Shown here piece after piece: positions 1-64,000 of a DNA stretch of 64,000 bases. This DNA is from Nitrospirales bacterium (GTDB taxonomy: Bacteria > Nitrospirota > Nitrospiria > Nitrospirales > UBA8639), in the NCBI GenBank assembly GCA_029261355.1, contig JAJDBM010000040.1:1-64000 (forward strand), read 5' to 3'. Each line of letters opens with the position of its first letter. The stretch's first letter is position 1. The translations under genes and the position numbers were made by a program. A model generated the notes under the pieces. That model ran no database searches. It saw only the letters and a program-made list of their open reading frames with translations, and was not told where the DNA came from.

Positions 1-114
1 ACGGATATCTTTGACTATATCGAACGGTTCTACAATCGCCAACGGCGCCATTCTCATACTGAGGGGGTGCCCCCTGGGCTCTATGCCGAACAAATCGCAA
101 AAACTCTTAACTAA
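1..114 (+). CDS. IS3-family transposase OrfB, C-terminal fragment
   Basis: Frame 1 is open from the window edge to a TAA at 112-114 and begins TDIFDYIERFYNRQRRHS. This matches the very conserved C-terminal end of IS3-family OrfB integrase-type transposases (consensus IFDYIExFYNRxRRHS). The catalytic DDE residues lie upstream and outside the window. After RRHS the usual LGYLSP motif is replaced by HTEGVPP, which is a divergent tail seen in some subgroups or a sign of decay; this cannot be decided from the fragment. Confidence 0.8.
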   Translation, partial: TDIFDYIERFYNRQRRHSHTEGVPPGLYAEQIAKTLN

Positions 115-116
115 CC

Positions 117-141
117 TGTCCACGGAATCGGGGGAAGACCA
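117..141 (+). repeat. Putative right terminal inverted repeat of the IS
   Basis: The sequence from 117 (tgtccacggaatcggggga) to 141 has the form of IS3/IS407-type terminal repeats and starts 3 bases after the transposase stop codon. The partner left repeat is not in the window, so the boundary is inferred from similarity to known ends rather than from pairing. Confidence 0.6.
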
Positions 142-552
142 GTAATCGATTCAGAAACACAAGAGCCTACCCCTAACGCTCAAGTACTACGAATTGTCTG
201 TGACGGTCATGATTTTGAGTGCAAGGAAGCTTACATGGATTCAGGTTCAACTAATAATGATGGGCAAATTGAGTTGGATGGAAAAAGGAAATGAGGCGTA
301 TGGATTCCAGTACCTGGTGGCTTACCTGCCTCAAATCATCAGATTGCAATCTGGAAAAAATGAGATTACGCCTTTATCTCTTCCGCATATGATGATGACA
401 TAGAGAAATTTAAAAATACTGTGCGTCGCTCCGATTTACGAGATGCTATCGGAAACATTCCAAAAGCACGTAGATATCTCAACAAATCTCAAAAACCAAA
501 TGATTTATTTGACGAAGGCGTGTTAAAACTTTACAAGATAAACGAAAAATGA
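142..552 (+). pseudogene. Decayed gene remnant beside the IS, two in-frame UGA codons
   Basis: Frame 1 continues straight from the IS end with a protein-like sequence of about 136 codons ending at TGA 550-552, interrupted only by TGA at 292-294 and TGA at 361-363. The segments read naturally on both sides of each stop (for example QVLRIVCDGHDFECKEAYMD, then GVWIPVPGGLPASNHQIAIW, then DYAFISSAYDDDIEKFKNTV), with no frameshift. No start codon precedes it, because the IS replaces the 5' part. I do not recognise the family. The simplest reading is a gene cut by IS insertion and then decaying by point mutation. Recoding of UGA is unlikely because all other genes here use UGA as a normal stop. Confidence 0.6.
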
Positions 553-661
553 TCACGGCACCTATATGGAACCAATTACCAGATTAAATGAGTATTTCAT
601 TTGGCCTTTATGTATGCAATATGGTCTTTTTCATAACTAACTATTGAAGGAGAAAAACCAG

Positions 662-988
662 ATGGATATGGATCCGAATAGTCTAAAACGAATTCAAGTA
701 TTTATAGAGTTTATTCAGCACGCTCAAAAAGAAGGCGCCAAACTCTCGTTTGTGAACACGCCCACGGAGCATGGCGATAACATTAATGCCACTGCGACCA
801 TTGACGATAAACGCGAAAACATTGGGATTTTATTCTGGGATGTCAACTTGCTCCAAAACCACGGACTCGCTGATACATTAGATGACGAGGAAATTGCTCT
901 CGGAATGAATATCACCGATGGAATGATAGAAGACGCAGAGAAAATTTTGGCGTTTGTCAACACCGAGCTTGCGAAATTTAATGCGTAG
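662..988 (+). CDS. Small conserved-looking hypothetical protein (108 aa)
   Basis: ATG at 662 is preferred over the TTG at 644 because an AAGGAG Shine-Dalgarno (647-652) sits 9 bases upstream of it, inside the longer frame. The product is acidic and soluble (MDMDPNSLKRIQVFIEFIQ...), with no signal peptide or membrane segment, and appears mostly helical. I do not recognise the family. It precedes a methyltransferase gene in the same orientation with a 54-base gap, so co-transcription is possible. No catalytic motif is visible. Confidence 0.7.
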   Translation: MDMDPNSLKRIQVFIEFIQHAQKEGAKLSFVNTPTEHGDNINATATIDDKRENIGILFWDVNLLQNHGLADTLDDEEIALGMNITDGMIEDAEKILAFVNTELAKFNA

Positions 989-1042
989 CAACATTCTGCT
1001 GTCAGAGAAATAACCTCACCTACCCATGAAATGGTCGATTAA

Positions 1043-1699
1043 TTGAGTCATACTAAAACCATCCCGCTCCCTCAACTCGGTGACATTCCCATTGTCATCA
1101 AAACCAAGCGAGACATCTCAGATGAAACCCCCTTGGATAAACGGGATGATGAATCTCTTGGATGGGGATATTGGGATAGAATTTGGCCTTCAGAAGTCGC
1201 CTTATCAGAGTATCTGATCCAACAGTTTTTTCCCTTGAAATTGAAAGGGAAGAAAGTTTTAGAAATTGGCTGTGGGGTGGGGTTGGCTGGAGTGGTTGCT
1301 GCTCGACTGGGAGCAAGCACTACGTTTTCTGACATGGTGCCTATTACCCTTGAAGGGGTGAAAGAAACCTGTCAATTAAACCATGTCACCAACTTCGACA
1401 CATGCACATTGGATTGGTTCGACCCCAGCAGTCTTAAGGACACCTATGACATAGTCATCGGAAGTGAAATTTTTTATGATGACAAGAATGTGCCAGGGAT
1501 TTCAAACCTTCTCCAGAAAGCGATCAATTCAGGTGGTCAAGGGATTTTCTGTGACCCTAATCGCTTAGGATTAAGTCGCATCGAGTTTCACTTCAAAGAT
1601 CATTTTAGCTTTTCTCTAAAGGAAGTCCCGTTGAACTTCGCTCTCCGTAAAGCGACAGGCGGAACAAAAAAAAATGGCTACATTTATACCTTAACTTGA
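1043..1699 (+). CDS. Class I SAM-dependent methyltransferase, METTL21/lysine-methyltransferase-like
   Basis: The 218-residue product has a Rossmann methyltransferase motif I (VLEIGCGVGLAGVVAARLGA, around residues 71-90), an acidic motif II region (TFSDMVPITLE) and a later VIGSEIFYDD segment. This arrangement, with WGYWDRIWPSEVALSEYL before motif I, resembles the family of protein-lysine and nicotinamide N-methyltransferase-like enzymes (PF10294). Transfer of a methyl group from SAM is therefore likely, but the substrate is unknown. The start is TTG at 1043; nearby ATGs (1026, 1031) run into stops, and no later in-frame ATG occurs before motif I. No signal peptide, so the enzyme is cytoplasmic. 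Confidence 0.8.
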   Translation: MSHTKTIPLPQLGDIPIVIKTKRDISDETPLDKRDDESLGWGYWDRIWPSEVALSEYLIQQFFPLKLKGKKVLEIGCGVGLAGVVAARLGASTTFSDMVPITLEGVKETCQLNHVTNFDTCTLDWFDPSSLKDTYDIVIGSEIFYDDKNVPGISNLLQKAINSGGQGIFCDPNRLGLSRIEFHFKDHFSFSLKEVPLNFALRKATGGTKKNGYIYTLT

Positions 1700-1777
1700 G
1701 AATCAACTCTCGACCCTCTCTCCTAAGAATCATCAAACTATGAGGCCAAGCAGTCTTTGCAGTGGCCTCACTTAATC

Positions 1778-2608
1778 CTAGTAGGCTGGAGGTCGCGACA
1801 GTGGAAGATTCGTTAAATATTCCAAGGCTTGAAGACTGTCAAAAGCAAACGCCCCATCGCCCCAGGTCACCAACCCCACTTTTCCTTCTTTAAATGTCGA
1901 GTCTGATAGAGATAACAACATATGCCGATCAAAGAAGACGTTGAAGAGATCATGGCTAATCATGGGGCTTCGCTGTACACGTAGATAATGCCACTCTTCA
2001 CTTTTCGGTTTAATCTTAGCCTCTCCGAATGAAGTAACCTTTCCATCACGGACAACATAGGCTTCAATCGTATTCGTCTTTGGTGTCACAACAGCCGCAT
2101 AGAAATTTTTATGATCTTTGGCGCCTAACACAATACCAGCTTTTCCTGATGCCGTACCCAAGACAAGCTTCATTCTTACAGACACGTCAACATAGGTCAC
2201 GTCGGTTCCATCTCCAAGAAGAATTTGATAGCACGAGGCTTCAGAGCAGGTTCCTTTTTGCTCAATCGCCTGTGTTTTACTTGGAGCTGCCTCTTCTTTG
2301 GTCACCACCCATTGGCCTCCAGCCTGCCCATTCGTTCCTTGTGTGAATCCTTCTGGCTGCGCACCCAGTTGGTCCTTATCAAAGTTCCACTCCTTAAAAA
2401 ATGGAGGAGTTGTTTTAATCTTTGGTTTAGGAAGTTCTTGGGGACCACCGTCTTGATCAGCAAGGACCGCGGTGGTTCCAAACACACAGAACAGAGCAAC
2501 CATGATCCCAGACAAACATCGAAGTTTTGCTTGCCTGATTGTCGATTGACGATGACACTCACTCAACGTAGACAGAGTTTTTGATGGTTTACATTCAAAC
2601 ACGCTCAT
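1778..2608 (-). CDS. Exported hypothetical protein, probable concanavalin/LamG-like fold
   Basis: ATG at 2608 has an AAGGAG ribosome site immediately upstream on the minus strand. The 276-residue product has an unusually long basic n-region and then a hydrophobic stretch GIMVALFCVFGTTAVLA (about residues 34-50), compatible with a signal peptide cleaved after ALA. The mature part (FFKEWNFDKDQLGAQPEGF ... GKAGIVLGAKDHKNFYAAVV ... GKVGLVTWGDGAFAFDSLQA) has the strand pattern of jelly-roll domains of the LamG or DUF1080 type that bind or process glycans. No catalytic residues can be assigned. The gene is isolated and divergent from the efflux operon that follows. Confidence 0.6.
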   Translation of the reverse strand: MSVFECKPSKTLSTLSECHRQSTIRQAKLRCLSGIMVALFCVFGTTAVLADQDGGPQELPKPKIKTTPPFFKEWNFDKDQLGAQPEGFTQGTNGQAGGQWVVTKEEAAPSKTQAIEQKGTCSEASCYQILLGDGTDVTYVDVSVRMKLVLGTASGKAGIVLGAKDHKNFYAAVVTPKTNTIEAYVVRDGKVTSFGEAKIKPKSEEWHYLRVQRSPMISHDLFNVFFDRHMLLSLSDSTFKEGKVGLVTWGDGAFAFDSLQALEYLTNLPLSRPPAY

Positions 2609-2968
2609 ACGGCTCCTTCTATCTCATAAATTATGATGATGAATGAATCGCAAATTGCGACAGGTGATTTCATACTGATTTTACGAATTTACTCTCAAAC
2701 TCCACAAGTCCTGACCATGATCACAGCACCATGCCCTCAACTGGCCAAGAGCGTCTTTCGCATGGGCTAACATATTATACTGATGAGGTGGACATCAATA
2801 GTTTCGCAAGCCTAAACACCATCAGTCCAGCCTATTTGCGAAGAATCTCATGTGTCTGGTAGCCTGTGAGTCGCGCAAGTGAAGAAGCATTCCTATTCAC
2901 TGTCGCACCATGCAATCCCTCCGCTCTGTTCAGATACATGAACAATCTTCGTGATCAACAAACCTTAC
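2609..2968. other. Intergenic region upstream of the efflux operon
   Basis: This divergent spacer between the exported protein gene and the TolC-family gene probably holds promoters for both directions, but I see no -10/-35 pair strong enough to annotate. The TolC frame is already open in its second half (from 2866), though whether that part is translated is doubtful. No RNA gene is recognisable. Confidence 0.4.
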
Positions 2969-3215
2969 ATCCTCCTATCGAAGATCAGGTCATGAACGGA
3001 GGCGAATGTTCAAAAAAGTCCGTCCAGCAAGGCCGCAGCCATTTTGACGCGCGGAGCGTACTGGTATTACGTGAGCATGGAAATTTCGCGAAACCTATAC
3101 CAGTGGCACCGAATCACGTTGCTGTCACAGGGCTAACTTTTTCACAGAGAAACTCAATTCATCCGTACGGCGAGAGGGCGAGAACGCTGCTGGCGACTAT
3201 TTTCAACATTCCCAT
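2969..3215. repeat. Split copy of a palindromic intergenic repeat, running into the TolC frame
   Basis: Positions 2969-3090 match 4856-4977 along their length (shared blocks tcctccta, caggtcatgaacgg, tcaaaaaagtcc, ccagcaaggccgcagcca, tacgtgagca), and 3178-3215 match the right end of that copy (gcgagaacgc-gctggcg-ttttcaacatt-ccata). Between them lie about 87 bases absent from the other copy. The outer arms, aaaaaagtc..ccagc and gctggcg..ttttc, are complementary, so the unit is a long imperfect palindrome. The right end overlaps the codons for the n-region of the TolC-family signal sequence. Confidence 0.7.
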
Positions 3216-4752
3216 ACTTGGCCTACTCATCTTCCTATTCCTTGGCTCCGCAACCAACGTGCAGGCTGAGAGCCCCTTAACGGCCCTCATTGACCCTGAC
3301 CCCGTGGAAACCCTGACACTCAGCGAGGCAGTGATACGAGCCCTCAAACAGAATTTAGACATTACCGTCAGCCGACAAGCACGTGACGTACGCATAACCG
3401 ACATTATGCTACAGCAAGCTGTCTTCGATCCAACAGTTGAGCTGTCAGGACGGTACGATCGAAATGTTCGCCCCCTCAATCGACCAATTTTTGGATTTGG
3501 TGGAGTATTGATTGGATCTGAGCCTGACAATATTGACCAAAATGATCTCAGCTTGAGACTTGGCTTGAACCAGAAAATCCGTACAGGAGGTCAGTTCGAC
3601 TTTGCCTTTGACTCAAATAGAAACTCGGTAGCTGGCTCAACCAGCTTTCTCTTCAATCCTTCATACACGAACAGTCTCTCAGTCAACCTGACTCAACCCT
3701 TGCTTCAAAATTTTGGACCAGCGATTAATGAGACTGCCATTCACATCGCACGTAATGCAGCGACGTCAGAACATTATGTGTTCGTGAAGCAAGTCTTATT
3801 GGTGATCAATAATGTTGAACAGGCCTATTGGGAACTGGTGTTTGTGCGTGAAGATGAGAAAGTCGCCAAAACCGCGCTCAAAGCAGCACAGGAATTATTG
3901 GCCGCAAATCGAGCGAAAGTCCAAGCCGGCGTTATGGCCAACGTAGAGGTCTTACAAGCTCAAGCTGGGGTCGCCAGTCGAGTTGAACAAATCCTCATTG
4001 CTCAGAAAGCCGTCCAGGATCAAGAGGACCAACTCCGACAACTCTTCAGTCCTTCAGAAGAAGAACTGAGTCAAAATATGGCCGTCATTGCGACTGACAC
4101 GCCAACAAAAGAACCCAGCTCACACAAACTCAAACATGCTATTACCAAGGCCCTCAAGCAGCACCCAGAAGTATTACAGGCACAGAAAAGTATTGAAACA
4201 GGCACACTCAATACTCACCTCGCCAAGAATCAGCTCCTTCCAAACCTTGCCTTTGAAGGCGGACTAGGACTCAGTGGATTAGGTAACGGAATTGGGGATT
4301 CGCTTGATCGAACCACAAGTTCGAACTTTTACAATATGGGCGCAGGCCTGATACTCAGCTACCCTCTAGGGAACCGTTCTGCACAAAGCCAATATAATCG
4401 TAGAGTCCTTGAAGCCAATCAAGCCACAGCCGTCTTACAGCGTATTCGCCAACAGGTCATCATCGATACCAAAGAAGCTGATCGCCGAGTTCGCACTGAC
4501 TTTAAACGAATTCGCACGACCCAAACGGCTCGCGCATTAGCGGAAAAACAGCTCAATGCCGAACAGGAACGACTGCAATTAGGGTTGAGTACAACTCGAG
4601 CCGTCCTCGAATTTCAAAGTGACTTGGCCGTGGCCAGAGGCAAAGAGCAACGGGCTATCGTGGACTATAACCAATCATTGGCTAACCTTCGCCGTATGAC
4701 GGCCTCAACTCTGGAGGAATATCATATTGTACTGCAGGAGATAGAATTCTAA
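3103..4752 (+). CDS. TolC-family outer membrane efflux protein
   Basis: This is the outer-membrane channel of the exporter encoded with the next three genes. The frame is open from GTG 2866 (628 codons). I annotate GTG 3103 (549 aa) because the Sec signal hydrophobic core (ILGLLIFLFLGSATNVQA, cleavage before ESP) lies at 3208-3270 and family members are usually 450-550 residues; no candidate start has a good ribosome site, so the N-terminus is uncertain. The mature part shows two OEP repeats: LTLSEAVIRALKQNLDI opens the first, LKHAITKALKQHPEVLQAQ the second, each followed by beta segments and long helices rich in Gln and Ala. It belongs with the HlyD and ABC genes 400 bases downstream. Oddly, the region before the signal sequence is derived from a palindromic repeat. 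Confidence 0.88.
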   Translation: MAPNHVAVTGLTFSQRNSIHPYGERARTLLATIFNIPILGLLIFLFLGSATNVQAESPLTALIDPDPVETLTLSEAVIRALKQNLDITVSRQARDVRITDIMLQQAVFDPTVELSGRYDRNVRPLNRPIFGFGGVLIGSEPDNIDQNDLSLRLGLNQKIRTGGQFDFAFDSNRNSVAGSTSFLFNPSYTNSLSVNLTQPLLQNFGPAINETAIHIARNAATSEHYVFVKQVLLVINNVEQAYWELVFVREDEKVAKTALKAAQELLAANRAKVQAGVMANVEVLQAQAGVASRVEQILIAQKAVQDQEDQLRQLFSPSEEELSQNMAVIATDTPTKEPSSHKLKHAITKALKQHPEVLQAQKSIETGTLNTHLAKNQLLPNLAFEGGLGLSGLGNGIGDSLDRTTSSNFYNMGAGLILSYPLGNRSAQSQYNRRVLEANQATAVLQRIRQQVIIDTKEADRRVRTDFKRIRTTQTARALAEKQLNAEQERLQLGLSTTRAVLEFQSDLAVARGKEQRAIVDYNQSLANLRRMTASTLEEYHIVLQEIEF

Positions 4753-5152
4753 AAAATTAACACTCGAGAATAGAGGATCGCCTTGGGTTCATCTATCCTG
4801 CACTTCTTCCAAATGAATTTGGGGCTCTTGAATGTTTCATTTCAATGGCCCTTAAGTCCTCCTAGAGAAGCTCAGGTCATGAACGGGAGGGAATAGTCAA
4901 AAAAGTCCTCCCAGCAAGGCCGCAGCCAATTCAAGCACGGATCGTACGCACAGTACGTGAGCACAGGAATTTGGCGAGAACGCCGTTGGCGGCTTTTTCC
5001 AACATTTCCATATTGATTCACCTAATCCCCCTGTTTTTACAACAATCATCCATTCCCTCAAGTCCTCCTCACTTGCTACTATGAAATCACGGTAACCAAT
5101 ATTCTCCCGTCAAACAGCGCAGTCCATTAGTAGAAATGCAAAACATAAATTT
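4753..5152. other. Intergenic region between the TolC and HlyD genes
   Basis: This 400-base gap is largely filled by an intact copy of the palindromic repeat (4856-5013). The remainder is AT-leaning sequence without an open frame. No clear promoter is seen, although the gap is long enough that the HlyD-ABC genes could have their own start site. Confidence 0.5.
4856..5013. repeat. Palindromic intergenic repeat, intact copy
   Basis: This copy is continuous, unlike the split relative at 2969-3215. Its ends, aaaaaagtcctcccagcaag (from 4899) and gccgttggcggctttttcc (from 4982), are largely complementary, and the centre carries a small palindrome around cgtacgcacagtacg. As RNA it would form a hairpin of more than 100 nucleotides. 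From memory, similar elements are abundant between genes in Nitrospira genomes; the sequence itself shows only two copies here. Confidence 0.75.
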
Positions 5153-6295
5153 ATGAAGCGATGGATCATCGTCTTACTCTTGTTGGCAGCCATTGGACTT
5201 GGAGGCCTAGCGTGGGTTTTTTCTCCCCTCTCTGACACCGCACATGTGTCTCAAGACGCACCTCAGGTCATGACGGTCACCAAAGGTTCGATCGAAACTC
5301 GAGTCTCAGAAACGGGCACACTTCAACCGTCCAATATTGTTGAAATCAAATCGCAGTTTTCTGGAGAAATTTCTCAACTCTTTACGCCTGCAGGAGAACA
5401 GGTCGAAGCCGGACAGCTCCTTGCGGTGATTAGGCAAGAACCCAAAGAAGCACGTCAGGTCGCCCAACTCCGTGCAGCCATTCAAGAAGAACAAATTAAT
5501 GTGGATACGGCTCGACGAGAACGTGTTCGTATGGAGTCACTTTTCGATAAAGGATATATCGCAAGAAAAGAATTAGAGTCAGCCGAGCAGGAACACCGTC
5601 GCACACTCGTCCGTTTGGAATTAGCGGAACGACAATTACTGTTGGCTCTCGGGAGCAATCAAGTCCTTTATCAACGCCACTTGACCAAACAGCTTTCTTC
5701 CAATCGCCAAGAAGAATTTCAAATTCACTCTCCCGCAGCTGGAACCATTCTTGAGCTCTTGGTGCAACCTGGTGAAATTATTACATCAGGAACAGCGACG
5801 GTCGGTGGAGGTACGGTCCTCATGCGTATCGCAGATTTACGCCACATGGTTGTGAAGGCCCAAATCAATGAGATCAGCATAGCCCGCGTCAAGGTCGGAC
5901 AACAGGTCAACATTCGACTTGACGCCCTCTTGCAACAACCGTTTCACGGCACGGTCCTGAATATCTCAACCCAAGGGGTCAAAACAGACAATATCGTGAC
6001 CTACGAAGTCACCATTGCGATTACCGAACCTAGCTCTGCTTTACGTCCTATGTTGACTGCCAACATTGATATCGTCACGGACAAGCTCGACGACGTACTA
6101 ACTATTCCCTTGGAGAGCCTCCAAACAGAACGAGGTGACGATATTGTAGAGATCTTGGTAAATGGCACTTCGACAAAGCGTAAAGTCCATGTCGCCTTTC
6201 GAACCGAGACCCAAGCCGTCATTGCCGAAGGGTTAGCCGATGGGGATACCATCGTCATGCCCTCATTCAAACCGCGTTCGTCTTCTCGACGATAG
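5153..6295 (+). CDS. HlyD/MacA-type periplasmic adaptor (membrane fusion protein)
   Basis: The 380-residue product links an inner-membrane ABC permease to a TolC channel. It has an N-terminal membrane anchor (IIVLLLLAAIGLGGLAWVF), a first lipoyl half (IVEIKSQFSGEISQLF, then GEQVEAGQLLAVI), a coiled-coil hairpin rich in Glu/Arg (about residues 105-165), the second lipoyl half (IHSPAAGTILELLVQPGEII) and beta-barrel and membrane-proximal domains to the C-terminus (basic tail PRSSSRR). ATG at 5153 directly precedes KRW, giving a normal anchor. The ATPase gene starts 4 bases after its stop codon, so translation is probably coupled. Confidence 0.92.
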   Translation: MKRWIIVLLLLAAIGLGGLAWVFSPLSDTAHVSQDAPQVMTVTKGSIETRVSETGTLQPSNIVEIKSQFSGEISQLFTPAGEQVEAGQLLAVIRQEPKEARQVAQLRAAIQEEQINVDTARRERVRMESLFDKGYIARKELESAEQEHRRTLVRLELAERQLLLALGSNQVLYQRHLTKQLSSNRQEEFQIHSPAAGTILELLVQPGEIITSGTATVGGGTVLMRIADLRHMVVKAQINEISIARVKVGQQVNIRLDALLQQPFHGTVLNISTQGVKTDNIVTYEVTIAITEPSSALRPMLTANIDIVTDKLDDVLTIPLESLQTERGDDIVEILVNGTSTKRKVHVAFRTETQAVIAEGLADGDTIVMPSFKPRSSSRR

Positions 6296-6299
6296 TCCT

Positions 6300-7016
6300 A
6301 TGGCTCAAGACTTTCCTCTCATCAAGTTCGAGCATGTGAGTAAGATCTATCAAACTGGAGAGATTGCCGTTCGAGCCTTGGATGATGTCAGTTTCACCAT
6401 TCATCGAGGAGAGTTTGTCGCGATTATTGGACAGTCTGGAAGCGGAAAAACCACCTTACTTGATATCTTAGGATGTTTAAATCGTCCGACTGAAGGTGAG
6501 TATCAGCTCAATGGACAGTCTATTCAGACTCTCTCTGACCATGCACTCACCACGATTCGCAATCAACAGATTGGCTTTATCTTTCAAACGTTCCAACTGC
6601 TTCCTCGAAAAACAGCCTTAGAAAATGTGCAATTGCCCCTACTCTACGCAGGTCTATCACGAGTCGACCAACGTGAACGAGCACTTGAACTCCTCACCCG
6701 CGTTGGACTCGACAATCGGACCCACCACTACACCAATCAATTGTCTGGAGGCCAGCAACAACGTGTCGCGATCGCACGTGCCTTAGCCAATAAACCAGAC
6801 ATCGTCCTTGCAGATGAGCCGACAGGAAACCTAGATAGCCAGTCGGGACAGGATATTCTGACCATGTTCCATCAACTCCATGCCCAAGGGCAAACCATCA
6901 TAATGATTACGCATGATCAAGACATTGCCTCTCAAGCTCAGCGCCGTATTAGTGTCGCAGATGGAAAGATTGTGTCCGATGACCAAGTAATGACGTCTCA
7001 CCCCCTCATGGTTTAG
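6300..7016 (+). CDS. MacB/LolD-type ABC transporter ATP-binding protein
   Basis: This 238-residue ATPase powers the exporter. It shows Walker [16 protein letters not shown], a Q-loop in [19 protein letters not shown], signature [15 protein letters not shown], Walker [14 protein letters not shown] and the H-loop ITHD, the standard layout of the MacB/LolD/FtsE subfamily. ATG 6300 gives [20 protein letters not shown], the normal family N-terminus; a longer frame starting at 6240 would overlap the adaptor gene and is not needed. The stop is 13 bases before the permease gene, consistent with one operon. Confidence 0.93.
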
Positions 7017-7029
7017 CGGAAGAAACCCA

Positions 7030-8253
7030 ATGGTCTTAGGATCGATCATTCTCGACTCATTTAAAAATTTATCGGCCAATCTACTACGGTCGGCCCTCAC
7101 CATGCTGGGTGTGATTATCGGCGTCGCCTCTGTCATCTCCATGATTGCCATTGTTGAAGGTGGACAAATCTGGCTCGTCAGTTCCATTGAACGTCTTGGA
7201 ACCAATCTCTTGTTTGTCTGGACAAAGTCTCTGACTATTGAAGAACAACGCATGTTTCAAGGCCGTTCAACGGGATTGAACTATGACGACTATCAAGCCA
7301 TTCGACAAAAATTCCCACAGATCACGGTCGTGCCGCGTCTAGAACTCGACCTGCAAATCAAAGCCGGAGACCGTCACTTCAGCGGGGAAGTCACAGGCAC
7401 GTCTCCTGAGTATTCCAAGGCTCGAAATTTTCGAGCAGCCCAAGGACGCTTTCTGCTCAAAGAAGATATTGACGAGTGGAAACGCATTGCCGTTCTAGGA
7501 AAAGAAATTGCTGAACGATTGTTCGGCAGTGAGTCTGCGATTGGAAAAGAAGTCCATATCGGTAACCAACGCTTGACCGTTGTTGGAGTCATGCAACCCA
7601 AAGGCATCATCTATGGTTCAAATTATGATGAAATGATCTTCGTACCCATCACAACGGCACTCCGCCGTTTTCAAGGAACGGATAAGTTACGGTCGATGCT
7701 CATTCACGTTCCCCAACGCGAGACAATGGATCGTGTGATGGAACAGCTCCATGCCTTTTTGATTCAAAGACATGATGGGGTGGATGATATTCGTGTGCGA
7801 AATCAAGGCGACTTCTTAAACGCCGTCGACCGCACCATTTGGACGTTTCGTATCGTTCTTGGCGGAATCGCCATCGTGGCTCTGGTCGTGGGTGGTATTG
7901 GGATTATGAACATTATGCTCGTCACGGTGACCGAACGGACACGAGAGATTGGCTTACGTAAAGCCATTGGCGCACGGCGTCAAGACATTCTCCTTCAATT
8001 CCTCATCGAATCAGTCACGTTAAGCGTCGTTGGCGGGTTGATTGGGGTGTTCGTGGGTATTGGCGTCGCCTATGGTTTTGGAGATTTTGTGGCCCAAGCT
8101 ATGCCAGGGGGAGGAGACTGGGGAGCGGTAATCCGACCCTCAGCTATTGTGATTGCGTTTTCCTTTGCAATGGTTGTGGGCGTCTTCTTCGGTCTTTATC
8201 CTGCGATCAAAGCCTCAAAGTTAGATCCAGCCGAAGCCCTTCGCTACCAATAA
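7030..8253 (+). CDS. MacB-like ABC transporter permease
   Basis: The 407-residue product has the MacB topology: an N-terminal membrane segment (LLRSALTMLGVIIGVASVIS), a large periplasmic domain (about residues 45-270), and three C-terminal segments with the FtsX signature (GGIGIMNIMLVTVTERTREI, then GLRKAIGARRQDILLQFLIE). It lacks a fused ATPase, which is supplied by the preceding gene. With the adaptor and the TolC-type channel it forms a tripartite exporter. Substrates of such systems include macrolides, peptides and lipoproteins; nothing here identifies the substrate. Confidence 0.92.
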   Translation: MVLGSIILDSFKNLSANLLRSALTMLGVIIGVASVISMIAIVEGGQIWLVSSIERLGTNLLFVWTKSLTIEEQRMFQGRSTGLNYDDYQAIRQKFPQITVVPRLELDLQIKAGDRHFSGEVTGTSPEYSKARNFRAAQGRFLLKEDIDEWKRIAVLGKEIAERLFGSESAIGKEVHIGNQRLTVVGVMQPKGIIYGSNYDEMIFVPITTALRRFQGTDKLRSMLIHVPQRETMDRVMEQLHAFLIQRHDGVDDIRVRNQGDFLNAVDRTIWTFRIVLGGIAIVALVVGGIGIMNIMLVTVTERTREIGLRKAIGARRQDILLQFLIESVTLSVVGGLIGVFVGIGVAYGFGDFVAQAMPGGGDWGAVIRPSAIVIAFSFAMVVGVFFGLYPAIKASKLDPAEALRYQ

Positions 8254-8283
8254 TAAGCACCCGCACACATAGCGGTCGTACAT

Positions 8284-9018
8284 ATGTCCAAATCCTCAAA
8301 CAGTCCGGATGACCCCCCCACATCGCTAGAGCCAGAACGATGGGCCATCCTTGCCCTTCTCCCAGTATCTGCGACTGTTGGTTTTTACCTGCTCCCTGAT
8401 TCACTTCAACGCCACACCTTCGTTCAGTTTCTCCCACAGCTTGCCGGCTATCTTGGCCTGGGCCTGTGGGCATGGAAGAATACGAACATAACCCTCCGCC
8501 TCGGCATTCAACCAGTTGGCATACGTTCAGGCATCATCTGGGGTTCATTCACCGGACTTCTATTGGGAGCGATCAATGCTGGAATCATTCTGTGGATCGT
8601 CCCTGCATTAGGGCACGATATTCTCTTTCTGAATGACACTCCCCATGCACAAATCCCAATCACAGTGATGATTCCATGGTTTGTCATCGCCATCGCCATT
8701 GCGGTCGAACTCAATTTTCGCGGATTTCTTCTTGGTCGTCTTTCCACGATACTCACACAGCCGCAACAATGGGCTTCTACTCGCCTCGGGACAACACGAC
8801 ACACATCCACCACCCTCGCTATTTGCCTCTCAGCATTCACCTTCGCGTTTGATCCATTTATGGTCGAGACCTTTCAACACCTCCATTGGATCGCCATATG
8901 GGATGGACTCATTTGGGGTAGTATCTGGATTCGCTATAGAAATCTTTATACGGTCATCACCGCTCACGCGGTAGAAGTCATCATCTTATATACCTGCATA
9001 AAGGTGTCACTTTCCTAA
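8284..9018 (+). CDS. CPBP-family intramembrane protein with degenerate active-site motifs
   Basis: The 244-residue polytopic membrane protein resembles CPBP (Abi/CAAX-like) glutamic intramembrane proteases: about seven hydrophobic segments, and ELNFRGFLLGRL at residues 142-153 where the family has EExxxR. The first glutamate is Val141, the expected FxxxH motif reads AFTFAFDPF with no histidine, and the last motif is HAVEV. It may therefore be a non-proteolytic relative. It starts 30 bases after the permease gene and could be part of the efflux operon. No ribosome site is obvious before ATG 8284, but no alternative start is better. Confidence 0.65.
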   Translation: MSKSSNSPDDPPTSLEPERWAILALLPVSATVGFYLLPDSLQRHTFVQFLPQLAGYLGLGLWAWKNTNITLRLGIQPVGIRSGIIWGSFTGLLLGAINAGIILWIVPALGHDILFLNDTPHAQIPITVMIPWFVIAIAIAVELNFRGFLLGRLSTILTQPQQWASTRLGTTRHTSTTLAICLSAFTFAFDPFMVETFQHLHWIAIWDGLIWGSIWIRYRNLYTVITAHAVEVIILYTCIKVSLS

Positions 9019-9212
9019 CTCCTCTCTTGTCATTCTTACCTACGGAAAGTATCTCTCATCAAAACTGAAAAGAATGTCTGTAGAGACAAGACAATGAAAA
9101 GCCAAATCGATGTTTGTAGGCTCGCTAGTTGGCAGAGGGAAGCAGGGCATTGTATGGTAGGAGGCTTCTTGCGTCACTCATCATGATCTAAACACTAAAG
9201 GGAAGCCACGAT

Positions 9213-9656
9213 ATGTCTGATCTCGTCAAACCAAGCGTCCAAGCCTTCTTGGTCTGCGACTCCATTATCATCGACAGCCTAACGGGAAAAAAGAGTATTA
9301 TTGGGGCCTTCACTCATCTATGGGCCAAGACCTTTCCTTGTCAACATCCACAAATGGGCGTGTATTTCTGCTTGAACGATGCTGAGGGTTCATATCAGTT
9401 TGAAATCGAATTGATCTATTTAGACAAGGATCAAACCGTCGGGAAAGGGGCCATTTCGCCGATTGAAATCAAAAACCGTCTAGAAACTCATGACTTCGGA
9501 TTGAATATTGCTACGCTGGTTTTTCCGGGCCCTGGCCGTTATGAATTTCGTCTATTCGCCAATGGCCAGTTCATCACCCAAAAAGACTTTTACGTCATTC
9601 AGCAAGAACTCACGACAAACCCAGAGAATTCTGACCCAACAAAAGATATTCGTTAA
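9213..9656 (+). CDS. DUF6941-family protein
   Basis: The 147-residue soluble protein (MSDLVKPSVQAFLVCDSIII ... GKKSIIGAFTHLW ... GPGRYEFRLFANGQFI) fits the uncharacterised DUF6941 family, whose members have a compact beta-sandwich appearance. No function is known and no catalytic motif is visible. The gene stands alone in a 190-base upstream spacer and ends 2 bases before the stop codon of the convergent SDR gene. Confidence 0.7.
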   Translation: MSDLVKPSVQAFLVCDSIIIDSLTGKKSIIGAFTHLWAKTFPCQHPQMGVYFCLNDAEGSYQFEIELIYLDKDQTVGKGAISPIEIKNRLETHDFGLNIATLVFPGPGRYEFRLFANGQFITQKDFYVIQQELTTNPENSDPTKDIR

Positions 9657-9658
9657 GA

Positions 9659-10468
9659 CTAAGAGCCCGTTTCTTCTTCTACAGCTTTTCTGGCAATTCC
9701 ATCAATCAACTGAGGAGCCATGGGCCTCACCAATCGGCCCAAAAATCCTCGCCAAGATGTTAATAACAAACGCTGTCGTGCCACCATGGCTTTCACGATC
9801 ATGGCTGCGCACGCGTCTGCCGTTAAAAAAGTGTCGTGATTGATCGGATTCTTTGCAATGGCCTCCCCATCAGCTCCGAATGATCGCTCATGAATTTTTG
9901 ATTGTACATAGTCTGGTGCGATGATCGTCACGGTCACTCCATCCTCAGCCAATTCAATTCGTAACGATTCAAAAAATCCAATCATGGCATGCTTGCTGGC
10001 CGCATATCCCGTTCGTGTCGGCACCCCTGTTAGGCCCGCTACACTGGCTATCCCAACGACACGACCCTTGGATTTTTTCAAATAGGGCAAAGCGTATTTT
10101 GTGCAGTACACGCCACTCAGATAGTTCACCCTCATGAGTTGCTCAAAGATCGACAAGTCGGTGACTTCTTCAAATGCTGTCCACATCGACATACCTGCAT
10201 TATTCACGAGGACATCGATCCCACCAAACGTTTCCACCGTTTGTCGAATTAACCCCTGGCATGCCTGCGCCTCTGTAATATCTGTGGGAACGACTCTCGT
10301 GGAGGCACCTGCCCTTTCACATTCTACGGCAAGCTCTTTGAGACGTTGTTCATTCCTTGCCGCCAAAACCAGCTTAGGCTTCTGGGGCGCTAACGCGAGA
10401 GCCAAGGCCCGCCCGATACCTTCTGATGCACCTGTAATAATCAACACTTTATTATTGAAAATGGACAT
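9659..10468 (-). CDS. Short-chain dehydrogenase/reductase (SDR)
   Basis: The 269-residue product has the classical SDR layout: cofactor motif TGASEGIGRALALALA near the N-terminus, an NNAG motif (VLVNNAGMSMW), the active-site Ser in GIASVAGLTG and YxxxK in YAASKHAMIGF. The Arg after the first strand (AARNEQRLKEL) suggests NADP preference. It probably oxidises or reduces a lipid or other carbonyl substrate; the C-terminal extension (GFLGRLVRPMAPQLIDGI) is typical of membrane-associated SDRs such as DHRS7-like enzymes. Substrate unknown. Convergent with the DUF6941 gene. Confidence 0.88.
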   Translation of the reverse strand: MSIFNNKVLIITGASEGIGRALALALAPQKPKLVLAARNEQRLKELAVECERAGASTRVVPTDITEAQACQGLIRQTVETFGGIDVLVNNAGMSMWTAFEEVTDLSIFEQLMRVNYLSGVYCTKYALPYLKKSKGRVVGIASVAGLTGVPTRTGYAASKHAMIGFFESLRIELAEDGVTVTIIAPDYVQSKIHERSFGADGEAIAKNPINHDTFLTADACAAMIVKAMVARQRLLLTSWRGFLGRLVRPMAPQLIDGIARKAVEEETGS

Positions 10469-10631
10469 TACTTTCGCTTCTCCATCTACGAGCGATTGGT
10501 CAAGACTGCCTTGAGAGCATGAGCTGTGCGAGATCCGTGTCTTTCCTATGTTTTTTAAACCTCACACACCACGATCATCATTCTTTGATGAGCAATATTC
10601 ACCCGAACCCTTTTTAGAACAATGTATCGTA

Positions 10632-10660
10632 TTGACAGACCCTCACGATAGGCGTAGCAT
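10632..10660 (+). promoter_or_regulatory. Candidate sigma-70 promoter of a small transcription unit
   Basis: A perfect -35 TTGACA at 10632-10637 is followed after 17 bases by TAGCAT at 10655-10660, which matches 4 of 6 positions of the -10 consensus. Downstream come a GCTTCCT/AGGAAGC hairpin (10668-10701), a ribosome site with a 19-codon frame, and an intrinsic terminator at 11068-11110. No annotated gene otherwise explains this promoter. Confidence 0.45.
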
Positions 10661-10745
10661 TAACTATGCTTCCTTCGGTCGAAAGAAGATAAAGAGGAAG
10701 CAAAACCGTTTCCCCCTTCTGCGCTACTTACATAGGAGGTCTTCT

Positions 10746-10805
10746 ATGGATGACGCTACGCCACCTGATCACTTAGCCCCGTCTGTGGAAATAATCGCCT
10801 CATGA
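10746..10805 (+). CDS. Possible 19-aa peptide with strong Shine-Dalgarno
   Basis: ATG 10746 lies 6 bases after AGGAGG (10734-10739), the best ribosome site in this part of the window. It opens a frame encoding MDDATPPDHLAPSVEIIAS, stop at 10803. The frame is also open upstream, but that part lacks a ribosome site and looks random. The peptide has no hydrophobic segment. It could be a leader peptide, a true small protein or chance; conservation would decide. Confidence 0.3.
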   Translation: MDDATPPDHLAPSVEIIAS

Positions 10806-11067
10806 CCACAACAGAATTTTTCGTTTTCGCCGAGTGACTGTCCTCATCCTGATTAAGAGACCCTGCTGTAAGGCACCAACACAGATCACGCCTTCACGGC
10901 TCTCATAAGAAATTGTCAAGGATGATTGAACTGGGCGTTATCTCTAGGAAGATGCCCCCCACGGTATGGACCAATCGGCCCTAATATCAACGAAACAATT
11001 ATTGTTGGGCTACAGATGGGACATCACATAGCCGAGGCAACACACAGACAGCGTAGATCGCGCTGGG

Positions 11068-11110
11068 ATCGGGCTAACATCAAAGCATATGATGGGAGCC
11101 CGATTTTTTT
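11068..11110 (+). terminator. Rho-independent terminator
   Basis: ATCGGGCT (11068-11075) pairs perfectly with AGCCCGAT (11097-11104), followed at once by a run of seven T (11104-11110). The 21-base loop is long but the 8-bp GC-rich stem and T tract are classical. It ends a plus-strand transcript that begins upstream in the gene-poor interval, and lies just before the deaminase gene. Confidence 0.65.
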
Positions 11111-11145
11111 GTATTTCTAGCTCTCAACACTTTCTCTTCTCCATC

Positions 11146-11751
11146 ATGAGTCAGGACACAGATAGGACATTTCCCCCATTTATCCTTCAGTTACCTGAAT
11201 GGCTAACCGAATACCTTACGAAGACCCCAACAACTTTTCCTACAGTAGATCAGCGCATGACACTCATGATTGAACTTGCTCGATTGAATGTACAGTATCG
11301 CACGGGTGGCCCCTTTGCAGCAGGTGTCTTTACTGTCGATACCAACTACCTGATTGCCGCTGGCGTCAACCTTGTGACCTCATCACATGCCTCTATTGCC
11401 CATGCTGAAATCGTCGCCATCACCTTGGCCCAACAAGCGCGGCATCATCACGACCTCGGAGCAGCTCACCTCCCTCGCCATGAGTTAGTCACGAGTACCG
11501 AACCCTGTGCCATGTGTCTTGGAGCCATCCCTTGGTCAGGTGTCCAGAGGGTGAGTTGCGGAGCTCGTGACGAAGACGCGCGAGCCATTGGATTTGATGA
11601 AGGCGCCAAACCACTTGACTGGGTCGAGACGTTGGAGACACGAGGGATCTCGGTAAAGCGAGACATCCAACGAAAGAAAGCGACGCAGGTCTTGAAAGAT
11701 TACTTGAATAATGGGGGCATGATTTATAACGGTGGCCAGAACACCCAATAA
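11146..11751 (+). CDS. Nucleoside/cytidine deaminase-family zinc hydrolase
   Basis: The product (201 aa from ATG 11146) carries the zinc site of the cytidine deaminase superfamily: HAEIVAITLAQQ (proton-shuttling Glu) and EPCAMCLGAIPWSG (PCxxC). It resembles guanine and nucleoside deaminases that act on purine or pyrimidine bases. An upstream in-frame ATG at 11089 lies inside the terminator stem and is rejected. The longer-than-usual N-terminal helix region (FPPFILQLPEWLTEYL) is uncommon. The next gene, a ROK kinase, starts 11 bases downstream, so the two are probably co-transcribed. Confidence 0.83.
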   Translation: MSQDTDRTFPPFILQLPEWLTEYLTKTPTTFPTVDQRMTLMIELARLNVQYRTGGPFAAGVFTVDTNYLIAAGVNLVTSSHASIAHAEIVAITLAQQARHHHDLGAAHLPRHELVTSTEPCAMCLGAIPWSGVQRVSCGARDEDARAIGFDEGAKPLDWVETLETRGISVKRDIQRKKATQVLKDYLNNGGMIYNGGQNTQ

Positions 11752-11762
11752 GGAGAACGACC

Positions 11763-12596
11763 ATGGCACTGAAACAGACGAATCGCAAAGATGAAAGACG
11801 AATCATGAAAACGCTCGCGATTGATATTGGGGGAACTGGGATTAAAGCCATTCTACTTGATGAAAAGGGAAGTCCACTAACCGAACGTGGCCGCATTGAG
11901 ACCCCCAAACCAGCAACCCCGGAAGCCATCACGGAGACGATTATTCAACTGGCCAAAGCACAAGGCGAATTTGACCGTGTTTCAGTAGGTTTTCCTGGCG
12001 TCATCCGTCATGGGTACGTGTACACCGCGCCCAATCTTGGCAATGCGTTATGGAAAGGATTCAATCTGGTTGGCACACTCGCAACACGCCTAAAAAAACC
12101 AGTACGAGCAGCCAATGATGCTGATGTGCAAGGATTTGGAGCCATTAAAGGAAAGGATATAGAACTCGTCATCACCTTGGGAACAGGGTTCGGATCCGCC
12201 ATGTTTGTTGATGGAAAACTCGTCCCTAACTTAGAACTAGGACATCACCCATTTCGAGACGACGAAACCTATGAAGAGCAACTTGGAGAGAAGACATTAA
12301 AAGAAATTGGAAAAAAGAAGTGGAATAAACGTCTAGCCAAAGCGATTGAAGTCTTAGATCGAGTCTTGAATTTTGATCGTCTCTATATTGGCGGGGGAAA
12401 TAGCAAGAAAGTCTCGCTGATTTTACCGGAAAAAGTCACGCTCGTGCCCAATACGGCTGGCTTACTTGGAGGAATCGCCTTCTGGAACCTCGGAGCTGAC
12501 GATCCCATGAACCGCCGGATTCAAGCAAAGCAGACCAAAACAAGCATACCCAAACGGCGTTCAAGAGCGATCCGCAAGAAATCTGTAAAGGGTTGA
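11763..12596 (+). CDS. ROK-family sugar kinase, polyphosphate-glucokinase-like
   Basis: ATG 11763 has an AAGGAG site 7 bases upstream, so the first 14 residues before MKTLAIDIGG are probably translated. The product (277 aa) has the phosphate-1 motif DIGGTGIKAILLD, the catalytic Asp in AANDADVQGFGA, a phosphate-2 loop ITLGTGFGSAMFVDG and LELGHHPF, which together are typical of the bacterial polyphosphate/ATP-glucokinases (PpgK). It would make glucose 6-phosphate. The C-terminus ends with a strongly basic tail (KRRSRAIRKKSVKG), which could help polyphosphate binding; that is an inference. Confidence 0.78.
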   Translation: MALKQTNRKDERRIMKTLAIDIGGTGIKAILLDEKGSPLTERGRIETPKPATPEAITETIIQLAKAQGEFDRVSVGFPGVIRHGYVYTAPNLGNALWKGFNLVGTLATRLKKPVRAANDADVQGFGAIKGKDIELVITLGTGFGSAMFVDGKLVPNLELGHHPFRDDETYEEQLGEKTLKEIGKKKWNKRLAKAIEVLDRVLNFDRLYIGGGNSKKVSLILPEKVTLVPNTAGLLGGIAFWNLGADDPMNRRIQAKQTKTSIPKRRSRAIRKKSVKG

Positions 12597-12694
12597 TTAT
12601 TGAGGACCTGACCCCGTATGGTCTTCTAAATTCTGACACATTGTAAGAGCGACTATTAGTCACCCATGATGTCATTTTCCTTCATGTTCAATCC

Positions 12695-13072
12695 ATGACA
12701 CAGATCGTTCTCGTTGGCTTAGGGGGAATGATTGGGTCCATCTGCCGTTTTCTTCTCTCCGATTTGATTCAACGCCTCAGCCCCATACTCGGATACCCTT
12801 TTGGAACACTTGTCGTAAATGTTGTCGGGTGTTTTCTGATCGGGTTGCTTAATGGCGTTACTGACGTCCGACAACTCTTTCTTTCCGACATTCGCCCATT
12901 TCTATTCATAGGTGTCTTAGGCGGATTCACAACGTATTCAACCTTCGGATACGAAACATTCGCATTCTTACGTGATGGTCAATACTCACAAGTCCTTCTC
13001 ATCATTGGATCCCACCTTATCGTCGGCCTTGGAGCCGTATGGCTTGGCGATACCATAGGCCGTTTAGCGTAG
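12695..13072 (+). CDS. crcB: Fluoride ion channel CrcB/Fluc
   Basis: The 125-residue membrane protein has four hydrophobic segments and the family signatures: [34 protein letters not shown] with the pore-lining Asn, and [14 protein letters not shown] with the Phe/Thr track for fluoride and the central Na+ site. It exports fluoride as a dual-topology dimer, and a single gene is enough. I looked for a fluoride riboswitch in the 98-base upstream gap and saw none. It precedes the uvrA-like gene by about 100 bases. Confidence 0.93.
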
Positions 13073-13170
13073 CCCTTTTTCCTCTCAGCCAACCAAATAA
13101 AAACTTCCATGACGAAAACGATGGCGAGTCAGTCGCTAAGCTGGTAGAGTTCCTCTTTTTGAGGAGGACA

Positions 13171-15987
13171 ATGGCTGCCAGAAACAAACAACGTGATCTC
13201 ATCATTGAGGGTGCTCGACAGAACAATCTCAAGAATATCTCACTACAAATTCCGCACAATGCACTCACGGTCATCACCGGAGTCTCGGGATCAGGAAAGT
13301 CATCCCTTGCATTTGACACCTTGTTTGCAGAGGGACAATGGCGATACATCGAATCACTTTCTTCCTATACTCGTATGTTCGTAGAACGAGTGAGTCGACC
13401 CGACGTCGACCGACTCATCAACATCCGACCAGCCATTGCGCTTGAGCAAAAGAATCCCGTTCGAACATCTCGATCCACAGTAGGAACGGCCAGTGAAATT
13501 TCTGATTATGTACGCCTACTGTTTGCAAAGGTTGGCCGTCTAATCTGTCCTGATTGCAAGGTTCAGGCAGAAGCCCATCACCCAGCGTCCGTCGCCGATG
13601 GTCTTCTTGAACAATTCGTACAACAGCGGGCACTGATTCTTTTCCCTATTGAGGCACCAACATCGAAACAGATTGAAGATTGCATTTCATCACTACTCAA
13701 GCGTGGATATGTACGTCTACTTGCCAATGATCAGATTATCAACCTCAACACCGACCCTCGACCCAAGACGTTCACTCACTCGATCATTCATGTCGTGGTT
13801 GATCGACTCGTCCTTCGAAAGGATAATCGTTCAAGACTTGTAGAGAGTCTGGAAACTGCCTTTCGAGAAGGTCATGGATTCGCAAACTGCCAAATCGCGG
13901 ACGACACCTTCCTCAGCTACAGCAGCTCACTTCGTTGTCCGCAATGCCAACGAACGTTTGATGATGTTCGGCCGGTACATTTTTCATTCAACCATGTATT
14001 GGGTGCCTGTCCAGAATGTAAAGGCTTTGGCAATACCCTTGGCTATGATGAAAGTCTCATTATCCCTGATCAATCAAAGTCACTGACGGATGGTGCCATT
14101 GAACCATGGACAAAACCTTCCAATCGCTGGTGGCAAGATGAGTTACTCAAAGGCTTCAAAAAACGAAAGCTCTCTCTCACGACACCATATGAAAAACTTT
14201 CAGGAGAAGAAAAGCGAATCGTATGGGAAGGTGATCGGAAAATGGAAGGGATCAATCAGTTCTTCGACTATCTAGAAGGTAAACGATACAAGATGCATGT
14301 ACGCGTCTTTCTTAGTCGCTATCGCAGTCCGTCTCTCTGTGCAACCTGCCTAGGGAGTCGACTTCGCCCGCATGCGCTGATGGTCCATATCGACGAACAG
14401 AACATTCACACTGTGACCCAATGGCCAGTTCACCAAGTTCATGCTTGGCTACAAACCGTGACTCTCTCTGCATTCGAACATGAGGTCGCCAAGGACTTGC
14501 TGAAGGGCCTCAATGCCAAACTCTCGTTTCTTCTCCAAGTTGGCTTGGATTACCTGACGTTAAGTAGGGAAATGCGAACCCTATCAGGAGGCGAATCCCA
14601 ACGAATTTCACTAGCAACGCAACTCGGCTCAAAATTGGTCGGCACATTATATGTATTAGATGAACCGACGATTGGCTTGCATCCACGCGATACCGCAGCC
14701 TTAACCCATCTCTTAAAAGAGTTGGCCAAAAACGGGAACACAGTCGTCACCGTCGAGCATGATCATCATGTCATTCAACAAGCGGACCATGTTGTCGAAA
14801 TGGGACCTGCGTCTGGTGAAAAAGGAGGCGAGGTTGTGTGCTCGGCTCCATACTCCACATTCATCAAAGATCCACGATCAATTACCGCCAGATATTTACG
14901 CGAGGAAGAATCAATTCCCCTCCCCCAACAACGTCGAATGGGGAATGGAAAAATGCTGACAATTACTGATGCCTGTGAACATAATCTGAAAAATCTCACC
15001 ATCAATATTCCACTAGGAATGTTCACCTGTGTCACTGGAGTGTCAGGATCAGGGAAAAGCACGTTTGTCGAGAACATTCTGTATGCCGCCGCTGCACGGG
15101 CATTCAAGGTGGGAACACCTCCAATTGGACTATTCACACAGATCCTTGGGCTCGAACATCTCCACACCGTCCGACTTATCAACCAAGAACCAATCGGCAA
15201 AACACCTCGCTCGAATCCGATCACCTACATGAAAGCCTTTCAAGTCATCCGTCAACTCTTCGCCGACGATTCAGAATCACGCATTCGCGGGCTAACACCA
15301 GCACATTTTTCATTCAATACCGGTGAAGGACGCTGCTCACGTTGCGAAGGACAGGGCCATGAGAAACTGGAGATGTACTTCTTTGAAGACCTCTATGTGA
15401 CATGTGAGGACTGCGAAGGGCGTCGCTTCAAACCAGAAGTTTTGGCCATTCGCGTACAAGGCCATTCGATCCATGACGTCCTCATGATGACAGTTGAACA
15501 GGCACTTGTCGTGTTTAGCGATCTCGCCCCACCACTCACTCAACCGCTAAAATTACTAGACTCTTTAGGCCTTGGGTATCTTCGCCTCGGTCAACCCGCG
15601 ACGAGCTTATCAGGTGGGGAATCTCAACGTCTAAAAATCGCAGCCGAACTCGCCAGCCTTCCCAAATCTAAACGTGGCACAGACCCCTCGAAAGGCATCC
15701 TCTATATCCTGGATGAACCGACGACTGGACTCCATGTTGAAGACATTAAAAAGCTATTATTTGTACTCGATAGACTCGTCGATGCGGGGAATACGGTGGT
15801 CGTGGTCGAGCATCACCTCGACATGATGAAATGCGCTGACTGGATCATTGACTTAGGTCCTGGTGGCGGAGAACATGGAGGACAACTTGTCGCCGAAGGA
15901 CCGCCAGAAGTGATTGCGAACATTAAGGAATCCCATACAGGAATATTTCTTCGAACGGCCTTAATATCTCAACCCACTGCCACGTAG
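13171..15987 (+). CDS. uvrA: UvrA-type excinuclease ABC subunit A
   Basis: ATG 13171 follows GAGGAGGA and gives 938 residues, the family's usual size; the longer frame from 13039 overlaps crcB and is rejected. Two ABC ATPase halves are seen: Walker [15 protein letters not shown] (about residue 37) and [14 protein letters not shown] (about residue 623), signatures [15 protein letters not shown] and [15 protein letters not shown], and Walker [11 protein letters not shown] and [10 protein letters not shown]. Both zinc modules are present (CPQC..CPEC, CSRC..CEDC), and the UvrB-binding region is retained. It recognises bulky DNA lesions in nucleotide excision repair. The motif [20 protein letters not shown] differs from the standard PAISIEQKTTSRNPRSTVGT, so this may be a paralogue of a canonical UvrA elsewhere. 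Confidence 0.88.
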
Positions 15988-16078
15988 CTCACCTCACCCC
16001 AAATTCAGAGAAGGTCAGGATCTGCAAGCAACATTCTTCGTCACATTCTCCTTAAACTGCAAGAACCCACATACATGA

Positions 16079-16939
16079 TTACTGAGCACCAGCTTCAGCT
16101 AAACCCAAGAGCGCGTTCGCGATATTCGTGAGTCTGACATCTAAATTTCCAGGATCTTGATCCTGTTGCAAATTATGTTTTTTCGCTAAGAATCGTGGAT
16201 CATTAAATGCAATAAACACTTCATGTGCACGGTTTTCAAACACCAAAAATTTTTGAGGCAAATCGATTCCTATTTCCTGACTGTTTTGCATAAGAGGTGT
16301 GCCAACATTTGGGTTTCCAAAGATAATCAGCTGGATGTCTCGACGCTTCCTTGCGGATCGATGAGTTCTCTCAAGAAAATTCACCACAGCTGGAATTCGA
16401 AATCCACGTTCCTTGAGGATGACAAGCAGTCTCTCAACTGTTTGCTCAACGGACTGACTGCTTTTCACAAGATTGACCCCATTATCGAGTCTGCCGAACT
16501 GCGATAACCGATGATCGAATTTCGCTATCAGAAGATCCCTAACAGGGACATCATGCCTATCTAGAATGTAACCAGGAGGGTTATAACGAAACTGAATATC
16601 CCCATTCTCATCTTCAAAAACAAGATATTTATGAGGAAGATCAAGCGCGGCTTCCTGGCTGCGTCGAATCAACGTCTTATCTAATCGAAATTGGCGAAAA
16701 AGAATCACCTGCGTCGGCCGCAGCTCGAGATTTACACTTGCGGCTCCCGCCTGATGGTCAATCGTAGCAATGATTTCAAACCCCTGATTTTCGAGTGTGG
16801 TTCTGATGAAGTCTACCCCCTCTGCAACTGTAGAGACAGTTTCAAACGACTGACTGAGGAACCCTTGGTGTTCACCGTGAGCAGAAGCCGTTGTGAACAG
16901 GAAAAGGCTAACCCAAAAAGTAATCAGCATGACACGCAT
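16079..16939 (-). CDS. Exported protein with two tandem DUF302 domains
   Basis: ATG 16939 has AAGGAG 8 bases upstream. The 286-residue protein starts with a signal peptide (MRVMLITFWVSLFLFTTASA). Two DUF302 units follow: GFEIIATIDHQAGAASVNLE to YILDRHDV (about 50-150) and GFRIPAVVNFLERTHRSA to FLAKKHNL (about 180-265), each with the family's Q/A-ALDLPHKYLVFED or GIDLPQKFLVFEN strand. DUF302 proteins are small periplasmic or cytoplasmic proteins of unknown role, often in sulfur- and redox-active organisms. The tandem form is less common than single-domain members. The gene is isolated. Confidence 0.82.
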   Translation of the reverse strand: MRVMLITFWVSLFLFTTASAHGEHQGFLSQSFETVSTVAEGVDFIRTTLENQGFEIIATIDHQAGAASVNLELRPTQVILFRQFRLDKTLIRRSQEAALDLPHKYLVFEDENGDIQFRYNPPGYILDRHDVPVRDLLIAKFDHRLSQFGRLDNGVNLVKSSQSVEQTVERLLVILKERGFRIPAVVNFLERTHRSARKRRDIQLIIFGNPNVGTPLMQNSQEIGIDLPQKFLVFENRAHEVFIAFNDPRFLAKKHNLQQDQDPGNLDVRLTNIANALLGLAEAGAQ

Positions 16940-17364
16940 GAGTATGACTCCTTACGAGATAAAATAGTGATTGTGGCATTTAGACACCGCATCTCAAAAA
17001 TTTTCCACCTTATTCAAGAGCGTAGTATACGAACCGGCCTAGAGCAAGAAATGAAACAGCACAACAATTGTGAGGCCATCTCATTCATTTACCATTTCCC
17101 ACATTTCTTGATGTAGGCTAAACCCTGCATTTTTTGCTTCAACTAGGAAAAGAACTACTGTGTGAGCTTTCCAACATTTCCTCTTCAGAGTTCCATTAGC
17201 CCTCTCATTCAGTGCATTGTTACAACTCCCTCTTACAGCACAATCTTTGCAAAAATTCTTACCTTCTGGACGGATCGTCTCATCCTAGGGGTGCGAATAA
17301 TTGTTCTAACTCTCAACCGAATAATTATTGCATCAACCTTGTATCTACCTTTGGAGGAACCTAC
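16940..17364. other. Divergent intergenic region
   Basis: This 425-base spacer separates the minus-strand DUF302 gene from the dihaem protein gene. It is AT-rich and contains short repeated gaataatt motifs (around 17295 and 17320) but no convincing promoter pair, RNA gene or coding frame. The GGAGG ribosome site of the downstream gene lies at its right end. Confidence 0.4.
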
Positions 17365-20300
17365 ATGAACTCTTCGACACACTCCCGGACGCGATGGCTT
17401 CCTTACATAGCCATCACAATTTGCAGCCTCTTTGCCTCAACACCGACAACTCTTGCACAAACCTGGGAAACCGGATCAAATCACCAAGGAGAGAAGCGCT
17501 ACGTCCTCCCATCATATCCAGTAGTATTTGTCGCAGCACGAATTGTTGAGGAACAGAGTGGAAGCGGCCTAGATGGGAAATACCACATTGGCACGGATGT
17601 CCTGTCAGCCAATAATCCAGACCGCGATAATCATTTATGGATCGTGTTGCCGTCAGGCCATGTGAAAAAGCTTTTCCCTTTACCTCAACATGAACAGGAT
17701 GATCTGATCGATACACCGAGGGGTCAGCTCGACAAAGGGTCGGTGGTGGAGCCCAATGTGTCAGAAGACGGGACAAAGATATATTTCTCCTACTTTCACG
17801 ACACCACCTTTGAGTCAAGCTTTAGTTACAGTGTGCATAAGCTCCCGCTTCAAGGCGCTGATCTCTACATGATGGACCTCACCGCTCTCTTGTCGAATGA
17901 GAATGAAGATCCCGCAAACCTCCCCGTCTCTCGTCTCACCTTCAGAGAATATGATGCGCAAGGAAAACAAACTGATGAAGATAAATACACCAATGCCATG
18001 AATCAAACCTTGGCAAACAACACGGGCCCCAATGACTGGGGTACGGTGTATATGCATGCAGTGGAAATGCGAACGGCCACGGGCCTCCACCTCGTCTATG
18101 CCAGTGACGAGCGCCGAGTAAAGAATTCCAATAAAGCCATGGCCCTCGGCCATGCCAATCACAATTTCAATTTACATATCGCAGACTTTTCTTCTGACGG
18201 GAGTCTCAAGAATCCACGACAATTTCAGTACTACACCACAACCTCGGTGTTGAGCCCATCGCCACTCCGCAATGGCATCGCCTTCTCCTATCAATCTTCT
18301 ACCGCTGCGGCGCGGAATTGGCATATTCAAGGTAGTAATTCAGCGGGACGATGGTACCCGATGATTGGATATGGAACCAATCCTGAGCTCTTCCATTTAG
18401 GCAGCTTCTGTCAAAAAACCAAAGGCTCAAACCCTGGCGACTATTATGTGGTTACTCGTTACTACAATGCGAACAACGAAGGGTTTGGGGCACTCTGGGC
18501 GCAAAACCTTTCGCAAGTTGGATTGAACACGTATGACAAAAATACATCGTGGGGAATACTCCCACAGCAAGTCGGCTCGTATAAGCTCACCAACGGGGTG
18601 AACTCCAATGATTATCCCTCTTCGAAAGTTGGCGGACAATATATTGGAAAAATGACCAGTCCTCGATGCGGACATCCAAATGAATTGTTCATGGCCTATA
18701 GTCCGACCAGTGCCAACGGTCGCTTGACCGATGATGATGGCAATAAAGATATCTATCATTCCTATATCGCCTATCGTCCAAATCTCGACCCGTTTCACCC
18801 ACTTGATCCTGTTGATGTGGATCTAGAGAAGGGACTACGTATTGTTGTAGACGACAGCTCCAATCAATACACATTAGTCTGGCCCGTTCCCATTCTTCAT
18901 TGGCAAGCTCGAACAGGTGATGCACAACAACAGTCATCGCCTTCGCACATTGATCCAGCCACGACGATTCAAGCAGGTCTCCCCCATGCGCAAGTGGGCA
19001 CATCGGCCCTCTACAATACTGACCGTAAGCCATTCGATTGCTGGCTTGGTTCAGGTGGACAACACCCCTACAGCCCCAATAAAGCCTACACCAACGTCAA
19101 TCAAGAAAATGACTTGGTCATCAACAATACCGATGGCTTGACCTACGTCCAAAATCAAAGTGACTTTTGTGAACCCTTAAGTCCAGACCATGTTCTCGGT
19201 ATCGCGATCAACTTGACCAGTAATAAGACCAATATGTCAGCCGGCTTTAAACCTGGCTATCACACCGACGGCAACGGGCAAAAAGAAGCGGCACGCCTGC
19301 TCGGAGTCTATGATGTTCGGCAACAGGCCGATCAATCCTTTCAGGCCGTCATTCCAGCCAACGAGCCTTTTGAGTTTCACTTACTCGATAAGAAATATGG
19401 TCTACGCCTCACCGATGTTCGCAGCTGGCATAGCCTCCATCCTCGTGAAACACGAACGGATTGCGGAGGCTGCCATCAACATGAGCCTGGAAAAGCCATT
19501 TCCTTCAAAGGGACAATCGCCGATCGACAGCCACCGTTGGATATGGTCAATACAACGATGCATGTGACCTATAACAAACAATGCGGCCCAGTCGTTCAAA
19601 CAGCCAATCGACCCACGAAAAAAATCCCCGAATGGAAAGCCAATATTTGGCCGCAATTCGATCAATATTGCAGTGCTTGTCATGACACCAATCAATCAAG
19701 TGACACAGCCGCCCTTCAAGCCCTGAGTTATACCGATGAAGGTGATGCCTATAACAAATTGAAGTCGCGAAATTATGCCAATAGCAAGGTAGGGGCATTA
19801 GGCAGCTCCGCATTTTGGGCTGCCCGAGGAGAACGAACAGACGGACGTGATAATTCCTTAAGCAAGTATCAACCAGATTATGCGAATCAGGTCTGGGGGT
19901 ATCAGTTCAGTGCAATCCATGCAACCGAACCAGCACTCTGTGACCAGAACAGCAATCCGATGGCCAAATGGGTATACAAGCTCGGACAATGGATTGATAA
20001 CCACATGCCACGAGATACGGATGACCCCTATGGCTTCAACCATGACTGGTATCACCCAACGGTCGATCTAGCCATTACGTCAGCCACCTGCTCAGCCGAT
20101 CAATTTCGGGTAGGATATTGGGATGATTTCGGTGGAATTGCAAAGCTGCAAGTCCTGGTGAATGACCTGGAAGTGGCCACCTTCACGAATAAACGAAACG
20201 GATCACTCCAAGGTCCGTTGGCAGGACTCGGCTCCAACGATTCCATCACCGTCATCGCGACCGACTTCGCTGACAATCGACAGATCTACAAAAAAAGCGT

Positions 20301-20391
20301 CAGCGAACTCATCAGCGATTGCCAGGGACCAAACGTGCAGCCAATTCCCAAGTCAATCAAGACGACGCGCATTCTCCAAGGTGCTCGCTAA
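17365..20391 (+). CDS. Exported dihaem c-type cytochrome with propeller domain, hydrazine synthase alpha-like
   Basis: ATG 17365 follows GGAGG and encodes 1008 residues with a signal peptide (YIAITICSLFASTPTTLA). The N-terminal 560 residues have strand-rich repeats of propeller type (PNVSEDGTKIYFSYF, GADLYMMDL, SPSPLRNGIAFSYQ). Then RLLGVYDVRQQADQSFQAV, a LLDKKYG strand and RSWHSLHPRETRTDCGGCHQ, with CGGCH at residues 700-704, closely follow the pattern of HZS-alpha-like proteins; a second haem motif, CSACH, is at 769-773. The C-terminus has an Ig-like segment. It should be periplasmic with two covalently bound haems. Homologues are widespread, so this does not imply anammox, and no beta/gamma partners are nearby. 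The real reaction is unknown. Confidence 0.68.
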   Translation: MNSSTHSRTRWLPYIAITICSLFASTPTTLAQTWETGSNHQGEKRYVLPSYPVVFVAARIVEEQSGSGLDGKYHIGTDVLSANNPDRDNHLWIVLPSGHVKKLFPLPQHEQDDLIDTPRGQLDKGSVVEPNVSEDGTKIYFSYFHDTTFESSFSYSVHKLPLQGADLYMMDLTALLSNENEDPANLPVSRLTFREYDAQGKQTDEDKYTNAMNQTLANNTGPNDWGTVYMHAVEMRTATGLHLVYASDERRVKNSNKAMALGHANHNFNLHIADFSSDGSLKNPRQFQYYTTTSVLSPSPLRNGIAFSYQSSTAAARNWHIQGSNSAGRWYPMIGYGTNPELFHLGSFCQKTKGSNPGDYYVVTRYYNANNEGFGALWAQNLSQVGLNTYDKNTSWGILPQQVGSYKLTNGVNSNDYPSSKVGGQYIGKMTSPRCGHPNELFMAYSPTSANGRLTDDDGNKDIYHSYIAYRPNLDPFHPLDPVDVDLEKGLRIVVDDSSNQYTLVWPVPILHWQARTGDAQQQSSPSHIDPATTIQAGLPHAQVGTSALYNTDRKPFDCWLGSGGQHPYSPNKAYTNVNQENDLVINNTDGLTYVQNQSDFCEPLSPDHVLGIAINLTSNKTNMSAGFKPGYHTDGNGQKEAARLLGVYDVRQQADQSFQAVIPANEPFEFHLLDKKYGLRLTDVRSWHSLHPRETRTDCGGCHQHEPGKAISFKGTIADRQPPLDMVNTTMHVTYNKQCGPVVQTANRPTKKIPEWKANIWPQFDQYCSACHDTNQSSDTAALQALSYTDEGDAYNKLKSRNYANSKVGALGSSAFWAARGERTDGRDNSLSKYQPDYANQVWGYQFSAIHATEPALCDQNSNPMAKWVYKLGQWIDNHMPRDTDDPYGFNHDWYHPTVDLAITSATCSADQFRVGYWDDFGGIAKLQVLVNDLEVATFTNKRNGSLQGPLAGLGSNDSITVIATDFADNRQIYKKSVSELISDCQGPNVQPIPKSIKTTRILQGAR

Positions 20392-20874
20392 AAAAATAGC
20401 AACTGCATTCACTTCTCATACAATTCCCTCACTCCCTTACATGGGGGTGAGGGCAAGTCTGAAGGGTTCGTCATCAAAGACTCCCAAGACTCCAAATGTC
20501 ATTGTCGAGACAACACCTATCCAAACCCCTCTTCCTGATCTCCAGGCCACTTCGACTCAATCGTCTTTTCCAGACATGACAGATCTGAGGCCTTCCCTTA
20601 AAAGTATCTTTGTAGTTTCCGCCTTCTAATACACCTTCATAGAAAGGAAACATTGAACCTACACCCACATATGGTGCAAATATTCTGACAAGACCAAATT
20701 GCTAAAACGATAAAGTGAGAAGAACTCAAGGAAGATGATGAGAGAAGTCTTCGTACATCCGTACCCATGGTTCCAGCTAATACTACAAACAACTTACGCT
20801 GATTCCTGATTTCACAAAAAGAGCCTGCCTCCGAGAGGAGGCAGGCTCTCTATAAGAAAGGGGGAATCTTTCAC
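20392..20874. other. Convergent intergenic region
   Basis: The region between the dihaem protein gene and the PEP-CTERM gene contains a terminator hairpin for the minus-strand gene at 20816-20848. The frames it contains are short and have no ribosome sites. No RNA gene is recognised. Confidence 0.45.
20816..20848 (-). terminator. Rho-independent terminator of the PEP-CTERM gene
   Basis: GAGCCTGCCTCC (20821-20832) pairs perfectly with GGAGGCAGGCTC (20837-20848) around a GAGA tetraloop. On the minus strand it is followed by a run of T (complement of 20816-20820). It lies 26 bases beyond the stop of the minus-strand PEP-CTERM gene. Confidence 0.8.
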
Positions 20875-21621
20875 TTAGGCTACATGACGATTCCGCCATC
20901 GCCATCCGACTAGACCCACCAAACCTGATCCTAGCAAGAATATCGTAGAAGGCTCGGGAACAGGGTTGACTGCTACATTATCGATAAGCAAGGCAGTATC
21001 ATCACCATCTGGCTCCGGGCCTACAAGATCTACAGCTCCGAAACCGAGCGTATGCGTGCCGGAATTTTGTATAGAAATGCTCCCGGACCGCCATCCTGAT
21101 TCATAAAAAAAAGAGATACCAGATGGTTCGTCAAAAGGACCTGGCGGATTTGGCGGGAGTAAATCTGAAAACACATTTGCAAGGACTGTAACCTCCCCAT
21201 TAAATGACAAAAACGCCAGATCATCATTGCCGGTATCTGTAGGGGTTTCTTGTGTGAGGTAACGCCAATTAAATGTCACAAGATCTCCAGCCGAAGCTGT
21301 AAATGTCTGAGTTATTACTGTCCCACGAGCAACGACCTTCCCAAATGCAGTCTCCAGCGTCCCCGTTGGCACGCCCAATAACTTTTCTAATCCTCTCCCT
21401 TTATTTCGAAATTCTCCTGTCGTACCAATAAGAGCAACAAATTGCCCTTCTGTTGGTTGAAGCCCTTCCAATGCTGCGAAGGGTGGCCCTACGGCCACTC
21501 CTCTGGAAAGAGTATTCCAAGCAGTGAAATCACCAGTTTCAAAGCCACCGTTACTAATAGCCCAAACTTGGCTAGTAGATCCTACAATGAAAATCCCCAG
21601 AAATAGCAGAAAACGAATCAT
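20875..21621 (-). CDS. PEP-CTERM sorting domain protein (exported)
   Basis: The 248-residue protein has a signal peptide (MIRFLLFLGIFIVGSTSQVWA), a jelly-roll-like body (NGGFETGDFTAWNTLSRG, FNWRYLTQETP) and a C-terminal VPEPSTIFLLGSGLVGLVGW followed by RWRNRHVA, a textbook PEP-CTERM signal. Such proteins are cleaved by an exosortase and sent to the outer surface, often with exopolysaccharide. ATG 21621 has GGAGG upstream. The gene is monocistronic, ending at a strong terminator. No exosortase gene is in the window. Confidence 0.9.
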   Translation of the reverse strand: MIRFLLFLGIFIVGSTSQVWAISNGGFETGDFTAWNTLSRGVAVGPPFAALEGLQPTEGQFVALIGTTGEFRNKGRGLEKLLGVPTGTLETAFGKVVARGTVITQTFTASAGDLVTFNWRYLTQETPTDTGNDDLAFLSFNGEVTVLANVFSDLLPPNPPGPFDEPSGISFFYESGWRSGSISIQNSGTHTLGFGAVDLVGPEPDGDDTALLIDNVAVNPVPEPSTIFLLGSGLVGLVGWRWRNRHVA

Positions 21622-21759
21622 GGCGCACCTCCATGAGTGTTAGTGATTAAAAGTCCATTTTAAGGACTGACACAGACGATCGATCTTCATGGAAGCTTAA
21701 CATGCTTAGTAATTTCGTGTCGAAACTTTTGAGGGGTTCAACTTCTGGCAGCTAATCCC

Positions 21760-22392
21760 TCAGCTAACTGGCTTCACTTCTACAAAATGCTTGACAGAGG
21801 TTACACCTTTGGTTTCTTTGCATATTTCAAGTACCTTATCCAGTTCTCCCTGGGTTCTCGCATGCCCAATGAGATACACCCGATTCCGGACAGATCGCCA
21901 GCGATAATTCACAGACTTTATACCCGGTTCCCCGATTAACTGGGCTTCAATTTTTGTGGAAATCCAAAAGTCACCTACGGTCTGTCCCGTGCCTTCCGTA
22001 TCTTTTTTATCTTGTTCCTCTGCTTCTTTTCGACGACGCTCTTTCTCTTCGGGGGTCACAATTTGAATTTCATCGTAGACCTGTTTAATGCGTTCATCGG
22101 ATTTCACGAGTGCCAGAACTTCATCTCGAGTTCCTGGGTTATCCAAGGTGCCAGTCAACAACACACGTTGCTCCCAGGTATCGCTGCTCACGTCGAGCAA
22201 CAGCCCCTTATCTTTATCTGAGAGACGCGAGAGAATCCCAGCTCCAATTTTCGTGTCGATTACCTGATCATCCGTGGTCCGAGTTTCAAACGCCTTTTTT
22301 CCGGCCTCCATAATTAAAGAAGGACACCCCGCCTGCAAAAGCAATACAAAACAAATTCCCAGAGCACTCATCCACGAATGTTGTCGAATCAT
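21760..22392 (-). CDS. Lipoprotein with two BON domains
   Basis: ATG 22392 is preferred to the ATG at 22410 because GAGGAG lies just before it inside the longer frame. The product (210 aa) has a lipoprotein signal peptide ending LLLQAGC. Two BON domains follow: TDDQVIDTKIGAGILSRLSD to YDEIQIV, and VGDFWISTKIEAQLIGEPGI to VKHFVEVKP, separated by a charged linker (EEKERRRKEAEEQDKK). BON domains bind phospholipid and help maintain the envelope, as in OsmY and DolP. The gene is isolated. The expected location is the periplasmic face of a membrane. Confidence 0.87.
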   Translation of the reverse strand: MIRQHSWMSALGICFVLLLQAGCPSLIMEAGKKAFETRTTDDQVIDTKIGAGILSRLSDKDKGLLLDVSSDTWEQRVLLTGTLDNPGTRDEVLALVKSDERIKQVYDEIQIVTPEEKERRRKEAEEQDKKDTEGTGQTVGDFWISTKIEAQLIGEPGIKSVNYRWRSVRNRVYLIGHARTQGELDKVLEICKETKGVTSVKHFVEVKPVS

Positions 22393-22410
22393 AGACTCCT
22401 CCTCGCTCAT

Positions 22411-22982
22411 GATATGAAATAAAGAAGGCCCCTCTGTCCGGTCAAATTACAAACGACTAGGATGGGGCCTTAAAGAAAACAAACGCTTTAGAATATTAAC
22501 TAAACAGGGATGAGTCTGTCTGCTTATAAAATTGCTCGTTGACAATCTTCCTTTTATCCCATTCATCATTCCTTGGACTCGTTCAAATGCCTCCAAGGGA
22601 GGTCACATAATAAATTCAATACGCCCCGAATGAAAATCCTACCTTCTGCAGGAACACAGAATGTTCTATTGAGATACTATTACGACTTCGCACTTCAATC
22701 TGGCCTCGATATGAACCTTCGTATTCAGATTGCACTATAATGCCATGTAGTTATTCAGCCACATGACCAAACTGCGAAAAAGACTGCCTGAATAACATCA
22801 ACTTGTACGAACAAGCTCACAACCTATACCTAGACTTTTTTGGTTTCCCGACCCTTTTTCATCGCATGACAACTCAATTCCCCTAAAAGCCTTATGAGTC
22901 ATTAGGTCTTTTGGGGAATAGCCCCTTCTATTCGTGGTCATGTGAACTATACAGATTATGATTCTTTAATAGGAGTTCACCT
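22411..22982. other. Intergenic region between the BON and STAS genes
   Basis: This 570-base divergent spacer is AT-rich with no coding frame. An imperfect inverted repeat (cccctaaaag...ctttt-gggg, 22880-22916) stands before the STAS gene and could be an operator or a terminator without a T run. No RNA gene is recognised. Confidence 0.4.
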
Positions 22983-23282
22983 ATGACCATCACCGAGCAT
23001 TTCTTCAAAGACCGGTTAGAGGTTCGTTTTAAGGGGACATTAGACCACACGATTGGTCCTGCCTGTGAACGAGCCATACGCCATGCGCATGCCTTTGGCA
23101 GCAAACGGCTTCAAATTAATCTTGCGGGAGTAACGGAGGTGGAAAAAGTGAGTGTAGGCACGCTCTGCTTTGCATTGCATACAGTACGCCAATTAGGCAT
23201 TGAAGGCACCGTCTTACATGCACCAACAGCTGTGCAAACCATACTGTCTGAAATTGACGCCACTATTTCATCGAAGGAATGA
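22983..23282 (+). CDS. STAS-domain protein (anti-sigma antagonist-like)
   Basis: ATG 22983 follows AGGAG. The 99-residue product (MTITEHFFKDRLEVRFKGTL ... VEKVSVGTLCFALHTVRQLG) has the length and alternating strand-helix pattern of STAS domains. The usual DSSG phosphorylation loop is replaced by VEKVSVG, so a single serine is present but the loop is not standard. It may act in partner switching with a kinase or phosphatase, none of which are nearby. It stands alone with about 370 bases to the next gene. Confidence 0.65.
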   Translation: MTITEHFFKDRLEVRFKGTLDHTIGPACERAIRHAHAFGSKRLQINLAGVTEVEKVSVGTLCFALHTVRQLGIEGTVLHAPTAVQTILSEIDATISSKE

Positions 23283-23655
23283 CAAGCAGTCAATCTGAGC
23301 TCTTCGCACAACAAAAGCCCGTTTGCTTACCCGAGCCTTCTGGTGCTTCCGTGTCTATCTAATTAGGGACATTCTATTTTTTCCGAGCTAAAGACCATGA
23401 ACCCATACGCTAACCAACCCAACTCGCGTAATATATTTTAAAGCAAGTTTCTTTGCTCTATCCAGAGTTTCCATTAATCATGCTTGACGATACTAAGGAT
23501 CACATCTAAGGAAAGCCAAGAGACGATGTTGAACTCCGGCATATCGTGACACAACTACCGCCACCGGCCAATCACGATGAGAGGACGGCAATACGCACCC
23601 CTGCCCATGATCAAATCACTCATAATGAAAATAGGAATCGAAGAGAATAAACTTA
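23283..23655. other. Convergent intergenic region
   Basis: This interval separates the STAS gene from the HDOD gene (converging). I see no coding frame, RNA gene or convincing terminator hairpin with a T run. Confidence 0.4.
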
Positions 23656-24579
23656 TTAAGACGCTGAAGTCAGGAGGGATTGTTCGGCCATGGTCACAAC
23701 GCTCTGAATTTCTTCATCGCTGCCCAGATTGATTTGAAAGAAAGAGGAAAACTCGGGAATTGCTTCTGCAATATCGGCTAAAATTTTCACGAAATCTTGC
23801 GGGTCCATTTTGAAATGTTGTTGACTCACAGCCAGCACTTCTACAATGGCATGGTCCGTCGGATCACACCACAAGTCGGCCAAACAACCAGATAGCATGA
23901 CACAGACATTGGTAGATTGAAACTCTTCCGAGGTCTCTGTTTGCACAGCATCATGACTCCCACGAATGGCGACCTGCATCACCTCGGGTAATTCCCACAT
24001 TTCGGCAATCCACGCACCAACTTCACTGTGATCACTACCAAACCGCTCACGCTCAAATTCTTGGAGCAACTGATGATTCTTCCCGGCATTCGTATAGATT
24101 TGCCCATATTCCTCGGCAAAAGATTCACTGAGCACTAACATTCCCAGGTCTTGCAACAAGGCCGCTAGAAAAATTTCTTCGTAATTGGGCACCTTCGCCC
24201 ATTTCCCCAACGCTCGCGCAGCCACACTCGACAAGATGGATCGATGCCAATGCTGAGTATGGTCAAAAGGTGCTCCACCATTCTTTTTCAAATCACGATA
24301 CAAGGAAAAACAAAAGGCAAGCGTCGCGATCGAATTCATTCCCAAAAGCATCACCGCATGTGTCACAGTTGTGACCTTATGGCGTGACCCGCCATAGAAA
24401 CTTGAATTTGCCACATTGAGCAACTTGGCGACAAAGGATGGATCCTTACTAATGACGTCCGCCATTTTCTGACAATCCGCCGTTTCATCTCGACACATCT
24501 GCAGTACTTGCAATGGAAGACTTGGAATGGCAGGAAGTGTCTTACAATTCTTAATACGTTGAAGAAGTTGTGGATTCAT
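23656..24579 (-). CDS. HDOD-domain signalling protein
   Basis: The 307-residue cytoplasmic protein fits the HDOD family: an opening LPAIPSLPLQVLQMCRDETA, SKDPSFVAKLLNVANSSFYG, then the HD-like core HWHRSILSSVAARALGKW and LLQDLGMLVLSESF. HDOD domains are HD-phosphohydrolase relatives without full metal ligands and act as regulators of motility, biofilm or stress signalling. No partner domain (GGDEF, receiver) is fused. The gene is monocistronic, ahead of miaB in the same orientation but 1.6 kb from its start, on the far side of the miaB stop. Confidence 0.85.
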   Translation of the reverse strand: MNPQLLQRIKNCKTLPAIPSLPLQVLQMCRDETADCQKMADVISKDPSFVAKLLNVANSSFYGGSRHKVTTVTHAVMLLGMNSIATLAFCFSLYRDLKKNGGAPFDHTQHWHRSILSSVAARALGKWAKVPNYEEIFLAALLQDLGMLVLSESFAEEYGQIYTNAGKNHQLLQEFERERFGSDHSEVGAWIAEMWELPEVMQVAIRGSHDAVQTETSEEFQSTNVCVMLSGCLADLWCDPTDHAIVEVLAVSQQHFKMDPQDFVKILADIAEAIPEFSSFFQINLGSDEEIQSVVTMAEQSLLTSAS

Positions 24580-24836
24580 AGGACAAAGTATCCGATTTTG
24601 GGGTCGTCCGACTCTTGATATAGGCAGCTGAGGTAGACATGCAGCTAACAGTCATTTCATCGGTCAAAACCGACCTGACTTGAGCCGTTTTCAAAATGTT
24701 CATGCTGTTCTTCTATTTTTATTTACCTTTCTGACATAGCAAGGAAGTGCTCCGTAAATTGAATACTCTACAATTAAAAAAAATTGGGATAATCTTGGAA
24801 ATTCAAGGAATCTTATTAAAGAAGAAACAGAAAAAA

Positions 24837-26225
24837 TTACGATAAAGGCAGGGATTGAAGCGGTCGCCCAAATAACGTGGAGGCAGAAGCATCCTCGATG
24901 AGTATAGGAAGAAATTCGCCAGGATGGCTGGGCTGTAAAGATTTATCCCATACGACGGTAATGTTACTCTCAGTATGTCCCATCCATTGCTGACTCGACT
25001 TCTTGGCATCACCTTCGATGAGCACGTCGACGGTCTGTCCGATCAATTCTTGATTTTTCTGAAGAGAGATATTTTTTTGCAAATCAATTAACTCTGCAAC
25101 TCGCTCATGCTTCGTGGCCTCGGCCACATCATCAGGAAACTTCTTGGCCGCAATCGTATTTTTTCGTTCGGAATATTTAAAGATATACGCCGCCTGATAG
25201 CTCATCTCTTCTATCAGTTGATACGTATCACGATATTCAGCATCACTCTCCCCACAGAACCCGCAAATAATGTCAGTTGTCAACGGAATATCACCACGAC
25301 GTCGAATGTCGTCAACCAATCGGCGATAGTCCCCTTGGCTATAATTCCGACCCATGGCATCTAATACTCGATCGTTTCCCGACTGGAGAGGCAAATGTAT
25401 TTGGCTCGCGACGTGAGGATGTTGAGCCACCACATCAAGCAACGCTGGAGGAAAGTCTTTGGGGTGTGGGGACATGAAGCGTACACGTTCAATGCCTGGA
25501 ATATCCGCAACGGCCGTCACAAGCTGGGCAAAGTCATAGCGTTCAAACTGAAATGAGTTAACATTCTGCCCCAAAAGGGTAATTTGCCTATATCCCCGTG
25601 CGGCCAGGCCTTGCGCTTCCTCAAGAATTCCCTTCGGGTCTCGAGAGCGCTCTCGCCCTCTCGTATACGGCACCACACAAAACGTACAAAAGTTATCACA
25701 GCCGCGCATCACCGCAATCCAAGCATTCACCCCACCGACGCGCTCAGGGAGAATCTGTTCATAGGTTTCATATTCCGAGAGATCAACGGAAAGTCCACGC
25801 GTTTGGGTTTCCATGGCTTTCGTCAACAAACTCGGTAACTGACGATAGCCATCAGGTCCCACCAACACATCAATAAATGGCTGACTCTCGAGCAATTCTT
25901 TCTTGAGGTTCTGTGCCATGCAGCCCAATACACCAATGACCACACCTCGTTCTTTTTTATGATACTTCAATTTCCCTAAATGCCCGTACACACGATTATG
26001 AGCATTTTCACGAATGGCACAGGTGTTGAGAAGAATGACATCCGCCTGATCGCTCTGGTCTGTAAACCCAAAGCCTTGGGTTTTGAGCAGGGAACGAACT
26101 AATTCGGAATCATATTCATTCATTTGGCAACCAAAGGTTTCCATATAGACCTGAGGCGATTTCGATCGAGGTGCTATTTCCAGAGAATGATTCTGTGACG
26201 GATGAATGAGTTCTTCGTGCAGCAT
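24837..26225 (-). CDS. miaB: tRNA-2-methylthio-N6-dimethylallyladenosine synthase
   Basis: This radical-SAM enzyme adds a methylthio group to i6A37 in tRNAs reading UNN codons. The 462 residues contain the N-terminal UPF0004 cluster cysteines (ETFGCQMNEYDS, NTCAIRENA, GVLGCMAQ), the radical-SAM motif GCDNFCTFCVVPYTRG and a C-terminal TRAM region. QMNEYDS is the MiaB hallmark that separates it from MtaB and RimO. It starts 15 bases after the end of mtaB, so the two methylthiotransferases are likely co-transcribed in the order mtaB-miaB. Confidence 0.95.
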   Translation of the reverse strand: MLHEELIHPSQNHSLEIAPRSKSPQVYMETFGCQMNEYDSELVRSLLKTQGFGFTDQSDQADVILLNTCAIRENAHNRVYGHLGKLKYHKKERGVVIGVLGCMAQNLKKELLESQPFIDVLVGPDGYRQLPSLLTKAMETQTRGLSVDLSEYETYEQILPERVGGVNAWIAVMRGCDNFCTFCVVPYTRGRERSRDPKGILEEAQGLAARGYRQITLLGQNVNSFQFERYDFAQLVTAVADIPGIERVRFMSPHPKDFPPALLDVVAQHPHVASQIHLPLQSGNDRVLDAMGRNYSQGDYRRLVDDIRRRGDIPLTTDIICGFCGESDAEYRDTYQLIEEMSYQAAYIFKYSERKNTIAAKKFPDDVAEATKHERVAELIDLQKNISLQKNQELIGQTVDVLIEGDAKKSSQQWMGHTESNITVVWDKSLQPSHPGEFLPILIEDASASTLFGRPLQSLPLS

Positions 26226-26240
26226 AAGTAATAATTGATG

Positions 26241-27623
26241 CTAAATGGCCTGCGATGTGAGAGAAAGAAGGTCTGTATGGTGATGAGCAACCGGCTGTGC
26301 AAACGATTCATTCAGAGAACCAAGTGCTAACCCATCTGTCACGCCAGTCACGATAACTGAACGCATTTCATTTTTGAGATCTTCACGCGACGGGACACCG
26401 ACTTTGACATAGTGATCGGTGAGTCCCGTCCAGAGGCCTGCGGAGTTTTGTGTTTCGAACAAAACTGAAACCATTCGTCCAACAAATTTCTGATAAAAAA
26501 CCACCCGCTGACGCTGCGAAATTTTAGCCAAACTCTGACTCCGCTCTTTAATCACCTCCGGGGCGACAGGATTTGGAATTCGAACAGCAGCCGTTCCAGG
26601 ACGTGACGAATAACTAAATACATGTAAATACGCAAAAGGGAGGTCAGAGACGAGACTCCGGGTGTTGGCAAACTCTTGTTCAGTTTCACCTGGAAACCCA
26701 ACCATCACGTCAGTACCAATACAAAGATCAGGCACCCGACAAGCGGCTTTTTCAATAAATGCCACATATTCCCGAACCGTGTATCGTCGATTCATCGCCT
26801 TCAAAATTCGATCGTCACCACTTTGTAACGGCACATGTAAAAATCGGCAAACCTTGTCAGAATTCGCCATATAATCTAATAGCGGATCAGGAATCGTCGT
26901 GGGTTCAATTGATGAAATCCGTATACGGTCAAGACCAGGTATCGCCTCGAGACGTTCGAGCAAGGTAAGTATATCAACGTCCGCATCTTGGTACTGTCCG
27001 ATATTGACCCCAGTGAGGACTAATTCACGATGTCCTCGATCGGCTAATTCAGTGGCCTCGCGAATTGCATCGTCAACTTGACGACTTCGTTCTCGCCCAC
27101 GAGCAAAAGGAATCAGACAAAATGAACACATAAATTGACAGCCATCTTGAATCTTAAGATTGGCGCGGGTTGTTGAATAGTCTCCAGTCCCTTCTAGCGT
27201 GAAATTCTCATGATCAATTTTTTTGGTGTGAAGTAACTCTGGCTTGGCAGGTTTGTCATAGGTTGGGAGTGACGCGACATACTCAGGCAACTGCATTTTG
27301 TATTGTGTACCGAGGATCAAATCAATGCCATCAATGGCTTGCAAGGTATCAGCACCCGTTTGAGCATAACAGCCTGTGACTGCGACGAATGCGTCTGGAG
27401 ACTTGCGTAACACTCGCCGAACAACTCGGCGACAATCAGCCTCGGCCCCTTCCGTCACAGAGCAAGTATTGACGACCAGCACATCGGTCATGTCGCCAAA
27501 TTTCACGGGTTCGAACCCTAACTGGCGAAAACGATCAGCGAGCAGAGCCGTTTCAGCCTGATTGAGCCTGCACCCAACGGTATAAAATGAGACACGTCGT
27601 GGAATATTCTGAGTCATGCCCAT
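26241..27623 (-). CDS. mtaB: tRNA (t6A37) C2-methylthiotransferase
   Basis: The 460-residue product is a MiaB relative that converts t6A37 to ms2t6A37 in ANN-decoding tRNAs. Evidence is the first cluster motif FYTVGCRLNQAET with NTCSVTEGAEADCRRVVRR and VTGCYAQ, characteristic of MtaB, and the radical-SAM motif GCQFMCSFCLIPFARGRERS. A C-terminal TRAM-like region follows. ATG 27623 or 27617 are both possible; neither has a strong ribosome site. It is the first gene of a pair with miaB. Confidence 0.93.
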   Translation of the reverse strand: MGMTQNIPRRVSFYTVGCRLNQAETALLADRFRQLGFEPVKFGDMTDVLVVNTCSVTEGAEADCRRVVRRVLRKSPDAFVAVTGCYAQTGADTLQAIDGIDLILGTQYKMQLPEYVASLPTYDKPAKPELLHTKKIDHENFTLEGTGDYSTTRANLKIQDGCQFMCSFCLIPFARGRERSRQVDDAIREATELADRGHRELVLTGVNIGQYQDADVDILTLLERLEAIPGLDRIRISSIEPTTIPDPLLDYMANSDKVCRFLHVPLQSGDDRILKAMNRRYTVREYVAFIEKAACRVPDLCIGTDVMVGFPGETEQEFANTRSLVSDLPFAYLHVFSYSSRPGTAAVRIPNPVAPEVIKERSQSLAKISQRQRVVFYQKFVGRMVSVLFETQNSAGLWTGLTDHYVKVGVPSREDLKNEMRSVIVTGVTDGLALGSLNESFAQPVAHHHTDLLSLTSQAI

Positions 27624-28031
27624 AGGAAGAGATTATAGTTTAGCTGAGGCGCGACAACAAGAAGAGGTATTTACCTGCGGTAAGGGGTTCTGATGCTCTC
27701 AGTAGGTCAATCCAACTAGACTGAGCGAGCCTAGTTTTCTCTGAGTCCAAAACAGCTCCCTGCTTAGAAAACGTGTCCATTCTACCCCCCACCGCCTCAC
27801 AAATTACCGGAAAATCAGAATAACCGACCAAACAGAAGGAGTAAAAAATAATAATGGGATCGGGTAACGCAAATGCTGAAGCGACATATTTCTGAATTTC
27901 GCCCCAAACCCCTATCAGATCGCTCATCATGAACAAGGCGAGAAAAAGGAGAAGGGAGACTATTCTCCCTGCTCCCCAATCCACACAAAAACAGTCCAAA
28001 CAGTAATCAATCCACAGGAATGACGGAATGC
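27624..28031. other. Intergenic region with a doubtful hydrophobic frame
   Basis: The gap upstream of mtaB contains a minus-strand 119-codon frame (27640-27999, TTG start) with hydrophobic stretches such as GRIVSLLLFLALFMMSDLIG, but no ribosome site and no recognised family. It may be chance or a decayed membrane protein. Nothing else is seen. Confidence 0.3.
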
Positions 28032-28718
28032 TTAATCATTCCGTTTACGCCGCCAGATCAGTAACCCTATTGTACCAGTGGCCATCAGCAACATGGCTGA
28101 TGGCGCTGGCACGGCGGCCACATCCCCGGATCGCACGGCCCAGGCGAAGTTGACGTTGCCCTTGTTGTCCTGGGTCTGGTTACCATTGCCGAAGTTGAAG
28201 ATCCCCGCGTTAGCCCCAAACTCCGTGCTACTCCAATAGCTGGGAAACCTGATGTTACGGAACAACTCCTGGTTATCGATTTCTTCTTCTGTACGCCCCG
28301 ATTGAGTGGTCACAGGTTGATTCCGTCTGCCGCCCAGCTCGTCATAAAACAAATGTCCCATCTCACTGCCCGTGCATTCAAATTCTAGCCCGCCTTGTGG
28401 TGCACCACAGGGCCCACTCCCGTCCTGGTTAAACGCGCTCGGCAGCCGCCAGTCAGTGTAGCCGCCCACCGTCAAGTTCGCCGCAAAATCCACTGCAGTT
28501 TGCCATGTCGACGAGCCACCTGGAATGACTCCGGAGGTTTGCGCAAAATTCGCATCACCCAACCAGGTAATATCACGGTCCTCATCGTAAATTAAATTAA
28601 CCGTCCCGCCAAACCCGTTATTAAATGCTCCTCGGTCAATCAACGCCGCCTCGGTCACCGAGGCCAAACCCAGCAATAAGAGACCAACTCCCAGCACACT
28701 GATCGTTTTCTTACACAT
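28032..28718 (-). CDS. Exported DUF1566 (Lcl-like) protein with PEP-CTERM-like tail
   Basis: The 228-residue protein has a signal peptide (TISVLGVGLLLLGLASVTEA), a DUF1566 body (ITWLGDANFAQTSG, AANLTVGGYTDWRLPSAF, YWSSTEFG, FAWAVRSGD) and a C-terminal VPAPSAMLLMATGTIGLLIW followed by RRKRND. The tail has the anatomy of a PEP-CTERM signal in its VPxPS variant form. A GGGAGAGGGG purine tract precedes ATG 28718. It should be secreted and exosortase-processed together with the similar protein at 20875-21621. Function unknown. Confidence 0.85.
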   Translation of the reverse strand: MCKKTISVLGVGLLLLGLASVTEAALIDRGAFNNGFGGTVNLIYDEDRDITWLGDANFAQTSGVIPGGSSTWQTAVDFAANLTVGGYTDWRLPSAFNQDGSGPCGAPQGGLEFECTGSEMGHLFYDELGGRRNQPVTTQSGRTEEEIDNQELFRNIRFPSYWSSTEFGANAGIFNFGNGNQTQDNKGNVNFAWAVRSGDVAAVPAPSAMLLMATGTIGLLIWRRKRND

Positions 28719-29118
28719 GATCGCCCCTCTCCCTAATAAGAATGATGTAATAATATTGAATCAATACCATCACTCTACACATCCCCCATCAAGCTTCACA
28801 AGCTTTGCACGATAAGCATAAAAACCATAAAACGTGCAGTGCGAGGAAAGCCATGAGCCTTTAAGGTAAGAAGAACCAGAGGGTGGCCTATGCTTGAATA
28901 ACCCTGGTCTCAAAGAACGTCCATGCAATTGATACTTCATTGAACCAAGTATCGATTGCATGGTAAGATAAATTTGTTGGAAAAAAAGGCCATCGGCATT
29001 CTTGCCCTTTGATGTTCATCCTATTCCTGGGCTTCTTTGCTGATGAAAACCATCAATATTCAATATTCCCTGGATTCCTTTTAGGGTCTATTGCGTGATT
29101 TCTTAGAGGATATTCTCT
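28719..29118. other. Divergent intergenic region with a long inverted repeat
   Basis: This 400-base region between two exported-protein genes contains a 17-bp inverted repeat at 28921-28963. There is no convincing coding frame; a 63-codon minus-strand frame is not supported by a ribosome site. Promoters for both flanking genes are expected here but not clearly seen. Confidence 0.45.
28921..28963. repeat. 17-bp inverted repeat (hairpin)
   Basis: CCATGCAATTGATACTT (28921-28937) faces AAGTATCGATTGCATGG (28947-28963) across a 9-base loop; 16 of 17 positions pair, and the exception is a G-T wobble in one strand. No T run follows on either strand, so it is not a standard terminator. Confidence 0.75.
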
Positions 29119-29526
29119 ATGAAAGCCATTCTAGCTGCATCATTGACAGTGACCTTTCTCTTTTCTCTGATAGCCACGACATCCGCACTCACTGAACTTT
29201 CCATTCCAACAGAGCCCGACGAAGACACTCGTCTTGAGGAAATCTATGATCACGAGTCTAGAATGGTGATGTTTCTCTATTCACTGAATGGGGATGGAGA
29301 AGTTGACTATGTCACGGGACGAAAAGTTCAGCACAACCAACGAAGCGAATATGGCAACCCCGTGTACTATCTGGAGTCCTATCCACTATTTTACTGGTGG
29401 AACCATGACATGTGGAGCGACCCTGAACAAGACGGTGTCAATGGCAACGAAAAAGTTTATGCAGAGAATATCGAATTTGATACGAGTCGCTATAAACCCT
29501 GTCTTTTTAATGGCCAACCCTGTTAA
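29119..29526 (+). CDS. Small exported hypothetical protein
   Basis: ATG 29119 follows GAGGA and encodes 135 residues. A signal peptide (ILAASLTVTFLFSLIATTSA) is clear. The mature protein is acidic and aromatic (LESYPLFYWWNHDMWSDPEQ) and has two cysteines near the C-terminus (CLFNGQPC) that could form a disulfide. DxDGxx-like acidic segments (NGDGEVDYV, DPEQDGVNGNEKV) resemble calcium-binding dockerin or EF-hand loops, but this is only a resemblance. I do not recognise the family. It lies upstream of trkH with a 240-base gap. Confidence 0.75.
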   Translation: MKAILAASLTVTFLFSLIATTSALTELSIPTEPDEDTRLEEIYDHESRMVMFLYSLNGDGEVDYVTGRKVQHNQRSEYGNPVYYLESYPLFYWWNHDMWSDPEQDGVNGNEKVYAENIEFDTSRYKPCLFNGQPC

Positions 29527-29769
29527 ATCTGTTGCAAGAACAATCTCCTCCTTACCTAAACGTCCTTGATCTTCAAATTACGTGACGCTCTCCATTTCGC
29601 TCTCATTCTGTTCCATGAATCAACCCAGGGTCCCATCATTTTTGGTTACTCACAACCTCCAAATCCTAACACAGGCATGGACCTGACCTTTATACCATCC
29701 TCACTCTGTATTCTTTTTCATGATCCGTCGATTGCGGGCAATCGCTCATAAAACCCAGGGAAAGAGCTC

Positions 29770-31164
29770 ATGACTACAATCGAGCGAAGTACAGCATTAG
29801 GACGCTCGATACGTACACGTTTTATCGGGTTTAGACTTCCTCCAGGGCAGACGGTGGCACTCGCGGCATTGACCCTTATCCTCATTGGGGCCTTCTTGCT
29901 CATGTTACCCATCTCGACCAATCCTGGTGTGGAATTAAGATTTATCGATGCCATGTTTACCGCCACCTCCGCCGTGTGCGTGACCGGACTCATCGTCATG
30001 GATACGCCCAATGATTTCTCGACATTCGGGCAACTTATCATCTTAGTCCTGATTCAAATCGGCGGATTAGGCTATGCCCTTATGGCGACCCTTATTCTGC
30101 TCGTTCTTGGGCATCGTATAGGATTGCGAGACCGTATGATGCTGACCGAAACACTCAGCACCATCGACATGGAAGGGTCCATCCGATATGTCAAAATGGT
30201 GGCGATCATTACACTCAGTCTTGAAGGCATCGGCACGATTCTCCTGACCGCGGTCTTTGCTCAAGATATGAATTTTGGGGCAGCCTTATACTCTGGACTC
30301 TTCCATGCGATCTCAGCATTTAATAATGCTGGCTTCTCGCTATTTTCAAACAGTTTTGAAAATTATCAAACACACATCTCCTTGAATCTGATCATCACGA
30401 CGTTAATCATTCTGGGAAGTATTGGATTCCTCGTATTTGAGGATCTCGTCGATAATTTCACGGGTCGACGATTTCGGTTTCTCACGCATACGAAACTGGT
30501 GGTGATCACAACTGGCATTCTCATTATCGCAGGAACGGCTGGTATTGCCGTTCTGGAATGGGGCAATACCGGGGCCTTTCAACATCTCAATACCGGAGAA
30601 CGCATTATGGCATCATATTTCCAGACGGTATCACGAACGGCTGGATTTACATCAATCAAAATTAACGAAATGCAGGATGCCACGCTGTACTTTCTCCTGC
30701 TCCTGATGGCCATAGGGGGATCACCGAGTAGTATGGCTGGAGGGATAAAGACAACGACGATCGCCATTGTCTTCCTGACGATTTTGGCAGTCCTTCGTCG
30801 AAAAAATGATGTGGAAATTTTTCATCGACGCATACCTCAAGACTTGACGGTTCGCTCCCTTTGCCTTGCACTCATTGCCATGGCCATGATTACGGGCATC
30901 ACCCTTCTTCTCGCATTCACCGAAGAACAACGTTTTCTGGCTTTGATGTTTGAAGTGACCTCCGCACTGGGAATCGTGGGTATGTCTCTCGGCGATGGAG
31001 CGGCTCACAGTCTCTCATCCGCCCTCACAGACTTTGGCAAGATTATGATTATCATGTCCATGCTGCTCGGGCGTTTTGGGCCGCTGATGATTGGACTATT
31101 CGCAGTAAAAACTATCGTTCATACCCGCTACCGGTTCCCCCAATCTCGGGTCGTGATTGGATAA
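29770..31164 (+). CDS. trkH: Trk/Ktr-family potassium uptake protein, TrkH/KtrB
   Basis: The 464-residue membrane protein has the four pore repeats of the SKT superfamily: filter-like segments TSAVCVTGL, FNNAGFSLF, SRTAGFTSI and TSALGIVGMSLG, each flanked by membrane helices. Length and filter sequence fit KtrB-like transporters that move K+ with Na+ or H+. Normally a cytoplasmic RCK subunit (TrkA/KtrA) is encoded next to it, but none is seen in the window. It converges on a small membrane protein gene with a 17-base gap. Confidence 0.92.
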   Translation: MTTIERSTALGRSIRTRFIGFRLPPGQTVALAALTLILIGAFLLMLPISTNPGVELRFIDAMFTATSAVCVTGLIVMDTPNDFSTFGQLIILVLIQIGGLGYALMATLILLVLGHRIGLRDRMMLTETLSTIDMEGSIRYVKMVAIITLSLEGIGTILLTAVFAQDMNFGAALYSGLFHAISAFNNAGFSLFSNSFENYQTHISLNLIITTLIILGSIGFLVFEDLVDNFTGRRFRFLTHTKLVVITTGILIIAGTAGIAVLEWGNTGAFQHLNTGERIMASYFQTVSRTAGFTSIKINEMQDATLYFLLLLMAIGGSPSSMAGGIKTTTIAIVFLTILAVLRRKNDVEIFHRRIPQDLTVRSLCLALIAMAMITGITLLLAFTEEQRFLALMFEVTSALGIVGMSLGDGAAHSLSSALTDFGKIMIIMSMLLGRFGPLMIGLFAVKTIVHTRYRFPQSRVVIG

Positions 31165-31181
31165 AGACCTCCCTGCCGATT

Positions 31182-31472
31182 TCAACAGATTCGTCGCTGC
31201 AAAAAAAGAACAAACCCAACCAAGGTTGGAACAGGAGCAATAAAAAATGGCACCAACCAGATCCAAATGTTTTTTCCACGACACCGAGCCTGATCATACA
31301 TCCACACAAACACCCAAATTAGTAATAAAAAATAATTCAGCACGATCCAAAAGATCGTTCGTGTCTGCAACTGACTCCCGTCTCCTCCGCTTACCGTAAA
31401 CCAAAAGACCACCTCTAAAATGCCAAAAACGATCACTAACCCCAAGACAAATGGCTTGTTCCACACATACAT
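31182..31472 (-). CDS. Small membrane protein, PLDc_N-like
   Basis: ATG 31472 follows GGAGGG. The 96-residue protein has two or three hydrophobic segments (VLGLVIVFGILEVVFWF, TIFWIVLNYFLLLIWVFVW, IWLVPFFIAPVPTLVGFVLF). The RxxxxWxWLVPFFxxPxxTLxGF pattern near the end is reminiscent of the phospholipase D nuclease N-terminal (PLDc_N) small membrane domain. Function is unknown. Overlapping alternative frames in this segment are shadows. Confidence 0.6.
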   Translation of the reverse strand: MYVWNKPFVLGLVIVFGILEVVFWFTVSGGDGSQLQTRTIFWIVLNYFLLLIWVFVWMYDQARCRGKNIWIWLVPFFIAPVPTLVGFVLFLQRRIC

Positions 31473-31718
31473 TGAGCACCCTCCATTGTTTCAATGCTCT
31501 CTACAGTTTTTTTTGACCTCTTATTTCTTCATGTTGTCACGAATCTCATGTCCCTGCCAAGATTTAACCCTCCCCGCCACATTCACTCTCATGCTAACGA
31601 AGAGACCGCTTCATAACTGAGCGTGAAATTCATGAATACCCAGAGATGATGGAGAGAAATTATTGACAAGATTTTGCTGAATTGCCAGAGACATTTCGAA
31701 TAATACGTACTTACACCC

Positions 31719-31804
31719 TGTTGATAACTTGCAGCTTACCTTAGACAAATACATAGAAAAAAAGGGGATTTCTTCTACCCACAAGTTATTCACTTCTATC
31801 CACA
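31719..31804. promoter_or_regulatory. Cluster of DnaA-box-like 9-mers upstream of nrdJ
   Basis: Compared with TTATCCACA: 31719-31727 reads TTATCAACA on the minus strand (one mismatch); CTACCCACA 31775 (two), TTATTCACT 31786 (two) and CTATCCACA 31796-31804 (one) are on the plus strand. The last three start 11 and 10 bases apart, which places them on the same helix face. DnaA is known to control nrd genes in several bacteria; its binding here is an inference. Confidence 0.4.
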
Positions 31805-31819
31805 TAAATCACAGGCAAA

Positions 31820-31835
31820 ACACAATATTTAGTGT
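31820..31835. promoter_or_regulatory. NrdR box
   Basis: ACACAATATTTAGTGT matches the NrdR-box consensus acaCwAtATaTwGtgt at 15 of 16 positions and is itself a palindrome. It lies directly before and overlaps by one base the TTGACA -35 element, so NrdR binding would block transcription of the ribonucleotide reductase gene. NrdR operators normally occur in pairs; a second convincing box was not seen. Confidence 0.75.
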
Positions 31836-31861
31836 TGACATTTACCTAGAACCGCTATAAA
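31835..31861 (+). promoter_or_regulatory. Probable nrdJ promoter
   Basis: A perfect -35 TTGACA (31835-31840) is followed by TATAAA (31856-31861) after 15 bases, slightly short of the ideal 17. Overlap with the NrdR box supports its use. It implies a leader of about 285 bases before the GTG start of nrdJ. Confidence 0.5.
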
Positions 31862-32152
31862 TTGGGGTATAGTCAATTCCATATGAACATCATCTACCTT
31901 CTTTCATTGCCGTTATTGTTCATTATTTCTATGATATTATCGCTATATTCTTCTGAGTTATTTTATTCCAGCCATCGGTCGAATTCCTTCTTTAATACAG
32001 AGTCCTAATCCATCTCGGAATCATTGTTTCGGTTAGGAATGTCTTTCCATCTCTGTATCAATTGCGTGGCTTTTAATTCTTAAGGCCCGGAAATATGCGA
32101 GCCGAAAGAGCACGAAGCCCACGTTGTTGTTGAATTAGAAAGGAGAATTTTT

Positions 32153-35100
32153 GTGAAAATTGAACGTCGATTCACACTCACAGGAGAAAGCCCCTACCAG
32201 ACGATCCCGTTTTCCACTCGATCATCAGAAATTCGAAACCCAGACGGATCACTGGTCTTTCAACAAAGCAATATTGAAGCCCCCAGTCATTGGACACAAC
32301 TCGCAATAGATATTCTGGCTCAGAAGTATTTTCGAAAAGCTGGGATCCCGCAAGTCGATGACATGGGAAGTCCCATCTATGATGAAAATGGCGACCCTGT
32401 CTTAGGTGGTGAACGGGATGCCAAGCAAGTATTCCATCGTCTTGCTGGCTGTTGGACACAGTGGGGTGAAACGCACCAGTATTTTGACTCGTCGGAAGAT
32501 GCCAAAGCATTCTATGATGAAATTTGCTTCATGTTGGCCCAACAAATGGCCGCTCCCAATTCCCCTCAATGGTTTAATACAGGCTTACACTTTGCCTATG
32601 GGCTCTCTGGGCCTGCTCAAGGCCACTATTACGTTGATCCCAACACCCAGCGCGTCAAACAGGCCAAAGATGCCTACGAACGCCCACAAGTGCATGCTTG
32701 CTTCATCCAATCGATTTCCGATGATTTAGTCAATGATGGCGGCATCATGGACCTTTGGGTTCGCGAAGCCCGCCTCTTTAAATATGGCTCTGGTACAGGC
32801 ACGAACTTTTCAAAGTTACGTGGCGATGGTGAGCCGCTTTCCGGTGGCGGTCGTTCATCTGGACTCATGTCGTTCCTAAAAATTGGAGATCGAGCCGCAG
32901 GAGCCATCAAGTCAGGTGGAACCACCCGACGTGCCGCTAAAATGGTGTGCTTAGACCTCGATCACCCAGATATTGAGGAATTTATCGACTGGAAAGTGAT
33001 TGAAGAACAAAAAGTTGCCGCCATGGTGACTGGGTCAAAAATCTCGGCCCAACGATTGAACGCCATTCTCTCAGCCTGCCACATCCCTCAAACAGACGGT
33101 TCGTCTAAGGTCGAGACAGACGTCAAGATGAACCCGACTCTGAAAGAGGCGATTCAAGCTGCGAGGCAAGCGTCAGTGCATGAAGCCTACATTCAGCGCA
33201 TGTTTGCCTATGCCAAAGAAGGATTCACGCACTTCGTCTTCCATGAATATGACACCAATTGGGACAGCAAAGCCTATCAGACCGTGTCTGGACAAAACTC
33301 AAATAATAGCATTCGTATTCCCAATGGCTTCTTTGAAGCCATGACTCAAGATGGGGATTGGCACCTCACGCGTCGAACTGATGGGGAACCGATCAAGACC
33401 ATCAAGGCCCGTGAACTGTGGAATCGCATTGCGTGGGCCGCCTGGACCTGTGCTGATCCTGGCATCCAATATGATACGACGATTAACGAATGGCATACCT
33501 GCCCGCAGGACGGCCGAATTAATGCTTCCAATCCTTGCAGTGAATACATGTTTTTAGATGACACCGCCTGTAATTTGGCCTCACTCAACCTGGGCCGCTT
33601 TACCTCCCCTGAGGAAGATTTTGATTTGGACGGCTTCCGCCATGGTGTGCGTCTATGGACCATTGTCCTCGAAATCAGCGTCCTGATGGCAGGGTTTCCG
33701 AGTCGTGCGATTGCAGAAAGAAGTTTCACCTATCGCACACTTGGACTTGGCTATGCGAATCTCGGATCAGTCCTGATGCGCCTGGGCATTCCCTATGACT
33801 CACCCAAGGCCTTAGCCATATGCGGAGCAATCACAGCCATCATGACTGGGGAGTCCTACGCCACCTCTTCAGAAATGGCTGCCGAACTGGGTCCCTTTAA
33901 AGCGTATCCTCGAAACCGAACCTCGATGCTCAAAGTCATCAGAAATCATCGACGTGCCGCCTATGACGCACAAAAGAATGAATATGAAGAACTGACAATT
34001 TACCCACAAGGCATTAATGCTGACCACTGTCCTACGGATTTACTCCAAGCGGCTCGCCAAGCATGGGACCGTGCTCTCAATCTTGGGGAAAAGCATGGGT
34101 TTCGAAACGCACAATCGACCGTCATTGCCCCCACTGGCACCATTGGGCTAGTGATGGACTGTGACACAACTGGCATCGAACCAGACTTTGCCATTGTAAA
34201 GTTTAAAAAGTTGGCCGGTGGCGGATACTTCAAAATCGTTAATCAAAGTCTACCGCCTGCTCTCCAGACTCTTGGATACTCCCAATCAGACATTCAAGAT
34301 ATTATTACCTATGTCTCTGGAACTCGAACCTTACAAGGATCTCCCTTCATTAATCACGAAAGTCTGCAAACGAAGGGGTTTGATCGTGCCGCCATTGACC
34401 GACTTGAGACAACCCTCGATGGAGCCTTTGATATTCAATTTGTCTTTAATAAATGGACTCTTGGCGAGGAGTTTTGCCGAGATTCCCTAGGGCTGACAGA
34501 CTCCCAACTTGATGACCCTCACTTCAATATCTTGAAAACCCTTGGATTTACTCAAGAAGAAATTTTAGCCGCAACCGACTATTGCTGTGGCACGATGACT
34601 GTGGAAGGGGCTCCACACCTGAAGTCTGAACATTTACCCGTATTTGATTGTGCCAATCGATGTGGGCGAATTGGACAGCGGTATATCGCGTCCCAGGCCC
34701 ATATTCACATGATGGCCAGCTCCCAACCATTCATCAGCGGTGCCATTAGCAAAACCATCAATATGCCGGCTGACTCTTCGGTCGAACATGTCAAAGACGC
34801 CTATATGATGGGATGGCAATCCATGTTGAAAGCCGTCGCTCTGTATAGAGATGGCTCAAAGCTTAGCCAACCATTGAACACCTCCATCGATGCCGAAGAA
34901 TCCAATGGACAGACCAACCAAATCATGGCAGCGGCACAACAAGCCGCCTCACAAGTGTTAGTCCGATATCTGGCTAAACGTCGCCCACTCCCTGCTCGTC
35001 GAGGTGGGTATACCCAAAAAGCCGTTGTGGGTGGTCACAAAATTTATCTCAGAACCGGTGAATATAAAGACGGCACAATTGGTGAAATTTTTCTAGACAT

Positions 35101-35689
35101 GCATAAAGAAGGTGCTGCATTTCGTAGTCTCATGAACTGTTTTGCGATCTCCATTTCATTGGGATTACAACATGGCGTTCCACTCGAGGAATTTGTCGAC
35201 GCCTTTGTCTTTACTCGATTTGAGCCAAATGGCCCGGTCAAACTCAATGATCACATCAAAATGTCCACGTCGATTATTGACTATATTTTCCGTGAATTAG
35301 CCATTACCTATTTAGACCGGCATGACCTCGAGCAAATTGCCCCAGAAGACTTACGGTCCGATACAGTGCGGAAGGACCCTGACGATGCAGAAGCCTCGCA
35401 AGAGTTTGTCGATCCAAAGGCATTAGCATCAACATCAGTCAGTCCAGGCTTATTCCCCGCAAGACGCCAAGGTCGGAACGGAAGCAGTCAAAATGGAGAA
35501 AGAAATGGTGGGAGCATTGCACATCAGGTTGAAGTCAAACGGGAGACCATGACCTATACGGAAGTGCAAGTCGCAAGACTCAAAGGCTATGAAGGCGATC
35601 CATGCCAAGAATGCAAGCAGTTTAAAATGGTGAGAAATGGTATGTGCTTAAAGTGTGAAAATTGTGGTGCCACGAATGGGTGCTCCTAA
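32153..35689 (+). CDS. nrdJ: Class II (adenosylcobalamin-dependent) ribonucleotide reductase
   Basis: GTG 32153 follows AAAGGAG. The 1178-residue enzyme reduces ribonucleotides to deoxyribonucleotides, using B12 to make the thiyl radical, so it works with or without oxygen. Visible are the redox Cys183 in HACFIQSI, the NPCSE motif at residues 460-464 (radical Cys462), [11 protein letters not shown], and the large C-terminal extension ending in a cluster of seven cysteines (C1151, 1154, 1165, 1168, 1171, 1177 and neighbours in [18 protein letters not shown]), which can reload the active-site disulfide or bind zinc. Length is typical of the long NrdJ group. Control by NrdR is supported by the operator upstream. 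Confidence 0.95.
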
Positions 35690-35799
35690 GACACCATCAG
35701 AATGAAATCGGAAGAGATTCCCGTGAGTGTCACAAAGAAAATCATTATTCTATTAGCCTTTCAGACTGCAGGAGAAGCGTAATTTCAGTAAAAAACGCG

Positions 35800-35836
35800 A
35801 CATCTACATTACGCTAACCCTAGTGTATGTAGATGT
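35800..35836. repeat. Strong hairpin 110 bases downstream of nrdJ
   Basis: ACATCTACAT (35800-35809) pairs perfectly with ATGTAGATGT (35827-35836); after one bulged T a further six pairs (including one wobble) close on an ACCC loop. No T run follows on the plus strand; on the minus strand a run of six T comes four bases after it. It may be the 3' end of the nrdJ transcript or a terminator for minus-strand transcription. Confidence 0.5.
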
Positions 35837-36123
35837 TGCAAAAGGCTGATTTGACCAACATTGTACTTACAACGTTACTCCTTGACTTCATAATTGAGTG
35901 AAGTCAAAAAATCGCTTCTAGTCAATCAGACAATAATCCTTTCATGTTCTCAGTTTTTGCTTAGACTGCGCCTATCACATCTGCCCATCTCCCCTATCAG
36001 AATAAACAACATGTTTGTCTAGATGAAGACTGGAATATATTCATCATATTTCCTTTCGAATATCCCCAACCCATACATCTAGTAGCTCCTTTAGAACGAG
36101 GACATTTCAACTTTTAGTAAAAG

Positions 36124-36153
36124 TTGTCCACTGATTTTCACATGTTTTCCACA
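36124..36153. promoter_or_regulatory. Second phased array of DnaA-box-like 9-mers
   Basis: TTGTCCACT (36124), ATTTTCACA (36134) and TTTTCCACA (36145) are directly repeated at 10- and 11-base spacing, with two, three and one mismatches from TTATCCACA. The layout mirrors the array before nrdJ (AAGTTATTCACT there, AAGTTGTCCACT here) and stands 11 bases before a promoter. Confidence 0.35.
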
Positions 36154-36164
36154 CATCAATAATA

Positions 36165-36193
36165 TTGACATGAGAAGATCAACTGAATATAAC
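36165..36193 (+). promoter_or_regulatory. Sigma-70 promoter of the cupin gene
   Basis: TTGACA (36165-36170), a 17-base spacer, and TATAAC (36188-36193) make one of the best consensus promoters in the window. Transcription would start near 36200, leaving a leader of about 55 bases before ATG 36257. Confidence 0.6.
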
Positions 36194-36256
36194 TGCGTAC
36201 TCTTGTTTCAATTCATTATTCATTCATAAATCACTCTCCATCGAAATACCTTGTTC

Positions 36257-36595
36257 ATGTCTTCTTCTAATATGAATAGAGGTCTTCTCGAGACCTCCAC
36301 GGCACCAGAACGTGCTGAGGTAGAGAAAGATTGGCATGCTCGCGGGTTTACATGCGGACTCTGGATTGACCATGCAGCACGTACCTGGTGTGGTGAAATC
36401 AACGAAACGGAAGAGTTATTGATGGTGCTTTCAGGGAAACTGGAACTTGAAGTGGAGGGGAAACGAATACAGCCAAAAATTGGAGAGGAAGTACTGATTC
36501 CAACCAAGACTCAACACACCATAAAAAATATCGGTGGGAAGACAGCACGATGGCTCTACGGCCATAAATTACACAATGACAGCACTCAGCTTTAA
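36257..36595 (+). CDS. Small cupin-domain protein
   Basis: The 112-residue product has a single cupin barrel: EETEELLMVLSGKLELEVEG-like first motif (residues about 48-66) and IGEEVLIPTKTQHTIKNIGG as the second, with a metal-ligand histidine in QHT. It may bind a small molecule or metal. ATG 36257 is chosen over a TTG two codons earlier. A consensus promoter lies 65 bases upstream, following a 9-mer array similar to that of nrdJ, so its expression may be coordinated with DNA precursor synthesis; that is inference. It converges on the SUMF1-like gene. Confidence 0.8.
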   Translation: MSSSNMNRGLLETSTAPERAEVEKDWHARGFTCGLWIDHAARTWCGEINETEELLMVLSGKLELEVEGKRIQPKIGEEVLIPTKTQHTIKNIGGKTARWLYGHKLHNDSTQL

Positions 36596-36626
36596 ATAGT
36601 AAAACTTGATTGTCTGTACGGATAGG

Positions 36627-37484
36627 CTACTTATCTTTTGCGCATCGAAACCCAATAGTCAGATCGCTAAACTCTACTTCAGCTTTAGCTCTTGCCGTCA
36701 CTCGAATTCTTCTGGGCTCATCTTCCCACGATCCGCCTCGTAACACTTTTCGATCTCCAGCTTCAGGCCCTTTCGGGTTCTTCACAGGACTATCTTCATA
36801 ATAATAACGATCGTACCAGTCAGCCACCCATTCCGCTGCATTGCCGGACATGTGATAGAGACCATATGGACTTTTTCCACCTGTTTTTAAGCCATGACGA
36901 ATACTCATTCCCTTTACGCCACTTCTCACAGACGCAAGGGTCAAGGGATAGCTGACCCACCCAGTTATGCCATGATTATAACGGGCGATATCGACAAATG
37001 GCTGCATATGCCCCCAAGGAAATCGCCGACCATCTGTCCCGCGAGCAGCTTTCTCCCACTCGGCTTCAGTCGGTAACCGCTGGCCTACCCAGAGACAATA
37101 TTTATTCGCAGCCTCCCAAGTCACTCCCACAGCAGGCAGCTCAGCTCCCTCAGTAAATGCCACCCCATCATCCCAAAGTGGGGGCGGTTCAAACTTGAGG
37201 TGTTCGTCTAGAAATTTTTGATATTCTGTCATCGTGACTTCAAAACGATTGATAAGGTAATCATCCAACCACACCGTATGTTCAGGCCGCTCATTTCTTT
37301 GCCCGTCATTTTCTCCCATCAAAAATTCACCTGCTGGAATAAGAATCATTGACCCCAATTCATGGGCTTCTTCAGCTTGATTCTCTGTCTGCTCCGTGTC
37401 AGAGACTTCCGACCAGACGAATGTCAGAAATGAATTTGATAGAAGGCAGAAGCTTGTGAAGACGAACATCATAAAAAATTTCAT
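36627..37484 (-). CDS. Exported SUMF1/formylglycine-generating-enzyme-like protein
   Basis: ATG 37484 has a GAGGGA site before it and opens with a signal peptide (MKFFMMFVFTSFCLLSNSFL); the longer frame to 37526 is rejected. The 285-residue protein shows the complete FGE-sulfatase fold signature: IPAGEFLMGENDGQRNERPE, VTMTEYQKFLDEH, AVGVTWEAANKYCLWVGQRL, PTEAEWEKAARG, GNAAEWVADWYD, KVLRGGSWEDEP and IGFRCAKD. The second catalytic cysteine of true formylglycine generators is not evident, so, as in most bacterial members, it may be a structural, binding or iron-dependent oxidising protein. Confidence 0.88.
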   Translation of the reverse strand: MKFFMMFVFTSFCLLSNSFLTFVWSEVSDTEQTENQAEEAHELGSMILIPAGEFLMGENDGQRNERPEHTVWLDDYLINRFEVTMTEYQKFLDEHLKFEPPPLWDDGVAFTEGAELPAVGVTWEAANKYCLWVGQRLPTEAEWEKAARGTDGRRFPWGHMQPFVDIARYNHGITGWVSYPLTLASVRSGVKGMSIRHGLKTGGKSPYGLYHMSGNAAEWVADWYDRYYYEDSPVKNPKGPEAGDRKVLRGGSWEDEPRRIRVTARAKAEVEFSDLTIGFRCAKDK

Positions 37485-37596
37485 AATTTCCCTCTGTGTC
37501 AAATATACGCGGGACCATGCAAACAATGTAGGATCACAGTACTTTCTCGAGGAATCTGATTACCATAAATCTTATCAAGCTTAGGCCATAACTAGA

Positions 37597-37626
37597 AAGC
37601 CGTTGGAGCATTCACTCCAACGGCTT
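37597..37626 (-). terminator. Probable terminator of the tRNA-Glu gene
   Basis: AAGCCGTTGGAG (37597-37608) pairs perfectly with CTCCAACGGCTT (37615-37626) around CATTCA, giving a 12-bp stem immediately after the tRNA 3' end on the minus strand. The T run that follows is short (TTTCT), so termination strength is uncertain. Confidence 0.6.
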
Positions 37627-37631
37627 CTGTC

Positions 37632-37709
37632 TGGCGTCCCCAACGGGATTTGAACCCGTGTTACCAGCGTGAAAGGCTGGTGTCCTAGGCCGAGCTAGAC
37701 GATAGGGAC
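37632..37709 (-). tRNA. tRNA-Glu (anticodon UUC), CCA encoded
   Basis: The minus strand begins GTCCCTATCGTCTAGCTC and ends GGGTTCAAATCCC..GGGGACG, followed by encoded CCA (37632-37634). The acceptor arm pairs GTCCC with GGGAC. The anticodon loop between CCAGC and GCTGG is CTTTCAC, giving UUC, read as glutamate. D-, anticodon and T-arms are all complete. Confidence 0.95.
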
Positions 37710-37956
37710 GTAATATTTACTAATCAGCTGTATCGAATTTCTAGAAATGGTAAGAGGAACACAGACATTAAACGCGTATCCTCATTGAGCTACTGTAAGT
37801 GACCATGCCAGCCCTAAAGGACATACTTACGGCAAGTAGAATGATGCATTACTTCCATTGTAACAATGAGAGAAAAGTGAGTCAAACCATGTTACCAGAA
37901 AACGTGATAAAAAATCATTATCCCTGTGAATTCCACAAAAATAAAAAAATGGCGAC

Positions 37957-38400
37957 GAAGTTGGCCTATAAGCCGGATTCTGTTCCGATTAAGTGTGACC
38001 TCAATCGGTGGTGATCATTTCTCTGGGACTTAGATTACTCTAAGCCTCTAGCGACCTACCCGGGAACCTAGACTGGGCCAGCCTTTGTTTATCTCCCAAC
38101 CTTTCAATTTGCCCCGAAGGACTCTGGAAAGTTGAGAAAAACTGTTCCCCTATTTGGTCTTGCTCCAGGTGACGCTTACCCTGCCACTTGTGTCACCACA
38201 AGCGCGGTGGGCTCTTACCCCACCGTTTCACCCTTACCTGTATAGACACCATCCATAGGACCGTGCCACACATTGGCGGTTTGTTTTCTGTGGCGCCGGT
38301 GTCGGATTGCTCCGCCTGGGTGTTACCCAGCACCTTGCCCTCTGGAGTCCGGACTTTCCTCCCACTCAAATTTGAGTAAGCGATCACCCAGCCTACTCCG
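37957..38400 (-). ncRNA. rnpB: RNase P RNA, bacterial class A
   Basis: On the minus strand the conserved core blocks of M1 RNA occur in order: GGAGGAAAGTCCGGACTCC (P4 5' region), GGCAAGGTGCTGGGTAAC, ACAGAAAACAAACCGCC, GGTAAGGGTGAAACGGTGGG with GTAAGAGCCCACCGC, GACCAAATAGGGG, CCCGGGTAGGTCGC and, near the 3' end, AGAATCCGGCTTATAGGCC. It is the catalytic RNA that trims tRNA 5' ends, fitting its place between two tRNA genes. End points are approximate (P1 pairs AGGCTGG near 38396 with CCAACTT near 37958); a T-rich stretch follows the 3' end. Confidence 0.93.
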
Positions 38401-38596
38401 CTACGCCGCCTTCATCATAGGTCGTAAAAATGTAAAATTCAAGGACACTAAGGGACTGCCTATGCATGCGCGCCAAAGGACAAGGAGAAATAGAATAAAA
38501 ATGACTGGTTATGAGAGACCGGAAGCAGGGTCTAGAGTTGATCTATCAAGGAACTCTCCGGAAACATGGCTTTCCGCTCCAATTCTGGCCAATGAT

Positions 38597-39337
38597 CTAC
38601 GCTGGAGGCGCAGACTCATGCTCAGCTTCTGATGGTAACTCCCAATAGAGTATTCGATGACAATACGAACAATTAAGTAGCTCATCTGCACGTTTGACAT
38701 TGGCGACAAGCTGTGGAGGTAATTGCAATCGGCACCCCAAACATGCGCCGTCCTTTACTTCAGCAATAGCAAAACCTTTTCGCAGGGCTTTCAGTTTTAA
38801 ATACCGAGTTAACAGTCCACCCTCAACTTGCTTGGTCAATTCACTGTGGTCTTGCTCTAACGAGGCCAATTCTTGATCTAATGATGAAATTTCACCTTCT
38901 ATTTTCGATTTGGCATACTCGAAAGCTTGCTTGAGATCCCCAGCGTTGGACTGAAATTCTTTTTGCTGGTTTTCATTTTGTTCAACTTTCTCAAGAATTC
39001 CAAGCACAGACTCCTCTAGAGCATCCTTCTTTTTCTTTGCTAACTCAATTTCAAATAAATGAGCTTGATACTCTTTATTCGTCTTAAGGTCATTCAAGCG
39101 CCCACGAATCTTCTGAATATGTTCCTCTTGAAGAGCGAGTTCTTGTTCACCATCCCGACGTTGTTTATGTAAGCCTTCCGCCACAGCTTGGAGACTCTGC
39201 AGCTGCTTACTCACCTCTAACAACGGCGTCTGGGCTGCCTTAATCAGTTCTGGATGTTTTTTCTTTTTGCCTAAGATTTCAAAGATACGAAGATCATATT
39301 TTTGAAGCGTAATGAGAGATTGTAGTTGAGAGTTCAA
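38597..39337 (-). CDS. Coiled-coil zinc-ribbon protein (DUF164/CT398-like)
   Basis: The 246-residue product is a long antiparallel coiled coil (about residues 5-175, rich in E, K, Q, L) ending in a zinc ribbon CLGC..CSYC (GACLGCRLQLPPQLV, LLNCSYCHRILYW). Homologues such as Chlamydia CT398 and H. pylori HP0958 bind RpoN or flagellar factors and nucleic acid. The frame from 39436 would overlap the neighbouring tRNA gene; I choose TTG 39337 (preceded by GAGG, spacing 5), giving MNSQLQSLITLQKYDL. It lies downstream of dnaG with a tRNA gene between. Confidence 0.82.
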   Translation of the reverse strand: MNSQLQSLITLQKYDLRIFEILGKKKKHPELIKAAQTPLLEVSKQLQSLQAVAEGLHKQRRDGEQELALQEEHIQKIRGRLNDLKTNKEYQAHLFEIELAKKKKDALEESVLGILEKVEQNENQQKEFQSNAGDLKQAFEYAKSKIEGEISSLDQELASLEQDHSELTKQVEGGLLTRYLKLKALRKGFAIAEVKDGACLGCRLQLPPQLVANVKRADELLNCSYCHRILYWELPSEAEHESAPPA

Positions 39338-39424
39338 TGGGACCTCGGATGAATGGATAAAGATCGAAAAAAATAAATTTTGACTGCAGGATACCACATA
39401 ATCATTCAATTTTGCTGAGAGATA

Positions 39425-39501
39425 TGGTGGGCCCACCAGGACTTGAACCTGGGACCAACTGATTATGAGTCAGTCGCTCTAACCAACTGAGCTATGGGCC
39501 C
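39425..39501 (-). tRNA. tRNA with CAU anticodon (Ile2 or Met), CCA encoded
   Basis: The minus strand starts GGGCCCATAGCTCAGTTGG and ends GGTTCAAGTCCTGGTGGGCCC plus A and encoded CCA (39425-39427). The anticodon arm ACTGA/TCAGT presents loop CTCATAA, anticodon CAU. The loop and the C4-G69, C5-G68 pairs match the lysidine-modified isoleucine tRNA (Ile2, AUA codons) better than elongator Met; it lacks the three G-C pairs of initiator tRNA. Identity is therefore probably Ile2 but not proven. Confidence 0.9.
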
Positions 39502-39808
39502 AACGAAACTTTTCACGGCCCCCACTTTAAACGACACCAGTCTGTCTCAGCAACTTTTTTCTATTGTTGGTCTGAAAATTGAGAGAATTTTCAAATTTCA
39601 TTCTCATGACTCAGCTCTTCTCTCGTCCAAGAAGAAATATCACATGAACATTCTTCATCTTTCAAGCCAAGGATAACTGAAGCATTCTTCATCATAATCT
39701 ACATTCAAACTGAACCCAGCGAATGCGACTATACTCCATTTTACCTATTTCTAGCTTTTTGGCTAGGCTTGAACCACTTTCCATTTATCCTCTCCCTATT
39801 TTCTGTGC
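39502..39808. other. Intergenic region between dnaG and the CAU tRNA
   Basis: The 307-base gap downstream of dnaG is AT-rich and holds no coding frame with a ribosome site and no further RNA gene. The promoter of the tRNA is expected here. Confidence 0.4.
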
Positions 39809-41677
39809 TCACATCATTGTCAGGGTTGCTTTTTTCCCTCGAAGCCCCTCAATTTCCTTAATCAGCCGTTCAATATCCTCCGCCCGATGTTCTTGCTCAG
39901 CCAGTCGCAATTCGGCAATTAATTGTATTAATGACGTTTGAAGGTGCTTCCGTTCTAAGGTCGCCAAACATTGCTCAAAATGGCTGGTATTATCGTCACA
40001 ATGCAATTCAGCTAAAGTGAGACGTGTGACAATCGGACCAATCACTTCATTATTCAGAGCCTCAATACTAAATGCTTCAACATCAATTCCTCCATCAGCA
40101 CGTCGATGTTGAAGGGCCAGCTCAATGATCTGACGATAGGGGGGTACTGAAAACATCTCACTCTGAAGAAGTTCGATATGTTTTTCACTCAGCACACCAT
40201 GCAAAACTAGTAGGACAAGATCTCGTTCTTCGGGACTTCCCTTCGGCAATGTCTTTGGGCCAGGCTGAACGGGAGGAGATTCAAGCCGTTTCTCAAACGA
40301 ACGCTTAGGCTTGTCTCGTAATGTCGGATAACGGTCAATCAGAACTTGCTGTTGGATACCCAACTGCTCAGATACCACTTGAATCTGCTCCATCTTTTCA
40401 ATCGGATTATTCGTTTTCTGAAGAATTCGAAGGATATCATCAACGCTTCGCACGCGTTCCTCTATCGATGCGCCCTTTTGTCCTTTCAATGAAGCCTGAA
40501 TCGCAAAATGCAAAAGCGTTGGAGCTGAGCCTTCTAATTGAGCAAACGGCTCAACCCCTTGCGATCGAATAAAAGTATCAGGGTCATCTCCAGACGGAAG
40601 AGGCATCACCTTCACAGAAATGCCAGTATTGACGAATAAGTCAAGCGTTCGAAGTGCTGCCGCGACACCTGCAGCATCTCCATCAAAAAACAAAAAGACT
40701 GTTTTCACGATACGTCGAATCGCATCAACATGGTCCTGAGTCAGGGCTGTTCCTAACGGCGCTGCAACATATTCTATCCCAGCTTGGTAAAGAGCAAGAA
40801 CATCAAAATACCCTTCAACCAAGATGAGGCGGTCAAGCCGACTCGCAACCGCGCGGGTTTTGTCAAAACCAAATAAGGTACGGCCTTTGGAAAACCAGGG
40901 AGTTTCAGGAGAATTAAGATATTTGGGTGTTTGGTCATCAGTCATTCCACGTCCACCAAATGCAATCACCTGGCCTCGATTATTAGCAATGGGAAACATG
41001 ACACGATCACGAAATCGATCGTAACCTTGACTCTTCTGTCCAGACCTCAGTGGGCTCTCTTCTTTTTTAATGATTAATCCAGACTGAAATATTTCTTCGC
41101 GTTTCACTCCAGCTTTTTCGAGTACATTGAGAAGCCCATTCCACCCTGGTGTCGCATAGCCAAGTCCAAACTGCTTGACTATGTCTAGGGACATACCACG
41201 ATGCTCAAGATAGTCTCGAGTACTCTGCCCAATCTTCCCATCTGAAAGATTCTGCTGAAACCACTCAGCCGCAATGGTGTGAATATACTGATATCGTTCT
41301 CGGGCCGAACCAGAATGGTCACGATGTCCTCCCCTGTCCACGATCGTCAACGTCACGCCGGACAGTTGGGCAAGTTCTTGAACTGCCTCCATAAAGTCAA
41401 GACCTTCTTGCTTCATCAGAAACGTAATGGCATCGCCACCAACCGCACACCCAAAGCAATGAAACATTTGTCGACTAGGACTTACTGAAAAGGAAGGACT
41501 TTTCTCAGAATGAAATGGACACAACCCTTTGAAGTTTTGACCGGTTTTCGACAGGGTCACATGGCGAGAAATCACATCAACGATGTCAATGCGATCACGT
41601 ATCTGCTGAAGAGTTTCTGGTGGAATCCCTTTTCCAACGAATGACAAGTTTTCCCTCTTAACTTTGGCTCTACCCAC
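39809..41677 (-). CDS. dnaG: DNA primase
   Basis: The 622-residue primase makes RNA primers for replication. It has the N-terminal zinc site (CPFHSEKSPSFSVSPS..MFHCFGC, about residues 54-79), the RNA polymerase core with FGGRGMTDDQTPKYLNSPET, the TOPRIM segments LILVEGYFDVLALYQAG and FFDGDAAG, and a C-terminal helicase-interaction region. ATG 41677 gives MGRAKVKRENLSF, slightly longer than usual before GKGIPPETLQQIRDRI, so a downstream start is possible. It follows hinT by 85 bases at the end of the his cluster. The usual partner rpoD is not adjacent. Confidence 0.95.
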   Translation of the reverse strand: MGRAKVKRENLSFVGKGIPPETLQQIRDRIDIVDVISRHVTLSKTGQNFKGLCPFHSEKSPSFSVSPSRQMFHCFGCAVGGDAITFLMKQEGLDFMEAVQELAQLSGVTLTIVDRGGHRDHSGSARERYQYIHTIAAEWFQQNLSDGKIGQSTRDYLEHRGMSLDIVKQFGLGYATPGWNGLLNVLEKAGVKREEIFQSGLIIKKEESPLRSGQKSQGYDRFRDRVMFPIANNRGQVIAFGGRGMTDDQTPKYLNSPETPWFSKGRTLFGFDKTRAVASRLDRLILVEGYFDVLALYQAGIEYVAAPLGTALTQDHVDAIRRIVKTVFLFFDGDAAGVAAALRTLDLFVNTGISVKVMPLPSGDDPDTFIRSQGVEPFAQLEGSAPTLLHFAIQASLKGQKGASIEERVRSVDDILRILQKTNNPIEKMEQIQVVSEQLGIQQQVLIDRYPTLRDKPKRSFEKRLESPPVQPGPKTLPKGSPEERDLVLLVLHGVLSEKHIELLQSEMFSVPPYRQIIELALQHRRADGGIDVEAFSIEALNNEVIGPIVTRLTLAELHCDDNTSHFEQCLATLERKHLQTSLIQLIAELRLAEQEHRAEDIERLIKEIEGLRGKKATLTMM

Positions 41678-41762
41678 TTACCAAGCATGTCATGGCACAG
41701 ATGGCTTATCACACCAGATGAGGCTGAAATGGCCTGAATTCACGTACAATGGCTTGAAGGAT

Positions 41763-42107
41763 TTACCCTGGAGGCCATTGAAACCCTCGTCCTCCTAGAA
41801 TATGTAAGTGCAGATGAAATACGGTTTGACCGGCATTACGTCCAATATTTGTGACAACTCGATACCCTGATTCGTCAAGCCCCTTCTGTTTGGCCACATG
41901 CGAACAGGTCAGCATTAACCTCCCAAGTAGACTGAGGTCTGCTTCTTGAGCATCCGCCAAAGAAACTATATGTCGTTTAGGTATAACCAAGACATGCACG
42001 GGGGCCTGAGGGTTAAGGTCTTCAAACGCTAAACTTTCATCATCTTCATGCACCATTGTCGATGGGATGTCTCCCTCGACAATACGACAGAAAATACAGT
42101 CGCTCAT
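41763..42107 (-). CDS. hinT: HIT-family nucleotide hydrolase/transferase
   Basis: The 114-residue protein has the histidine triad HLHLHILGG at the C-terminus and the N-terminal CIFCRIVEGDIPSTMVHED typical of HinT/PKCI-1 proteins, which hydrolyse AMP-phosphoramidates and aminoacyl-adenylates. CxxC in CIFC may bind zinc. The start overlaps the hisIE stop in ATGA, so it is translationally coupled to the histidine genes, an association common in bacteria. Confidence 0.93.
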   Translation of the reverse strand: MSDCIFCRIVEGDIPSTMVHEDDESLAFEDLNPQAPVHVLVIPKRHIVSLADAQEADLSLLGRLMLTCSHVAKQKGLDESGYRVVTNIGRNAGQTVFHLHLHILGGRGFQWPPG

Positions 42108-42796
42108 GGGTTCGTCTCCGACTTGACCCGCACGCCGGACTTCCCAAATCGCTTACCCAATTCTTGAAACACTTCCCTCGGCGGGATTTCCGTTTGGCCT
42201 AACATCACCAATGTATGAAACCACAGATCGGCCACCTCATACACAATTTCATCACGATCTGTATTTTTGGCTGCAAGGATAACCTCTCCAGCTTCTTCAA
42301 CCACCTTTTTCAAGATGCGGTCCTGGCCACCTTTCAGCAGAGACGAGACATATGAATTTTCCTGTGGATCAGATTTACGAGACAGGACCATCTGATACAG
42401 ACGTTCAAAAATTCCTCCCCAAGCCTCATTGGTTGCAGCATCAGAAGAAGAGGAAAGCGGACCAGGGCCATCCGGCATCTCTGAGAAAAAGCATGAACGC
42501 TGACCAGTATGACAAGTAGGACCAATGGGTTCAGCTTTCACCAATACCGTATCGTGGTCACAGTCAATGAAAAGACGCTTAAGAATAAGTTCATTCCCTG
42601 AACTTTCACCTTTTTTCCACAGTTGTTGACGGGATCGGCTCCAAAAGTGAACGCGTTGAGTCTCCCTCGTTAACTGAAGTGCTTCTTTATTCATGAATCC
42701 GACCATCAAGATAGTCCCATCTAGCCAATCTTGAACGACGGCAGGCACTAATCCGTTCTGATCAAATTGAATCTGTCTTTCTGATGACTCAGTCAT
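42104..42796 (-). CDS. hisI: Bifunctional phosphoribosyl-AMP cyclohydrolase / phosphoribosyl-ATP pyrophosphatase
   Basis: The 230-residue protein fuses HisI (residues 1-120; [39 protein letters not shown], zinc ligands CDHD and CHTGQRSCF) to HisE (residues about 125-225; [35 protein letters not shown]). It catalyses steps 2 and 3 of histidine synthesis. The gene overlaps hisF upstream and hinT downstream by 4 bases each (ATGA). Confidence 0.95.
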
Positions 42797-43599
42797 GATG
42801 AAGCTACTGAATATTCCTCAAGCAGTCTGACTGGAATGCCATGCTGAGTTAAATAGGACTTGGCCTCAGCAATGGAGTATTCTTTGTAGTGAAAGATCGA
42901 AGCCGCAAGCACCGCATCAGCCTTGCCTTTGGCCAAGGCCTCATAGAGATGATGAAGCGAACCTGCGCCGCCAGAGGCAATTACCGGAATAGAAACAGCC
43001 TGAGACACTGCAGCCGTTAAGCCTAAATCATACCCATCCTTTTGTCCATCTTGATCCATGCTGGTCAAGAGAATTTCCCCAGCCCCATATTCCGTCATTT
43101 TTTTGGCCCACTCCACAACATCTAGCCCTGTCTCTCGACGCCCACCATGGGTAAAGACGTCCCACTTGTCAGAACCTTGGGATTGCCCAGCAACTCTTGC
43201 TGACTTTGCATCAATCGCAACCACGATGCATTGCGAGCCAAATCGTCTTGAAGCAGCTTTCACAAATTCAGGGTTCTGCACGGCAGACGTATTAATACTA
43301 ACCTTATCTGCGCCAGCTTCCAGCAACCCTCGTATATCATCAAGGTTCCGAATTCCTCCTCCAACTGTGAGAGGCATAAAGACCTGATCGGCCGTACAAG
43401 CCACCACGTCCAAAATGGTGTCACGATTTTCATGCGAGGCCGTAATGTCTAAGAAACAGAGTTCATCTGCCCCTGCGAGATCATATCCTTTGGCCACTTC
43501 CACTGGATCCCCCGCATCGCGAAGATCGACAAACGACACCCCTTTCACGACTCGTCCATCCTTGACGTCTAAACATGGAATAATACGTTTGGCTAACAC
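42793..43599 (-). CDS. hisF: Imidazole glycerol phosphate synthase, cyclase subunit
   Basis: The 268-residue (beta-alpha)8 barrel turns PRFAR and ammonia into IGP and AICAR with HisH. Signatures: [17 protein letters not shown] with the catalytic Asp11 equivalent, [14 protein letters not shown], and the second catalytic Asp in [15 protein letters not shown]. An insertion around [19 protein letters not shown] is within family variation. It follows hisA by 14 bases. Confidence 0.96.
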
Positions 43600-43613
43600 G
43601 AGGCTTCTTCCAT

Positions 43614-44336
43614 CTACAGTGAAGCCGCTTTGAGTGCAGGAGGCAATGCAATGCTCCCCTCATAAAAGGCTTTTCCAATGATCACACCTGAGACCGGGGG
43701 ATTGATGTGGCGAATAGCTGTAATATCAGAAATCTTGGTCACGCCCCCTGAGGCAATTAATGGGTGGGGGGTAAGGGCTGACATCTGCGTGAGGGCTGTC
43801 AGATTCGGTCCATCCATCATACCATCTCGTGAAATGTCTGTGAATATTATTCCGGCAAGCGCATACGGTGTTAACGTAGGTAATACGTCCTCTGGTCGTT
43901 TACCCGAACCATCGATCCATCCACGAAGAGCAATTTCACCATTCTTGACATCAATACCCACAAGAATGCGAGAAGGAAATTCTTCACAACTTTTTGCAAT
44001 CAATTCCGGCTGTTCCAACGCAGCGGTTCCCAGCACGACTCGTGAGACCCCCATGGAAAGGTATTTTCGAATGGTATCCAAGGAACGAATCCCCCCCCCA
44101 ACTTGAATTGGGATAGACAAAGCTTTCACAATAGCCTCAATATGAGAGATATTTTTCGGTTGTCCCTGTACGGCCCCGTCTAAATCCACGACATGCAAAC
44201 ATTCAGCACCCAATGATTCCCAATGCTTCGCCATTGCGGGAGGATCATCAGAATAGCGAGTCTCTTGGGCCATATCTCCTTGCCGTAAACGAACACATCG
44301 TCCGTCTTTGAGATCAATAGCTGGATAAATTTTCAT
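43614..44336 (-). CDS. hisA: ProFAR isomerase (HisA)
   Basis: The 240-residue barrel isomerises ProFAR to PRFAR. It starts [20 protein letters not shown] with the catalytic Asp and has [33 protein letters not shown] and [14 protein letters not shown] (second catalytic Asp), then [12 protein letters not shown]. The upstream neighbour is a lipoprotein gene that separates it from hisH by 814 bases. Confidence 0.96.
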
Positions 44337-44389
44337 CAGCGGTCCATTTGTTACGAGGAATCCTCATTGTCTAATATTGATGCCGACTC

Positions 44390-45151
44390 TCACTGCCCCA
44401 CAAAAAGTTGCTTCATCATCTTTTGTACTCCATATTCAGCCAGGTCTTCCGCTTTCACAAAGGCACCATGGCGTTCGACAAATCCAACAAGGTCTTCATT
44501 GAGAGGCTTTTGTTCTTCGTAGTATTCCCCTGTCCAAAAAATCCTTCCACTTCTAGGGTCCACAAGATGAACCTCAAACCCAACTGCAGCTGGCGTCGCC
44601 CCAATTTTGGTACCGACTCGTTCTCGATAGGTTCGAACAAGACCAATGACGACCGCATCAACCTCTAAACGAGACCCAACTTGTTTAACTGTGTCCTTCC
44701 AATTAACGGGAGACTCTTGGGAATCATGGGATGGAAGGAGGCTCATTACTCGAGCCGAGGGAACAAGGTGAATTCCTGATCGGTGCTCAAGTGCCCCTTG
44801 CACCATCCGAGTAATTCGCTGTGCCGCAATATGAGGAACCTTTATCGTATCGGAGGAGGCTGCCCGCCCCACATTCGATGGGGAACCTGGAAGACGAAAC
44901 TGTGACCGTATTTCGGTTGGAGCCGAAATAGCAGTCGATGTTCCAGGAAGAAACCGTTGAGGGGTCGAAAGAGTTTGGAATGGAAAAATCGCCAACTTAT
45001 GAATGCTAGAAGGCTGAAAAGCAGGCGATGACGTCACGGTCACTTTTGACGGCACACAAGCAACCATCATAAGCATACTACCCAGAATGATGACTTGCCA
45101 TATAGAGCTTCCCCTATTTAGCTCATTCGCATATCGGCTCAATCGCCACAT
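44390..45151 (-). CDS. Lipoprotein embedded in the histidine operon
   Basis: ATG 45151 overlaps the hisH stop as TAATG, so it is translationally coupled. The 253-residue product has a lipoprotein signal (VIILGSMLMMVAC). The mature body includes KLAIFPFQTL, HIAAQRITRMVQGALEHRSG, VDAVVIGLVRTYRERVG, VGFEVHLVDPRSGRIFWTGE and YYEEQKPLNEDL, the pattern of outer-membrane LpoB/CsgG/TolB-N-like lipoproteins that monitor envelope assembly. I do not recognise a named family. It has no evident role in histidine synthesis and sits between hisH and hisA, normally adjacent. Confidence 0.75.
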   Translation of the reverse strand: MWRLSRYANELNRGSSIWQVIILGSMLMMVACVPSKVTVTSSPAFQPSSIHKLAIFPFQTLSTPQRFLPGTSTAISAPTEIRSQFRLPGSPSNVGRAASSDTIKVPHIAAQRITRMVQGALEHRSGIHLVPSARVMSLLPSHDSQESPVNWKDTVKQVGSRLEVDAVVIGLVRTYRERVGTKIGATPAAVGFEVHLVDPRSGRIFWTGEYYEEQKPLNEDLVGFVERHGAFVKAEDLAEYGVQKMMKQLFVGQ

Positions 45152-45783
45152 TATTGCCAATCCCCAAAGTTACGAAACAATTGCAAGCCGATTTTTTGAC
45201 TCTTTTCAGGATGAAACTGCGATGCAAAAATATTATCTTTGTAGACGCTGGACACAAAGGAGTTGCCATATTCTGTCGTCGTACAAGTCACGGCTGAATC
45301 GTCAGGAACCACATAATAGGAATGGACAAAATAGACATGACTCGCTGGAGGAATATCGCACAAAAGAGGCGAGGACTGTTGGATGGAAATAGTGTTCCAC
45401 CCCATGTGCGGCACCTTCAAGCCTGGCGTCGTCGATAATGAGGTAAACCGCTTCACAATTCCCGGAAGAATTCCCAAGCCTTGATGATCGCCAAATTCTT
45501 CACTCTTCGTAAATAACAATTGCAAGCCGAGGCAAATACCCAAAAAAGGCTTCCCGCAGGCAATGGATTGTCGAATAGGAGTATCTAATTCATAACGGAT
45601 GAGGTTATTCATACAATCGCCAAAAGCACCAACACCAGGTAAAACGACGTGACTGGCATCAGCGATTTTTGAGGATTCCCGCGTAACAATGGCTTGATGC
45701 CCCACCGCTTCAAACGCCTTTTGCACGCTACGAAGATTCCCCATTCCATAGTCAACAATCGCAATCATTTTTGATTTATTCAC
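45151..45783 (-). CDS. hisH: Imidazole glycerol phosphate synthase, glutamine amidotransferase subunit
   Basis: The 210-residue class I amidotransferase supplies ammonia to HisF. Evidence: VDYGMGNLRSVQKAFEAVG, the oxyanion strand VVLPGVGAFGDCM, the nucleophile in GICLGLQLLF and the His-Glu pair in QFHPEKS. Start MNKSKMIAIVDYG could also be at the second Met. Located after hisB with a 29-base gap. Confidence 0.95.
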   Translation of the reverse strand: MNKSKMIAIVDYGMGNLRSVQKAFEAVGHQAIVTRESSKIADASHVVLPGVGAFGDCMNNLIRYELDTPIRQSIACGKPFLGICLGLQLLFTKSEEFGDHQGLGILPGIVKRFTSLSTTPGLKVPHMGWNTISIQQSSPLLCDIPPASHVYFVHSYYVVPDDSAVTCTTTEYGNSFVSSVYKDNIFASQFHPEKSQKIGLQLFRNFGDWQ

Positions 45784-45812
45784 TATCCACCTTGATATCA
45801 GGTCTCAAAGAG

Positions 45813-46415
45813 CTACAAGCTCCCCTTCGTCGACAAGACGCCCACAACCCGTTCGTCTCGACTCACCGCTTGAGCCAGGGCCTTTGCTAAGGCTTTAAAT
45901 ATCGCTTCCATCTTGTGATGCGGGTTTCGTCCATACATCAGGTTAATATGAAGGTTTAAGCCTCCCTCATTAACAAAGGCTTGAAAAAAATCTTCAAATA
46001 GGCCCAGGTCGAGAGATTTAATCATCGGAGAGGGAAGATCAACGTGATAGACCAAGTATGGCCTTCCGCTCAAATCAACAGTCACTTGCGCTAATGTCTC
46101 ATCCAATGGGATACTTGCCCACCCATATCGCACAATCCCATCTTTTCCTCCAAGCGCTTCCTTCAATATCGATCCCAAAACAATCCCAATATCTTCGATC
46201 GTATGATGATCATCAATCTCAGTATCACCCTTAGCTTTGACTGTGAGATCAAAAAATCCATGTTTTGCGAGTAAGGTCAGCATGTGATCAAGAAATGGGA
46301 TCGTCGTCTGAATATCACTACTACCTGTCCCATCAAGTGTCCATGATGCTTGAATGGACGTCTCCGCAGTCACACGTTCAACTGATGCGCTTCGAGGTTT
46401 ATTTGAAAGGTTCAT
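45813..46415 (-). CDS. hisB: Imidazoleglycerol-phosphate dehydratase
   Basis: The 200-residue monofunctional dehydratase converts IGP to imidazole acetol phosphate, with two Mn sites from the repeated [10 protein letters not shown] (residue about 72) and a second [14 protein letters not shown] near the C-terminus, plus [20 protein letters not shown] 46415 overlaps the hisD stop in ATGA and is preferred over TTG 46421. There is no fused phosphatase domain, so HisN must be elsewhere. Confidence 0.95.
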
Positions 46416-47695
46416 AGCCAACGACTCTCCATAGATTTTCCATGCGCATCTAACCCCTCCATCTGTGATAGACAGAGCACGTGGTCTTTGACGGCAGCCA
46501 GTTCTTTTTGTGAATACTGAACAATATTCGTCTTCTTGACATAGTCATCTAAGGACAAACTGGAAAAGAACCGAGCGCTTCCACCAGTTGGAAGCACATG
46601 GTTCGGCCCCGCAACATAGTCTGCGACTGCCGGAGGTGTATAGCGACCAAGAAACACCGCACCGGCATGTCTGATATGAGGAAGATAGTCCGCTGCTTGG
46701 TCAAGATGAACAGCTAAATGTTCAGGTGCAATTTGATTAGACAGTGCAAAGGCTTTCTCAATAGTTGAGACAACAAATGCAAAGGAATATTTCCCAATCG
46801 ATTTCGTGGTAATTTTTTGACGCCCCAAGCGCGTTAATTGTTTCTCAATCTGGGCCACAACCTTTTGAGCGAGTTTTTGCGAAGTGGTAATAAGGTAGAC
46901 ACGAGCCTCTTCATCATGTTCAGCTTCGCATAATAAATCAGCTGCTACATGCGCAGGATCACTCACCGAATCTGCAAGCACAACTAACTCACTCGGCCCG
47001 GCAATCATATCAATATCGACCCGCCCATAGACCAATCGTTTCGCCGTCGCAACGTAAAGGTTACCAGGTCCAACAATTTTATCAACCGGCTTTATGGTTC
47101 CCGTCCCAAATGCCATGGCCCCAATGGCTTGCACGCCGCCAATACGATAAATTTCATCCACGCCGGCTATTTCAGCCGCCACAAGTAGATATGGATGAAT
47201 CTCACCAGTAGCCGTTGGTGTGCACATCACGATGCGGTTGACTCCGGCTACCTTCGCGGGAATGGCATTCATCAGGACTGAGGAAGGATAGAGAGCTTTG
47301 CCTCCAGGTACATAGACCCCAACAGCATCTAACGGGGTAATGATCTGTCCAAGCTTCACGCCGCCCTTATCAACGGTCCAAGTTGATGTTCGCTGTTGCT
47401 CATGAAACTGTCGAATACGATCAGCTGCAAATTGCAACGCGCGTCTTTCATTTTTACCAACCTTGGCATGAGCCGCTTGAATTTCCTCACGCGAGACCTG
47501 TAACTGTTTCGGCTGTAAGCGTATCTGATCAAACTTTTTGACATAGCGCACGACCGCCGAATCGCCACTTCGCTCAACGGCTTGAAGTATGCCGCTAACC
47601 GAACGCTCAACTTGCTTGCTCTGTTGAGCCGCCCGGTTGATGACATTTTTTGTTGTCGCGGAAAAGCTTCGATCCTTGTAAGAAATAATTTTCAT
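46412..47695 (-). CDS. hisD: Histidinol dehydrogenase
   Basis: The 427-residue enzyme oxidises histidinol to histidine in two NAD-dependent steps. Motifs include [55 protein letters not shown] with zinc ligands near [12 protein letters not shown], and [11 protein letters not shown] (catalytic Glu-His). It starts 2 bases after the hisG stop. Full length. Confidence 0.96.
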
Positions 47696-47697
47696 GG

Positions 47698-48354
47698 TTA
47701 GGGACTGGGCTCGGCTTTCTGTGGGCGAACTTTCTTGAGCCGTTCGATCAGTTGGGTAATTGCAGCATGCTTAATTTTCAAACTCGCTCGGTTAACAATC
47801 AACCGAGCTGACGACCATGCAATCACTTCTTGCTCTACAAGGTTATGCGCTTTCAAGGTTCGCCCAGTTGAAACGAGGTCAACAATTTGCTCTGTCAAAC
47901 CAACCAATGGTGACAATTCAATAGAGCCATAGAGTTTAATAATTTCAACCGGTATACCTTGCTCATTAAAATGTCTCTCGGTGATATTCGGATATTTTGT
48001 CGCCACACGAAGCTTAGAAGAAAGTCGATTAGGGAACGTTTTACCCTTGGGCACTGCAACCACAAGCCTGCAGGCTCCCATACGTAAATCAAGAGGCTCG
48101 TACACATCAGGCTTCTGCTCAAGGAGTACATCTTTTCCCACAACACCGACGTCAGCAGCACCATATTCGACATAAGTCGGCACATCACTCGGCCTTACAA
48201 TGAGAAGGGTATGCCCATCTTCGGGACAATCCCACACCAAACGACGATCATCGATATTTCGATTATGCCCTTTATAGCCTGCCTTCCGAAATAATTCTAG
48301 AGTTGCAGTCAGCATGGTGCCCTTGGACAGAGCAATGGTTACGGTATCACTCAT
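47698..48354 (-). CDS. hisG: ATP phosphoribosyltransferase, short form
   Basis: The 218-residue enzyme condenses ATP with PRPP, the first and regulated step of histidine synthesis. It shows IALSKGTMLTATLELF, RPSDVPTYVEYGAADVGVVG and the PRPP-binding segment VDLVSTGRTLKAHNL. The short form lacks the C-terminal regulatory domain found in the long type (about 290-300 aa) and needs HisZ, a tRNA-synthetase-like partner; hisZ is not in the window. The start overlaps the murA stop in ATGA. Confidence 0.94.
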   Translation of the reverse strand: MSDTVTIALSKGTMLTATLELFRKAGYKGHNRNIDDRRLVWDCPEDGHTLLIVRPSDVPTYVEYGAADVGVVGKDVLLEQKPDVYEPLDLRMGACRLVVAVPKGKTFPNRLSSKLRVATKYPNITERHFNEQGIPVEIIKLYGSIELSPLVGLTEQIVDLVSTGRTLKAHNLVEQEVIAWSSARLIVNRASLKIKHAAITQLIERLKKVRPQKAEPSP

Positions 48355-49610
48355 GATGGCTCCGAAATGCGTTGAATATTCGCCCCCAGCCCTTGAAGTT
48401 TTTCCTCCAACCGTTCATAGCCGCGGTCAAGATGGTAGACTCGAGAAACAGTGGTCTTTCCCTCGGCCGCCAAACCGGCCAAAATTAACCCCGCACTGGC
48501 ACGAAGATCTGATGCCATCACGGGTGCTCCAGTCAAACTCGGCTTCCCTTGAATCACCGCATGGTGGCCATCAACCTCAATAGCAGCTCCCATACGATGC
48601 AATTCTGGGACATGGAGAAATCGTCCCTCAAAAATAGTTTCTGAAATTACGCTTGTGCCATCGGCAACGGACATGAGAGCCATCATTTGCGCCTGCAAAT
48701 CTGTTGGAAATCCTGGATACACGAGCGTTTTGATCTCAACAGGTTTCAACCGGTTCTGTGCGGTAAGACGAATCCCGTATTTTTCTTCCACCACAGTGGC
48801 ACCAGATTCCTGTAATTTATTTAACACAGCACTTAAATGCCCTGGAATACATTGCTCGACGAACACATCTCCCTGTGTCACCGCTCCAGCCATTAAATAG
48901 GTCCCCGCTTCAACCCGATCCGGTGTGACGGCATACTCAGCACCATGGAGCTCTTTGACACCTTCTATTGTAATTGTATCCGTACCTGCTCCAAAGATTT
49001 TCGCGCCACGTAGAATGAGAAAGTCTGCTAAATCAACAATTTCTGGTTCTTTTGCGGCGTTATGAAGGACCGTGGTTCCTGTTGCGAGGCAGGCGGCCAT
49101 GAGGAGATTTTCCGTACCTGTGACAGTAGGGAAATCTAGTTCAATTCGTCCTCCCTTTAGCCCTGAAGCCTTGGCACGAATATAACCGTGCTCAACAAAT
49201 ACATCAGCCCCTAATGTGATCAACCCCTTCAAATGCAGATTGACCGGTCTCGTCCCAATTGCGCACCCGCCGGGTAGGGACACCGTCGCTTCACCAAATC
49301 GAGCCAACAACGGACCCAGAACTAAGACCGAGGCTCTCATGGTTTTCACTAAGTCATACGGCGCTTCGGTTCCATTAATATGTGCAGCGTTAAGGGTTAC
49401 GCAGGACCCTTCCGTTTTTTCTGAGACCCCAAGGAGATGAAGCAATTTCACCATCGTCACCACATCCCGCACTTGGGGAAGATTGGCGACCACGCAATCA
49501 CCACCGCCTAATAACGTTGAGGCTAAGATGGGAAGGGCAGCATTCTTGGCACCACCGATCGTGACTTTTCCCTCTAAGCGCTGTTTACCTGAAATAATGA
49601 CTTGGTCCAA
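48351..49610 (-). CDS. murA: UDP-N-acetylglucosamine 1-carboxyvinyltransferase
   Basis: The 419-residue enzyme starts peptidoglycan synthesis by transferring enolpyruvate from PEP to UDP-GlcNAc. It opens with VIISGKQRLEGKVTIGGAKN (Lys-Asn contact) and has GGCAIGTRPVNLHLKGL, in which GCAIG holds the catalytic cysteine (fosfomycin target). A standard PTDLQAQMMAL segment follows. Coupled to hisG by a 4-base overlap and to prmC by an 18-base gap. Confidence 0.96.
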   Translation of the reverse strand: MDQVIISGKQRLEGKVTIGGAKNAALPILASTLLGGGDCVVANLPQVRDVVTMVKLLHLLGVSEKTEGSCVTLNAAHINGTEAPYDLVKTMRASVLVLGPLLARFGEATVSLPGGCAIGTRPVNLHLKGLITLGADVFVEHGYIRAKASGLKGGRIELDFPTVTGTENLLMAACLATGTTVLHNAAKEPEIVDLADFLILRGAKIFGAGTDTITIEGVKELHGAEYAVTPDRVEAGTYLMAGAVTQGDVFVEQCIPGHLSAVLNKLQESGATVVEEKYGIRLTAQNRLKPVEIKTLVYPGFPTDLQAQMMALMSVADGTSVISETIFEGRFLHVPELHRMGAAIEVDGHHAVIQGKPSLTGAPVMASDLRASAGLILAGLAAEGKTTVSRVYHLDRGYERLEEKLQGLGANIQRISEPS

Positions 49611-49628
49611 AGCTTTTGACGAAGGGAG

Positions 49629-50504
49629 TTACCCTCTTCGCTCTAAACACACGATTCGTTCAATGCCTAAGGAGTCACGAATGATTTCATCCACACGGTA
49701 TTTCTCGCTCGACATAGCTTCCTCACACAGCGGGCGAGCTTGCCCTTGTCCTACCTCTAAAAACATATGCCCGTGGGGAGCTAATACCGTTGCAGCTTCT
49801 GGAATCATCCGTCGATAAAGACTGAGACCATCTGGCCCACCGTCTAATGCCATTTCAGGCTCAAAGTCAAATACTTCTCGAGAAAGTGTGGCAAGTTCCT
49901 CATCTCGAATATAAGGAAGATTGGCCACAATCGCTGTCACTTTACCTACTAAACGACCTGATAACAAGGGGGATAATAGATCTCCAACACAAAATTGCAC
50001 AGGGTCTGATGGACTATGAAAATGGTCATTGCGTTGAGCAATCTGAATCGCTTTGGAACAACGATCAACTGCGAATACAGTCGACTCAGGTAATTCTAAA
50101 TTCAAGGTTATCGCAATGCAGCCAGACCCAGTACCCACATCGACAATCATAGGATGTGATCGATTGCTAAGACGCGACAAGACGGCCTGCACCAGTAACT
50201 CCGTTTCTGGGCGAGGAATAAGAACATTCCTTGTCACAATAAAGTCTCGTCCCCAAAATTCTTGGCTCCCGACAATATACTGCAGTGGCTCACCAGACAT
50301 CCTTCGCTCCACACAGTCCCAGACTCGTTGGCGGTCCTGAACTGAGACTGAACGATCTGGATTGGTATGAATCATCAAACGTGTCCAACCTACCGCATGC
50401 TCAATCAGCCATGCCGCTTCATTCGTGGAGTTTGAAATTCCTGCAGCTGAAAGCTTTGCGATCGCTTCACGATAGAGATGAGAAGAAGAAGTCGCCTGTG
50501 TCAT
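49629..50504 (-). CDS. prmC: Release factor glutamine N5-methyltransferase
   Basis: The 291-residue methyltransferase modifies the Gln of the GGQ loop in RF1/RF2. It has an N-terminal helical domain, motif I VDVGTGSGCIAITLNLELP and the catalytic NPPY-type motif, here altered to ANLPYIRDEE (residues about 192-201); in most homologues it is NPPY, so Leu replaces the first Pro. The family assignment is still clear from its place after prfA and the overall match. Motif QYIVGSQEFWGRDFIV is typical. Confidence 0.92.
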   Translation of the reverse strand: MTQATSSSHLYREAIAKLSAAGISNSTNEAAWLIEHAVGWTRLMIHTNPDRSVSVQDRQRVWDCVERRMSGEPLQYIVGSQEFWGRDFIVTRNVLIPRPETELLVQAVLSRLSNRSHPMIVDVGTGSGCIAITLNLELPESTVFAVDRCSKAIQIAQRNDHFHSPSDPVQFCVGDLLSPLLSGRLVGKVTAIVANLPYIRDEELATLSREVFDFEPEMALDGGPDGLSLYRRMIPEAATVLAPHGHMFLEVGQGQARPLCEEAMSSEKYRVDEIIRDSLGIERIVCLERRG

Positions 50505-50590
50505 GACAGGGAAAACCAGGAAGAATAGGATTAGGAATTAAACTGACCTCTACCAGAGATGATTCACTGCTCTCAGGAATTCACTGGTAA

Positions 50591-51673
50591 TTACTGGATA
50601 CTAAGAGCAGCAATGAGATCATCGAGATCCCCTTCAAGCACACGCTCTAACTTGTGAAGGGAAAGGCCAATGCGATGATCTGTCACTCGATTTTGCGGAA
50701 AATTATAGGTTCGAATTTTCTCACTACGATCACCTGTACCAACTTGTGAGCGCCGATTTTCCGCAATAGAAGCATCTTGCTTCTCTCGCTCAGCGTCCCC
50801 GATGCGCGTACGTAGCGTGCGCATGGCCTTATTGCGATTCTTGAGTTGTGATCGCTCGTCCTGGCATGTCACGACTACTCCAGTTGGAATATGCGTGATA
50901 CGAATCGCAGAATAGGTTGTATTGACACTTTGACCGCCAGCGCCAGACGAACAGTAAGTGTCAATTCTGAGGTCCTTCGGGTCTATGTGAACATCCACTT
51001 CTTCAACCTCAGGCATGACGGCCACGGTAGCAGTCGACGTATGGATGCGGCCATTGGCTTCGGTCGTGGGAACGCGCTGCACTCTATGCACACCACTTTC
51101 ATATTTAAAAAAGCCATAAGCCCCCTTCCCCTCGATTAAGAGTGAGGCATCTTTGTAGCCACCAATACCAGTTCCATGGGATTCGATTAATTCAGCCTGC
51201 AAGCCTTTTTCTTCGGCAAACTTGGTATACATTCTCAACAACTCTCCGGCAAAGAGCGCGGCCTCACTCCCGCCTGCGCCAGCACGAATTTCTATAAAAG
51301 TGTTTTTATCCGCGCCTGCATCCTGAGGACGCAGTAATTCTTTGGCCTGACCTTCAAGTTCCTCACGACGAGTTTGAAGCGAACCTAATTCTTCTTCAGC
51401 CATGTCCTGAAGATCTGCCTCAATGGACGAATCATCAAGCATTCTCTGTGTATTCGAGATTTCCTGGAGAAGGGACTGGTATGTCGAGAACAGTCCAGCG
51501 ACTAATTCTATTTCAGCCCGTTCCTTATTGAGGGAGACGAGAAGAGATGGTTGACTGAGGACAGCAGGATCAGCAAATTGATGATTTAATGTTTCAAATC
51601 GATTGGAAACAGCTTCCCATTTAGATAAAAACGTCGCTTCGGTCGGGTCAATGTTCCCTTGTTGTTCTGCCAT
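50591..51673 (-). CDS. prfA: Peptide chain release factor 1
   Basis: The 360-residue factor ends translation at UAA and UAG. It carries the GGQ catalytic loop ([20 protein letters not shown]), the PCRF domain ([20 protein letters not shown]) and the codon-recognition region ([20 protein letters not shown]). The anticodon-like PxT motif, RVPTTE, identifies it as RF1 rather than RF2, and there is no in-frame UGA as in RF2 genes. prmC lies downstream, as is usual. Confidence 0.96.
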
Positions 51674-51745
51674 AGCAGTAAATCTTCTTGAGACACAAAA
51701 AAGTTAATCCTTCGTCAACCCGTCAATCAACAGCATCTATCCTGA

Positions 51746-51970
51746 TTAGGATTTTACTTTAGACTCTTTCGTGACCTTGGCATACTTCTTCTTAAATCGT
51801 TCCACACGCCCTTCAGCATCAACAATCTTTTGGGTCCCTGTGAAAAATGGGTGACAGTTTGAGCAAATATCAACCTTCAGATCCCCAACAGTCGTACGTG
51901 TCTCGAATTTCATACCACAAGCACAACTGACTGTGGCCATTTCATATGTTGGGTGAATATCTTTTTTCAT
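51746..51970 (-). CDS. rpmE: 50S ribosomal protein L31
   Basis: ATG 51970 is preceded by GGAGGACGGT, so the four-codon extension to 51982 is rejected. The 74-residue protein is the zinc-containing (C+) type: SCACGMKF with two Cys and [12 protein letters not shown] with the second pair. It begins [14 protein letters not shown] and ends with a Lys-rich tail. It sits between rho and prfA, a common bacterial order. Confidence 0.95.
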
Positions 51971-52131
51971 ACCGTCCTCCAATTAACTAAATAAGATGCT
52001 CCGCTCAAGATACTAGTGAGATTTACTTTTTAACTACGTTATTTCCTCATGGATGTTCTAGTATGCAAGAAAAGAGGCTCTAGATTCAATATTTTTACTA
52101 ATCTATCCAATAACCTTCTTAAAAAAAGGCC

Positions 52132-53382
52132 TTATCGATTCATTGACTGCAAAAATTCTTGGTTATTTTTGGTCCCACCAATCTTATCCATGAGAAACTC
52201 CATAGCTTCCATCGTGCCCAGTGGACTCAAAACTTTCCGAAGTATCCACATTTTATTCAGACGATCGCGATCAACCAATAACTCTTCTTTTCGTGTCCCA
52301 GATTGATTGATATCAATGGCCGGAAATAAGCGTTTATCCGCCAGCCGACGATCAAGATGGACCTCCATATTTCCCGTCCCTTTAAACTCTTCAAAAATCA
52401 CATCATCCATTCGACTGCCGGTATCAACCAAGGAAGTCGCTAGAATCGTCAGACTGCCTCCAAACTCAATGTTTCTCGCTGCACCAAAAAATCGTTTTGG
52501 TCGCTGAAGCGCGTTTGAATCTAATCCACCTGACAACACTTTCCCACTGGGTGGAGCAATCGTATTATATGCCCGAGCCAAACGTGTAATGCTATCAAGC
52601 AAAATAACAACATCGCGCTTATGCTCAACCAGTCGTTTGGCTTTTTCCATTACAATTTCAGCAACTTGCGCATGGCGTTGCGGTGGTTCATCAAAGGTGG
52701 AACTGATCACTTCCGCTGACTTTACTTGCCGCTGCCAATCCGTGACTTCTTCAGGTCGTTCGTCGATTAACAAGACAATTAATGTGATTTCAGGGTGATT
52801 ACTCAGGATAGCTCGGGCCATGGCCTGTAAGAGCATGGTCTTTCCAGTCCGTGGAGCCGCAACAATAAGCCCACGCTGACCTTTTCCAATCGGCGTGGTT
52901 AACTCTAGAACCCGAGTACAATATTCTTCTTGATCGAACTCTAAATTAATGCGTTCTTCAGGATAGAGGGGGGTTAAGTTGTCAAACAGGATTTTGTCAC
53001 GTTGAACCTCAGGGTCATCAAAATTAATTTTCTCCACCTTCAACAGGGCAAAATAGCGTTCCCCTTCTTTAGGTGGCCTGATCTGTCCTGACACAATATC
53101 GCCAGTCCTGAGGTTAAATCGCCTGATTTGAGAAGGCGAGATATAAATATCATCCGGGCCAGGCAAATAATTCGAATCCGGAGCACGGAGGAAGCCAAAA
53201 CCATCAGAAAGGGTCTCAAGAACACCCTCACCAAAGATCACGCCATTCTTCTCAGTCTGCCCTTGAAGAATGGAAAATATGAGCTCTTGCTTTCGAAGAT
53301 TCGGCGCCCCATCAATTTTCAAATCACGGGCGAGGTCATTTAGTTCACCAATCGACTTCTGCTTCAATTCAGCAAGATGCAT
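52132..53382 (-). CDS. rho: Transcription termination factor Rho
   Basis: ATG 53382 follows GGAG with 6-base spacing; the ATG at 53394 overlaps that ribosome site. The 416-residue RNA helicase has an N-terminal Rho-N helix ([20 protein letters not shown]), cold-shock RNA-binding domain ([20 protein letters not shown]), Walker A in [14 protein letters not shown] (usually APPKAGKT), Walker [17 protein letters not shown] and the Q-loop/R-loop [20 protein letters not shown]. Direct repeats in the 570-base upstream region may be regulatory. Confidence 0.96.
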
Positions 53383-53950
53383 AATATTCTCCATTAATGG
53401 TCAAAAGACTCGCGTTCAGGATTTCAAGCCACCTCAGTAATGTTGTGAACGAATAAAATATGAAAGTAAATCATCGTGTGGACAACACAACCGACAAAAG
53501 AGTACTCAATAGAATCTATTGATCGTGTTGTTATGCCTAGATCGTGTTGGAAGATAAATTAGAGACGATGAGACGGCACAATGTGAATCCTGAATAAGAA
53601 CTTGCTTTACAGCCTAAAACTTTAGAATTTACGTTGGTAGATCAGGGAAGCCACGCAGGCAGAAATGATTTCCAATCTGTATTGGGAAGGTATATCTTTT
53701 TGTATCCCACAGACGCTCGTAATGTCAATAGTCTTTATTCGGTAAAAATATCCACCAACTTAAGATGACGGCTACCGAAAAAAGTGAAATTTTAAAAAAG
53801 TTATGGAATATCGCCACCATGTGAGTCCATTCTCTGGAAACTCCCCATCACAGGTCTGTGAAAAGAAAACTTATCTGATTGCACACCAGAACGGGTTATG
53901 ATAAATGATGAGAAACGATCACATCTAACATAATAAAGACTCTATTCCGC
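53383..53950. other. Divergent intergenic region upstream of rho
   Basis: The spacer between rho (minus) and the DUF2203 gene (plus) holds two direct repeats GATCGTGTTG (53521-53530, 53540-53549; period 19), an inverted repeat TCAATA-gaatc-TATTGA (53506-53522), and a single minus-strand 9-mer TTGTCCACA (53477-53485). No coding frame or RNA gene is supported. Confidence 0.45.
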
Positions 53951-54364
53951 ATGTTCGAACCAGAAGACCAGCAAGAAAACGAACGAGTGTTCACACGAGA
54001 AGAAGCAAATGGACTCATTCCACAGCTTGAAGAATTGTGGACCCTCATAAAACACGGGAAAAGTACGTTAGTCCAAACCAGAGATGAAATAAAAAAAGCT
54101 AGTGCAAATGCGCACTTAGGTGGAGGAAGCCTTGTAGGTCCTCAATATATACAGGCACTAAAAAATATTAATGAAAGTTTGCACACGGTTAATGAATTAG
54201 GGGTCATCGTGAAAGATGCCGATATAGGACTGTGTGATTTCCCCTATTTGCTCAATGGACGAATTGTGTACTTATGCTGGAAGCTTGGTGAAGATAAAAT
54301 TAATTGGTGGCATGAAACTACAAGTGGCTATTCCGGCCGTCAGGTTTTACCTGAGAACATCTAA
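53951..54364 (+). CDS. DUF2203-family protein
   Basis: The 137-residue protein (FTREEANGLIPQLEELWTLI ... VKDADIGLCDFPYLLNGRIV ... LCWKLGEDKINWWHET) matches the DUF2203 pattern, in particular DxxxGLxDFP and CWKxGExxIxxWH. These are small soluble proteins of unknown function widely found with haem- and electron-transport genes. It starts at ATG 53951 after a long upstream spacer, and is followed by a YciI gene 100 bases downstream. No signal peptide. Confidence 0.83.
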   Translation: MFEPEDQQENERVFTREEANGLIPQLEELWTLIKHGKSTLVQTRDEIKKASANAHLGGGSLVGPQYIQALKNINESLHTVNELGVIVKDADIGLCDFPYLLNGRIVYLCWKLGEDKINWWHETTSGYSGRQVLPENI

Positions 54365-54466
54365 GCCTACTCATTCTTGAACGATTCAATTCTTTAACCG
54401 ACCACACGTTTCCCTGTTACCCTCTCATCACTTACTTGAAAAAATTCTTACTAAATAAAAATCTTT

Positions 54467-54754
54467 ATGAAGTTTGTCATTATTGGCCGCGATGGACCAG
54501 ACGGGGCCACTAGACGCCCTCTACACCGACCAGCACACCTGAAGCGACTTGAAGTATTAGCAAAGGAAGGTCGCCTCATATTAGCTGGCCCGTTTACCGA
54601 CCAGTCGGGAAGTCTTGTGGTGATCGAAGCAGACTCTTTAGCTGAGGCTGAAGCCTTTGCCCAAGAAGATCCGTACACAGTACATGGCGTATTTCAGCAA
54701 ACGGAGGTTCACCCATTTAAGCAAGTCCTTCCTGAAGACACACCAAACAGGTAA
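54467..54754 (+). CDS. YciI-family protein
   Basis: The 95-residue protein has the YCII fold marks: MKFVIIGRDGPDG, a conserved His in RPAHLKRLEVLAKEG, AGPFTDQSGSLVVIEADS and EAEAFAQEDPYTVHGVF (Asp-Pro with neighbouring residues of the putative active site). Family members are small dimeric ferredoxin-like-fold proteins with proposed dehydrochlorinase or hydrolase activity; function here is not known. Convergent with the EVE gene 41 bases away. Confidence 0.85.
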   Translation: MKFVIIGRDGPDGATRRPLHRPAHLKRLEVLAKEGRLILAGPFTDQSGSLVVIEADSLAEAEAFAQEDPYTVHGVFQQTEVHPFKQVLPEDTPNR

Positions 54755-54795
54755 TTAGAGACATTAAGACTCACGACGGCATACCAAAAAGAACA

Positions 54796-55269
54796 TCATC
54801 TAGAGGACGTTTTAGCCAGACGCATGATGATCTTCCACTCATGAGGACGAACCGGCTGCACTGATAAGCGCGACCCCTTCCGCAGTAGCTCCATCCCCTC
54901 TAATTCACCAACATCTCGGAGGGTTCCAAGAGAGAGTGGGATAGAAAATTTCTGAATATACTGCACATCAACCATCGACCAGCGAGATAATGTTGGAGTA
55001 CTTTTTGAATCATAATACCGGCTTTTCGGATCAAGAGCATAGTGATCCGCATAGGAATCCTTGACGATCTCAACAAGACCGACGATACCAGGAGGATCAT
55101 CATTGCTATGATAAAAAAACGCGTGATCCCCGAGTTTCATCGTTCGCAAAAAGTTTCGAGCTTGATAATTTCTGACACCTTCCCAACAGGTGGTCTGATG
55201 AAGAGATTGTGCCAGGTCATCAATCGAAAAGGTCTGAGGCTCTGACTTTAACAACCAATATTGCTTCAT
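54796..55269 (-). CDS. EVE-domain protein
   Basis: ATG 55269 follows AAAGGGG; the frame to 55302 begins in the upstream A/T-rich leader and is rejected. The 157-residue product (MKQYWLLKSEPQTFSIDDLA ... WEGVRNYQARNFLRTMKLGD, FFYHSNDDPPGIVGLVEIV) is a single EVE domain, a relative of the PUA and YTH domains that bind modified bases in DNA or RNA (thymocyte nuclear protein 1 family). The aromatic cage residues W, F and Y are visible. Role in this bacterium unknown. Confidence 0.9.
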   Translation of the reverse strand: MKQYWLLKSEPQTFSIDDLAQSLHQTTCWEGVRNYQARNFLRTMKLGDHAFFYHSNDDPPGIVGLVEIVKDSYADHYALDPKSRYYDSKSTPTLSRWSMVDVQYIQKFSIPLSLGTLRDVGELEGMELLRKGSRLSVQPVRPHEWKIIMRLAKTSSR

Positions 55270-55410
55270 AAAATGCCCCTTTCCTTCTTTAAAAAAAAAC
55301 ACAACAATGTCATGCCATCACGGCATGTCACTCTATAAGCCGTGCAACCATCAAAGCATACAAACACGAATCAGGTCACAGCAACTTTTTATAGGTAAGG
55401 AGTTCGTCTC

Positions 55411-55848
55411 ATTCCTCAGTTTCTAAGCGACATTATTGAAACAATTGAAGCTGTAATTCCTCCCGATGTACTGGTGTGGGTGTTTGTCATGTCGATCGTG
55501 GCATTCATTGGCACATTAATCGCCATTCCACAAATTTTAAAACGCCTACCAGCTGACTACTTTGATGAACATGTGCACCGACCCTGGATGCCAGGACATT
55601 CCCCTTTGGTTCGGGCATTGACGTTCTTTCTAAAAAATTTACTAGGAGTGGTGTTTCTCCTCGCAGGGATTGCCATGCTCTTTCTACCAGGTCAAGGGCT
55701 CCTGACCATGCTGATTGGGGTCTCGTTAATTGATTTTCCAGGAAAAAGAAAATTGGAACGAAAAATTATTTGCCTGCCTGGAGTCCTGAAGGTCATTAAT
55801 GGACTTCGAGAAAAATACGGCAAGCCACCTCTCTCCGTTCAATGCTAA
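55411..55848 (+). CDS. PGPGW-type small membrane protein with possible AUU start
   Basis: The recognisable family (PGPGW transmembrane protein, PF09656) starts with a segment like PPxxLxWxxxxSxxxFxGSL, which here is IPPDVLVWVFVMSIVAFIGT. The only ATG/GTG/TTG start candidates (GTG 55474 and later) remove this part, but the frame is open back to a stop at 55396, and AAGGAG (55397-55402) sits 8 bases before ATT 55411, so AUU initiation is plausible. The protein (145 aa from 55411) has two membrane segments and the GIAMLFLPGQGLLTMLIG motif, matching PGPGW, then a basic C-terminus. Function unknown. Confidence 0.65.
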   Translation: MPQFLSDIIETIEAVIPPDVLVWVFVMSIVAFIGTLIAIPQILKRLPADYFDEHVHRPWMPGHSPLVRALTFFLKNLLGVVFLLAGIAMLFLPGQGLLTMLIGVSLIDFPGKRKLERKIICLPGVLKVINGLREKYGKPPLSVQC

Positions 55849-55988
55849 ATGCCAAAAATCATCAATAAATAAAACCCTAACCGAACCTCATGTGCTAACA
55901 TCTCCATTCGTAACGATGCCGTTTAATAATTGAAGTAGCTGATTCCACACCATTTACACCCTTCTTCCTGCTTGCTAGGATTTCCCTC

Positions 55989-57938
55989 ATGTCGCTAGTT
56001 ATGACCGTGACCTGGATTGGCTTATCCCTTCTCTGCGCAGTGGCGTTTGCGCATGTCACTGGCGTGATTAATCCCACGGAAAAAGTGAATGGACTATGGT
56101 TAGTCATCGCCTCATCCTGTTTTTATGTCTTAGCCTACCGGTTTTATGGGAGATTTTTAGCCCACCGCGTCATGAATCTTGACGATCAACGCCGCACACC
56201 AGCCCATCGCCTCGAAGATGGAACAAACTTCTACCCAGCCAATAAATACATCTTATTTGGACACCACTTTGCTGCCATTGCGGGAGCGGGCCCCTTGCTG
56301 GGGCCAGTATTGGCTGCTCAATTTGGCTATCTACCAGGATTTCTGTGGATTGTCGTTGGGGCAGTCCTCGCAGGAGCTGTCCAAGACTTTGTGATTCTCG
56401 TCGCTTCCATGCGGCGCAACGGACAGTCGCTACCAGAAATCGCCCATGCAGAAATAGGATCCGTCACGGGAATGGCCACCGCGGTTGCCGTTCTCTTTAT
56501 CGTCATCGTGGCCCTCGCAGGCTTGGGACTCGCTGTCGTGAATGCCCTGCATCAAAACGCATGGGGAGTCTTTACCATTACCATGACTATCCCTATTGCC
56601 TTTCTCATGGGTCTCTATCTACAAAAAATTCGCCCTGGCCATGTGGGTGAAATGTCAGTCATTGGTATCGCCTTACTCACCATCGCGATTATTGCAGGTC
56701 GGACCGTTGCACAATCAGAATGGGCTGAGTGGTTTCTCCTAGAGCGAAATACCTTAGTATGGGGATTAGCCATCTATGGGTTTATTGCGTCAGTTGTCCC
56801 CGTCTGGATGCTACTGGTGCCGCGAGACTATCTCTCAACATTTATGAAGCTTGGAGTAGTTGCCCTTCTTGGGATTGGAGTGATTATCCTCGCTCCAGTC
56901 ATTGAAATGCCAAGTACAACAAAGTTCATCTATGGCAATGGCCCGATTATTCCAGGGACCCTGTTCCCCTTTCTCTTTATTACCATTGCCTGTGGTGCCA
57001 TTTCTGGGTTCCATTCCCTTGTCTCCTCCGGAACAACACCCAAACTCATTGGGAAAGAATCGCAAGCAATCGTAGGATACGGAGCCATGTTGCTGGAAAG
57101 TTTCGTGGGAGTCATCGCGTTAATTTCAGCCTGCATCCTCATCCCAGGAGATTATCTTGCTATCAATACACGGCTTCCTATTGAGACACTCGCCTCAATG
57201 GGATTTCCAGTCTCCAAAATCCATGAGCTTTCACAGCTCGTCGAGGTCGATGTTTCAGGAAGACCAGGCGGCGCGGTCTCGCTTGCAGTGGGGATGGCTT
57301 CAATATTCTCAGCGCTTCCCGGCATGGCAGGGCTCATGGCCTATTGGTATCAATTTGCGCTGCTATTTGAAGCCCTGTTTATTCTCACGACCATTGATGC
57401 GGGAACCAGGGTCGCGCGGTATCTCGTTCAAGAGCTTGGCGGCCATGCTTACGAACCACTCAAACAGATTAATTGGTGGCCAGGGGTCATCGGGTGCAGT
57501 GCGCTTGTCGTAGGGGCCTGGGGATATTTAATTGGTACTGGATCGATTTCCACCATCTGGCCCATGTTTGGGGCAGCGAATCAACTACTGGGCATGCTCG
57601 CACTATGTATTGCCACAACGGTCCTCATCAAAATGAATAAGGCCAAATATCTCTGGGTCACCGTCGCCCCCATGATATTTGTGGGAATCATTACTTTGGC
57701 CGGCTGTTACGAGCTGTTCCACCTCTTTCTTCATCGAGCCTTAACTGGGGCCAGTGACCAAATATTAACTATGTGGGTGAATACAATCCTTGTTGGGGTC
57801 GTTGCGACCTTGGCCGTTGTGGTCCTCATCGATAGTCTGATGAAGTGGTATGGCTATCTCATCAAAAAACGCCCATTTACGAGCACTGAAGTCGTTGAAG
57901 GCAAAGGCATTCGACTTCCGGCAGGTCGATGCTGCTGA
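55989..57938 (+). CDS. cstA: CstA-family carbon starvation/pyruvate transporter
   Basis: The 649-residue membrane protein has the CstA landmarks: NGLWLVIASSCFYVLAYRFY, the NFYPANKYILFGHHFAAIAG segment, LLGPVLAAQFGYLPG, QDFVILVASMRRNGQSLPEI and, later, ISGFHSLVSSGTTPKLIGKE. About sixteen transmembrane helices are expected. E. coli homologues import pyruvate or peptides when carbon is scarce. ATG 55989 is chosen as first Met of a standard N-terminus. The YajQ gene starts 42 bases beyond its stop. Confidence 0.93.
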   Translation: MSLVMTVTWIGLSLLCAVAFAHVTGVINPTEKVNGLWLVIASSCFYVLAYRFYGRFLAHRVMNLDDQRRTPAHRLEDGTNFYPANKYILFGHHFAAIAGAGPLLGPVLAAQFGYLPGFLWIVVGAVLAGAVQDFVILVASMRRNGQSLPEIAHAEIGSVTGMATAVAVLFIVIVALAGLGLAVVNALHQNAWGVFTITMTIPIAFLMGLYLQKIRPGHVGEMSVIGIALLTIAIIAGRTVAQSEWAEWFLLERNTLVWGLAIYGFIASVVPVWMLLVPRDYLSTFMKLGVVALLGIGVIILAPVIEMPSTTKFIYGNGPIIPGTLFPFLFITIACGAISGFHSLVSSGTTPKLIGKESQAIVGYGAMLLESFVGVIALISACILIPGDYLAINTRLPIETLASMGFPVSKIHELSQLVEVDVSGRPGGAVSLAVGMASIFSALPGMAGLMAYWYQFALLFEALFILTTIDAGTRVARYLVQELGGHAYEPLKQINWWPGVIGCSALVVGAWGYLIGTGSISTIWPMFGAANQLLGMLALCIATTVLIKMNKAKYLWVTVAPMIFVGIITLAGCYELFHLFLHRALTGASDQILTMWVNTILVGVVATLAVVVLIDSLMKWYGYLIKKRPFTSTEVVEGKGIRLPAGRCC

Positions 57939-57980
57939 CACATCTAATCTATCGAAGATTTGACAACCGAAAGGAACAGA

Positions 57981-58478
57981 ATGGCCAGCCAATACTCATT
58001 TGACGTCGTTTCCAAAATCGATATGCAGGAGATGAAGAACGCCGTTGACCAAACTGACAAAGAAATCAGCCAACGATTTGACTTCAAAGGGTCGAAAACA
58101 GAGCTGACATTGAAGGAAAAAGAACGCGAGCTTGAAATTGTTTCTGATGACGAATATAAACTGAACGCCGTTGTAGATATTTTAAAAAGCAAATGCGTGA
58201 AACGAAGTATTTCCTTAAAAGGCCTGGCATTTGGCAAACTCGAATCTGCCCTAGGAAGTACAGTTCGCCAGAAAATTGGCGTCCAAAGCGGTATCCCTGA
58301 AGACAAGGCAAAAAAAATCACTAAGGCAATTAAAGAACAGAAATTAAAAGCGCAAGGACAGATACAAGGGGATCAAATACGCGTGCAAAGCAAGAGTAAA
58401 GACGAGCTACAGGCAGTCATGACATTCCTCAAACAAGAGGACTTCGAAATTGATCTCACCTTCGAAAATTATCGCTAA
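57981..58478 (+). CDS. yajQ: YajQ-family nucleotide-binding protein
   Basis: ATG 57981 follows AAAGGA, giving 165 residues, the family's standard length. Family features: MASQYSFDVVSKIDMQEMKN, FDFKGSKTELTLKEKERELE and GVQSGIPEDKAKKITKAIKE. YajQ proteins bind nucleotides, including cyclic-di-GMP in Xanthomonas, and tRNA/GTP-like ligands in E. coli; the role is not settled. The same-strand cstA gene precedes it closely. Confidence 0.94.
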   Translation: MASQYSFDVVSKIDMQEMKNAVDQTDKEISQRFDFKGSKTELTLKEKERELEIVSDDEYKLNAVVDILKSKCVKRSISLKGLAFGKLESALGSTVRQKIGVQSGIPEDKAKKITKAIKEQKLKAQGQIQGDQIRVQSKSKDELQAVMTFLKQEDFEIDLTFENYR

Positions 58479-58499
58479 AACTCACGCTACATTCCCCGC

Positions 58500-59195
58500 T
58501 CAGGAAGTAGCACACCTCTTGGTAAACGTTGGCAGGGCTCTGTCCAGGGCCTGTTGCCCAGCATTCGCTCGGAGTATATCTAATGCCCTTTCATAGGTTA
58601 GCTGGTCAGCTCCGATGGGAACATTAAGTCGATCTAAACTCTCTCTGGCTTCTCCGATAGCTTGAATTTCAATACTTCCTCGTTCGACATTCACCAATAC
58701 AAGTTCAAGCAATGCGGTATTATGAGTCGTCTCTCCTGGAATCTGCGTCATCATTCGTTCTTCACCAAAACTGGCTGCCTCCGTCGATTCTGTACTGGAA
58801 AATAGCGCAATTATCAAATATTCGGCATCAACCTGCTGAGCATTTTCAAGAAGAGTTGTAAAACGATGATCCTTCTGGGTCGCCTCTATAAAAATAGGAA
58901 CAATTTCAGACAGTTCACAATGTTTCTTCAGATAGACATGAGTCCGTTGAGCAAGCCTCGACAACATTGAATCCGAGATGGCTGGAGCAGCCTCAGGTCC
59001 TGATCCATCGGAGAAAATCATGAACGCAAACCGATGTTGATTGGGCCATATCTCCACTGGCCGCAATGTCATCGACTCGGTATGCACAGGCACACCGAGT
59101 AAAGCTGGCATCCTTGGGCTTGGAGTCGACACACATCCACCAACAGCCAAGATCAAACAACCTAAACAGACTCCCAATCGGAGAGGAAATTTCAT
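58500..59195 (-). CDS. Lipoprotein, second of a tandem paralogous pair
   Basis: The 231-residue product has a lipoprotein signal (LGVCLGCLILAVGGC). The body aligns with its upstream neighbour (59192-59953): AAPAISDSMLSRLAQRTHVY matches APALSDEGLERFSQRLQA, AEYLIIALFSSTES matches LDYLLLALVSSVEN, ALLELVLVNVERG matches ALVELALVHGTTG, ESLDRLNVPIG matches SVLERLNVPIA, and both end with a YxxLxxxxAxxALxxALxxF motif. Start ATGA overlaps the neighbour's stop. Family unknown; the alternating beta/alpha pattern resembles LpoB/GNA1162-type lipoproteins that bind cell-wall machinery (inference). Confidence 0.75.
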   Translation of the reverse strand: MKFPLRLGVCLGCLILAVGGCVSTPSPRMPALLGVPVHTESMTLRPVEIWPNQHRFAFMIFSDGSGPEAAPAISDSMLSRLAQRTHVYLKKHCELSEIVPIFIEATQKDHRFTTLLENAQQVDAEYLIIALFSSTESTEAASFGEERMMTQIPGETTHNTALLELVLVNVERGSIEIQAIGEARESLDRLNVPIGADQLTYERALDILRANAGQQALDRALPTFTKRCATS

Positions 59196-59953
59196 GACGA
59201 TGGCTCCTGACGCCAGGCCTTCTTGAAATGCAGTAACGCCTGCTTCATGGCATCATCAGCCGAAACAAGACGAAGCACGTCATAGGCTGTCTCCTCGGAC
59301 GGATAGATTGGAGCTTGAGTTACATCGCGCCGAACCACAGGAAAGACATTCGACGCAATAGGCACGTTCAGACGCTCAAGAACTGACCAAGCGGAACCAT
59401 TCGCATGAACGACCGGTTGACCGGTCGTGCCATGGACTAATGCTAATTCAACCAACGCATAGTTCTCTGCTCGAAAACCAAGAACTCGTCCCCGCCCACC
59501 ACCTAACCCACCTCGTCCTCCTTGAAAAGAAAATTGATCAGGCACCTCATTTTCAACGCTGGATACCAAGGCTAACAGAAGATAGTCCAGTCCTTCTTTT
59601 TTGGCCAACTGAACAAACTGACGAGAATGCTGGCCTTGCTTGAATTGTGGTGAATCAATAACGTTCACGATGGTAATGGGAAAGTCATTGCTCAGCTTTG
59701 CCTGCAGTCGCTGCGAAAATCGCTCTAACCCTTCATCAGACAGAGCCGGCGCGGAGTCTGGATACGTCGTATCATTCATGACCACAAAACCGGCCATCAC
59801 GGCTTCTCGAGGAAGAGAATCACCTGTTGAATTCGTGAGTAACTCCTTGTCCACACCAAAATACACAGGAAGTCGTTCTGGCACATTCTGGGTAGCACAA
59901 GCACTAAAGGTGAGGGTCAACAAACCCATGATCAGAAACCAAGACCGTTGCAT
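59192..59953 (-). CDS. Lipoprotein, first of a tandem paralogous pair
   Basis: The 253-residue product has a lipoprotein signal (LIMGLLTLTFSAC). It is paralogous to the downstream lipoprotein over most of its length and differs by a glycine-rich insertion GGRGGLGGGRGR (about residues 145-157). The pair is translationally coupled through a 4-base overlap. It is transcribed away from the caspase-fold lipoprotein gene at 60101, with a 147-base shared upstream region, so the three envelope genes may form a functional unit. Function unknown. Confidence 0.75.
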   Translation of the reverse strand: MQRSWFLIMGLLTLTFSACATQNVPERLPVYFGVDKELLTNSTGDSLPREAVMAGFVVMNDTTYPDSAPALSDEGLERFSQRLQAKLSNDFPITIVNVIDSPQFKQGQHSRQFVQLAKKEGLDYLLLALVSSVENEVPDQFSFQGGRGGLGGGRGRVLGFRAENYALVELALVHGTTGQPVVHANGSAWSVLERLNVPIASNVFPVVRRDVTQAPIYPSEETAYDVLRLVSADDAMKQALLHFKKAWRQEPSS

Positions 59954-60100
59954 AGGGGAGCCTCCTTAGCTTTGGCATGAACAAGAAATGAAGGTAAAAG
60001 TATATACATTGTCCCGCCCACTCATAGAATCGTCAAGGATGCCAATACATTCACCATCACACATCTTGCATCTCCAGGATTCATCGGGTAGGTTACCTGT

Positions 60101-61954
60101 ATGTCGAACCCCCAGAGCAAATGGTTGCATATATTCTTCATATGCTTTTTGACCGCATCTCTTTCTGCATGCGATAAAATCTCAATCCCACGCTTATCGT
60201 TTGATGAGAAGCCAGAAACCAAAATACCCATATCAATCATTTATCATTTTGACCCAACCCTTTCCCAACATTCGAAAATTGTCGATGCCTGTGGACTCCC
60301 CTATACCATTCCTTCAGGCGACATTATTACCCAAACGTTTCTGAAAGTGGGGCAAGACCATTTTGTCGCCGCAAGAACCCAACCCAAGACCACGACGAAC
60401 CCAGCAGAAAACCCATCAAATGCCTTGACGGTTGACCTAAATTTTATTGCGTTTAATTTTGATCCCATTGGACGTTCAGGTGAAGAGGATCGATACAATG
60501 TCAACGTTGGCTTACAACTCCAGGCCATCTATCAAGATCCACAAGGCAATGCCTTAGCTCAAACCCCACTGACCTACTCAGAGACCACCAGGCTGTGGAC
60601 TCCAGCGCTATCGAGTCAATCAAGTTCATGTGCCACAGGACAATTTGATGCAGTGGTAGAAAATGCTGCTGAAACCTTGGCTCTTGAGATGGTCAACGTC
60701 CTTCCTCAGTTATATGGCCAAGCCCCACAACCCCCTGGAACCACTAGAGCTGAGCAGTCCGTACAAATCCCGACTCAAGCAATTCCCGTACAGTCAGCCT
60801 CGCTAGCATTTAGAACGATGCTGCAAGATGCAAATGATAACCTGGTACTTGAGGGAGGAGAACATCTGTCACTCCAAATTGAGACCACGAATAGGAGCGC
60901 CACCCCCTTACCGTCCGCCTATGTTGAATTACGAGGGAGTCAAGATATTGTTGATGCGTTTACCCAGGTGACCCCCATGCCCATTTCGATTGGTCCACTG
61001 CAGCCTGGAGAGACTAAAACCACAGAAGTTCGTGGAAAAATGCCAATCGAGGTCGAAGAAAAGAATGGCAAATTAGTGGTATCCATTTCTTTATCGCAAG
61101 GTATTCCGCCTGGGTCCCACACCATTCTTGCAGCGATTCAACGGAGCTCCTCGGCAACAGTCCCCACCGTCACGGAGATGAGCAAGCCACTCAGCGCCAG
61201 CCCCAAGAAAAAAAACCCTCAAAAGGCTTCTCACGAAAACTCACCATATCACGCAATGATTATTGGGCTGGACGAGTACCGTGACCCCTGGCCTCAAGCC
61301 CATCAAATACCACAAGAAGATCTACATGGATTGACCGATACACTGAAAGCCACAGGACTCTTTCCCGATATGCACATCAAGGTCCTCAAGGGCACTCATG
61401 CAACCCGCACAGACATTGAGGAACAATTAGTCTCCTTAGCCAAACATCAACTCACGCCAGATTCCATTTTCTTCTTGTATTACTCAGGCCATGCCTTCGT
61501 GGCTCCTGAAAATGGAGAAGTCTATTTAGTTCCCTATGAAGGATCGCCAACCGCTTCGAAAAAACGACTCATTTCCTTACGCAGCCTTCAACGGGTCTTG
61601 CACAAATTCAAAGCAAAACTCACCCTCCTGTTTTTAGATACGCCAGTCACGCAATATCTCGAAGCAACGGGGAAAGTGGTAGGGCTCAAAAAATCAACAC
61701 CAGCCAATTGGCGTGCCATGATTCCGGTAGACGGTCAGATATCCAGCACTCGAATTATTCAAATTCGACGCTTACAGGGAGAATCAAATCGAGATCCAGC
61801 TCAACTATTGGCTGGATTGCTAGGCGGAAGTGACCAAAATCAAAACGGAACGGTGACTCTCGGAGAACTCTTGAGAGATTTAGAAGAAACCGCTGATATC
61901 ATTCCATCCCAAACACAATACCTCCCATTCGCCGACATCCCATTGGCTCAATAG
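60101..61954 (+). CDS. Lipoprotein with caspase-like domain lacking the catalytic cysteine
   Basis: The 617-residue product has a lipoprotein signal (FFICFLTASLSAC, Cys24), then a strand-rich N-terminal half with a CARDB-like segment (NLVLEGGEHLSLQIETTNRS, SIGPLQPGETKTTEVRG; residues about 240-340), and a caspase/metacaspase fold (PF00656) from about 380: PYHAMIIGLDEYRD, SIFFLYYSGHAFVAPENG with His464, and LLFLDTPVTQ where the active-site Cys of the DxC motif should be at residue 515 but is Pro. Cysteine protease activity is thus not expected. It probably acts as an envelope scaffold or sensor. It is divergent from a lipoprotein pair. Confidence 0.8.
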   Translation: MSNPQSKWLHIFFICFLTASLSACDKISIPRLSFDEKPETKIPISIIYHFDPTLSQHSKIVDACGLPYTIPSGDIITQTFLKVGQDHFVAARTQPKTTTNPAENPSNALTVDLNFIAFNFDPIGRSGEEDRYNVNVGLQLQAIYQDPQGNALAQTPLTYSETTRLWTPALSSQSSSCATGQFDAVVENAAETLALEMVNVLPQLYGQAPQPPGTTRAEQSVQIPTQAIPVQSASLAFRTMLQDANDNLVLEGGEHLSLQIETTNRSATPLPSAYVELRGSQDIVDAFTQVTPMPISIGPLQPGETKTTEVRGKMPIEVEEKNGKLVVSISLSQGIPPGSHTILAAIQRSSSATVPTVTEMSKPLSASPKKKNPQKASHENSPYHAMIIGLDEYRDPWPQAHQIPQEDLHGLTDTLKATGLFPDMHIKVLKGTHATRTDIEEQLVSLAKHQLTPDSIFFLYYSGHAFVAPENGEVYLVPYEGSPTASKKRLISLRSLQRVLHKFKAKLTLLFLDTPVTQYLEATGKVVGLKKSTPANWRAMIPVDGQISSTRIIQIRRLQGESNRDPAQLLAGLLGGSDQNQNGTVTLGELLRDLEETADIIPSQTQYLPFADIPLAQ

Positions 61955-62326
61955 ACTTTACGCAGCAATACTATAGCGAATCCAAATAAGTTCCAGCTTA
62001 ACCATACGGACTTTCAGCGCGGTATCAAATGCTTCAAGGGTACGGAAGTTAATTGAATCGGCTATAGCTTCGATTTTCTATTTCACTAATCTTCACATCA
62101 TTCCCAATGCACATGATTTGTTGGCACATGAAGGCTTCGTCCAGGGCAAATGACAAGGACCCAAGTCAAGTGCGGAGCCTACTGGAATTACCTGAACACG
62201 ACATTCTCGCAAACACCCAATACATGCTGCCGAGTCACTGCACTCACACAGCCTAGGCTCCAGTTCGGAACACAATATGGCATTCAGAGAGAGAAAATGC
62301 CGCTGGCGTCTTTTTCTAATAGACCC
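61955..62326. other. Convergent intergenic region
   Basis: This 372-base region separates the caspase-fold lipoprotein gene from the convergent LysM protein gene. It contains only short unsupported frames and no clear hairpin with a T run, RNA gene or repeat. Confidence 0.4.
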
Positions 62327-64000
62327 TTAGCGTTTATCTTTGTCAGAATTGAAAGCGACTGGAGAATTGTCATCCTCTGCTCTAACACGAAGGCGAGCAT
62401 TTGCTCGAATACGATCACTCTTCAGATTATTCAGTCGTTTCAGTGCCTTGACTGACAGGCCGAATTTCACGGCAATGCCTGAGAGCGTGTCGCCAGAATG
62501 AATGCGGTACCAAGTTGTTGGCGGGGATGGTTCTGATTGAGGGGCAAGAGATGGATTATCCGCCCTCTCTGCTCTAATACGAAGACGAGAATTCCATCGA
62601 AGACGATCTTCCTTCAGGTTATTGAGTCGTTTGAGTTCCTTTTCAGACAGACCGAACTCCCTGGCGACAGAGGCAAGTGTGTCACCATAATGGACGCGAT
62701 ACCAGTTGTCTGGCAGGGACGGTTCAGATTGAGAAACGAGAGATACGTTATCGTCCTTCTTCCCTCCGACCCGAAGACGATCGTTCCACCGAATGCGATC
62801 GTCCTTCAGATCATTGAGTCGTTTCAATTCCTTCTTCGTCAGATCGAATTCCTTGGCGACCGATGCAAGCGTGTCACCAAAGCGGACATGGTACCAATTT
62901 GCTGGTGGAGTCGGTTCAGATGGAGGAACAAGAGATGGATGTTCATCCTCTTCTCCTCTAACACGGAGTTGATCATTCCATCGAATACGATCTTCTTTTA
63001 GGTTATTCAGTCGCCTAAGATCCTTCTTTGTCAGACCGAACTCCTGAGCGACCGATGCAAGCGTGTCACCAAAACGCACGCGATACCAGGTGGCTGGCGG
63101 AGAGGATTCGGCTTCAAGTGCGATCGGAGCACTATCGTCCTCATTTCTTAAGCGAAGGCGATCATTCCATCGAATACGGTCTTCCTTCAGACTATTCAGT
63201 CGCTTAAGCTCCTGCTTGGTCAAACCAAACCGCCGAGCCACGTCATCCAATGTGTCACCAAAACGCACGCGATACCAGGTGGCGGACACTGGAGGAAGCT
63301 TCGCCCACATCTCAATTTGGTCGTGACGTTCTCGAACAAGGACCCCCTTGCCCTGAGGAACTTTTAACGAATAGCCATCTTCCAGGATGGGAACAATATT
63401 TTGTCGAAGTTCTGGATTCAATTCCTTGAGTGTCCCAAAAGAAATCCCCGTGGTTTTGGCCACAGCTTTTAGATGAGTACGCTTACGCACCAACGCCTCA
63501 TGATAGGCATAAGGGCTAGTCGTATTCACCTTAAACCCATATTGGGTCGGATTCGAAGCAATAAGAACCGCTGCGATAAAACTGGGGACATAATCCTTGG
63601 TTTCACGCCTGATATACCCTGTTTTCCGAATTTTCCAAAAATCACGACTCCCGCTTTTTCGAATTGCTCGCTGAATTTTCGACCCGCCTGCATTGTAAGC
63701 CCCCAAAGCCAAAGGCCAAGATTTGAACTGATCAAAGAGGTCTCTGAGGTGCTGAGCCGCAGCAACCGTAGACTTGACTGGATCCCGTCGTTCGTCGACA
63801 TACCATGTCACATCAAGCCCATACGCACGCCCCGTCGGTTTCATAAATTGCCAAGGACCTGAAGCACTGGCACTCGACAAGGCTCGAGGGTTAAAGCCAC
63901 TCTCAACCAATGAGAGATAGCCAAGCTCTATCGGTAACCCGGCATCTTTAAAGGTACGCTGAACCAGACCTTTATATTTCTCAAATCGGTCAAGGTATTT
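62327..64000 (-). CDS. Lytic transglycosylase (MltD-like) with five LysM repeats, 5' part outside window
   Basis: The frame is open to the right edge, so the start and signal peptide are missing. The visible N-terminal part (RTFKDAGLPIELGYLSLVES, GFNPRALSSASASGPWQFMK, LALGAYNAGGSKIQRAIRKS) is the SLT catalytic domain, with the catalytic Glu in LVESGFNPRA. A divergent linker (SFGTLKELNPELRQNIVPIL) follows, then five LysM-type repeats (WYRVRFGDTLASVAxEFGLT, LKRLNNLKEDRIRWNDRLRV) of about 63 residues each, joined by Pro/Ser/Glu-rich linkers, and a short acidic tail. It binds and cleaves peptidoglycan glycan strands, releasing anhydro-muropeptides. Confidence 0.92.
   Translation of the reverse strand, partial: KYLDRFEKYKGLVQRTFKDAGLPIELGYLSLVESGFNPRALSSASASGPWQFMKPTGRAYGLDVTWYVDERRDPVKSTVAAAQHLRDLFDQFKSWPLALGAYNAGGSKIQRAIRKSGSRDFWKIRKTGYIRRETKDYVPSFIAAVLIASNPTQYGFKVNTTSPYAYHEALVRKRTHLKAVAKTTGISFGTLKELNPELRQNIVPILEDGYSLKVPQGKGVLVRERHDQIEMWAKLPPVSATWYRVRFGDTLDDVARRFGLTKQELKRLNSLKEDRIRWNDRLRLRNEDDSAPIALEAESSPPATWYRVRFGDTLASVAQEFGLTKKDLRRLNNLKEDRIRWNDQLRVRGEEDEHPSLVPPSEPTPPANWYHVRFGDTLASVAKEFDLTKKELKRLNDLKDDRIRWNDRLRVGGKKDDNVSLVSQSEPSLPDNWYRVHYGDTLASVAREFGLSEKELKRLNNLKEDRLRWNSRLRIRAERADNPSLAPQSEPSPPTTWYRIHSGDTLSGIAVKFGLSVKALKRLNNLKSDRIRANARLRVRAEDDNSPVAFNSDKDKR
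62394..63284 (-). repeat. Tandem LysM-coding repeat array, five units of about 190 bp
   Basis: Five DNA units coding for WYRVxxGDTLxxVAxxFGLTxKxLKRLNxLKxDRIRWNxRLRVR are arranged head to tail. Adjacent units stay alike at the nucleotide level, for instance gtgtcaccaaaacgcacgcg occurs at both 63065 and 63256. The outermost unit (62400-62525) is the most divergent. Confidence 0.8.

Follow-up and report, generated by a model that had tools for sequence, protein, structure and literature searches.

The window analysed here comprises 64,000 nucleotides of a contig (JAJDBM010000040.1) from a Nitrospirota genome of 4.63 Mb that is 99% complete. It contains a gene for an exported dihaem protein resembling the alpha subunit of hydrazine synthase (HZS alpha, HzsA), the features of which are collected in Table 1 together with selected neighbours. 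The two CxxCH motifs, beginning at residues 700 and 769, are exactly 69 residues apart as originally predicted, and both ends of the segment to which that prediction drew attention, from RLLGVYDVRQQADQSFQAV to DCGGCHQ, are present in the reading frame. In the AlphaFold2 model described below, residues 12-24, which lie inside the predicted signal peptide, are helical with low pLDDT.

Table 1. Positions in the window of the HZS-alpha-like gene, its features and selected neighbours
Feature	Position	Strand	Remarks
HZS-alpha-like dihaem protein (CDS)	17365..20391	+	1008 aa plus stop, start ATG
Sec-type signal peptide, about residues 1-31 (...TTLA-Q)	17365..17457	+	called by eye from sequence
TolB-like beta-propeller, residues 33-515	17461..18909	+	TolB Z 24 in fold comparison
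Invariant His344 of propeller	codon 18394-18396	+	77/77 aligned sequences
PF18582 HZS_alpha middle domain, residues 636-705	19270..19479	+	Pfam E 4.2e-9
Haem I motif CGGCHQH, residues 700-706	19462..19482	+	His706, the second His, does not vary across the family
Haem II motif CSACH, residues 769-773	19669..19683	+	
Candidate distal haem II ligand His852	codon 19918-19920	+	
Ig-like beta-sandwich, residues 892-992	20038..20340	+	separate fold of residues 892-992
Exported protein with two DUF302 domains	16079-16939	-	divergent from the HZS-alpha-like gene
PEP-CTERM protein	20875-21621	-	
PEP-CTERM protein	28032-28718	-	
Class II (B12-dependent) ribonucleotide reductase	32153-35689	+	with TSCPD domain

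The genes flanking the HZS-alpha-like gene comprise one that, from its sequence, we take to be uvrA-like, the divergent DUF302 gene, and genes for a PEP-CTERM protein and a BON-domain protein. Linkage of the DUF302 gene to the HZS-alpha-like family was not seen at other loci. Because two PEP-CTERM proteins are encoded in the window, the host genome is expected to encode an exosortase sorting system. A ribonucleotide reductase gene lies further along the window.

Genes for the beta and gamma subunits (HzsB and HzsC) were not found in the window, as had been predicted, and its long open reading frames include no other cytochrome gene. The sole other CxxCH among these frames belongs to a zinc-ribbon protein, which leaves no cytochrome partner nearby. 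Neighbour clustering across 82 loci gave no conserved partner gene; the largest cluster covered 7 loci, and its representative looks like a low-complexity reading frame. Three CCP_MauG genes were found in the host genome; at 344-398 aa, their products are about as large as ordinary peroxidases. The host had been regarded as a putative nitrogen-cycle bacterium. Most genomes of its family encode an NxrA-sized molybdopterin protein scoring 190-200 bits against TIGR03479, but no such protein was found in the host's own genome (G000), where the best TIGR03479 match reached 45 bits. Gene loss or an assembly gap could account for the missing protein. Multi-copy genes of this kind often drop out of assemblies.

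Family assignment and predicted fold

A Pfam scan of the protein matched PF18582 with 37.3 bits. As this exceeds the curated cut-off of 26.6 bits, the match is not a chance motif. No other family reached its own cut-off in the scan, PF03150 (CCP_MauG) gave no match up to E 1, and an unrelated cytochrome family, the outcome against which the original prediction was to be held, did not emerge. When PDB sequences were searched with the single sequence, no relative was returned; HZS alpha (5c2v_A) was found only with a family profile derived from an alignment of 77 sequences, at E 9.5e-30 and over the propeller and haem domains. Identity to HZS alpha is 15% over the aligned part, and the propeller part of the alignment is weak per residue (19 bits).

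The AlphaFold2 model, calculated from the same 77-sequence alignment for the protein without haem, had a pLDDT of 83.7 and a pTM of 0.88. Its top Foldseek match among solved structures was 5c2v HZS alpha (E 6.3e-20). Alignment to 5c2v with VIA-align covered 598 residues at 3.5 A (Z 30.4, model residues 49-895), and the next matches, to TolB, span the propeller only. Residues 892-992 folded alone with a pLDDT of 91.9 and matched Ig-, FnIII- and SoxZ-type sandwiches (best Z 8-9.6). Profile, fold and the separate Ig model together support a propeller-haem-haem-Ig architecture, in which haem I belongs to the middle domain and haem II to a cytochrome c domain, and by modelled fold and domain order the protein is a member of the HZS-alpha superfamily. 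The earlier description as an HZS-alpha-like, exported dihaem protein, with a propeller-type domain ahead of the c-type haems and an Ig-like C-terminus, is thereby upheld. For the present analysis, we defined a dihaem CxxCHxH subfamily by a CxxCHxH haem I motif, a propeller His344, a second CxxCH ~70 residues on, a length of ~1000 aa and an Ig-like C-terminus; the window protein has all of these features.

Haem sites and conserved residues

In Kuenenia HZS alpha, zinc is bound by His587 of the CxxCH motif and the haem iron by Tyr591; the haem homologous to haem I is five-coordinate and has an open site (PMC12607021). Cys303 serves as zinc co-ligand but is also lacking in Scalinduaceae (PMC12758564), and is thus not strictly diagnostic of HZS alpha. 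In the profile alignment, CSGCHYGSY of HZS alpha and CGGCHxHxx of the family align without gaps. The column of Tyr591 holds Gln in 44 of the 77 aligned sequences and Pro (P708) in the window protein, which reads CGGCHQHEP and lacks the CxxCHxxxY pattern, having no Tyr at +4. The column of Gly589 is occupied by an invariant His (706). Cys303 is not conserved in the family profile alignment, and an invariant His344 lies ~13 residues beyond its column in the same propeller stretch; note that the alignment is weak there. Of the haem axial ligand and zinc site, the conservation of which the original prediction had singled out, Tyr591 and Cys303 are both absent. Judged by these residues, the hydrazine-synthase active site is absent from the window protein.

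His344, His704, His706 and His773 are each invariant (77/77), and the first motif reads CxxCHxH in every aligned sequence, at overall identities to the window protein of 18-25% for 70 of the 77. In every CHxH protein examined, the second His is accompanied by His344. In the tri-haem CNGCHSPRRG group of PF18582 proteins, the second His is absent from 7/7 members and His344 from the sole member with an aligned propeller; in the other PF18582 groups the sequences show no second His, and their propellers did not align. This joint pattern suggests that His344 and His706 share one site at the interface between the propeller and haem I.

At position 852, Met is found in 45/77 and His in 24/77 aligned sequences, the latter in 7/7 members of the clade to which the window gene belongs. 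Haem II is probably ligated in bis-His fashion, as in HZS alpha, by His773 and the candidate His852, around which residues 831-860 are modelled with a pLDDT of only 58-69. The same clade is marked by cysteines at positions 349, 435, 559, 602, 740, 859, 909 and 986, which are invariant in 7/7 members, and no Cys is aligned at these positions in any of the other 70 sequences. Eight being an even number, they are consistent with four disulfides, and we infer that they may pair in this way.

Distribution and phylogeny of homologues

Across 84,980 scanned species genomes, 76 loci were recovered. The best was 81% identical over nearly the full length, the next 60%, and the rest ~21-38% over the best segment. 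The loci come from Planctomycetota, Acidobacteriota, Verrucomicrobiota, Myxococcota, Xanthomonadales, Nitrosomonas, Thalassotalea, Nitrospirota and others, and full-length homologues are ~1000 aa long with two haem motifs, the first being CxxCHxH. Among 147 related genomes, an orthologue of the window gene was not found. The gene had been called an orphan, which is correct in that it stands alone without a conserved neighbour; contig C58 of the host genome does, however, carry a second PF18582 gene, which is divergent (30% identity over the haem region). An orthologue of this second gene is present in one genome of the host's family. The C58 gene (L018, 7048-10053) and the L019 copy in a related genome (7194-10196) both encode HZS-alpha-like dihaem proteins with the motif CGGCHVH. 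Ahead of the former lies a gene encoding InlB-B repeats and a CBM96 domain, and ahead of the latter lie similar repeat reading frames.

Other members of PF18582 were also noted. Further groups (L004-L010; L013, L014, L141, L142) all lack the second His; the proteins of one, ~815 aa long, carry the motif CNGCHSPRRG and are mostly tri-haem, and those of another are mono-haem with CxSCHG. Lineage expansion is seen in Nitrosomonas marina Nm71, which has five PF18582 genes (L080, L088, L089 and L093 among them), and in Thalassotalea, where copies lie side by side (L095, L096). When plasmids were searched with a relative, the matches were weak and to SUMF1-type proteins only.

The 81% relative (L024, JAJDBD010000189.1) is filed in the Nitrospinaceae MAG OFTM44. 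PolA encoded on its contig is 91% identical to that of G042, a Nitrospirales genome from the same family as the window, and the OFTM44 bin contains another PolA that is Nitrospina-like (47%). Due to these two PolA copies, of which the one on the contig is Nitrospirales-like, the contig is considered a contaminant of the Nitrospinaceae bin, and the idea of horizontal transfer from Nitrospinota was discarded. Relatives at 53-61% identity occur in Bdellovibrionota. The single-copy AlaS on one of the contigs concerned (L115) is 63-71% identical to sister genomes, which confirms its Bdellovibrionota origin, and the sharing of the gene with Bdellovibrionota held up. In the maximum-likelihood tree, a phylogeny proposed along with the original prediction, the window gene and six relatives from Nitrospirales and Bdellovibrionota form a clade with support of 100/100 on a very long stem (4.3 changes per site). 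The HZS alpha branch, at 5.1, is too long for placement within the family tree. Comparison with the nearest homologue gave a dN of 0.11 at saturation of synonymous sites, indicating purifying selection on the protein.

Possible functions and comparison with known systems

Due to the remodelled haem pocket and the missing partner genes, the protein is probably a different redox protein from hydrazine synthase, drawn from a widespread family, and on the residues compared above it is unlikely to synthesize hydrazine. The reading that we favour, and consider reasonably probable, is a stand-alone periplasmic oxidoreductase of the HZS-alpha superfamily, secreted and carrying two c-type haems, that has its reaction site at haem I and its relay at haem II, and that acts on a small-molecule substrate without making hydrazine. 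The substrate would react under the propeller at haem I, which is expected to lie between the propeller and the middle domain, and His706 and His344 may line or metallate this pocket, taking over from the Tyr591/Zn(Cys303) site that HZS has there. Haem II, held by His773 and probably His852, would exchange electrons with a soluble cytochrome of the periplasm, and the four putative disulfides, formed by the eight clade-specific cysteines, would stabilize the exported protein together with the Ig-like domain. It is also conceivable, if rather unlikely, that haem I keeps the HZS geometry in a new form, with His704 and His344 binding zinc or another metal and His706 replacing Tyr591 as iron ligand; hydrazine synthase would then be one specialised offshoot of a widespread family of c-haem enzymes coupled to a metal.

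The main rival to an oxidoreductase is a protein of pure electron transfer, in which haem I would be six-coordinate (His704 plus the propeller His344) and the two haems would relay electrons, whether at the cell surface or within the periplasm, with no catalysis by the protein itself. The invariance of His344 and its location in the propeller are as such a relay would require, and six-coordination is probable for haem II, through His/His here and His/Met in many relatives. The corresponding haem of HZS alpha is five-coordinate and open, however, and an invariant His706 beside the haem, together with a large closed propeller, exceeds the needs of a relay, which we therefore regard as possible but doubtful. 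Export, the propeller and Ig-like modules and the lack of operon partners would also suit a non-enzymatic envelope or adhesion protein with structural or redox-sensing haems, but the haem motifs and second-sphere His remain invariant across 77 divergent sequences, which suggests functional haem chemistry and makes such a role quite improbable. As to a true hydrazine-forming or hydroxylamine/ammonia-condensing enzyme with distant or unlinked beta/gamma-like partners, fold and domain order are the same as in HZS alpha, but the protein lacks Tyr591 and Cys303, the window lacks partner genes, and the genome yielded no CCP/MauG genes besides the three mentioned above, which fall short of the length of a fused beta-gamma subunit. 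Related HZS-alpha-like proteins were, moreover, judged not to be hydrazine synthases (PMC12758564), and we give an enzyme of this kind hardly any credence.

The oxidoreductase that we favour fits the original prediction of an unstudied redox enzyme insofar as the protein is uncharacterised. The suggested link to nitrogen chemistry is unsupported, because the HZS haem residues and beta/gamma genes are absent and the family is common in bacteria without an evident nitrogen-cycle role (Planctomycetota, Acidobacteriota, Xanthomonadales, Thalassotalea). HZS-alpha-like genes of this type should not be annotated as anammox markers. Hydrazine synthase was long regarded as an enzyme without relatives. 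A large family of stand-alone dihaem proteins that share its fold, found in many phyla including nitrifiers, bears on the origin of the anammox enzyme and on the role of the ancestral haem pocket, a question that the conserved CHxH/His344 pair makes accessible to mutagenesis and spectroscopy.

HzsA of Ca. Kuenenia stuttgartiensis (5c2v/5c2w) and the window protein are alike in being exported and in having a six-bladed propeller, an HZS_alpha middle domain with a c-type haem and a C-terminal domain with a second c-type haem, haem II of the window protein being a candidate for bis-His ligation. Unlike HzsA, the window protein has neither Tyr591 (P708 in its place) nor the zinc ligand Cys303, its gene lies in a window without HzsB/HzsC genes, and it has in addition an invariant His two residues past CxxCH, the invariant propeller His344, an Ig-like domain and eight cysteines. 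TolB is the closest fold to the propeller alone and has no haem domains; Pal or colicin binding as in TolB is not expected here. A wider enzyme family with other substrates has already been proposed (PMC10732223), and more than 600 HZS-alpha-like proteins outside anammox bacteria are reported from a fold search (PMC12758564). Clades I-IV of these homologues (Hagglund et al. 2025, PMC12758564; Suarez et al. 2023, PMC10732223) come from outside anammox bacteria, belong to the same superfamily and, as here, do not conserve key HZS residues. Their genes adjoin a beta-gamma fusion gene and, in clades I-III, also an FG-GAP/CRTAC1 gene, whereas the window gene has no such neighbours. Clades I-III further show a two-residue gap at Ser590/Tyr591, in contrast to the gap-free haem I loop with CHxH of the window protein, and the CHxH/His344 pair is not described in those sections of the PMC12758564 text that we had. 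The HZS-alpha superfamily is thus already known, and the CHxH/His344 subfamily with its remodelled haem site is a new variant within it.
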